33,933 nt of DNA from Williamwhitmania sp. (GTDB lineage: Bacteria; Bacteroidota; Bacteroidia; Bacteroidales; Williamwhitmaniaceae), in NCBI GenBank assembly GCA_035529935.1, contig DATKVT010000031.1, forward strand, positions 1 to 33,933, in the 5' to 3' direction. The translations under genes were made by a program, and so were the position numbers. Positions 1 through 33,933 of this stretch are shown here, in pieces (within the stretch, counting starts at the first letter, position 1; each line of letters starts with the position of its first letter). The notes below the pieces were generated by a model. It ran no database searches. It was not told the origin of the DNA and saw only the letters and a list, made by a program, of their open reading frames with translations.

Positions 1-307
1 TGGCAAGGCTGCCATACCTGTTTTCGTAGGCAAACTGAGCCGCTGCGAGCACATCGCTGTCGCTGAGGTTGTAGCGCTCAACCTTGGCGTTGCTTTTTCT
101 GATGCCGCAGTAGAGGCAATCCTTGGCGCAAGCGTTGGAGAGTTCAATGAGGCCACGGTAGTAAACCTTGTTGCCTACGGTGGCGGCCTTAACCGCAGAT
201 GCCTTTTCGAAGAGTATGTTTTTTTCCTCTCCCTGCGCGGATAGGAGGTAGATGATATCCTCTTTGGTAAACTTTTTTTTGTCAAGAATATGGTGAATAG
301 TAGCCAT
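1..307 (-). CDS. hydE: [FeFe] hydrogenase maturase HydE, radical SAM (5' part, runs off window)
   Basis: Reading the minus strand from the ATG at 307 gives 102 uninterrupted codons to the window edge, so only the N-terminal part is present. The radical SAM cysteine motif CAKDCLYC (C60, C64, C67) binds the [4Fe-4S] cluster that cleaves S-adenosylmethionine. It is preceded by YYRGLIELSN, which resembles the RGLIEFSN segment typical of HydE. HydE helps build the diiron dithiolate subcluster of the [FeFe] hydrogenase H-cluster, together with HydF and HydG. A TAnnTTTG box lies just upstream of the start. The related BioB and PylB share the fold but differ around the cysteines, so HydE is the best reading from the N-terminus alone. 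hydF, hydG and the hydrogenase are not in the window. Confidence 0.85.
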   Translation of the reverse strand, partial: MATIHHILDKKKFTKEDIIYLLSAQGEEKNILFEKASAVKAATVGNKVYYRGLIELSNACAKDCLYCGIRKSNAKVERYNLSDSDVLAAAQFAYENRYGSLA

Positions 308-329
308 AGCGTGCAGTGCTTTTGTGGCG

Positions 330-337
330 CAAAGTTA
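330..337 (-). promoter_or_regulatory. Bacteroidota -7 promoter box for hydE
   Basis: The minus strand reads TAACTTTG, an exact match to the TAnnTTTG box used by the Bacteroidota primary sigma factor. It ends 22 bases before the hydE ATG, giving a short leader. No TTG is seen at the -33 position, so the call rests on the -7 box and its placement. Confidence 0.6.
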
Positions 338-477
338 GCAATCCATTTTTAACCATTGTGTTGCATTGGTTACAGTTTTGTGGGTTGTTGGCATAAGTTT
401 AAGGCGGCCTTTGATATATACAATGCAATTATTTTTACTTTTACTATGCTTTCAAAGTGGCGTATAAATCTAGTGCT

Positions 478-843
478 ATGTACTATAAACTTTTTGTAAG
501 TGCTTGGAAATTGGTTGTTAAGGGAAATCAGTCCGTTAGCCCTCAAGTTGGGACATATTTTCTAATTAGCACTTTAGAATTAGCCAATATTGGAACTTTT
601 ATTTTACTGATGAAGTATTTTGTCAATTTCAAACTGTCTGTAAACAAGCTGCAATTTGTTATTTTGCTTATTGTACCAGTATTTTTAGTGAACTATTTGG
701 TTATTCTGCACAAGCGAAGGTATCGCAAAATAATGGCAGCCAATAAGGATACAGGCCTATGGCTTTTCGTCAGCTATTTCATTTTCACGCTGCTATTCTG
801 GATTGTGGTGGGGTATCTGAATGTTTTAAAGTATGGGAAATAA
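478..843 (+). CDS. Small four-helix membrane protein, paralogue 1 of 3
   Basis: A 121-residue hydrophobic protein of unknown function. Four membrane-spanning stretches can be seen, at roughly residues 22-42, 56-76, 90-105 and 107-120. A basic loop (HKRRYRKIM) follows the VNYLVIL stretch between helices 2 and 3. The layout, and a segment resembling NYF then a basic YKxIIKK-like loop, are shared with the next two genes, so the three are diverged tandem paralogues. The frame is open from a GTG at 457, but the ATG at 478 is preferred because MYYKLF aligns with MYFWMV in the third paralogue. Codon use is AT-rich compared with the metabolic genes downstream. No catalytic motif is seen and I do not recognise the family. 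Confidence 0.7.
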   Translation: MYYKLFVSAWKLVVKGNQSVSPQVGTYFLISTLELANIGTFILLMKYFVNFKLSVNKLQFVILLIVPVFLVNYLVILHKRRYRKIMAANKDTGLWLFVSYFIFTLLFWIVVGYLNVLKYGK

Positions 844-926
844 TTCAAGTTGGGGTATCGATCGTTTCTCCCGTAATGTCGGAGCAATTTGTGGCACAAA
901 TAAATAGTTCTAAAAAATAGGTTATA

Positions 927-1331
927 ATGAACAATCCTTATTACCTAATTTGGGCAGATGCAATTCTTAGTATTCAGAAACATCATCCAAATATAAAATG
1001 GAAAACACCCATATTTATTCTTATAACATGGGTTCATGCCTTGAATTTTTGGATAATAATACTTTGGTTAAAGTACTTTGATATCTTTACTATTCCGCTT
1101 ATAACTGTTGACTTATTTCCTGGCAAATTGCTAAATAGTTTTTTTGCATTTACAATAGAGTTTGCGCTTCCCTTCGGCATACTGAACTACTTTTTAGTTT
1201 TTTATAGGGATAGGTATAAGCGAATAATTAAAAAATACCCCAATCCGCCAGTAAGGTATAGCTACAAATATGGAACAACGATGATATTTGGAGCTTTTAT
1301 CTCAGCGGTGCTATATGGTATTTTAAGGTAA
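927..1331 (+). CDS. Small four-helix membrane protein, paralogue 2 of 3
   Basis: A 134-residue very hydrophobic protein with about four predicted membrane helices. ILNYFLVFYRDRYKRIIKKY after helix 3 matches the basic-loop signature of its two neighbours. The N-terminus is rich in Tyr and Trp and a charged stretch precedes the first helix. It starts 83 bases after the previous gene, with no clear promoter or terminator between them, so shared transcription is possible. Sequence similarity among the three is weak outside the loop, which points to an old duplication or fast divergence. Function is unknown. Confidence 0.7.
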   Translation: MNNPYYLIWADAILSIQKHHPNIKWKTPIFILITWVHALNFWIIILWLKYFDIFTIPLITVDLFPGKLLNSFFAFTIEFALPFGILNYFLVFYRDRYKRIIKKYPNPPVRYSYKYGTTMIFGAFISAVLYGILR

Positions 1332-1438
1332 AAATGAATATAACCTGCTGGCCTGGAAAAACTACTAAACTCATGGGCCTCTGTTGCTACTAGAGTTGAC
1401 AAACCGATTATTTTTCCGAACAATTAATACCTAGAACA

Positions 1439-1819
1439 ATGTTTAATGAGATGTATTTTTGGATGGTTACCTACTTAAGTAAGATAAAAACAAACAAAAC
1501 ACCCGCATTTAATGCGTACTTGATAATAAGTGTATTACAGTATATCAATATTGGTACATTATATGTGATTAGTAATTACTACCTACAAATTGTAATGGAT
1601 AGGAATACCGCAATAATTTCAGGTTTAATTTTTGCGGCTGCATTCGCTATTCTCAACTACTTTATCCTGTATGCAAAACGTGAGTCTATTATCAAAAAAT
1701 ATAGTGAGGCACCCATCAAAAGAAAGACAAGGGGGCAGATACTGTTTTGGCTTTATGTAATTCTGTCATTTGTTGCCTTTTCCATATCAGTTGCAAACTT
1801 GGTTACTCCTAGGTACTAG
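1439..1819 (+). CDS. Small four-helix membrane protein, paralogue 3 of 3
   Basis: A 126-residue membrane protein. YLIISVLQYINIGTLYV aligns with YFLISTLELANIGTFIL of paralogue 1, and ILNYFILYAKRESIIKKY aligns with the basic loop of paralogue 2, so it links all three. Four hydrophobic stretches are visible. It ends in a short tail (TPRY). The gene is AT-rich and followed by about 500 bp of non-coding DNA. Tandem small membrane proteins can be toxins, immunity proteins or sensors, but nothing in the sequence chooses between these. Confidence 0.7.
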   Translation: MFNEMYFWMVTYLSKIKTNKTPAFNAYLIISVLQYINIGTLYVISNYYLQIVMDRNTAIISGLIFAAAFAILNYFILYAKRESIIKKYSEAPIKRKTRGQILFWLYVILSFVAFSISVANLVTPRY

Positions 1820-1820
1820 C

Positions 1821-1964
1821 AAGCGGTCAAATTTGCTTGCTGTTATAGAAAATGAAAGAGAGCTCGACCCTCTGCCGACACCCACTATCCCGGAAATAGA
1901 ATGAAACGCTTTGGCAGAAGTGCATGAGAAGATGGAAAGGAGCGAGGTTCAACAACCGCCCTAG
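1821..1964 (+). pseudogene. Possible decayed coding remnant with one in-frame stop
   Basis: Just after the third membrane protein, the frame starting at 1821 stays open for 47 codons apart from a TGA at 1902-1904, ending at TAG 1962-1964. The two halves read like protein (ENERELDPLPTPTIPEIE, then a Glu-rich piece ending SEVQQPP). No start codon or homology is evident. It may be a gene remnant or a chance open stretch. Confidence 0.2.
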
Positions 1965-1976
1965 TGAATATATTTT

Positions 1977-2170
1977 CAAATTTGTCTCATTGTCAAAACC
2001 TGTCCGGCTATTGTCAGGTTTCTAAATTGCTCGGCCGTGCCTTCGGCACTGGAACCGCGATAAACATTAATTATCTACCAAACTGTCGTCCCTCGCGGGA
2101 CTAGCCTTTGCATTTTCATTGGCAAATTGTCTCATTGCTCCACTGCCAGTTTTGATTTGTTCTAAATTCT
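1977..2170 (+). repeat. Degenerate intergenic direct repeat with two small hairpins
   Basis: This is the core of the 512-base gene-free stretch 1820-2331. The segment CAAATTTGTCTCATTG at 1977-1992 recurs as CAAATTGTCTCATTG at 2123-2137. Each copy is followed by a TTCTAAATT element, near 2020 and near 2159. Between them are two hairpins: GTGCC-TTC-GGCAC at 2037-2049 and GTCCC-TCGC-GGGAC at 2088-2101. Neither hairpin has a T-run, so they are not standard terminators. No gene is supported here. Confidence 0.4.
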
Positions 2171-2265
2171 CAACTTTGCCTTAGAGTTATGAGCTTATTT
2201 GTGCAAATAGGTAACATATTTGACCATCTATTGACGAATTGCAGATATTCTATAACATAAAGCGC

Positions 2266-2295
2266 TTGTCCAACCGTGGTAATCACCTATATTTG
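2266..2295 (+). promoter_or_regulatory. Bacteroidota promoter for the acyl-CoA ligase operon
   Basis: TTG at 2266-2268 is followed after 19 bases by TATATTTG at 2288-2295. This matches the TTG-N19-TAnnTTTG consensus of Bacteroidota housekeeping promoters. The ATG of the ligase is at 2332, giving a leader of about 30 bases. Confidence 0.75.
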
Positions 2296-2331
2296 CAGCA
2301 CATCTCTCAAATAAAACACGGGTAAATAGCT

Positions 2332-4389
2332 ATGGTAAATCAACAGTTGCTCAACCCCAGAAGCATTGTGGTTGTTGGCGGTTCGGACGATATTCAGAAG
2401 CCTGGTGGAAAGGTTCTCAAAAACCTTATCGATAATGGCTTCAAAGGCAAGCTCTACGTGGTAAATCCTAAGCTGGATGAAGTTCAAGGTGTAAAAACTT
2501 TTAGGGATGTTGCCGATCTACCGGAGGTTGACCTTGCCATAATGGCCATTGCAGCCAAGTTTTGCCCTGGCACAGTGGAGGTTCTAACCAAGCAGAAGAG
2601 CACAAAGGCTTTCATTATACTTTCGGCCGGATTCCACGAGGAGAGCGAGGAGGGAGCGAAGCTGGAGCAGCAAATTGTTGATAGCATTAATGCCGTAAAT
2701 GGTTGTTTAATTGGCCCCAACTGTATTGGGGTGATGAACTCCAACTATGCCGGTGTATTTACCTCACCCATTCCTCGATTTGATACGCACGGTATCGATT
2801 TTATTAGCGGTTCAGGGGCTACGGCCGTATTTATTATGGAGGCTGGAATTCCTAAAGGGCTAACCTTTTCCAGCGTATATTCGGTGGGCAACAGCGCTCA
2901 AATGGGGGTAGAGGAGATGCTGAAATACCTCGACGAAAGCTTCGATGCCAAGAGCAGTTCCCGCGTAAAGCTGCTTTACGTAGAGAGCATCAATAAGCCG
3001 GAGATGCTGCTGAAGCATGCCGCTTCGCTAATTAGAAAAGGGTGCAAAATTGCTGCAATTAAATCGGGTAGCTCCGCCGCCGGAAGCCGTGCGGCATCGT
3101 CGCATACCGGCGCCATGGCCAGCCCCGATGTGGCTGTGGAGGCGCTATTTCGCAAGGCGGGAATTGTGCGCTGTGGTGGCAGGGAGGAGTTGGCAACGGT
3201 GGCCGCAATTTTTATGCACCCAGGGCTACAGGGAAAGAATATTGCCATTATTACCCATGCTGGTGGGCCAGCAGTAATGCTCACCGATTCGCTATCGAAC
3301 AATGGCCTTGACGTTCCCCACATTGAAGGCAAAAAGGCCGATGAGCTGCTTGGTAAGTTGTTCGCAGGATCGTCGGTGGCAAACCCCATCGACTTTTTGG
3401 CAACGGGAACGGCGGAGCAGCTCGGAAATATTATTGATGCCTGCGAGCACGACTTCGATAACGTGGATGCCATGGCTGTCATATTTGGTAGTCCAGGCCT
3501 ATTCCCTGTATACGACGTTTACGACCTTTTGCACGAGAAGATGAAGGAGTGCAAAAAACCAATATATCCCATTCTTCCTTCAGTTATAAATGTTAAGGAT
3601 GAAATAGCTCACTTCCTTGCTAAGGGGCGTATCAACTTCCCCGACGAGGTGCTATTTGGCAATGCTTTGGCCAAGGTTTACAATACCCCAAAACCACAAC
3701 CGGAAGCGCCTGCTATGCCAAAGGTTGATGAGAAGGCAATTCGATCTATTGTTGATAGTTCGGTAAGTGGATACTTTGCCCCTGAAAAGGTGCAGGAGCT
3801 GCTCGATGCGGCTGGAATTACCCGTGCGGGCGAAGCGGTGGTAACAACCAGTGAGGCTGCAGTGGCCGATGCCAATCGGCTTGGCTTTCCAATTGTAATG
3901 AAGGTGGTTGGACCAGTTCACAAGAGCGATGTTGGAGGAGTGGTGCTCAACGTAAAGGATGCCGAAACGGTGGTGCGTGAATTTAATCGAATGATAACAA
4001 TCAAGGACACCAAGGCCATCCTTCTTCAGCCCATGCTATCGGGTGTTGAACTCTTTGTTGGTGCTAAGCGGGAGGATAAATTTGGTCATCTGGTGCTATG
4101 CGGTTTGGGCGGTATTTTTATTGAGGTGCTGAAGGATGTTAGCGCCGGACTTGCTCCCATTGCCGTGGACGAGGCGTCGTCAATGATAAAAAGTTTGAGA
4201 GGATACAAAATTCTAAAGGGTGTAAGGGGACAGGAGCCGGTAAATGAGCAGCATTTTGCCGAGATCATCTCCCGTGTTTCGGCGCTGGTAAGGGTGGCCC
4301 CGGAGATTTTCGAGATGGACCTAAATCCACTGCTCGGTCGCAAGAGTGGCGTTGTTGCCGTGGATGCCCGCATTCGAATTGAAAAGTAG
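2332..4389 (+). CDS. Acetate/acyl--CoA ligase (ADP-forming), fused alpha-beta subunits
   Basis: A 685-residue NDP-forming acyl-CoA synthetase (family of EC 6.2.1.13). It interconverts acyl-CoA, ADP and phosphate with the free acid, CoA and ATP. Domains in order: CoA-binding Rossmann domain (about 5-135, with VVVGGSDD and GPNCIGVMN), succinyl-CoA-ligase-like domains (about 150-450), and a C-terminal ATP-grasp domain (about 470-685, with VHKSDVGGV and GLGGIFIEVLKD). His258 in SHTGAMAS is the expected phosphohistidine. The alpha-beta order in one chain is common in bacteria and no acetyltransferase domain is attached. In fermentative anaerobes the enzyme usually runs towards ATP. It could use acyl-CoA made by the 2-oxoacid oxidoreductase at 23721-26430, although the two loci are 20 kb apart. 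It is the first gene after a good promoter and is followed after 8 bases by a small ORF. Substrate (acetyl, branched-chain or aryl) cannot be read from sequence. Confidence 0.93.
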   Translation: MVNQQLLNPRSIVVVGGSDDIQKPGGKVLKNLIDNGFKGKLYVVNPKLDEVQGVKTFRDVADLPEVDLAIMAIAAKFCPGTVEVLTKQKSTKAFIILSAGFHEESEEGAKLEQQIVDSINAVNGCLIGPNCIGVMNSNYAGVFTSPIPRFDTHGIDFISGSGATAVFIMEAGIPKGLTFSSVYSVGNSAQMGVEEMLKYLDESFDAKSSSRVKLLYVESINKPEMLLKHAASLIRKGCKIAAIKSGSSAAGSRAASSHTGAMASPDVAVEALFRKAGIVRCGGREELATVAAIFMHPGLQGKNIAIITHAGGPAVMLTDSLSNNGLDVPHIEGKKADELLGKLFAGSSVANPIDFLATGTAEQLGNIIDACEHDFDNVDAMAVIFGSPGLFPVYDVYDLLHEKMKECKKPIYPILPSVINVKDEIAHFLAKGRINFPDEVLFGNALAKVYNTPKPQPEAPAMPKVDEKAIRSIVDSSVSGYFAPEKVQELLDAAGITRAGEAVVTTSEAAVADANRLGFPIVMKVVGPVHKSDVGGVVLNVKDAETVVREFNRMITIKDTKAILLQPMLSGVELFVGAKREDKFGHLVLCGLGGIFIEVLKDVSAGLAPIAVDEASSMIKSLRGYKILKGVRGQEPVNEQHFAEIISRVSALVRVAPEIFEMDLNPLLGRKSGVVAVDARIRIEK

Positions 4390-4397
4390 AGGATACC

Positions 4398-4544
4398 ATG
4401 AAGTTGCTGGAGAAGTATAAGGCTCTTTCGAGAACCGAAAAGGCTTACGTTTGGCTAGTTCTTTTGCTGTTTGTGCTCATATTGTTGAGGTGGAGCACCA
4501 TTAGTCACGACGTAGCTGCTTCAATAAAAAGCTATTTTAACTAG
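4398..4544 (+). CDS. Small single-helix membrane protein (48 aa)
   Basis: An ORF of 48 codons plus stop begins 8 bases after the ligase stop. It encodes a charged N-terminus (MKLLEKYKALSRTEKAY), one hydrophobic helix of about 15 residues rich in Leu and Val, and a short polar tail ending SYFN. Close spacing on both sides places it in the ligase operon. Its arrangement (basic N-terminus, single helix) suggests an inner-membrane protein with the N-terminus in the cytoplasm. No known family is recognised, and it is short enough for automatic callers to miss. Confidence 0.6.
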   Translation: MKLLEKYKALSRTEKAYVWLVLLLFVLILLRWSTISHDVAASIKSYFN

Positions 4545-4566
4545 TCAACGCTTAGATTTCATTGCT

Positions 4567-5259
4567 ATGAAGAAACAAGATATTTATGTGGTTTTGGTAG
4601 CCATATTGCTGCTTTTGCCTTTTTTTATTTCCGACTCCGTTTATGGTTTTTATGAAACCTTCAACAGGGAGCACGGCATGGTAATGAGCTTCATCAAGTT
4701 TGCAGTGTTGGCAACCTTTGGCGAAGCGGTTGGGTTGCGCATTCGCACTGGTCGTTATAACCATGCTGGGTTTGGTCTTTTACCTAGGGCAGTTGTGTGG
4801 GGGGGTATTGGCCTCACCATTAAGTTGGCCTTTGTGATTTTTGCAGTCGGAACGCCTGCATTCTTAGCCTTTATGGGATTTACCGATGCTCCTTCAATGA
4901 TGAAAGGTGCCCTATCCATATCGAAGGTTGAGGTAGCATTTGCCATCTCTGCCGCCATGAACATTATCTACGCTCCGGTAATGATGACCTTCCATAAAAT
5001 AACCGATTCCCACATCTCAGCCAATGGAGGCAGACTTACAAGCCTACTTAAGCCCATCCAAATGGGAAGCATTATGCAAGATATCAATTGGAAGGTGCAG
5101 TGGAATTTTGTTTTTAAGAAGACAATCCCATTCTTTTGGATACCCGCACACACCATAACTTTTTTACTACCAGCAGAAATGCAGGTGCTATTTGCTGCGC
5201 TGTTGAGCGTCGCACTGGGTATTCTGCTTTCCATTGCCAGCTTGAAAAGTGGAAAATAG
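4567..5259 (+). CDS. Polytopic membrane protein of unknown function (possibly Mpv17/PMP22-like)
   Basis: A 230-residue protein with an N-terminal hydrophobic segment (about 6-22) and further hydrophobic stretches near 40-55, 78-110, 125-140, 190-205 and 208-225. The central region has GEAVGLRIRTGRYNHAGFG and the C-terminal part has NWKVQWNFVFKKTIPFFW then IPAHTITFLLP. The W-x-x-QWNF-then-P pattern near the C-terminus faintly recalls the Mpv17/PMP22 signature. I regard this as a hint only. It lies 22 bases after the small ORF, in the ligase operon, and the flavodoxin promoter overlaps its last codons. Transport or membrane-homeostasis roles are possible; function is unknown. Confidence 0.75.
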   Translation: MKKQDIYVVLVAILLLLPFFISDSVYGFYETFNREHGMVMSFIKFAVLATFGEAVGLRIRTGRYNHAGFGLLPRAVVWGGIGLTIKLAFVIFAVGTPAFLAFMGFTDAPSMMKGALSISKVEVAFAISAAMNIIYAPVMMTFHKITDSHISANGGRLTSLLKPIQMGSIMQDINWKVQWNFVFKKTIPFFWIPAHTITFLLPAEMQVLFAALLSVALGILLSIASLKSGK

Positions 5260-5270
5260 TTGTATCTTTG
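5242..5270 (+). promoter_or_regulatory. Bacteroidota promoter for flavodoxin, inside the upstream gene's 3' end
   Basis: TTG at 5242-5244 and TATCTTTG at 5263-5270 are 18 bases apart and fit the TTG-N19-TAnnTTTG consensus. The box ends 17 bases before the ATG at 5288, so flavodoxin can be transcribed separately from the ligase operon. It also argues against the longer frame that opens upstream at 5249. Confidence 0.75.
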
Positions 5271-5287
5271 TAACAAAGAGTTTTACC

Positions 5288-5809
5288 ATGGAAAAAATAG
5301 GAATTTTCTTCGGCCCCGTTGGTGGTAGCACCGAGAGGGTGGCACACAAAATTGCCAAAGAGTTTGGCGGAGATAATGTTGAATTTATTCCTGTGCATGA
5401 TGCAAAAGCAGGTGATGTTGATCGGTTTAAAAATGTGATTTTTGGCTGCTCAACCATTGGTAAGGAAACATGGCAGGCACCCTCTGTAAAGAAGGATTGG
5501 GACCTGTTCCGCAGTGAGCTTGAAAAGATAAATGTTGAGGGGAAAGTATTTGCCATTTTTGGCCTTGGCGACCACCTGACCTACCCATTTCATTTTGTGA
5601 ATTCCATGGGGGAAATAGGAAAGACATTACTATCGAAGGGTGCAAAGGTTGTTGGCCGCTGCTCGGTAAAGGAGTACGATTTTAAGGAATCTGAAGCAGT
5701 TATTGATGGTGAGTTTATTGGCCTTCCCATTGATGAGGATTTTGAGGAGGAACTTACTGAACCTCGGATCAAAAACTGGGTTGTTCGCCTAAAAAATAAG
5801 TTTGTTTAG
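5288..5809 (+). CDS. Flavodoxin
   Basis: A 173-residue FMN-binding electron carrier. The N-terminal strand and phosphate loop read IGIFFGPVGGSTERVAHKIA, the flavodoxin FMN-phosphate site with G in place of the more common T. The region GCSTIGKETWQAPSVKKDW holds the first flavin-stacking loop (Trp), and FGLGDHLTYPFHFVNSMG the second (Tyr, and GLGD typical of long-chain flavodoxins). The length fits long-chain flavodoxins. It would shuttle low-potential electrons, replacing or supplementing ferredoxin, for example from the 2-oxoacid oxidoreductase or to hydrogenase. It has its own promoter and is followed by a strong terminator, so it forms a one-gene unit. The ATG at 5288 is chosen because it sits directly downstream of the promoter. 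Confidence 0.92.
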   Translation: MEKIGIFFGPVGGSTERVAHKIAKEFGGDNVEFIPVHDAKAGDVDRFKNVIFGCSTIGKETWQAPSVKKDWDLFRSELEKINVEGKVFAIFGLGDHLTYPFHFVNSMGEIGKTLLSKGAKVVGRCSVKEYDFKESEAVIDGEFIGLPIDEDFEEELTEPRIKNWVVRLKNKFV

Positions 5810-5832
5810 CGTTTATAGTAGATATGTCATAG

Positions 5833-5868
5833 AGAGAGGGCTGACCGTTTGGTTGGCCCTCTTTTATT
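5833..5868 (+). terminator. Rho-independent terminator after flavodoxin
   Basis: AGAGGGCTGACC at 5835-5846 pairs over 12 positions (two G-U) with GGTTGGCCCTCT at 5851-5862, across a 4-base loop. A T-rich run follows (TTTATTTG). Confidence 0.9.
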
Positions 5869-6013
5869 TGAAAAAGGAAGGAGAGTTACATTCTCCCATA
5901 AACGACATTTGTATAAGATTGCTCTTTACTTCTCCAATGAATTCTCATTTTTGGTCCATTTAATAAAAACATCCATTCCTTTTTTTTATATTTAGCCTGT
6001 ATATCATACCGCT

Positions 6014-9000
6014 ATGAACAAAAAAATTTCCATTACGGTATTGCTTCTTTTGGCATCACTTGTTTCGTGGGGGCAAATCTCTCCTCTCGGAATTCCATTC
6101 CATAGGCAATATACTCCTGAGGAATACAAGGGATCGGAAACAAATTGGTCAGTTGCCTCTGACGATTTGGGCATGATGTATTTTGGAAACGAGGGAATGA
6201 TTCTTGAATATGATGGGCACGAGTGGCGCGATATTCCAGTTAAGGATGACAATATTCAATCCCTTTGCAATGGTTCCGGTAACATCTACTTTGGTGGATC
6301 TCGATCGTTTGGGGTAATCAAAACCGATGCGCTAGGCAATCACTATGCATTCTACCTCTCCGAAAGGCTTGGTAGTAATGTGGAGGTAAACAACATTTGG
6401 AAAACCTACTGTATCGATAAAAAAATATTCTTTTGCTCTTTAAAGCGGATCTTCATTTACGATCCCAAGGAAGATGTAATTCAGATGGTGGAGTTACCCA
6501 AGAATAGCTTTTTAGCCTTTGTGGTAAACAACCAGCTTGTAATTGGCAATTGGGAGCAAGGCCTTTTAAAGCTCACCGGCAATAAGGTTGAGCTGGCTGA
6601 AGGTGGAGGCTATTTCAAGAAGAAGGATATTTTTAGTGTTTTGCCGTACGATGCCAATCGCTGGCTCATTGCCACCAACCTTGATGGCCTCTACCTCTAT
6701 TATCCCAATGGTGGGAAAGCCGAGGTGTTTGAACCAACGCAAGAAGCTAAGCAGACAAACAAATTTCTGAAGGATAACAACTTTTATACCGGTGCTATTG
6801 TCAACGATTCTACCTATGCTTTAGGAACGTTTGGTGGCACTGTAATAATGAACAAGCAAGGCCGGATTGTTGCGCTGATCAATAAAAAGTATGGCCTTTC
6901 GAGTGAGGAAACCACAGGTTTAATGGTTCGTCCATCATCGCCACAATCCATGCAGCTTTGGCTCACCCTCGTGCTAGGAATTGCAAATGTAGACTATCCT
7001 TCAGTAACGGCTCACTTTGCTGATGAGTCGGGACTTTTTGGTAACGTGCAAACCCTTAAGCGCTACAATGGGATACTCTATGTTGGAACTATCCGAGGGT
7101 TATATACTCTGCGATTTAATGCTTTTGGATTACCTGAATTTGTTCAGATTAAGGAGGTAGAGGGGCAGGTTAATAACTTGTTAGTTGTTAAGGAGAAGAA
7201 CAAAGATGTATTGCTAGTTGGTTCAAACCTTTACCTATACAAAATAGCCAATGGCAAGATAGACCGATTCAACTCCGTTGATGCGCTCACCTACAAGTTT
7301 GTTAAGCCAAAGTTCTCCAATAAAGTAGTGTATGTGGTGAGCGAGCGTAGCCTTAAGCGACTAGTCCTTGTTAATGGAGAGTGGCATCTTGATAACAATT
7401 GGCATAGTATTAACGAGTATTGCGAGGATATTCAGGATTTACCCAATGGGAAGTTGCTTTGCAAAACCAAGCATGGACTTTTTATTGTCGATTCTAGCGG
7501 TGTTTATTCTCCAATTATTGATAGAGAGGGGCTTAAGGCTCGGATTGTGGAGTTGTCCAATCAGGTGTATGTGATTAATGACACCTCTGCCCAAATCCTT
7601 ACTAAGGATAAATTGCTTCCTACACGAAGCTTGGATTCGGCATTCCAAATGCCTTCGCAAAAAATACAGGAAGTTTTCCAACTTAAGAAGGACTTGCTCC
7701 TCTTAGTCCTGAAGGAGCAATACGATGTTAGCTATGCCCTAGCAAGGAGAACCTCTACAGGCTGGGGTTTAGACATGCATGTTACTGGACGAGTTCCCTC
7801 GATGTCTAATCCAGAGGTTATTCTTGATAACGATTCCACCACCATTTGGATAGGAGGATCAAAAGGGCTATTCTCTATTGATCTCAGAAGTGTGGGAAAT
7901 ATGCCCAAGAGCAAAATGTCCACCCTGATTCGATCAATATCGCTGAATGAAGATTCGTTGCTTTTTAATGGCAGCTACGCCCCTGCAATTAATACGGTTT
8001 TGGATATTAATACCAATGGGCACTTTGTAATAAATAAATCAATATCGTTTAAATACAACTATTTGAGTTTTGTTGTAGCTCTGCCTTTTTACGAAGATCA
8101 ACAAAAAACTCAGTATAGCTATAAATTGGACGGCTTTGATAGGGGTTGGTCGCGTTGGACGAATGATAACAAAAAGAGCTATCCCAACCTTTCTGAGGGT
8201 ACCTACAAGTTCTGGGTAAAGGCTCGAAATGTTTATGGGGAGGAATCGATACCAGCATGTGTTGAATTTGAAATTCTCCCACCGTGGTACAGAACTATTA
8301 TCGCCTTCGTCCTTTACTTTATTTTTGCAATTCTCTTTGTTTATGCAGTGGTGCGGTTTTACACTCGCAAGCTGGAAGAAGATAAAAAACGGTTGGAGCA
8401 AACGGTAAAGGAGCGTACGGCAGAGGTGGTTAGGCAAAAGGATGAGATTTTGGATAAGAATCTTGAAATTGAAAAAAAGAACAAGGATATTACCGACTCC
8501 ATTCGGTATGCTAAGCGAATCCAAACTGCGGTTTTACCAAACAAGCAGTCGTCCTCCAATCTGGAGTATTTCATCTACTTTAAACCTCGCGATATTGTTA
8601 GCGGGGACTTTTACTGGGTTTACCATTTCGATGCTCAGAACGTGGTGATTGCTGCTGCGGTGGATTGTACCGGTCATGGTGTTCCGGGAGCATTCATGAG
8701 CATGTTGGGAGTTGCCTTTCTAAATGAGATTGCTTCGGACCCTAGTATCAAGCATACTGACGAGATTCTTAACGTTTTGAGAGATTTTGTTATTCGGTCG
8801 CTTAACCAAACAGGTAAGGAGGGTGAATCGAAGGATGGCATGGACATTGCTATTGCTCGAATAGATCTGAAAACCGGAATGTTAGAGTTTTCAGGGGCAA
8901 ACAATCCGCTTTTTTTAATTCGTAGTGGTGAGCTCATTGAGTATCCGCCCGATAAAATGCCCATTGGTATTCACATTAAGGATGAAGAACCATTCACGCG

Positions 9001-9265
9001 ACATGAAATTGCGCTTCAGGAAGGCGATCAAATGTATCTCTTTTCCGATGGTTTTTCTGATCAGTTTGGAGGACCAGATATACGCAAGTATATGAAGCGG
9101 CAGCTGAAGGAATACTTGCTAAAAATATGTAATCTGCCCATGGATCAGCAGCAACGAATGATTGAAGAAGAATCTATTCGTTGGATGGGCGATTTGGAGC
9201 AAATTGACGATCAGCTCATCATTGGGCTACGATATACAAATACTAAAGAGAAAAGGAAGCTGTAG
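6014..9265 (+). CDS. Transmembrane sensor with periplasmic propeller, Y_Y_Y domain and SpoIIE-type PP2C phosphatase
   Basis: A 1083-residue protein built like a Bacteroidota hybrid sensor, but with a phosphatase as output. A signal peptide (MNKKISITVLLLLASLVSWG, then Q) leads into a long region of propeller-like sensor repeats (about 40-690, e.g. YFGNEGMILEYDGHEW and LIATNLDGLYLYYPNG). A Y_Y_Y domain follows (about 695-757, YSYKLDGFDRGWSRW), then one membrane helix (about 761-783) and a coiled coil (785-835). The C-terminal PPM/SpoIIE domain (about 850-1080) has the expected metal-binding acidic motifs: GDFYW (D865), DCTGHGVPGAFMSM (D884), SDGFSDQFGG (D1012) and IDDQLIIG (D1065, D1066). It would dephosphorylate a serine or threonine on a partner, typically an anti-anti-sigma-like protein, in response to a periplasmic signal. 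No partner gene is adjacent. It is flanked by terminators, so it is probably monocistronic. Confidence 0.9.
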   Translation: MNKKISITVLLLLASLVSWGQISPLGIPFHRQYTPEEYKGSETNWSVASDDLGMMYFGNEGMILEYDGHEWRDIPVKDDNIQSLCNGSGNIYFGGSRSFGVIKTDALGNHYAFYLSERLGSNVEVNNIWKTYCIDKKIFFCSLKRIFIYDPKEDVIQMVELPKNSFLAFVVNNQLVIGNWEQGLLKLTGNKVELAEGGGYFKKKDIFSVLPYDANRWLIATNLDGLYLYYPNGGKAEVFEPTQEAKQTNKFLKDNNFYTGAIVNDSTYALGTFGGTVIMNKQGRIVALINKKYGLSSEETTGLMVRPSSPQSMQLWLTLVLGIANVDYPSVTAHFADESGLFGNVQTLKRYNGILYVGTIRGLYTLRFNAFGLPEFVQIKEVEGQVNNLLVVKEKNKDVLLVGSNLYLYKIANGKIDRFNSVDALTYKFVKPKFSNKVVYVVSERSLKRLVLVNGEWHLDNNWHSINEYCEDIQDLPNGKLLCKTKHGLFIVDSSGVYSPIIDREGLKARIVELSNQVYVINDTSAQILTKDKLLPTRSLDSAFQMPSQKIQEVFQLKKDLLLLVLKEQYDVSYALARRTSTGWGLDMHVTGRVPSMSNPEVILDNDSTTIWIGGSKGLFSIDLRSVGNMPKSKMSTLIRSISLNEDSLLFNGSYAPAINTVLDINTNGHFVINKSISFKYNYLSFVVALPFYEDQQKTQYSYKLDGFDRGWSRWTNDNKKSYPNLSEGTYKFWVKARNVYGEESIPACVEFEILPPWYRTIIAFVLYFIFAILFVYAVVRFYTRKLEEDKKRLEQTVKERTAEVVRQKDEILDKNLEIEKKNKDITDSIRYAKRIQTAVLPNKQSSSNLEYFIYFKPRDIVSGDFYWVYHFDAQNVVIAAAVDCTGHGVPGAFMSMLGVAFLNEIASDPSIKHTDEILNVLRDFVIRSLNQTGKEGESKDGMDIAIARIDLKTGMLEFSGANNPLFLIRSGELIEYPPDKMPIGIHIKDEEPFTRHEIALQEGDQMYLFSDGFSDQFGGPDIRKYMKRQLKEYLLKICNLPMDQQQRMIEEESIRWMGDLEQIDDQLIIGLRYTNTKEKRKL

Positions 9266-9297
9266 ATACTCTTTACCTGCTGGTCTAATTCTCACAG

Positions 9298-9336
9298 ACT
9301 CCCACCGTATTCCAATTGGTGGGAGTTTTTGTTTAT
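9298..9336 (+). terminator. Rho-independent terminator after the SpoIIE sensor
   Basis: ACTCCCACC at 9298-9306 pairs perfectly with GGTGGGAGT at 9318-9326. A T-rich run (TTTTTGTTTATTTT) follows. Confidence 0.9.
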
Positions 9337-9457
9337 TTTCAGGTTGTTATGCCGTAAATTTCACAAAATGGTTTTGCACCAATGTGGAAGTAAACCTATG
9401 GGCGATAGAGTATAGCCTGCCTATTGGTTCCTTAAATGAAACCTAACAACTGAAAAT

Positions 9458-9946
9458 ATGAATCGATTTATTGTTACTGCAGTATTGGTTGTTTCCCTGT
9501 TCTCGATAAATAGGGCAAACGCGCAGCAAGTCATCGCTGCAAGTGGTGGTGAGGCGAAAAGTTCGAACTTCAGCGTCACCTATACGGTTGGTGAGGTAGC
9601 TACCCAAACCTTATCGGGGGGTACCTTTATTGTTAATCAAGGCTTTCAGCAGCCGTCCTATGTTGTCACCTCCATTGAGGATAACTTCCTCCTGATGGAT
9701 CTAAAAATTTTCCCAAATCCAACTACGGGTATTCTCCATGCTGAGATTTCACAATCGCCTGAAGCTAGGCTGTTAGTTCGACTGTATGATATTAAAGGGC
9801 TGCTAATTTTGGAAAAGGAGGAGTCACTCTTTGATGGACAAGGAAGATTTGAGCTTAACCTATCGAACCTTTCCCCGGGAATCTTTATCCTAAAGATTTT
9901 CTCGAAAGACAAACCGTTGAAGGTTATGCAAATATTGAAGAATTAG
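9458..9946 (+). CDS. Small secreted protein with type IX secretion (type A) sorting domain
   Basis: A 162-residue protein. A signal peptide (about 1-22, ending RANAQ) sends it through Sec. A short N-terminal module follows (IAASGGEAKSSNFSVTYTVG, then TLSGGTFIVNQGFQQP), a form often found just before sorting domains in Bacteroidota. Residues about 80-162 are a T9SS type A C-terminal sorting domain: LKIFPNPTTGIL, VRLYDIKGLL, LNLSNLSPGIFILKI and a final KVMQILKN. Such proteins cross the outer membrane by T9SS, usually with loss of the sorting domain and attachment to the surface. The gene is 81 bases upstream of the four S74 paralogues with no terminator between, so it may lead that operon. Its mature part is very short, so it may be a small surface factor rather than an enzyme. 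Confidence 0.88.
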   Translation: MNRFIVTAVLVVSLFSINRANAQQVIAASGGEAKSSNFSVTYTVGEVATQTLSGGTFIVNQGFQQPSYVVTSIEDNFLLMDLKIFPNPTTGILHAEISQSPEARLLVRLYDIKGLLILEKEESLFDGQGRFELNLSNLSPGIFILKIFSKDKPLKVMQILKN

Positions 9947-10027
9947 TGCACTACTTCCTTTGTTTACACTGAAAAATCCACCTGGACATTTGTCACCGTC
10001 TCAGTTTGTAACCTAAGACTTAAACCT

Positions 10028-12568
10028 ATGAAATCAATATTTACCCAAGGCAGAGCGCTGTTAGTGTTTCTTTTACTATTTGTTGAGATTGCCCAAGCCC
10101 AATCGCCCCAAGGCATGGCCTACCAAGCCGTGGTTAGGAATGCTTCTGGTGCCCCAGTCACCAGCACACCGGTAGGTATGCGGTTCAGCATTCTGCTGGG
10201 AAGTTCTACTGGAAATGCTCTTTATGTTGAAACCCAAAGTGCCACCACCAACGGGCAAGGTGTGGTAGCTCTCACCATTGGAGAGGGTAGCCCGGTAACG
10301 GGAACTTTTGCAGCTATCGACTGGGCTAACGGACCCTACTTTCTCAAGGTGGAGGTTGACCCCAATAATCAGGGGACTTATCCATTAAGCAACGTTAGCC
10401 AGCTGCAGTCGGTTCCCTATGCGCTTCATGCGGTGCAATCGGAGAACCTGCTACCCATGGGGGCATTAACCGGCCAGGTACTCAAGTGGAATGGTGCCCA
10501 GTGGAGCCCCGCTGCCGATAGCGTGAATAGCAGCTGGAACTTGTTGAATGGAAATATTTATGCCAATACCGCCGGAAATATAGGAGTTGGTGTAACCACA
10601 CCTTCCGGTAAGCTGGAGGTGATGGGTACCAACAGCGATCCCAACATCCCGCTCTTTGAGGTCAAAGACTTAAACGGCAATCCGGTTTTTTCTGTTTATC
10701 CCGATGGGGTTGAGGTTACGGTAGATATGACTACTGCTGTTCGTCCGGCTAAAGGTGGTTTTGCCGTGAGCGGACGAAACTCAACCCGAGGGACCACCAC
10801 CGACATTATGCGCGTTACTCCCGATTCTACGACCGTATATATTAATAATTCAGTTGGGCGACCAGCCAAAGGCGGTTTTGCAGTAAGCGGCCGCAACTCA
10901 ACCCGGGCTGGAGTTACGAGTAACATTTTAACCATTAATGCTGATAGCACAAGAATCTATACGGCAGACCCGGTTGCAGGCTTTGGTGTTGGACAGGCTA
11001 GTGGATCAATATCAGATAATTATCTGCGTTTGTTACCGTCAAATTATTTTATTGGACATCAAAGTGGTTTGAATACAACGGGTTTGTACAATACCTTTTT
11101 CGGATATACCACTGGCTTTGCCAATACTACAGGAGAGAGTAATATTTTTATTGGGAATGCCTCCGGGTATAGTAATGTAAGCGGAAGTAACAATGTGTTT
11201 TTAGGCAACCAAAGCGGTTACTCCAACATTGCTGGAAACTTCAATACATTTCTTGGTTTTCAGTCGGGGTATAGTAACAATGGCTCATTTAACTCCTTTG
11301 TAGGTTATCAAGCAGGACAAGCTAATACCACTGGAACCAACAACACCTTCCTTGGCTACTTTGCGGGTAAGGCAAATACAACCGGAAGTAGCAACGTTTT
11401 TTTTGGAAATCAAAGTGGGGTAAGTAACACCACCGGAGCATCTAATATTTTTATTGGTGAAAGTTCTGGCTTCTCAAATATTTCTGGATTCAGCAATATC
11501 TTCATTGGTAGAACTGCTGGGTATTCGGGCGTTGCATTGAAAAGCAACATTTTTATTGGTGACAGTTCAGGATATTTTTCCAACAATCAGTTTGCCACGA
11601 ACAACGTGTTTATTGGTTATGCAGCAGGAAAGAATACTCAAAGCTACAACAATATCTTCTTGGGTAACCTTGCCGGATATTCTAACTCTGGTGGGCAAAA
11701 TAATATTGCCATTGGGGATAAGGCCGGGTACAGCAATACAACCAGCCAGAATATATTCATAGGAACTGAGGCGGGGACTGACAATACCTCCGGCTATTTC
11801 AATATTATGCTGGGACGATATGCTGGACATGTTAATACCACTGGTTATCAGCAAATATTAATAGGAGGTAGCGCTGGAGGTTCATTAACCACGGGGCATG
11901 AGAATGTAATGGTTGGTAATAACGCTGGAACAATTAATTCCACTGGTGTTGGTAATGTCTTTGTTGGAACATCGGCAGGCTGGAGTAATACCGGTTCCTA
12001 CAATGTAATACTAGGTTACAAGGTTGGCTATGGGGCATTTAGTACCGTTTCAAACAGGCTGATTATTGATGGAGGTGCGGTAACAACTCCATTAATATGG
12101 GGAGAGTTTGATAATAGAAAAGTGGCAATTAATTCTACTAGTCCTGGTTCTTATACTTTATATGTAAACGGCACAGCATATGCAACCTCGTGGAGTACAC
12201 CAAGCGATAGAAGGCTTAAGAAAGACATTGTTCCAATTCCAGATGCGTTAAACAGAGTAATGCAACTTCAGGGGGTTAATTTTCATTGGAAAGACAAGGC
12301 GCAAGGTGATGCATTACAGATGGGATTTATAGCACAAGACGCAGAAAAGATTATCCCAGAAGTAGTAACCTACTCTAAAGATAATGACTCCTACTCTTTA
12401 CAGTATTCTCCAATTACTGCTTTGCTAGTGGAGGCAGTGAAGCAGCAGCAATCCATTATTGAGAAGCAGAACCAAATCCAGCAGGCGCAGCAGAGTCAAA
12501 TTGATGACCTCAAGACTCAGGTTGCAAAATTAAATGAGCTAGTAAAGCAGCTGTTAAACTCTAAATAG
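10028..12568 (+). CDS. S74 tail-fibre-type surface repeat protein, paralogue 1
   Basis: An 846-residue secreted protein. Order of parts: signal peptide (about 1-24, cut before QSPQG); conserved N-terminal domain (25-138, GMAYQAVVRN to SVPYALHA); linker module with TGQVLKWNGAQWSPAADS and KLEVMGTNSDPNIPLFEVKD; two copies of a 39-residue module starting RPAKGGFAVSGRNSTR; about 20 glycine-rich repeats of about 16 residues (core F-[IL]-G-x-x-[AS]-G-x-x-N); and a C-terminal S74 intramolecular chaperone beginning SDRRLKKDI (S726, D727) with MGFIAQDAEKIIPEVV and a coiled coil ending QLLNSK. In phage tailspikes this chaperone drives trimer folding and then cuts itself off at the Ser. The repeats probably form a trimeric beta-roll shaft; this is inferred. 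No T9SS signal or lipobox is seen. The next gene follows after 8 bases. Confidence 0.88.
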   Translation: MKSIFTQGRALLVFLLLFVEIAQAQSPQGMAYQAVVRNASGAPVTSTPVGMRFSILLGSSTGNALYVETQSATTNGQGVVALTIGEGSPVTGTFAAIDWANGPYFLKVEVDPNNQGTYPLSNVSQLQSVPYALHAVQSENLLPMGALTGQVLKWNGAQWSPAADSVNSSWNLLNGNIYANTAGNIGVGVTTPSGKLEVMGTNSDPNIPLFEVKDLNGNPVFSVYPDGVEVTVDMTTAVRPAKGGFAVSGRNSTRGTTTDIMRVTPDSTTVYINNSVGRPAKGGFAVSGRNSTRAGVTSNILTINADSTRIYTADPVAGFGVGQASGSISDNYLRLLPSNYFIGHQSGLNTTGLYNTFFGYTTGFANTTGESNIFIGNASGYSNVSGSNNVFLGNQSGYSNIAGNFNTFLGFQSGYSNNGSFNSFVGYQAGQANTTGTNNTFLGYFAGKANTTGSSNVFFGNQSGVSNTTGASNIFIGESSGFSNISGFSNIFIGRTAGYSGVALKSNIFIGDSSGYFSNNQFATNNVFIGYAAGKNTQSYNNIFLGNLAGYSNSGGQNNIAIGDKAGYSNTTSQNIFIGTEAGTDNTSGYFNIMLGRYAGHVNTTGYQQILIGGSAGGSLTTGHENVMVGNNAGTINSTGVGNVFVGTSAGWSNTGSYNVILGYKVGYGAFSTVSNRLIIDGGAVTTPLIWGEFDNRKVAINSTSPGSYTLYVNGTAYATSWSTPSDRRLKKDIVPIPDALNRVMQLQGVNFHWKDKAQGDALQMGFIAQDAEKIIPEVVTYSKDNDSYSLQYSPITALLVEAVKQQQSIIEKQNQIQQAQQSQIDDLKTQVAKLNELVKQLLNSK
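10742..10975 (+). repeat. Tandem 117-bp (39-residue) module duplication in paralogue 1
   Basis: Two adjacent 117-base units start at 10742 and 10859. Both begin RPAKGGFAVSGRNSTR; the first continues GTTTDIMRVTPDSTTVYI and the second AGVTSNILTINADSTRIYT. The same pair occurs in all three downstream paralogues at 13207-13440, 15567-15800 and 17846-18079, so the duplication predates the expansion of the gene family. Confidence 0.85.
11041..12031 (+). repeat. Coding repeat array, about 20 units of about 48 bp
   Basis: Tandem in-frame units encode a core such as NTFLGYFAGKANTTGSSN. I count 20 F/I/L-G-x-x-x-G cores, from FIGHQSG to ILGYKVG. Units are usually 16 residues with a few insertions (e.g. 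at the 11530-11600 units). Positions facing the core (F, G, G, N) are conserved while the others vary. Confidence 0.85.
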
Positions 12569-12576
12569 ACATTCTA

Positions 12577-14850
12577 ATGAGACATTTATCTATAGGTATT
12601 GCCTTGGTTTTAAGTGCGCTTATTTATACTAGCATTTTTGGTCAATCGCCTGAGGGCATGGCCTACCAAGCAGTGGTTAGAAATGGCACTGGAACTCCAG
12701 TTACTAGCACTCCGGTAGGTTTGCGATTCAGCATCCTTCAGGGAGGTGCCACTGGAACGGCTGTATATGTTGAAACCCAAGGTGCTACCACCAACGAGCA
12801 AGGTGTGGTAGCCCTCACCATTGGAGACGGGAGCCCCGTATTGGGAACTTTTACAGCCATCGACTGGGCTAACGGGCCTTACTTTCTCAAGGTGGAGGTT
12901 GACCCCAATAGTCAAGGTACCTATCCCCTAAGCAACGTTAGCCAGCTGCAGTCGGTTCCCTATGCACTTTATGCAAAATCTTCATCCTCTTCCTACTGGT
13001 CCATCAATCAAAGTGGAGGCATCTATCCAAGTAATGGTGGCAATGTGGGTATTGGAACAGCAACGCCCAATGGCATGCTGGAGGTAAAGGGAACCGATAG
13101 CGATCCCACCGTTCCGCTCTTTGAGGTGAAGGATATCAACGGAAATCCGGTTTTTGTTGTATATCCCGATGGAGTAGAGGTAACAGTGGATATGGCAGCT
13201 ACAGGCCGTCCGGCCAAAGGTGGTTTTGCCGTGAGCGGACGAAACTCAACCCGAGGGACCACCACCGATATTATGCGCGTTACTCCCGATTCTACGACCG
13301 TATATATTAATAATTCAGTTGGGCGACCAGCCAAAGGCGGTTTTGCCGTAAGCGGCAGAAACTCAACCCGGGCTGGAGTTACGAGTAACATTTTAACCAT
13401 TAATGCTGATAGCACAAGAATATATACTGGCGATCCCAATAAGGGGTTTGGAGTTGGAGAGATCGGAACCGGATTATCAAATAGTTACCTCAAGCTGCTG
13501 CCCGAAAATTACTTTATTGGTCATCAGAGTGGGCAATATACAACTGGATTGTTCAATACTTTTTTTGGCTATAATGCAGGATTGTCGAATACCACCGGTT
13601 CTAGCAATATTTTCATCGGCTATGAGGTGGGAAGAACTAATACGTCGGGTTCTTATAACACATTTTTGGGTTACCAAGCTGGATATACAAATAATGCAAG
13701 CTATAACTCATTTATCGGCTATCAAGCGGGACGATCTAATACCTCTGGTCAGTATAACTCTTTTATGGGATACAAAACTGGTTTGGCAAATACGACAGGT
13801 TCAAGCAATGTGTATATTGGTGATAGCGTTGGCGTATCAAGTACTTCGGGCAATAAGAATGTGTTTCTGGGGAACCTCGCAGGAAGAAATAATGTTTCAG
13901 GATACAATAATGTGTACATTGGTTATCAAGCCGGATTTTTGGGCAACTATGGAAGCCAGAATATTTGCATAGGAAATTACTCTGGGTACTCAAATACTAC
14001 TGGGCAGAATCTTTTTATTGGAGAGTATGCCGGACAACAAAATACTTCTGGATCTCGAAATTCGTGTGTGGGATTCTTTTCAGGGCAAAATAATGTCACT
14101 GGTGGCCAAAATTCCTATTTTGGTCAGTTTGCAGGTATGGATAATCTAAATAGTTACAATACTTTCATTGGATACTGGGCTGGAGGCAATAATGTAAATG
14201 GAACAATGAATGCCTATCTTGGCTATAGGAGTGGGCAGGGCAGTACCGGTTCTAATAATGTTTTCTTGGGCTATATGGCTGGCGAGAATTGCTCCGGAAC
14301 AGGTAATGTTCTCGTTGGCTACATGGCAGGATATGGCAGTAGTAAGTCCGATGCACTCTATATTGCTAATTCCAACACTACTACCCCTCTAATTGGTGGT
14401 GATTTTTCTAATAAGCGTGTTGGAATAAATAGAATGCCAACTACCTATACCCTTGAGGTTGGTGGGACGATTTGGGCCAATGGATCAGCCATTACTGCCG
14501 GGTTAACAACCTGGTCCGACCGTCGCTTTAAAACCAATATTGTTCCCATTCCAGATGCACTCAATATTGTTATGAAGCTTAATGGTGTTCGCTTCGATTG
14601 GAATAGAGGTGCATTCCCTAATCGTAATTTTACCGAAGGGAAGCAGGTTGGTCTTATTGCTCAAGATGTTGAAACGGTATTGCCAGAGGTTGTTTCAACC
14701 GATGGAGAGGGATACAAGTCTGTTGCCTACGACAAGGTTTCGGCTGTATTAGTTGAGGCGATTAAGCAACAGCAAAATCAAATTGAAGAACTTAAGGCTC
14801 AGGTTGCAAAATTAAACGAGCAGGTAAAGCAGCTATTAAACTCTAAATAG
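12577..14850 (+). CDS. S74 tail-fibre-type surface repeat protein, paralogue 2
   Basis: A 757-residue paralogue with the same plan as its upstream neighbour: signal peptide (to about residue 23, then QSPEG), the GMAYQAVVRN N-terminal domain, the doubled RPAKGGFAVSGRNSTR module, about 17 repeats (13507-14340) and an S74 chaperone starting SDRRFKTNI (S647) with VGLIAQDVETVLPEVV, then a coiled coil ending KQLLNSK. Its linker differs from paralogues 1 and 3: it reads SYWSINQSGGIYPSNG then VGIGTATPNGMLEVKG, as in paralogue 4. The doubled module is almost identical at DNA level to that of paralogue 1. Eight bases separate it from both neighbours, and both junctions read TAGACATTCT then A/C and ATG, so the genes are co-transcribed and arose by tandem duplication. 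Confidence 0.88.
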   Translation: MRHLSIGIALVLSALIYTSIFGQSPEGMAYQAVVRNGTGTPVTSTPVGLRFSILQGGATGTAVYVETQGATTNEQGVVALTIGDGSPVLGTFTAIDWANGPYFLKVEVDPNSQGTYPLSNVSQLQSVPYALYAKSSSSSYWSINQSGGIYPSNGGNVGIGTATPNGMLEVKGTDSDPTVPLFEVKDINGNPVFVVYPDGVEVTVDMAATGRPAKGGFAVSGRNSTRGTTTDIMRVTPDSTTVYINNSVGRPAKGGFAVSGRNSTRAGVTSNILTINADSTRIYTGDPNKGFGVGEIGTGLSNSYLKLLPENYFIGHQSGQYTTGLFNTFFGYNAGLSNTTGSSNIFIGYEVGRTNTSGSYNTFLGYQAGYTNNASYNSFIGYQAGRSNTSGQYNSFMGYKTGLANTTGSSNVYIGDSVGVSSTSGNKNVFLGNLAGRNNVSGYNNVYIGYQAGFLGNYGSQNICIGNYSGYSNTTGQNLFIGEYAGQQNTSGSRNSCVGFFSGQNNVTGGQNSYFGQFAGMDNLNSYNTFIGYWAGGNNVNGTMNAYLGYRSGQGSTGSNNVFLGYMAGENCSGTGNVLVGYMAGYGSSKSDALYIANSNTTTPLIGGDFSNKRVGINRMPTTYTLEVGGTIWANGSAITAGLTTWSDRRFKTNIVPIPDALNIVMKLNGVRFDWNRGAFPNRNFTEGKQVGLIAQDVETVLPEVVSTDGEGYKSVAYDKVSAVLVEAIKQQQNQIEELKAQVAKLNEQVKQLLNSK
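13207..13440 (+). repeat. Tandem 117-bp module duplication in paralogue 2
   Basis: Two 117-base units start at 13207 and 13324 and encode the RPAKGGFAVSGRNSTR module twice. The first roughly 215 bases differ from the same region of paralogue 1 (from 10742) at only about five sites, far fewer than elsewhere in the two genes. Confidence 0.85.
13507..14340 (+). repeat. Coding repeat array, about 17 units of about 48 bp
   Basis: In-frame glycine-rich units with cores from FIGHQSG to LVGYMAG; I count 17. Several consecutive units share FIGYQAG or FLGYQAG cores, consistent with local duplication. Confidence 0.8.
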
Positions 14851-14858
14851 ACATTCTC

Positions 14859-17207
14859 ATGAAACGTTTTTCAATAGGCTTAACGTTGGTTTTAAGTGTG
14901 CTTATTTTTAAGTGTGCTTTTGGCCAATCGCCACAGGGCATGGCATACCAAGCAGTGGTAAGGAATGCTTCTGGTGCCCCAGTCACCAGCACTCCGGTAG
15001 GTATGCGATTCAGCATCCTTCAGGGAGGTGCCACTGGAACTGCTCTATATGTTGAAACCCAAAGTGCAACCACCAACGAGCAAGGTGTGGTAACTCTCAC
15101 CATTGGAGAGGGTATCCCGGTATCGGGAACTTTTGCCGCCATTGACTGGGCAAACGGACCTTACTTTCTCAAGGTGGAGGTTGACCCCAATAATCAGGGA
15201 ACTTATCCCCTAAGCAACGTTGGCCAGCTGCAGTCGGTTCCCTTTGCGCTTCATGCAGCGCAGTCGGAAAACCTGCCACCCATGGGTGCCATAACTGGCC
15301 AGGTGCTCAAGTGGAATGGCGCACAGTGGAGCCCGGCTGCCGATAGCATAAATACAAGTTGGAGCGTGCTAAATGGTAGCATATATGCCAATACTACTGG
15401 GAATGTAGGAGTTGGTGTAACCACGCCTGCCAGTAAACTGGAGGTGATGGGAACCAATAGCGATCCAAACATTCCGCTCTTTGAGGTTAAAGACTTAAAC
15501 GGCAATCCGGTTTTTTCTGTATACCCCGATGGAGTTGAGGTTACGGTGGATATGACTACCACTGGCCGTCCGGCTAAAGGTGGCTTTGCCGTTAGCGGAC
15601 GAAACTCAACTCGAGGGACCACTACCGACATTATGCGTGTAACCCCCGATTCAACAACGGTTTACATTAACAATACGCTTGGCCGACCCGCAAAGGGTGG
15701 TTTTGCAGTAAGCGGCAGAAACTCAACAAGGGCGGGAGTCACGAGCAATATTTTAATGATAAATGCTGATAGCACAAGAATTTACACCGCCGACCCCAAT
15801 AAGGGATTTGGAGTTGGACTTACCAGCGGAACCACTAATAGCTACTTAAAGCTTACCAGCAATAACTATTTTATTGGACAGGAGGCTGGCCTTTATAATT
15901 CCGGTGGAACCTATAACTCATTTATGGGGTACCAAGCTGGAAAGTTTAATGGTAGTGGCTACCAGAATATCTTTATTGGTTACCAGTCGGGTATGCAAAA
16001 TACCTCCGGCTATTCCAATATTTTCATTGGAAACACAACAGGCTATAGCAATCTTGATGGGAATAGAAATCTCTTTATTGGCAACCAAGCTGGTTATAGC
16101 AACGTTTCTGGTTTTGGTAATACCTTCATTGGCCACAATGCTGGGTACACCAATACAGGCGGATACCGAAACATGTTTATGGGCTTTAATACCGGCTATT
16201 CAAATATTTCTGGTAACGACAACACTTTTTTAGGTGATGCATCTGGCTATGCAAATACTACTGGATCTTCAAACACATTTATTGGACAAGGTGCCGGTAA
16301 TCAAAATAGCACTGGTGGAGCAAACTTAATGTTAGGAATGTCGGCTGGTCAGAATAGCACTACTGGTTGGCAAAATGTTTTATTAGGAACTTATGCTGGT
16401 TTTGGGTTAGTAGATAACTGCAGCAGCAACGTAATGGTTGGTTACTATAGCGGGGCGGCATTAACTAGCGGTAGCAGTAATATTTTTGTTGGACCCTCCA
16501 GCGGTAATGGAATAACCACCGGCAACTATAATGTCTGCATTGGACAGCAAACAGGGCAAGCCGCCACAACCGCAAGTTCAAACGTGATTATTGGACATCA
16601 GGCTGGAATGAAGACAACAGGTGGCGGTAATGTTATGATTGGCTACAATGCTGGTATGAATGAGACAGGAACAAACTTGTTGTACATTGATAATTCGAAT
16701 ACAGCATCCCCTCTTATATATGGAGACTTTTCCAACAATCGCCTTGTTATAAATGGGAATAGTTCCAACAATATTAATAATAGAGCATTCTTTGTGAATG
16801 GCTCTGCTGGGGGAACCGGCGCTTGGTGGAATGACAGCGACAAGCGTAAAAAGAAGAATATCCAAACAATTCCTAACGCCTTGGAGATAATCCTTAAAAT
16901 GCGAGGCGTAAAGTTTGAGTGGATTGATACCACAAACCACGAAACGGGACCGCAGGTTGGATTTATTGCTCAAGAAGTTGAGCCTATTCTTCCAGAGGTA
17001 GTTAGTAACAAAAACGACACTTACTCAATGGAGTATGCCCCTATAACTGCTGTTCTAGTGGAGGCCGTAAAAGCCCAGCAGCAGGAGATTGATGCCTTGA
17101 AGAAGGAGAATGAACAGATGAAATCATTAACCAAAGAGAACGAAAATCTTAAGGCAAGGCTAGACAACCTTGAGAAAAAAATGGAAAAATTACTTAACTC
17201 AAAATAA
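14859..17207 (+). CDS. S74 tail-fibre-type surface repeat protein, paralogue 3
   Basis: A 782-residue paralogue. Signal peptide (to about residue 23, then QSPQG), GMAYQAVVRN domain, the TGQVLKWNGAQWSPAADS linker shared with paralogue 1, the doubled RPAKGGFAVSGRNSTR module, about 16 repeats (15861-16670) and an S74 chaperone. The cleavage-site region reads NDSDKRKKKNI (S660), a Lys-rich variant of the usual SDxRLKxNI, with VGFIAQEVEPILPEVV after it. The C-terminal coiled coil is longer than in its neighbours (ALKKENEQMKSLTKENENL) and ends KLLNSK. A Cys sits in the signal peptide (FKCAFG) but the context is not a lipobox. The stop overlaps the first possible ATG of the next gene. Confidence 0.87.
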   Translation: MKRFSIGLTLVLSVLIFKCAFGQSPQGMAYQAVVRNASGAPVTSTPVGMRFSILQGGATGTALYVETQSATTNEQGVVTLTIGEGIPVSGTFAAIDWANGPYFLKVEVDPNNQGTYPLSNVGQLQSVPFALHAAQSENLPPMGAITGQVLKWNGAQWSPAADSINTSWSVLNGSIYANTTGNVGVGVTTPASKLEVMGTNSDPNIPLFEVKDLNGNPVFSVYPDGVEVTVDMTTTGRPAKGGFAVSGRNSTRGTTTDIMRVTPDSTTVYINNTLGRPAKGGFAVSGRNSTRAGVTSNILMINADSTRIYTADPNKGFGVGLTSGTTNSYLKLTSNNYFIGQEAGLYNSGGTYNSFMGYQAGKFNGSGYQNIFIGYQSGMQNTSGYSNIFIGNTTGYSNLDGNRNLFIGNQAGYSNVSGFGNTFIGHNAGYTNTGGYRNMFMGFNTGYSNISGNDNTFLGDASGYANTTGSSNTFIGQGAGNQNSTGGANLMLGMSAGQNSTTGWQNVLLGTYAGFGLVDNCSSNVMVGYYSGAALTSGSSNIFVGPSSGNGITTGNYNVCIGQQTGQAATTASSNVIIGHQAGMKTTGGGNVMIGYNAGMNETGTNLLYIDNSNTASPLIYGDFSNNRLVINGNSSNNINNRAFFVNGSAGGTGAWWNDSDKRKKKNIQTIPNALEIILKMRGVKFEWIDTTNHETGPQVGFIAQEVEPILPEVVSNKNDTYSMEYAPITAVLVEAVKAQQQEIDALKKENEQMKSLTKENENLKARLDNLEKKMEKLLNSK
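15567..15800 (+). repeat. Tandem 117-bp module duplication in paralogue 3
   Basis: Units start at 15567 and 15684 and encode the same 39-residue module pair. Protein sequence is nearly identical to the other copies, but third-position differences are many compared with paralogues 1 and 2, so this copy has not been homogenised recently. Confidence 0.8.
15861..16670 (+). repeat. Coding repeat array, about 16 units of about 48 bp
   Basis: In-frame glycine-rich units from FIGQEAG to MIGYNAG; I count 16. Later units use M, L or I at the first core position more often than F. Confidence 0.8.
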
Positions 17208-17212
17208 TGCTT

Positions 17213-19126
17213 ATGAGACGATATTTACCTTTAACATTGATAGCGTTGTTGATAACCCTCTTTATGAATGAGGTTTATGCACAAGCGCCGGAAGGATTCA
17301 ACTACCAATCGGTGGTGCGCGATGCAGCAGGAAATCCAGTGGCTCAAAAGAGCGTAACGTTTAGATTTTCGGTAATTCAGGGCTTAGAAACTAATAATCC
17401 GATTTATGTGGAAACCTCGGATGCAGAGACAAACCAAAACGGATTAGTTTCGTTGGTTTTAGGAGCGGGAACACCTACCGTAGGAACTTTTTCCTCTATA
17501 CCTTGGCAAACTGGACCTTTTTATCTTAAAACTGAGGTTGATTTTAAAGATGGTGCAGGATTTGTTGGTGGGGAAACTTCGCAAATGCAGTCGGTTCCTT
17601 ATGCACTTTATGCAAAATCTTCCTCTTCATCCTATTGGTCCATCAATCAAGGTGGTAGTATTTATCCAAGCAATGGCGGCAACGTAGGTATAGGCACGTC
17701 AACGCCCAATGGCATGCTGGAGGTTAAAGGAACAGACAGCGACCCTACTGTTCCGCTCTTTGAGGTGAAGGATATCAACGGGAATCCAGTATTTGCTGTA
17801 TATCCTGATGGGGTAGAGGTAACAGTGGATATGGCTGCGACAGGCCGTCCGGCAAAGGGTGGATTTGCGGTTAGCGGTAGAAACTCTACCCGAGGTACCA
17901 CAACCGATATTATGCGTGTAACCCCCGATTCTACAACCGTGTATATTGGCAACGTAGTTGGACGACCAGCCAAAGGTGGATTTGCCGTAAGTGGTCGAAA
18001 TTCTACACGCGCAGGATTAACAAGTAACATCTTAACCATTTCCCCCGACAGCACAAGAATCTACACTGCCGATCCAACCAAGGGTTTTGGTATCGGGCAA
18101 ACGGCCGGAGTTGCTGCAACCAACTACCTACGATTGACACCAAATAACTATTTTATTGGTCAACAGACGGGGTATTCAATAAACAAGGGACAGTACAATG
18201 TCTTTTTGGGGTATCAGGCAGGCTATAGCACCACTGGATACCATGACGATATGGATCCTACTGATGGAGATAACAATATTTTTATTGGCTATCAGGCGGG
18301 ATTTGCCAATACGGTTGGGGAACAGAATCTATACATTGGTGCTTTCAGTGGAAAGAATAATACCAACGGTTCGGTAAACACGTTTGTGGGATCTTTGACA
18401 GGACAGAATAATACTGGTTACGGAAATACCTTCCTTGGAGCTATGGCCGGCGGATCAAATCAGTCAAATAGCGGCTACAGAAATACCTTTATTGGCTGTT
18501 ATTCTGGTTGGGCCAACACCTCTGGTAGCGATAACGTGTTTATTGGCCGGGAATCGGGAACCTCCAATACAACTGGTAACTACAACGTTTACATAGGCCA
18601 TTTGGCCGGTCTCTCCAACTCCGCAGGAACTGGAAATGTTTTTATTGGAAGGGCTGCTGGCCAAAACGAAACTGGTTCAAATAAGCTCTACATAGCCAAC
18701 AACTCCACTCAAGCCCTTATGCAAGGCGATTTTAGCGCAAAAACGTTAACCATTAATGGCGCAGCTCTTGCTGTCTCTTGGAGTGTTTTAAGTGATATGC
18801 GATTAAAAACCAATATCGTTACCATTCCTAATGCTTTGAGTAAGGTGTTGAATCTTAGAGGAGTAAACTTTGTTTGGAAGGATTCCACCATGAAGAGAAC
18901 CCAAATGGGATTTATTGCACAGGAGGCTGAAAAGGTGATTCCAGAGGTGGTGAATTATTCGAAGGAAGATGACAAATATACAATGCAATACGCTCCAGTT
19001 ACGGCTCTGCTTGTGGAGGCCATGAAGGAGCAGCAGAAGACCATTGACCAGCTCAAAAAAGATAACGAGGAGCTGCGCAAACAGGTCAAAGAGATTCTCG
19101 ATTTGCTCAAAGCTACCAAAAAGTAG
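17213..19126 (+). CDS. S74 tail-fibre-type surface repeat protein, paralogue 4
   Basis: A 637-residue paralogue from the ATG at 17213 (MRRYLPLTL, like the M-R/K-R starts of its neighbours). An ATG at 17207 overlapping the previous stop would add two residues. Signal peptide to about residue 24 (VYAQAPEG). The N-terminal domain is clearly diverged (GFNYQSVVRDAAGNPVAQKS), but the linker (SYWSINQGGSIYPSNG), the doubled RPAKGGFAVSGRNSTR module and the S74 chaperone (SDMRLKTNI, S527; MGFIAQEAEKVIPEVV) match the family, the linker being that of paralogue 2. Only about 10 repeats are present, so the predicted shaft is half as long as in paralogue 1. The coiled-coil tail ends LLKATKK instead of LLNSK. 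A strong terminator follows, closing the operon. Confidence 0.87.
   Translation: MRRYLPLTLIALLITLFMNEVYAQAPEGFNYQSVVRDAAGNPVAQKSVTFRFSVIQGLETNNPIYVETSDAETNQNGLVSLVLGAGTPTVGTFSSIPWQTGPFYLKTEVDFKDGAGFVGGETSQMQSVPYALYAKSSSSSYWSINQGGSIYPSNGGNVGIGTSTPNGMLEVKGTDSDPTVPLFEVKDINGNPVFAVYPDGVEVTVDMAATGRPAKGGFAVSGRNSTRGTTTDIMRVTPDSTTVYIGNVVGRPAKGGFAVSGRNSTRAGLTSNILTISPDSTRIYTADPTKGFGIGQTAGVAATNYLRLTPNNYFIGQQTGYSINKGQYNVFLGYQAGYSTTGYHDDMDPTDGDNNIFIGYQAGFANTVGEQNLYIGAFSGKNNTNGSVNTFVGSLTGQNNTGYGNTFLGAMAGGSNQSNSGYRNTFIGCYSGWANTSGSDNVFIGRESGTSNTTGNYNVYIGHLAGLSNSAGTGNVFIGRAAGQNETGSNKLYIANNSTQALMQGDFSAKTLTINGAALAVSWSVLSDMRLKTNIVTIPNALSKVLNLRGVNFVWKDSTMKRTQMGFIAQEAEKVIPEVVNYSKEDDKYTMQYAPVTALLVEAMKEQQKTIDQLKKDNEELRKQVKEILDLLKATKK
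17846..18079 (+). repeat. Tandem 117-bp module duplication in paralogue 4
   Basis: Units start at 17846 and 17963. The module pair is retained although the N-terminal domain of this paralogue has diverged, suggesting module exchange independent of the rest of the gene. Confidence 0.8.
18144..18677 (+). repeat. Coding repeat array, about 10 units of about 48 bp
   Basis: In-frame glycine-rich units from FIGQQTG to FIGRAAG; I count 10, the shortest array of the four. One unit carries an acidic insertion (DDMDPTDGDN) near 18243-18272. Confidence 0.8.
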
Positions 19127-19148
19127 CAAGTTAAATTCCTCCTCAGGG

Positions 19149-19180
19149 GACCCGAAGCTTTGGTTTCGGGTCTTTTTTTT
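19149..19180 (+). terminator. Rho-independent terminator of the S74 operon
   Basis: GACCCGAA at 19149-19156 pairs perfectly with TTCGGGTC at 19165-19172, followed by eight T residues. It lies 23 bases after the stop of paralogue 4. Confidence 0.92.
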
Positions 19181-19232
19181 AGAATCAGTTAAAGGATTGT
19201 TCGCTCTTGCTTTCTAATTGCAGGTGGTTGCT

Positions 19233-19240
19233 TACTTTTG
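19233..19240 (+). promoter_or_regulatory. Bacteroidota -7 box for the pentapeptide-repeat gene
   Basis: TACTTTTG is an exact TAnnTTTG match ending 31 bases before the ATG at 19272. The only upstream TTG near the -33 position (19207-19209) is 23 bases away, longer than ideal. The box lies downstream of the alternative TTG start at 19218, which supports the ATG. Confidence 0.55.
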
Positions 19241-19271
19241 TATAATTAATTTGGGCGCAAATTTTTCTACT

Positions 19272-19841
19272 ATGGCAAATGCTCTTTTTGAAGACCAAAA
19301 ATTCGAGAATTTAAAATTACTACAAGACATTCAATGTTTTGAGTTCAGTGGATGTCTCTTTCGAAGCTGTGACTTCACTGGCCTAAACCTTTCTGGGAGT
19401 GAGTTTGTTGATTGTCAATTCGAGTTTTGTAACCTCAGCATGGTGCAGGTGCAGGAAACAATTTTTACAAATGCTGTTTTCAGGGGTTGTAAGCTCATGG
19501 GCATGGATTTTAGTAAGGTTCGAAAGTTCTTGCTTTCTATGTCGTTTGAAGAATGCAATTTGAGCTATGCATTCTTTTTTGGACTTAACCTTAAAGGAGC
19601 TAAATTCATAAACTGCCTGCTGGAGGAGACCAACTTCTCAGAGGCAACATTGGTGGAGGCCAATTTTAGCGGTAGCAATTTGGTGGGTGCAATTTTTGAC
19701 AGAACTAATCTTGAACGAGCCGATTTTACCTCTGCTTCTGGCTATTCTATTAATCCAGCAATTAATCGTATTCGGAAGGCAAAGTTTTCGCTACCAGAGG
19801 TGGTTGGACTTCTGCATAGTTACGATATCGAGGTATTCTAA
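19272..19841 (+). CDS. Pentapeptide-repeat protein
   Basis: A 189-residue cytoplasmic protein made almost entirely of pentapeptide repeats of the form A/C-[D/N/x]-[L/F]-x-x. Examples are CLFRSCDFTGLNLSGSEF, NFSEATLVEANFSGSNL and ANFSGSNLVGAIFDRTNL. These fold as a right-handed quadrilateral beta-helix. The C-terminus (SGYSINPAINRIRKAKFSL, then LLHSYDIEVF) forms a non-repeat cap like that of Qnr/McbG-type proteins, which mimic DNA and protect gyrase. That role is possible but unproved here. It has a -7 box of its own and no close partner genes. The frame extends upstream to a TTG at 19218, rejected because it precedes the promoter box. Confidence 0.88.
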   Translation: MANALFEDQKFENLKLLQDIQCFEFSGCLFRSCDFTGLNLSGSEFVDCQFEFCNLSMVQVQETIFTNAVFRGCKLMGMDFSKVRKFLLSMSFEECNLSYAFFFGLNLKGAKFINCLLEETNFSEATLVEANFSGSNLVGAIFDRTNLERADFTSASGYSINPAINRIRKAKFSLPEVVGLLHSYDIEVF

Positions 19842-20164
19842 ACGTTGGCTGAAGGAGTGCGTGCAACAGCATGGTATTTGAATTATTGGCAATGGTAACT
19901 AGTTAACCGATTTTGTATACGCATGCAAGATGAGAATTCTGGTAATAATTTGATCTCAAGTTGCTATACATCAGCTGTTTTTAATTCATCTGTCAGATAT
20001 TTTGAATTGGCCTTTCGAAGTTCCTTCGCATAATTATTGGCCTCTGTCGTAAAAAATGTAAAAAACCTTGGGCCTTATTGGCAAACAATGCCTATTTTCG
20101 CTACGATTTTTTTGTGATTAACTATCTTAGGTATAAATTATTAAAGCGGTAATTATTTTCGCTA
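19842..20164 (+). other. Non-coding interval between pentapeptide-repeat gene and speA
   Basis: About 320 AT-rich bases with no supportable gene or clear terminator. An 11-base direct repeat, TATTTTCGCTA, occurs at 20093-20103 and again at 20154-20164, directly before the speA ATG. TATTTTCG is one mismatch from the TAnnTTTG box, so the first copy may be the speA promoter element. Confidence 0.4.
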
Positions 20165-22057
20165 ATGAGAAAATGGCGTATTGAAGATTCGGCCGAACTG
20201 TATAACATTACTGGCTGGGGGGTTAATTACTTTTCGATTAACGAAAAGGGCAATGTGATTGTAACTCCAAAGAAGAATGGCGTAGCAGTCGATTTGCATG
20301 AGTTGGTTGAAGAGCTACTGATTCGTGACGTATCGGCACCCATGTTAATTCGGTTTCCCGATATTTTGGATAACCGTATCGAAAAGATGTGGAGTTGCTT
20401 TAAAATTGCAGCCGAGGAGTATGATTATAAGGGGCAAAACTTTATTATTTACCCCATCAAGGTAAACCAGATGCGTCCTGTGGTTGAGGAAATTGTTAGC
20501 CATGGAAAAAAGTTCAACATTGGGTTGGAGGCTGGGTCAAAGCCTGAGCTGCATGCGGTGTTGGCAATCAACACCGATACGGAGTCTCTTATTATTTGCA
20601 ATGGTTATAAGGACGAGGATTACATTGAGCTTGCGCTGTTAGCCCAGAAAATGGGTAAGCGCATTTATATTGTGGTTGAAAAGCTCAACGAGCTAAAGTT
20701 GATTGCAACCATTTCGCGACGCCTTAAAATTAAACCAAACATTGGGATTCGAATTAAGCTTGCCAGTTCAGGTAGCGGCAAGTGGGAAGATTCCGGCGGT
20801 GATGTAAGTAAGTTTGGACTTACTTCCAGCGAGCTGCTTGAGGCAGTCGACTTTCTCGAAAAGAATAAATTGAAAGATTGCCTTCGTCTGATTCACTTTC
20901 ACATTGGAAGCCAAGTAAACAAAATTAGGCGAATTAAGATAGCGCTTAGAGAAGCGTCGCAGTTCTATGTGCAGCTATACAAGTATGGATTCCATATCGA
21001 TTTTGTAGATATAGGAGGTGGACTTGGTGTAGACTACGATGGAACCCGCTCTTCCAACAGCGAAAGCAGCGTTAACTACTCAATTCAGGAGTATGTAAAC
21101 GACTCCATCTTCACCTTTGTGGATGCTGCCAATAAGAATAATATTCCACACCCTAATGTTATAACGGAATCGGGTCGTTCACTTACTGCCCACCATTCTG
21201 TTTTGATTTTTGAGGTGTTGGAAACCACCTCCACACCTTCATGGGATGATGAAGAGGTGGTTGGGGCCGATGCCCACGAGCTGGTTCGTGATCTTTATTC
21301 ACTTTGGGAAACGCTCAATCAAACTCGAATGCTGGAAACTTGGCACGATGCTCAGCAAATTAGGGAAGAGGCGCTTGATCGCTTCAGCCTTGGTCTGATT
21401 GACCTTAAAACGAGGGCTCAGGTAGAGCGTCTTTTCTGGTCAATTGCCCGGGAAATTAACCAAATGAATGCAGAAACCAAGCATACTCCCGAAGATTTAC
21501 GTCCATTACCAAAGTTGCTATCGGATAAGTATTTTTGCAATTTCTCGCTATTCCAGTCGCTTCCGGATTCATGGGCCATTGATCAAATTTTCCCCATCAT
21601 GCCCATTCAACGGCTCGATGAGAAGCCCGACCGCTCGGCTACCCTGCAGGATGTTACCTGCGATTCCGACGGGAAGATTGACAACTTCATTTCCACACGT
21701 AATTTCTCCCACGATCTTCCGGTTCACTCCATAAAGTCGAAGGAATCATACTACCTAGGCGTATTTTTGGTAGGTGCTTACCAGGAAATCCTAGGTGATC
21801 TGCATAACCTCTTTGGCGATACCAATGCCGTGCACGTATCTGTTGGGCGTGATTCGTACAGCATCGACCAAATTATAGACGGCGAAACGGTTGCAGAGGT
21901 GCTCGACTACGTGCAGTATAACTCTAAGAAGTTGGTTCGAACCGTTGAAACTTGGGTTACCACATCCGTAAAAAATGGCATCATTACGGCAGAGGAGGGA
22001 AAGGAATTCCTCTCCATGTACCGCTCAGGACTCTATGGCTATACCTATTTGGAGTAG
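20165..22057 (+). CDS. speA: Biosynthetic arginine decarboxylase
   Basis: A 630-residue PLP enzyme that converts arginine to agmatine and CO2, the first step of polyamine synthesis by the agmatine route. It starts MRKWRIEDSAELYNITGWG, as in other SpeA proteins. PLP-lysine K99 lies in YPIKVNQ. The alanine-racemase-like barrel has HFHIGSQ (about 244) and DIGGGLGVDYDG (about 285). ESGRSLTAHHSVLIFEV lies in the same domain. C499 in CDSDGKID is the conserved active-site cysteine contributed from the beta-sandwich domain, and the helical insert and C-terminal domain are present. Length fits the family. A strong terminator follows. The upstream 320 bases show no clear promoter, apart from a near-match box at 20093. 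Confidence 0.96.
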   Translation: MRKWRIEDSAELYNITGWGVNYFSINEKGNVIVTPKKNGVAVDLHELVEELLIRDVSAPMLIRFPDILDNRIEKMWSCFKIAAEEYDYKGQNFIIYPIKVNQMRPVVEEIVSHGKKFNIGLEAGSKPELHAVLAINTDTESLIICNGYKDEDYIELALLAQKMGKRIYIVVEKLNELKLIATISRRLKIKPNIGIRIKLASSGSGKWEDSGGDVSKFGLTSSELLEAVDFLEKNKLKDCLRLIHFHIGSQVNKIRRIKIALREASQFYVQLYKYGFHIDFVDIGGGLGVDYDGTRSSNSESSVNYSIQEYVNDSIFTFVDAANKNNIPHPNVITESGRSLTAHHSVLIFEVLETTSTPSWDDEEVVGADAHELVRDLYSLWETLNQTRMLETWHDAQQIREEALDRFSLGLIDLKTRAQVERLFWSIAREINQMNAETKHTPEDLRPLPKLLSDKYFCNFSLFQSLPDSWAIDQIFPIMPIQRLDEKPDRSATLQDVTCDSDGKIDNFISTRNFSHDLPVHSIKSKESYYLGVFLVGAYQEILGDLHNLFGDTNAVHVSVGRDSYSIDQIIDGETVAEVLDYVQYNSKKLVRTVETWVTTSVKNGIITAEEGKEFLSMYRSGLYGYTYLE

Positions 22058-22080
22058 TTTATAGCAAGACAGATATTTTG

Positions 22081-22118
22081 AAAGGGTTCGGGGGCTTTGG
22101 CAAACGAACCCTTTTTTG
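22081..22118 (+). terminator. Rho-independent terminator after speA
   Basis: AAAGGGTTCG at 22081-22090 pairs with CGAACCCTTT at 22105-22114 across a 14-base loop. The T-run continues to 22117. Confidence 0.9.
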
Positions 22119-22253
22119 GTTACCGGTAGACCTGTTTTTTGGGGCTAGAGAGATTTATGTGCTGGTAGTTTTTAACTTACCTTATTTACAATTTTGGGAT
22201 AAAATGGTTTTTGCCTGTCAAAAAGTTACTTAAAACTATAGATTGGTTATAAA

Positions 22254-22281
22254 TTGTTATCAAACACATTCGATATCTTTC
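22254..22281 (+). promoter_or_regulatory. Possible promoter for the aminotransferase/oxidoreductase operon
   Basis: TTG at 22254-22256 and TATCTTTC at 22274-22281 are 17 bases apart. The box differs from TAnnTTTG at the last base. It would give a leader of about 45 bases to the ATG at 22332, but almost none to the ATG at 22296. Confidence 0.35.
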
Positions 22282-22331
22282 AAATTATCTAAATAATGAG
22301 TAAAATTGTGCTTGAAAAAAACACCCTGATT

Positions 22332-23645
22332 ATGAAGGTAACACCGATAAATAACGAAGTCGTTTTCAGGAAAATAAAGGACTCTGGCCTTGCCAGTGTT
22401 GGGAAAGCCACCATTCGCGAACTGGTAAGACTTGTAAATGAGATTGAGGCTGCCACTGGCGAACAATTTGTGCGAATGGAGATGGGGGTGCCGGGATTGG
22501 AACCCGCCAACATTGGCATTGAAGCAGAGATAAAGGCTCTTAGAAGCGGAGTTGCTTCCAAGTATCCTATGATTGATGGCATTCCTCCTCTAAAAAAGGA
22601 GATCGCCCGCTTTGTAAAAAATTTCATCAACATCGACGTTGACGAAAAGTATTGCCTGCCTACTGTTGGCTCAATGCAGGGTGGTATGGCTGCCTTTCTT
22701 GTGGCAAACCGTTGCGTAGTGGCGAAGGATAAGACATTGTTTATCGATCCCGGTTTTCCGGTTCAAAAGCAGCAACTTCGGGTGCTGGGTATGGGTTTTG
22801 AAACCTTTGATGTATACAACTATAGAGGCGCCAAGCTGAGGGATAAGTTGGAGAGCTATTTGAGTAAGGGTGAAATTGCTACCATTCTATACTCGAACCC
22901 CAACAATCCATCTTGGATATGCTTTAGTGAAGAAGAGCTACGCATCATAGGTGAGTTAGCAACCAAGTACGATGTTGTAGTGGTGGAGGACTTGGCCTAC
23001 TTTGCCATGGACTTCCGCAAAGATTTGTCTAAACCAGGAGTTGCTCCGTATCAGGCATCGGTGGCTAATTACACCAACAACTACATGCTGCTGATATCCA
23101 GCTCAAAAGCGTTCAGCTATGCTGGTCAAAGAATTGGTATGTTGGTGGTTTCTACAGCGCTGGCAAATCGTCAATTTCCAGACCTCAAACGATATTTCTC
23201 CTCCGATATTTTTGGTTATGCCATGGTTTATGGTGCGGTTTACTCGCTATCGTCTGGAACATGCCATTCGGCTCAGTATGGCCTAGCGGCTATACTAAAG
23301 GCAGTAAACGATGGTGAGTTCGACTTTGTGGAAAGCGTGAAGGCTTACGAGGTTAGGGCTAAGCAAATGAAGCAATTATTTCTGAAGAATGGCTTCAAAC
23401 TGGTGTATGATATGGATGAGGACCAGCCGTTGGCTGACGGCTTTTATTTCACCATCAGCTATCCGGGATTTTCGGGCGATCAGCTGATTGAGGAACTTTT
23501 ATACTACGGAATAAGTGCTATCTCGCTTACCATTACTGGCAGCGAAAGGACTGAGGGCTTACGGGCATGCGTTTCTCAAGTTAGCGAGAAACAAATTCCA
23601 GTTTTAGAGCAACGGCTTGTTCAATTTCATCAGAATCACCCGTAA
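22332..23645 (+). CDS. PLP-dependent aminotransferase, fold type I (class I/II)
   Basis: A 437-residue aminotransferase that would move amino groups between amino acids and 2-oxoacids. PLP-lysine K259 is in LISSSKAFSYAGQRIGM, and the cofactor-binding YSNPNNPSW and VVEDLAYFAMDF segments are present. MEMGVPGLEPANIGIEAEI and GSMQGGMAAFLVANRC are characteristic of a Bacteroidota subgroup next to 2-oxoacid oxidoreductase genes. The ATG at 22332 (MKVTPINNEVV) is preferred over an in-frame ATG at 22296, because it matches the MKxTPI start I recall for this subgroup and leaves a proper leader after the possible promoter. It lies 75 bases before the ferredoxin gene, so it probably supplies 2-oxoacids, likely branched-chain or aromatic, to the complex. 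Substrate is inferred from context. Confidence 0.9.
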   Translation: MKVTPINNEVVFRKIKDSGLASVGKATIRELVRLVNEIEAATGEQFVRMEMGVPGLEPANIGIEAEIKALRSGVASKYPMIDGIPPLKKEIARFVKNFINIDVDEKYCLPTVGSMQGGMAAFLVANRCVVAKDKTLFIDPGFPVQKQQLRVLGMGFETFDVYNYRGAKLRDKLESYLSKGEIATILYSNPNNPSWICFSEEELRIIGELATKYDVVVVEDLAYFAMDFRKDLSKPGVAPYQASVANYTNNYMLLISSSKAFSYAGQRIGMLVVSTALANRQFPDLKRYFSSDIFGYAMVYGAVYSLSSGTCHSAQYGLAAILKAVNDGEFDFVESVKAYEVRAKQMKQLFLKNGFKLVYDMDEDQPLADGFYFTISYPGFSGDQLIEELLYYGISAISLTITGSERTEGLRACVSQVSEKQIPVLEQRLVQFHQNHP

Positions 23646-23720
23646 GGCATAGAATTACAGAACAAAGAGAACCTTTGAGTAAATATATTCTAAAATTTTA
23701 ACGATAAATCCTTCGAAAAT

Positions 23721-23954
23721 ATGGCAAAAGTAAGAGGAGCAATTGTGGTGGACATGGAGAGATGTAAGGGCTGCGGCGTTTGCGTTGTCAACTGTCCCAC
23801 TAAGGTAATTGGTCTGGCAAAAGAGGTGAACTCCAAGGGGTACAACTTTGCCTACATGGAAAATCCTGAGAGCTGCATCGGTTGTGCTAACTGCGCATTT
23901 GTTTGCCCCGATAGCGTTATCACGGTGTACAAGGCCAAGGTTACTGAGGCTTAG
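23721..23954 (+). CDS. 2x[4Fe-4S] ferredoxin, delta subunit of 2-oxoacid:ferredoxin oxidoreductase
   Basis: A 77-residue ferredoxin with two cluster motifs, CKGCGVCVVNCP and CIGCANCAFVCP, each CxxCxxCxxxCP. As the first gene of a delta-alpha-beta-gamma set, it would carry electrons from the TPP-containing core to the external ferredoxin or flavodoxin. The gap to the next gene is 35 bases. Size and order fit the four-subunit Vor/Kor type enzymes, in which the ferredoxin domain is a separate chain. Confidence 0.93.
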   Translation: MAKVRGAIVVDMERCKGCGVCVVNCPTKVIGLAKEVNSKGYNFAYMENPESCIGCANCAFVCPDSVITVYKAKVTEA

Positions 23955-23989
23955 CAGAAAATATTAATAACAATTAAAACATTGGTGTA

Positions 23990-25081
23990 ATGGGAGAATT
24001 AAGGTTAATGAAGGGGAATGAGGTTATTGCCGAGGCTGCTATCCGCTGCGGATGTGACGGCTATTTCGGTTACCCTATTACCCCTCAGTCCGAAGTTATG
24101 GAAACCCTCATGCTACGCCGCCCCTGGGAGGAAACGGGTATGGTCGTTCTTCAGGCAGAGAGTGAGGTATCTTCTATCAATATGCTTTATGGTGGTGCCT
24201 CCTGCGGAAAAAAGGTGTTCACCTCCTCATCTAGCCCTGGAGTTAGCCTAATGGCCGAAGGGCTTACCTACCTAGCAGGTGCTGAGTTGCCTTGCTTGAT
24301 AGTAAACGTTGTTCGTGGAGGTCCAGGATTAGGAACCATACAGCCTGCTCAAAGCGACTATTTTCAGGCAGTAAAGGGTGGCGGTCATGGCGACTACAAG
24401 CTCATTGTTTTAGCGCCCGCTTCCGTTCAGGAGATGAACGATTTTGTTGATCTTGCATTTGAACTTGCATTCAAATACCGCAATCCTGCCATGATTCTTT
24501 CCGATGGCGTTATTGGCCAGATGATGGAAAAGGTAGAACTAAGCGATTTCAAGCCTCGCTGGACCGAGGAGGAGATTGAGAAACTCAACGGCAGCTGGGC
24601 TACTACTGGGAAAAAGGCCAACCGCGAACGCCATGTTGCAACCTCCCTTGAGCTAGATTCTGCTCGCCAGGAGATTTTTAACCATAAGCTGCAGGCCAAG
24701 TATCGCGCTATTGAGGAGAACGAAGTTCGATTTGAGAAGATAATGTGCGATGATGCAGAATTCATGCTGGTTGCCTATGGCTCATCGGCCCGAATCTGTC
24801 AAAAAGCAGTTGAGATAGCTCGCGAGCAGGGTATAAAGGTAGGCCTGTTGCGCCCAATCACCCTATTCCCGTATCCTACAAAGGCAATTCAAGCAATGCT
24901 TGGGCAGCTGAAGGGAATTCTTTCTGTGGAAATGAGCGCTGGTCAAATGGTTGAAGACGTTCGCTTAGCAGCGAACGGAAAGGTTCAGGTTGAGCACTTT
25001 GGCCGCTTAGGAGGAATGATTCCTACCCCCAACGAGGTAGTTGATTCTCTCAAAAAACATTTTATCAAAGGAGGAAAGTAA
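23990..25081 (+). CDS. vorB: 2-oxoacid:ferredoxin oxidoreductase alpha subunit (VorB-type)
   Basis: A 363-residue subunit. The N-terminal pyrimidine-binding domain (MKGNEVIAEAAIRCGCDG, GYPITPQSEVMETL) and the SSSSPGVSLMAEGLTYLAG segment are typical of VorB/KorA alpha subunits. GGPGLGTIQPAQSDYFQA follows, and the C-terminal domain II has AYGSSARICQKAVE and VEMSAGQMVEDVRLA. The complex oxidatively decarboxylates 2-oxoacids with CoA, giving acyl-CoA, CO2 and reduced ferredoxin. Annotators usually call this form the 3-methyl-2-oxobutanoate (branched-chain) enzyme. 2-oxoglutarate or aryl-pyruvate cannot be excluded from sequence alone. Its stop lies 2 bases before the beta-subunit ATG. Confidence 0.92.
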   Translation: MGELRLMKGNEVIAEAAIRCGCDGYFGYPITPQSEVMETLMLRRPWEETGMVVLQAESEVSSINMLYGGASCGKKVFTSSSSPGVSLMAEGLTYLAGAELPCLIVNVVRGGPGLGTIQPAQSDYFQAVKGGGHGDYKLIVLAPASVQEMNDFVDLAFELAFKYRNPAMILSDGVIGQMMEKVELSDFKPRWTEEEIEKLNGSWATTGKKANRERHVATSLELDSARQEIFNHKLQAKYRAIEENEVRFEKIMCDDAEFMLVAYGSSARICQKAVEIAREQGIKVGLLRPITLFPYPTKAIQAMLGQLKGILSVEMSAGQMVEDVRLAANGKVQVEHFGRLGGMIPTPNEVVDSLKKHFIKGGK

Positions 25082-25083
25082 CC

Positions 25084-25845
25084 ATGGATGTAAAGGATAT
25101 TATCAAGGAGGAAAACCTGGTTTTTAGAAAATCGAAGGTTTTGACCGATAATGTGATGCACTACTGTCCTGGCTGTAGCCACGGTGTGGTGCACAACCTT
25201 ATTGCTGAAGTTATTGAGGAGATGGGGATTCAGGATAATACCATTGGTGTTTCCCCTGTAGGGTGTTCAGTGCTAGCCTATAACTATCTCGATATTGATT
25301 GGCAGCAAGCTGCTCACGGTCGTGCGCCGGCCCTAGCAACTGCTACTAAGCGGCTTAATCCAGATAAGTATGTGTTTACCTATCAGGGTGATGGCGACTT
25401 GGCCTCCATTGGAACGGCCGAAATTATGCACGCCTGCAACCGCGGAGAAAACATTGTGGTAATTTTCATAAATAACGCCATATATGGTATGACAGGTGGC
25501 CAGATGGCTCCTACCACCTTAATTGGCATGAAAACAGCTACTACACCTTATGGTCGTAACGTTGAGCTTAATGGTCATCCTCTTAAAATTACCGAGCTCA
25601 TAGCTCAACTTCCCGGAACCTGCTTTGTTACGCGTCAGTCGGTTCAAACTCCAGCCGCAGTGCGCAAGGCAAAAAAGGCCATCCACAAGGCTTTTGAAAA
25701 CTCTGGTAAGAAAAAAGGTACTTCATTTGTGGAGATCGTTTCAACCTGCAGTTCAGGCTGGAAGTTATCTCCTGTAAAGGCGAACGAGTGGATGGTGGAG
25801 AATATGTTCCCATTTTATCCGCTGGGTGATATGAAAGATGAGTAG
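25084..25845 (+). CDS. 2-oxoacid:ferredoxin oxidoreductase beta subunit, TPP-binding
   Basis: A 253-residue subunit that binds thiamine pyrophosphate and carries out decarboxylation. CPGCSHGVVHNLIAEV near the N-terminus and the TPP motif GDGDLASIGTAEI (G102 onward) through INNAIYGMTGGQMAPTT identify the family. A strong Shine-Dalgarno-like AAAGGAGG at 25067-25074, inside the last codons of vorB, lies 9 bases before the ATG. This is unusual for Bacteroidota and fits tight translational coupling with the alpha subunit. It is about the usual length for the separate-chain beta subunit. Often labelled korB or vorA; the symbol is left blank because the substrate is not certain. Confidence 0.92.
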   Translation: MDVKDIIKEENLVFRKSKVLTDNVMHYCPGCSHGVVHNLIAEVIEEMGIQDNTIGVSPVGCSVLAYNYLDIDWQQAAHGRAPALATATKRLNPDKYVFTYQGDGDLASIGTAEIMHACNRGENIVVIFINNAIYGMTGGQMAPTTLIGMKTATTPYGRNVELNGHPLKITELIAQLPGTCFVTRQSVQTPAAVRKAKKAIHKAFENSGKKKGTSFVEIVSTCSSGWKLSPVKANEWMVENMFPFYPLGDMKDE

Positions 25846-25878
25846 CCTTTGGTGTTAATTCTTTAAACATTGCAGAAG

Positions 25879-26430
25879 ATGAAAGAAGAAATAATTATAG
25901 CAGGGTTTGGTGGTCAAGGTGTACTTTCTATGGGTAAGATATTGGCATACTCTGGCGTAATGCAGAACCAAGAAGTTTCCTGGATGCCATCGTATGGTCC
26001 AGAGATGCGCGGCGGAACTGCCAACGTTATTGTAATTCTCAGCGATAGCCGCATTAGCTCGCCCATCGTTCAGGAATTTGATACGGCCATTATCCTCAAT
26101 CAACAGTCGCTTGATAAGTTTGAGAAGCACGTAAAGCCGGGTGGTATGCTCATCTACGATCCCAACGGCATTACTCGCCACCCAGAGCGCAAGGATATCA
26201 ATGTATACAAGGTTGAGGCAGCCGAAGAGGCGGCTAGAATGCATAGCGCCAAGTCGTTCAACATGATTGTTCTTGGTGCTTACCTTAAGATTAAACCCTT
26301 GGTGAAAATGGAAAACATTATAAAGGGGTTAAAGAAATCACTACCTGACCGTCACCATAATCTTATTCCACAAAACGAGGAAGCTATTACCAAGGGCATG
26401 GCGATTGTTCAAGAAGTTCATAAGCTATAG
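25879..26430 (+). CDS. 2-oxoacid:ferredoxin oxidoreductase gamma subunit
   Basis: A 183-residue gamma subunit. IIIAGFGGQGVLSMGKIL is the nucleotide-like GxGGQG motif of the family, followed by SYGPEMRGGTANVIVILSD. This subunit helps bind CoA in related enzymes. The ATG at 25879 is chosen over a TTG at 25870, because the family begins with a short charged lead directly before the strand IIIAGFGG. The stop is followed by a terminator 20 bases later, so the aminotransferase-ferredoxin-alpha-beta-gamma set is one operon. Confidence 0.92.
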   Translation: MKEEIIIAGFGGQGVLSMGKILAYSGVMQNQEVSWMPSYGPEMRGGTANVIVILSDSRISSPIVQEFDTAIILNQQSLDKFEKHVKPGGMLIYDPNGITRHPERKDINVYKVEAAEEAARMHSAKSFNMIVLGAYLKIKPLVKMENIIKGLKKSLPDRHHNLIPQNEEAITKGMAIVQEVHKL

Positions 26431-26450
26431 CTTGCTGCCACTGTATAAAT

Positions 26451-26479
26451 AACCGTCCCTTTCATAGGGGCGGTTTTTT
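26451..26479 (+). terminator. Rho-independent terminator of the oxidoreductase operon
   Basis: AACCGTCCC at 26451-26459 pairs with GGGGCGGTT at 26467-26475 (one G-U), loop of 7, then a T-run to 26479. Confidence 0.9.
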
Positions 26480-26580
26480 GCTTTAGAGGGGTTTATAAGT
26501 TGGATTTCGCTGCAATGCTAAACAGCACAACTTCAGTTTTCATGTTGAGGGTAGGACAGAATTTTTTATGCGAACTATTC

Positions 26581-26611
26581 TTCCACAATTTGGGCTACCC
26601 AATGTGTGGAA
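26581..26611 (+). other. Strong hairpin in the gene-free region 26431-26946
   Basis: TTCCACA (26581-26587) pairs with TGTGGAA (26605-26611), and TTGGG (26590-26594) with CCCAA (26598-26602), separated by a 2x2 internal loop and closed by a 3-base loop. A-rich sequence follows, so it is not a plus-strand terminator. It lies within about 515 bases without a supportable gene and may be part of a structured RNA or long leader. The rest of that interval is AT-rich with no clear -7 box. Confidence 0.4.
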
Positions 26612-26816
26612 AAAACTCTACAGTATTTTGAGCCAGTGAACGGTTATGTTTTATTATGTTTCATAAATTCAAATACTTATAATATCAGTGTTGGTTATGG
26701 CAATTGTGGCATAATATTTTCATTAATGTAGTTGTATTGGTTAATACTTAATGAATTCCCTTAATGGGGTTTCATTGTCAGGTAACTTTTTAGATTAAAC
26801 CCTTCTAGCTCTTCCC

Positions 26817-26861
26817 GTAAACTCGGATGCCGCTGAAAAGCGTATCCGGGTTTACTTTTTT
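26817..26861 (+). terminator. Terminator-like hairpin 85 bases upstream of the NtrC-type gene
   Basis: GTAAAC (26817-26822) pairs with GTTTAC (26850-26855), CGGAT with ATCCG (26844-26848) and CGCT with AGCG around a GAAA loop; six T residues follow (26856-26861). The gene at 25879-26430 already has its own terminator, so this one would end an unannotated transcript or act as an attenuator. Confidence 0.7.
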
Positions 26862-26946
26862 GTTATATCTTTAGGCCTTATTGTGTGTTGAAACTTGTGT
26901 TTTAGGCCAATACTAACACATTGATTTCGAATAAAGGAGCTAGGGA

Positions 26947-28299
26947 ATGGTGAAAATTTTGATTGTTGACGATGATGTAACCTTCTGCTTAATGCTCAAA
27001 ACCTTCCTTCAAAAGAGGGGTTATGAAGTTGAGGAGGCATTTTCATTTTCTGAAGGGAGTAAAAAGCTTAATACCTTCGTTCCAGATATTATTCTCTCCG
27101 ATTTACGATTACCCGACAAGGATGGAATTGCTTTGCTCGAGATGGTAATGCGCGAGAAACCGCAAATACCTGTGGTGCTCATGACTGGCTATGCCGATAT
27201 CCGAACTGCGGTGCAAGCCATGAAGATGGGAGCCTTTGAATATGTTGCCAAACCCATTAGCCCGGATGAAATTTTGGCTACTATCGTTGCGGCATTAAAG
27301 GTCGATTCGGGCAAGGAGAATCGGGCGGTAAGAAAGGTGAAGAAGGAATCAGTATCGCGGTTTGTTGATGGTACCAGCTCGGTTGCACTCAAAACGCTGG
27401 AATATATTCATCTGGTAGCTCCAACTGCAATGTCGGTGTTGATTATTGGCGAAAGTGGAACGGGGAAGGAATTCGTTGCCCGTCGAATACATGAGCTCAG
27501 CGATAGACGTGATAAACCATTTGTAGCCATCGACTGTGGTGCTTTACCTAAAGATTTGGCTGCCAGCGAATTTTTTGGCCATTTAAAAGGTTCGTTTACC
27601 GGTGCTATCAACGATAAGGTGGGGCAGTTTGAGGCAGCCAACGGAGGAACGCTTTTTCTCGACGAGGTTGGTAACTTGAGCTATGAGGTGCAGATGCAGC
27701 TTTTAAGAGTACTTCAGGAGCGGAGGATTAGGCGGGTGGGGGCAAACAGTGAAATACCAGTTGATATTCGCATTTTGGCTGCCACCAATGACGATTTACG
27801 CATTGAGGTGCAGCAGGGAAACTTTAGGGAAGATTTGTTTCATAGGTTAAATGAATTTTCGGTTGTGGTGCATCCGCTTCGGGACCGTAGGGCCGATTTG
27901 CCGGAATTTGTTGATCACTTTTTGGCGACAGCAAACGTTGAACTGAATAGGACGGTTGAAGGACTCTCAGGGGAGGTAATGCACGTTTTTACAACTTATT
28001 CTTGGCCTGGCAATCTTCGTGAACTTAAAAATGTGGTGAAGCGTTCGGTGCTGCTTAGCAAGGGGCCGATTGTTGGTATTGAAGCCTTACCGGAAGAGTT
28101 GGTCAAGGAGAGCACAAAACACAATAACCATAATGAGGAGGAGCGTTCTCTTCGGGGGGCTGCCGCTAAGGGTGAACATGAACTTATTCTTCAAACCTTG
28201 GAAAAGGTAAAATACAACAAGACCAAAGCTGCTCAGCTGCTAAACATCGATAGAAAAACTCTCTACAATAAGATGAAACAGTATGATATTGATTTTTAA
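26947..28299 (+). CDS. Sigma-54-dependent NtrC-family response regulator
   Basis: A 450-residue transcription factor. Receiver domain (1-120): acidic pocket DDD (8-10), phospho-acceptor D52 in LSDLRLPDKDG, and K103 in AKPIS. AAA+ domain (about 140-375): Walker A GESGTGKE (168-175), sigma-54 contact loop GSFTGA (215-220, a variant of GAFTGA), Walker B TLFLDEVG (D239, E240) and the RRVGANSEIPVDIRILAATN segment. Fis-type helix-turn-helix at the C-terminus (about 410-450, KTKAAQLLNIDRKTLYNKM). It would activate RpoN promoters after phosphorylation. A canonical AAAGGAG at 26933-26939 sits 7 bases before the ATG. TATCTTTA at 26866-26873 is a near-match -7 box. It converges on the hybrid kinase, with the two stop codons overlapping. 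The kinase is the likely partner by position only. Confidence 0.95.
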   Translation: MVKILIVDDDVTFCLMLKTFLQKRGYEVEEAFSFSEGSKKLNTFVPDIILSDLRLPDKDGIALLEMVMREKPQIPVVLMTGYADIRTAVQAMKMGAFEYVAKPISPDEILATIVAALKVDSGKENRAVRKVKKESVSRFVDGTSSVALKTLEYIHLVAPTAMSVLIIGESGTGKEFVARRIHELSDRRDKPFVAIDCGALPKDLAASEFFGHLKGSFTGAINDKVGQFEAANGGTLFLDEVGNLSYEVQMQLLRVLQERRIRRVGANSEIPVDIRILAATNDDLRIEVQQGNFREDLFHRLNEFSVVVHPLRDRRADLPEFVDHFLATANVELNRTVEGLSGEVMHVFTTYSWPGNLRELKNVVKRSVLLSKGPIVGIEALPEELVKESTKHNNHNEEERSLRGAAAKGEHELILQTLEKVKYNKTKAAQLLNIDRKTLYNKMKQYDIDF

Positions 28300-30830
28300 C
28301 TTTCCAATAATTCCGCTTCTATTGCCCGTGTTGTCTCGCTGAGTTGAGCAATCAGTGTGGCTACCTTCTTTTCAACAATTGCCAAATTGCTTTCGGGCTT
28401 TTTTCTTAACTCCTCTAGTTCGGTGAGGAGCAAGGCCACTTCTGTGGCTTTTAGCTGACTAAAGTGGGGCAAAATCCTATGGGCCAAGTTGGCAATCTCA
28501 TTTTGGTCCTCAGCCTTTAATGCCTCTTCGAATCGTTTCGATGTCATTTCAATATTATCCTTGAGAGACGAGAGCACAGCGGTAAAGGCGGCTGAATCAT
28601 CACCGGTAAACTGTCGTATGCCTGCAAAGGAGAGCCCACCCATTTGTGGCGTTTGATTTTCGGTGGTTATCGACTCAAATGAAAGGTTGAGTAGTGACCC
28701 TACTTTTTCAAGCAGCTGGTACTCGTAAAATGGTTTTACAAGCACCTCGCTAAATCCGGCGCCGATGAAGGTACGTTTTTCTGCTTCTGTATTATTTGCG
28801 GTTACGCAAAGGGTGGGTATCTGCTTCCATTCGGTGCTAGCCATAACCTGCTGAACTAGCTCCAGACCTCCCATCTCTGGCATGTGTACATCTGAAATCA
28901 GAAGATGGTAACTTTCCCCATTCTCCTTGAGTAGATCGAGTGCCTGTCGGCCATTGGATACAGCGTCTACTGCGGCCCCATATTTCTCTAATATCCCTTT
29001 TGTAAGGAGCTGGGTGGTGGCATCGTCTTCTGCCAGTAAAATTTGGAAGCCGGTAAGCGCATGAGCTGAGATCTGAGTGTAAGATGATTTTCGTTCTTGA
29101 AATTCGTCCGCAGAGGTCTCATAGGGTATCACCACATAGAATTCCGATCCTTTTCCAGGGATGCTGGTAACGCCAATTTTTCCATTCTGCAGTTCAACTA
29201 GACGTTTAGAAATTGCAAGTCCAAGGCCTGTCCCTCCATATTTTCTGGTTATTCCAGCTTCCGTTTGTGTAAATTCTTTAAAAATATCGCTCTGCAACTC
29301 CATAGGAATGCCGATACCTGTATCTTCAATAAAAAGGCGTAGTTGTAAAGTCTTGCCATCCAACTTTTCGGTTGATGCCTTTAACTTTACGCTACCATTC
29401 TCAGTGAACTTAACAGCATTGCCCAGAATGTTTATCGCCAGCTGGCGTAGCCGAAGTGGGTCCCCTTTGAACGTGAGTGTAGGTTTAAATTCAATAGTAT
29501 GGTAGAGTGTAAGTTTCTTGTCGCGCGCTTTGGGTGCCACAATTTCGATTGCCTCCATGAGCGTTTCATAGGGCGAGAAAGGAGTGCACTCCAGCTTAAT
29601 CATACCGGCTTCTATTTTGGAAAAGTCGAGGATGTCGTTAATTAGCCCAAGCAGATGTTCCGACGATTTGGTGATAATGGACTGATAGGTTAGCTGTTGA
29701 TTTGTCAGTTTCGTTTGCCCCAGCTGTTCTGAAAACCCAATTATGGAGGTTATGGGTGTTCGTATTTCGTGGCTCATGGTGGCCATAAACTGCTCCTTTA
29801 CCTTAAGGTGTTCTTCGGCAAGCGCTCTTGCAGCTTCTAGCTCTTGGCGATAGTATTCGCTGCGTGTAAGATCGCGCATAATGAGCACTGAAAAAATTAG
29901 AATGGTAAGCAGCCCGCTGAATCCAAGACCAAGTGAATACAAATAGAGCTTTTGCTGCAGGGCTGCGGTTTGTTGTGATCGCTGGGAGGAAAGGCGTAGC
30001 TCTTCCTGTTCAATAAGGTAAAGCAGCTTTCGAATGTCGTTGGCAATTTGCTGATCATTTATCTGAAGCCTCCTTTCCTGAAGCGAAATTTCTTTGTTTA
30101 TCAATAGCTCCTTTTGTCGGAATCCAATGAGTTGGTTTTTAATGAATGCAATAGTAGTGTCGGGCCTAAAAATAGCCGTTGTGGATGTATCCAATCTGGT
30201 TTCGATTTTAGGGAGAGGTGTTGCCGGTTGCTCCTCTTCGTCTTTTTCACCGGTTATTGAATTCCAGAATCGTTTGAGAAACCCTGTCTTTTTCTCTGGC
30301 TCAATCTTTATTGGAATCCGCTCAATTGTATGCCGGTCCAGAATAGTTTTAGTTACCCTAATGGAATCGGAAATTCTTTGGGCAAAATTGAGAATGGAGT
30401 CCCTGGTTAGTGTGTCGAGAATATATTGCTTTTTTAGGGCAAACATGCTTTCGAAGATTTGTTGCTTTTGGGTAATTAGCAAATCAACTCTTCGGATTCG
30501 AGCAAGTTGGTTCTTGTTTTCTGCATTTTCTTCCTTCAGTAATTCTAGGTCATTTTTTAGTTGCTGAAGATTATTTAGATATGCCCTAAGGAAGCGTCCG
30601 TCGGCTGAGATAATGAAGGCTCTTCCCAATCGCTCCTCTTCCAGCAGGCGGGAAAGCATGCTATTTACAACGGCGGCTTTTTTTCCGGCAAGTTCAGCAG
30701 CTTCTCTGTATGGTTTTGCCTTGTTGGCTTGGAAGAGGAGTAGGTAAATTGCGGCAGCAACCAGCAGCAGCAGAATGAAGAATCCTCCAGCCACCTTTCC
30801 AGTAATTTTACGCTTTTCAACGTTTGGCAT
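28296..30830 (-). CDS. Hybrid histidine kinase (HisKA-HATPase-receiver-HPt)
   Basis: An 844-residue inner-membrane kinase from the ATG at 30830; a GTG at 30836 would add two residues. TM1 is at about 13-33 and TM2 at about 298-321, enclosing a long coiled-coil-rich periplasmic domain of about 265 residues with a proline-rich acidic insert (KDEEEQPATPLP). HisKA with MSHEIRTP (H354) follows, then the ATPase domain with NILGNAVKFT, DTGIGI and GGTGLGLAIS. The receiver domain has D647 in ISDVHMPEMGG. A C-terminal HPt-like domain has H784 in LAHRILPHFSQL, where LP replaces the usual LKG. This gives a full H-D-H phosphorelay that would need an outside receiver. The convergent NtrC-type regulator is the obvious candidate. 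A perfect inverted repeat abuts the start. Confidence 0.93.
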   Translation of the reverse strand: MPNVEKRKITGKVAGGFFILLLLVAAAIYLLLFQANKAKPYREAAELAGKKAAVVNSMLSRLLEEERLGRAFIISADGRFLRAYLNNLQQLKNDLELLKEENAENKNQLARIRRVDLLITQKQQIFESMFALKKQYILDTLTRDSILNFAQRISDSIRVTKTILDRHTIERIPIKIEPEKKTGFLKRFWNSITGEKDEEEQPATPLPKIETRLDTSTTAIFRPDTTIAFIKNQLIGFRQKELLINKEISLQERRLQINDQQIANDIRKLLYLIEQEELRLSSQRSQQTAALQQKLYLYSLGLGFSGLLTILIFSVLIMRDLTRSEYYRQELEAARALAEEHLKVKEQFMATMSHEIRTPITSIIGFSEQLGQTKLTNQQLTYQSIITKSSEHLLGLINDILDFSKIEAGMIKLECTPFSPYETLMEAIEIVAPKARDKKLTLYHTIEFKPTLTFKGDPLRLRQLAINILGNAVKFTENGSVKLKASTEKLDGKTLQLRLFIEDTGIGIPMELQSDIFKEFTQTEAGITRKYGGTGLGLAISKRLVELQNGKIGVTSIPGKGSEFYVVIPYETSADEFQERKSSYTQISAHALTGFQILLAEDDATTQLLTKGILEKYGAAVDAVSNGRQALDLLKENGESYHLLISDVHMPEMGGLELVQQVMASTEWKQIPTLCVTANNTEAEKRTFIGAGFSEVLVKPFYEYQLLEKVGSLLNLSFESITTENQTPQMGGLSFAGIRQFTGDDSAAFTAVLSSLKDNIEMTSKRFEEALKAEDQNEIANLAHRILPHFSQLKATEVALLLTELEELRKKPESNLAIVEKKVATLIAQLSETTRAIEAELLES

Positions 30831-30832
30831 CG

Positions 30833-30849
30833 ACACTATTAAATAGTGT
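30833..30849. promoter_or_regulatory. Perfect 8-bp inverted repeat at the kinase start
   Basis: ACACTATT (30833-30840) and AATAGTGT (30842-30849) are perfect inverted copies around one base. The palindrome ends two bases before the kinase ATG and covers the alternative GTG start. It could be an operator or a leader hairpin limiting translation. The same spacer holds TATCTTAG on the minus strand, one mismatch from TAnnTTTG. Confidence 0.45.
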
Positions 30850-30927
30850 GCCTAAGATAGCTATTAAATGAGAGAAGCTGCCCTTTTTAGAGCAGCTCCT
30901 TCTTTATTCAACCTTGCTAAAGTTAAA

Positions 30928-31794
30928 CTATTTTTCGATGGCGATTACCAAGTATTTTGATTTTTGCCAGAAGGCTTTTGAATCTTTAATAACCAATTCG
31001 GTAACCTTGTTTTGTGTTCCAACAATTTCGTAAGAATCTGCAGGATGAGGGGTTACAAGAGTAATTTTCCTTGCTGTTAATGGAATGGAGTTTAGCGTTC
31101 TCATGTCCACTGGGGTGAAGCTGTTGTCGCTGGGTGCTGAGGCAAGTTTAATGGACTTACCAAGGCCAAGAAAACCACCTTCTTTAACCACAATCCCTTT
31201 GGCTACAAGCTCCTTTTCAGTGCCCATGATGAAGTAAGCCTGATTCATCTCGTTAGTTTTCGTGGCAACAACTCCCGCCAACTTAGCGTTTTCTTGCTTT
31301 ACGGTGGTGAGTGTATCGTTGAGCGACTGGATAGAGAAGTTCAGCTTAGTAAGGTTATCCTTCAGCTGAGAGATGGTAGAATCCTTTTCTACAAGAAGTA
31401 GATTGGTCTTTTCTATCATTTTCTGCAGCTCTTCAATCTTGATGTTCGACTCTTTCAGCTGCTTCCTTAACCAGGAAATGGATCTCTTGTTCTTATTCAT
31501 CAGGTCGTTAATAACCTTGATGTCGTCGTTGATACGAGCACGTGAATCTTTGCTGAGTTCTCCACCCTTTGCTGTTTCTTTTGAAATGGTGGATTCTTTC
31601 ATTTTAATCTCGCCTAAACTTGACTCAATTTGATTTAGCGACTCAAAAAACTGGTTGATAACCGAGTCTTTAGAGGCGGCATCTTTAGCCATTTGGGCCT
31701 TTTCGGTTTGTAGTTGCGCAATTTGTGCTTTTTCTTTCTGGTTGCAGGCAGTAAGCGCTGCGGCTATTGCAATTCCTAGCAGTAATTTCTTCAT
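30928..31794 (-). CDS. Coiled-coil lipoprotein of unknown function
   Basis: A 288-residue protein with a lipoprotein signal (MKKLLLGIAIAAALTACNQK; lipobox LTAC, lipidated Cys17). Residues about 22-190 form a long coiled coil rich in Lys, Glu and Gln. The C-terminal part (about 190-288) looks globular: YFIMGTEKELVAKGIVV, GGFLGLGKSIKL, then ITLVTPHPADSYEIVG and SKYLVIAIEK. It would be anchored in the inner or outer membrane facing the periplasm, with a rod-like spacer. I do not recognise the family, although similar lipoproteins are common in Bacteroidota. It lies upstream of the kinase on the same strand, with 97 bases between. A near-match -7 box (TATATTTA, 31845-31852 minus) lies upstream. 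Confidence 0.82.
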   Translation of the reverse strand: MKKLLLGIAIAAALTACNQKEKAQIAQLQTEKAQMAKDAASKDSVINQFFESLNQIESSLGEIKMKESTISKETAKGGELSKDSRARINDDIKVINDLMNKNKRSISWLRKQLKESNIKIEELQKMIEKTNLLLVEKDSTISQLKDNLTKLNFSIQSLNDTLTTVKQENAKLAGVVATKTNEMNQAYFIMGTEKELVAKGIVVKEGGFLGLGKSIKLASAPSDNSFTPVDMRTLNSIPLTARKITLVTPHPADSYEIVGTQNKVTELVIKDSKAFWQKSKYLVIAIEK

Positions 31795-31913
31795 GGTTTA
31801 ATGTGTGTTTAAATTGTGTAACTATTATTGCAATCTGTGAGCCATAAATATACGACATTTTAAAGCTCAGATATAGAGCAAATTAGTTTTTTTTGATAAA
31901 CAACTGTTGGGAA

Positions 31914-31949
31914 TAAAAATCTACACCTTGGGGAATAGCAGTGTGGATT
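31914..31949 (-). terminator. Probable terminator of the yicC-gmk-nadD-TPR operon
   Basis: On the minus strand AATC-C-ACAC (31949-31941) pairs with GTGT-A-GATT (31926-31918), with one internal mismatch and a 14-base loop. A T-run (TTTTTATT) follows. It lies 27 bases past the TPR stop. Confidence 0.5.
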
Positions 31950-31975
31950 ATGGCGAGTTATTAATCCTTTAAGTA

Positions 31976-32260
31976 TTATGGATTGATAAGGTCAGTATTT
32001 CTATAGGCCAGAATCTCGTTAAGCATTTCAATGGCACTGATAGCTGAAGTGTTCTCCGGGTTTATTTCTAATGCTTTGGTGTAACAGTTAATAGCATGTC
32101 CAAAGTTAGTTTCTCTCCGAGCAATATTGCCAAGGATATAGTATGCTTCATCGCTATCTGGGTGTTTGGCCAAAATGTCGTTAAGAAGTTGTTTTGCTTC
32201 TTCTATTTTATAGTTATCGGCCAAGTTTCTTGCTTTGTCTATGTTCTGTTTGAGGTTCAT
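31976..32260 (-). CDS. Small TPR-repeat protein
   Basis: A 94-residue soluble protein with about two tetratricopeptide repeats: an AKQLLNDILAKHPDSDEAYY unit and an AINCYTKALEINPENTSA unit. Such repeats form helical scaffolds for protein-protein contacts. No signal peptide is seen, so it is cytoplasmic. Its start overlaps the nadD stop by 4 bases (ATGA), so it is translationally coupled to nadD at the end of the operon. Its partner is unknown. Confidence 0.85.
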   Translation of the reverse strand: MNLKQNIDKARNLADNYKIEEAKQLLNDILAKHPDSDEAYYILGNIARRETNFGHAINCYTKALEINPENTSAISAIEMLNEILAYRNTDLINP

Positions 32261-32841
32261 TTGTGATACAGATTATTTTGAATGATGAACTCGAATACTC
32301 CATTTGGGAGAAACATTCGAATATCATGATGGTTTGCCAACCATTCACGAATTTGAGTGGAGGAGATATCAAGCCGGGGCGCGCTAACCTTCGTGTAGTT
32401 GATCGAAGAAGTTATTGTTGCATTATCGTTAGAGGTGAACCGTGGATATACCATTAGTCTTGCAAGTTCCGCAATGCCTGTGAAATTCCTCCAGAGGTGA
32501 AACGATTGTAGGCTATCCTCACCCATAATTAGGGTGAAATTCAGGTTGGGATGCTTGTGGTGCAGATGCTCAAGGGTTTGGTAGGTGTAGGAAGGGGTAG
32601 GCAACTGGAGCTCGTCGAGGCAAATTTTAAGCTTTGGATGCCTTTTCTCGACTGCAATTTGAAGCATGTGGACACGGGCTTCTGGGCTAGCGAGTTCTTC
32701 CTTATCTTTCAATGGATTGTGAGGGCTGGGAATTAACCAAATCTCCTCAAGGTCCGTAAATTCGGCGCAGTAATTTGCAATTGCCAGATGCCCGATGTGA
32801 ACTGGGTTAAATGAGCCGAAGAATAGGCCGACCTTTTTCAT
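32257..32841 (-). CDS. nadD: Nicotinate-nucleotide adenylyltransferase
   Basis: A 194-residue cytoplasmic enzyme that joins nicotinate mononucleotide and ATP to make nicotinate adenine dinucleotide, the penultimate step of NAD synthesis. The nucleotidyltransferase signature GSFNPVHIGHLAIAN (residues 9-23) holds the HxGH motif, and ISSTQIREWL near the C-terminus is the second ATP-binding motif (ISSTxIR). IPSPHNPLKDKE and FTLIMGEDSL are further family segments. The start overlaps the gmk stop by 4 bases (ATGA). Confidence 0.96.
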   Translation of the reverse strand: MKKVGLFFGSFNPVHIGHLAIANYCAEFTDLEEIWLIPSPHNPLKDKEELASPEARVHMLQIAVEKRHPKLKICLDELQLPTPSYTYQTLEHLHHKHPNLNFTLIMGEDSLQSFHLWRNFTGIAELARLMVYPRFTSNDNATITSSINYTKVSAPRLDISSTQIREWLANHHDIRMFLPNGVFEFIIQNNLYHK

Positions 32842-33407
32842 ACTCCGTCCAGAAAAGATTTAACCAAGGTTGCCGCTTTTGCAATAGCCTCCTGCAAATT
32901 GTCGTTGACTAATATGTTGTCGAACTTGGGCGCAAAGCTAATTTCAGTTTCTGCTTTTGCAATTCTTGTTGCAAGTGTTTCAGCACTTTCGGTGGAGCGA
33001 CATTCCAGACGTTTTTTCAGCTCATCAACTGATGGTGGCATTACAAAGATGGCCAGAGCGGCATCACCAAAGAGCGATTTTAGCTTGAGCCCGCCCATTA
33101 CATCAACGTCAAAAATTACGTGATGTCCGCTGTTCCATATGGCTTCAATTTCCGAGCGAAGGGTTCCATAGTAGCTGCCAGGATAAACTTCTTCCCACTC
33201 CACAAAATCGCCAGCTTCTATTTTACTACGAAAAAGGTCTGGCGTCAAGAAATAGTAGTCTACTCCTTCGGCTTCACCGTTTCGCTTGGGGCGGCTACAG
33301 GCCGATATCGAGAATTTCAAGGAGCCAAACTGCTCCAGCATCTTTCTTACAATGGTAGTTTTACCTGCTCCCGAGGGAGCCGAAACGATTACCAGTTTAC
33401 CACCCAT
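32838..33407 (-). CDS. gmk: Guanylate kinase
   Basis: A 189-residue enzyme that phosphorylates GMP to GDP with ATP. The P-loop APSGAGKTTIVRKML starts at about residue 9. The GMP-binding region has FSISACSRPKRNGEAEGVDY and FVEWEEVYPGSYYGTLRSEI. VIFDVDVMGGLKLK and FVMPPSVDELKKRLECR complete the family pattern. It starts 2 bases after the yicC stop and overlaps nadD, placing it in the middle of a tight operon, an arrangement common in Bacteroidota. Confidence 0.97.
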   Translation of the reverse strand: MGGKLVIVSAPSGAGKTTIVRKMLEQFGSLKFSISACSRPKRNGEAEGVDYYFLTPDLFRSKIEAGDFVEWEEVYPGSYYGTLRSEIEAIWNSGHHVIFDVDVMGGLKLKSLFGDAALAIFVMPPSVDELKKRLECRSTESAETLATRIAKAETEISFAPKFDNILVNDNLQEAIAKAATLVKSFLDGV

Positions 33408-33409
33408 TG

Positions 33410-33933
33410 CTACAGCACGTTGAGAACTTGTTCCTTAATTTTTTCTAGCTCATCCTTCATCTCCACCACAAATTTTTGAATAGCGGCATGGTTTGCCTTC
33501 GAGCCAAGGGTGTTAATTTCGCGTCCCATCTCCTGTGCAATAAAGCCCAACTTTCGTCCTACATTTTCTTCCTCGTTTATGGTAGAAGTAAAGTATTTTA
33601 AGTGGTTGCGAAGCCTAACTTTTTCCTCATTCACATCGAGTTTTTCAAGGTAGAAAATTACTTCCTGCTGGAAGCGGTCGGGATCGGGCTGGTTGCTGAG
33701 TTCGGCGAAGGCATCGGAAAGCCGAGTTTTTACTGCTTCAACGCGCTCTTTTTCATATGGTTCAATGGAGTCTAGGCGCTGTGCAATGGCAGCAATACGG
33801 TGTTCAAAATCCAGTTGGAGCGCTTTGCCCTCCTGATCCCTGAATTGGTTGAACTGGCCTATTGCTTCGGTGACGGCCTTCGATACCATGGCCCATTCGT
33901 CAGCATTAAGTTCAATCCTTTCTGCTTTGAGAA
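33410..33933 (-). CDS. yicC: YicC/YloC-family endoribonuclease (C-terminal part, runs off window)
   Basis: The minus-strand frame is open to the window edge (codons before the internal ATG at 33889 read LKAERIELNADEW), so at least 174 residues of the C-terminal part are present. The last 40 residues, EMGREINTLGSKANHAAIQ to KIKEQVLNVL, match the DUF1732 end of YicC (EMNREANTLxSK). FYLEKLDVNEEKVRLRNHL is the other conserved block. YicC proteins are endoribonucleases that act on RNA; in E. coli YicC promotes decay of the small RNA RyhB. Linkage of yicC with gmk is widespread in bacteria. Confidence 0.94.
   Translation of the reverse strand, partial: LKAERIELNADEWAMVSKAVTEAIGQFNQFRDQEGKALQLDFEHRIAAIAQRLDSIEPYEKERVEAVKTRLSDAFAELSNQPDPDRFQQEVIFYLEKLDVNEEKVRLRNHLKYFTSTINEEENVGRKLGFIAQEMGREINTLGSKANHAAIQKFVVEMKDELEKIKEQVLNVL

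Follow-up and report, generated by a model that had tools for sequence, protein, structure and literature searches.

Among the described systems, those that come closest to the locus reported here are the MAT fibres of Bdellovibrio bacteriovorus, the S74 fibres and spikes of phages, the collagen-like adhesin Lcl of Legionella, and the cargo proteins of the T9SS. MAT proteins have a signal peptide, a beta-rich N domain of about 110-130 residues, a long repeat shaft, S74 or other trimer tips (C-type-lectin-like and TNF-like in MAT), and several paralogues per genome, a plan that we also find here. For the MAT fibres, surface location and S74 cleavage have been reported, and the surface element that binds the MAT N domain is stated as unidentified (PMC10769870). 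Phage S74 proteins such as T5 pb1 and the K1F endosialidase combine glycine-rich repeats with a C-terminal S74 domain carrying SDxxxK, as do the proteins described below. In Legionella an amphipathic helix serves as the anchor of Lcl, whose homologues in the FCB group have been listed (PMC11162425). The proteins that we describe resemble the first two systems in their N domain and in their distal parts, respectively, and their probable link to the T9SS is through a neighbouring gene. T9SS cargo is known to carry its sorting signal, the CTD, in cis.

The window, i.e. the whole stretch of 33,933 nucleotides of Williamwhitmania sp. DNA that was analysed, contains four fibre genes on the + strand, which by the ORF list and Pfam each encode an NT and an S74 domain: fibre gene 1 (10028..12568, 846 aa), fibre gene 2 (12577..14850, 757 aa), fibre gene 3 (14859..17207, 782 aa), and fibre gene 4 (17207..19126, 639 aa). 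The original prediction of four tightly spaced tandem genes with a common architecture was borne out. The open reading frames are separated by 8, 8, and -1 bases, and all four proteins begin with a signal peptide, which is Sec-type as judged by inspection, followed by a conserved N-terminal domain of about 112 residues that we named NT (10097..10432, 12643..12975, 14925..15257, and 17279..17614 in fibres 1 to 4, respectively). Next is a 39-residue module that in all four is doubled in exact register, with a spacing of 39 (10742..10975, 13207..13440, 15567..15800, and 17846..18079); within each protein 18 of the 39 residues are identical between both copies and, from gene to gene, 70-76 of the 78 residues of the doubled module are identical. 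The shaft that follows is made of glycine-rich repeats with a period of 16-17 aa, about 20 in fibre 1 (11048..12055), 17 in fibre 2 (13513..14346), 16 in fibre 3 (15870..16673), and 10 in fibre 4 (18152..18676).

At the C-terminus all four fibres have a Peptidase_S74 domain (12203..12370, 14515..14694, 16836..17003, and 18791..18952) that matched PF13884 with E values of 7e-19, 2e-17, 3e-17, and 1e-17, and scores of 63-68 bits against a curated cut-off of 22 bits, and their ends consist of S74 plus a coiled coil. The catalytic SDxxxK, with the Lys five residues on from the Ser, is intact in each, as SDRRLK, SDRRFK, SDKRKK, and SDMRLK, respectively. The cleavage positions proposed earlier, S726, S647, and S660, were found as such in fibres 1 to 3, whereas the serine of fibre 4 is S529, or S527 with the second ATG taken as the start codon. 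The genome (4.04 Mb in 233 contigs) has no S74 genes besides these four, and SDxxxK is kept in 35 of the 38 complete proteins with NT and S74 that were counted. That the four genes encode trimeric S74 fibres is plausible from their sequence, because the catalytic motif is intact and because relatives sharing NT have collagen, YadA-head, or Lcl_C shafts or tips. The whole-fibre monomer model had a pLDDT of 52, with the repeat region, that of fibre 4, modelled as regularly spaced short strands of a beta-solenoid-like kind, and this low-confidence monomer had no match in the PDB at E ≤ 0.001. A YadA-type trimeric autotransporter (Vc) was considered and rejected, as none of the four fibres had a C-terminal barrel by Pfam. 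Scanning for promoters and terminators yielded nothing above chance level.

The NT domain is not peculiar to this genome. NT proteins were present in 89 of the 149 Bacteroidia genomes sampled (~60%), with more than 10 in some genomes, and the tails of 75 NT proteins that were examined were collagen in 32, S74 in 28, Lcl_C in 9, YadA_head in 4, FISUMP in 2, and BclA_C in 1. Collagen, S74, Lcl_C, YadA_head, and BclA_C are parts known from trimeric fibres. Thus, as in MAT, a conserved N domain is followed by a fibre shaft and by varied trimer tips. There is likewise a resemblance to Legionella Lcl, in that a collagen shaft is common among NT proteins and the trimeric Lcl_C/DUF1566 tip is present in some of them; unlike Lcl, the window fibres end in S74 and not in a collagen/Lcl tip, and it is not NT by which Lcl is anchored. 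When the MAT_N model NF053851 was compared to the 75 NT proteins, 70 matched at E<1e-3, and the model matched 82 of the 149 class genomes and none of the 14 control genomes. The window fibres aligned to about positions 2-80 of the 162 in the model, scoring 30-39 bits (cut-off 60) with E values between 4e-7 and 7e-10. Scores stayed below the curated cut-off of 60 bits in all but one of the 149 class genomes. Judged by these sequence matches, NT is a remote homologue of the Bdellovibrio MAT N-domain, and since the matches lie almost always below the curated cut-off, we call the fibres MAT-like and do not file them as MAT. What sets them apart from MAT is that the window host is a T9SS Bacteroidota and no known predator, and that a gene for a T9SS-sorted partner lies beside the fibre genes. 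The NT domain of fibre 4 was modelled confidently as an Ig-like beta sandwich (AlphaFold2 pLDDT 86), but its fold neighbours were generic only (at best E 3e-3 with Foldseek and Z 7.4 with VIA-align), and NT had no sequence relative in the PDB. A single contig scan with poor patterns named five Bacteroidetes/Bacteroidia MAG loci as relatives, two of them with sequence gaps, and a viral scan gave one match, to S74 only.

The partner is encoded by a small gene, which we call H (9458..9946, +, 162 aa), 81 bases 5' of fibre gene 1. From Pfam, NCBIfam, and the family alignment A5, H consists of a Sec signal peptide, a head of about 45 residues (residues 23-66, 9524-9655) with the motifs SVTYTVGEV and, further on, NQGFQQP, and a type A CTD (residues 84-162) that matched PF18962 with an E of 2e-10 at 41 bits (cut-off 27) and TIGR04183 at 34.6 bits (cut-off 23). 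By domain content H is therefore standard type A T9SS cargo. PorA, a larger CTD protein, differs from H. In a genome of the same genus, G001, the plan of the locus is the same with three fibre genes instead of four, the order being a 1081-aa gene, H, and the fibre genes. The 1081-aa gene holds the same place before H as does, in the window, the gene for a Y_Y_Y + SpoIIE-phosphatase sensor protein of 1083 aa (6014..9265, +), which lies directly upstream of the module. The sensor is a possible regulator of the fibre operon, and its membership is uncertain.

Whether the neighbourhood of H and NT is a general one was examined by searching the ORFs of fetched loci with a profile built from the NT alignment A2, in a sample of 55 Bacteroidia genomes with one NT locus each. 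H adjoined an NT gene in 35 of these genomes, directly upstream in 27 and only directly downstream in the other 8, and the gaps were mostly <85 bp. H was directly upstream of 30 of 62 NT genes compared to 8 of the 514 non-NT genes of these loci (Fisher p 1e-25). The reverse test agreed, since 16 of 20 H genes, chosen regardless of NT, adjoined an NT gene. In the remaining 20 of the 55 sampled loci NT had no adjacent H, which means that either an H elsewhere serves these fibres or H is not obligatory. One locus, L162 (G134:C67), has three consecutive H-NT pairs with differing fibre tails on one contig. These data suggest, at the level of gene order, that H and an NT fibre gene form a two-gene surface-fibre module that is widespread across much of Bacteroidia. 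A published description of the pairing was not found in the literature searched, outside which subscription papers mostly lay; Flavobacterium pep25/lbp26 had a promising title, but the abstract and a term search gave no pointer to H and NT. The suggested display of fibres on the cell surface by H and NT is thus apparently new to that literature. The original prediction, right as far as it went, had missed H, the homology of NT to MAT, the mosaic of the paralogues that is described below, and this class-wide module.

The sorting signals are distributed between the two partners in a complementary way. No T9SS CTD was found in any of 92 complete NT ORFs by our own profile or in any of 75 NT proteins by the curated Pfam and NCBIfam models, and with Pfam and NCBIfam neither a type A nor a type B CTD was found in the four window fibres. 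In S74 proteins without NT, on the other hand, 15 of 39 had a T9SS CTD in cis (p 1e-5 versus those with NT and S74), and all 7 CTDs that were tested scored above the TIGR04183 cut-off. The S74 genes without NT at L066, L068, L070, L071, L080, L082, L090, L091, and L103 encode proteins of 329-459 aa, and in proteins of this type the type A CTD is located after S74, and they make up a second S74 class in Bacteroidota. Self-cleavage at SDxxxK would sever a fibre of this second class from its own CTD, and hence either cleavage would come after export or the fibre would be released. The head of H was followed by a type A CTD in 38 of 39 cases, and in three other proteins (L153, L155, and L158) an H-type head was followed by a type B CHU_C CTD. 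Because the head is fused to either type of CTD, what appears to be kept is the sorting signal as such. The H-type head of L155 occurs with SprB repeats and that of L116 with PKD domains, and the H-type heads of L155, L158, L153, and L116 are all beside or near NT genes. The window genome has a T9SS, as SprA (TIGR04189) was found with 2746 bits at G000:C164. In the order sample, NT was present in 123 of 189 genomes with SprA and in none of 10 without it (p 4e-5; the genomes lacking SprA represent few families). One genome without SprA in the class sample had NT, namely G096, which is possibly an incomplete assembly.

The four paralogues are related to each other in a patchwork manner. In the NT region, DNA identity is 90% between genes 1 and 3 and 52-56% between gene 4 and each of the others, whereas in the linker after NT the pairs 1-3 and 2-4 are at 82% and the remaining pairs at ~52%. 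DNA identity in the doubled module reaches up to 94% between genes 1 and 2, and the intergenic DNA upstream of gene 2 is almost identical to that upstream of gene 3. The repeats (~50%) and S74 (53-62%) show no such preference in any gene pair. From this patchwork of identities it appears that the cell-proximal half has been homogenised segment-wise by recombination and that the distal half has diversified.

The explanation of these findings that we favour, probable though by no means secure, is that H and the four fibre genes form a five-gene surface-fibre operon in which H supplies the export and/or the anchoring of the fibres in trans. The fibre protein would be exported by Sec, would trimerise via its C-terminal S74 chaperone, and would then undergo self-cleavage at the SDxxxK serine, after which NT, the linker, the 39-residue modules, and the repeat shaft would remain. 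The fibres themselves lack an outer-membrane sorting signal; H has one, and its CTD would be recognised by the SprA/PorV translocon. The head of H may dock on the conserved NT domain, by which H would convey the fibre through the outer membrane and/or keep it at the cell surface, its variable shaft and tip pointing outwards. With a common homogenised base and differing shaft lengths and distal halves, the four fibres would make up a small repertoire of adhesive fibres. The window fibres differ from T9SS cargo in having no CTD, and the signal would work in trans. That H binds the CTD-less trimer in the periplasm via NT, goes with it through the T9SS translocon, and then anchors it is a tentative proposal, which we consider possible but short of probable; movement of a folded trimer in trans through this translocon is not documented in the literature that was searched.

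That passage is not needed if H anchors only, i.e. if the fibre surfaces by another route and the T9SS delivers H separately, so that the fibre docks by NT on the head of H once A-LPS has taken the place of the CTD. The linkage of H and NT fits this equally well, and in P. gingivalis PorU is known to remove type A CTDs and to link the cargo to A-LPS (PMC4804311, PMC7712824). The absence of NT from the ten SprA-lacking genomes of the order sample is compatible with both forms. However, no other export route for the fibre is visible, as it lacks a barrel and its signal peptide is a plain one, and we think it rather unlikely that H has no part in export. Counter to both, the linkage may come from co-regulation only, H and the fibre proteins being surface proteins whose genes are expressed together and whose products never touch. 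Operon neighbours may indeed have no interaction, and the 20 of 55 NT loci that lack an adjacent H point the same way. Yet many families keep the pairing, with fibre tails of diverse kinds and with the two genes in either order, and it is the head that is fused to a type A or a type B CTD and the NT proteins that are always CTD-less, which makes mere co-regulation improbable. Least of all do we believe that the locus is a prophage remnant or a phage-derived tail-fibre cassette, for although the repeats and S74 of fibre 4 (residues ~313-630) resemble the tail fibres of numerous phages, none of the best phage matches listed begins before residue ~286 or lies over NT or the first 39-residue module, the operon plan is the same in G001, and NT genes occur in 89 of the 149 class genomes. 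The window fibres are also unlike phage S74 fibres in having a Sec signal peptide, a bacterial NT domain, 39-residue modules, and a chromosomal operon. An intact prophage is refuted by these matches to shaft and S74 only together with the flanking genes, which are metabolic (CoA ligase, flavodoxin, arginine decarboxylase, 2-oxoacid oxidoreductase, gmk, and nadD) with no phage structural or lysis genes alongside, and the fibre genes are chromosomal, as had been foreseen. Among the flanking genes tested there was no PHROG match except for a generic pentapeptide-repeat protein. A pentapeptide-repeat gene lies at 19218-19841, just 3' of fibre 4, and is distantly Qnr-like, far below the cut-offs. 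The same contig carries, at 30928-31794 (-), a gene that matches, above the NCBIfam cut-off, the model for collagen-binding glycoprotein adhesins of the Cbp1 family (NF052320, 216 bits).

In the reading in which H serves the fibres in trans, the way in which NT fibres, which have no CTD and whose tails resemble tail-fibre, collagen-like, or unknown families, reach the surface and stay there would be accounted for by a conserved T9SS-sorted partner. Such a partner would extend the T9SS rule of a signal in cis. It would also provide a concrete model for the element that grips MAT fibres at their N domain (PMC10769870). If export in trans is true, H and its fibre gene would constitute a two-gene 'fibre display' module of class-wide occurrence, with NT as an adaptor that shares ancestry with the MAT fibres of the predatory Bdellovibrio.
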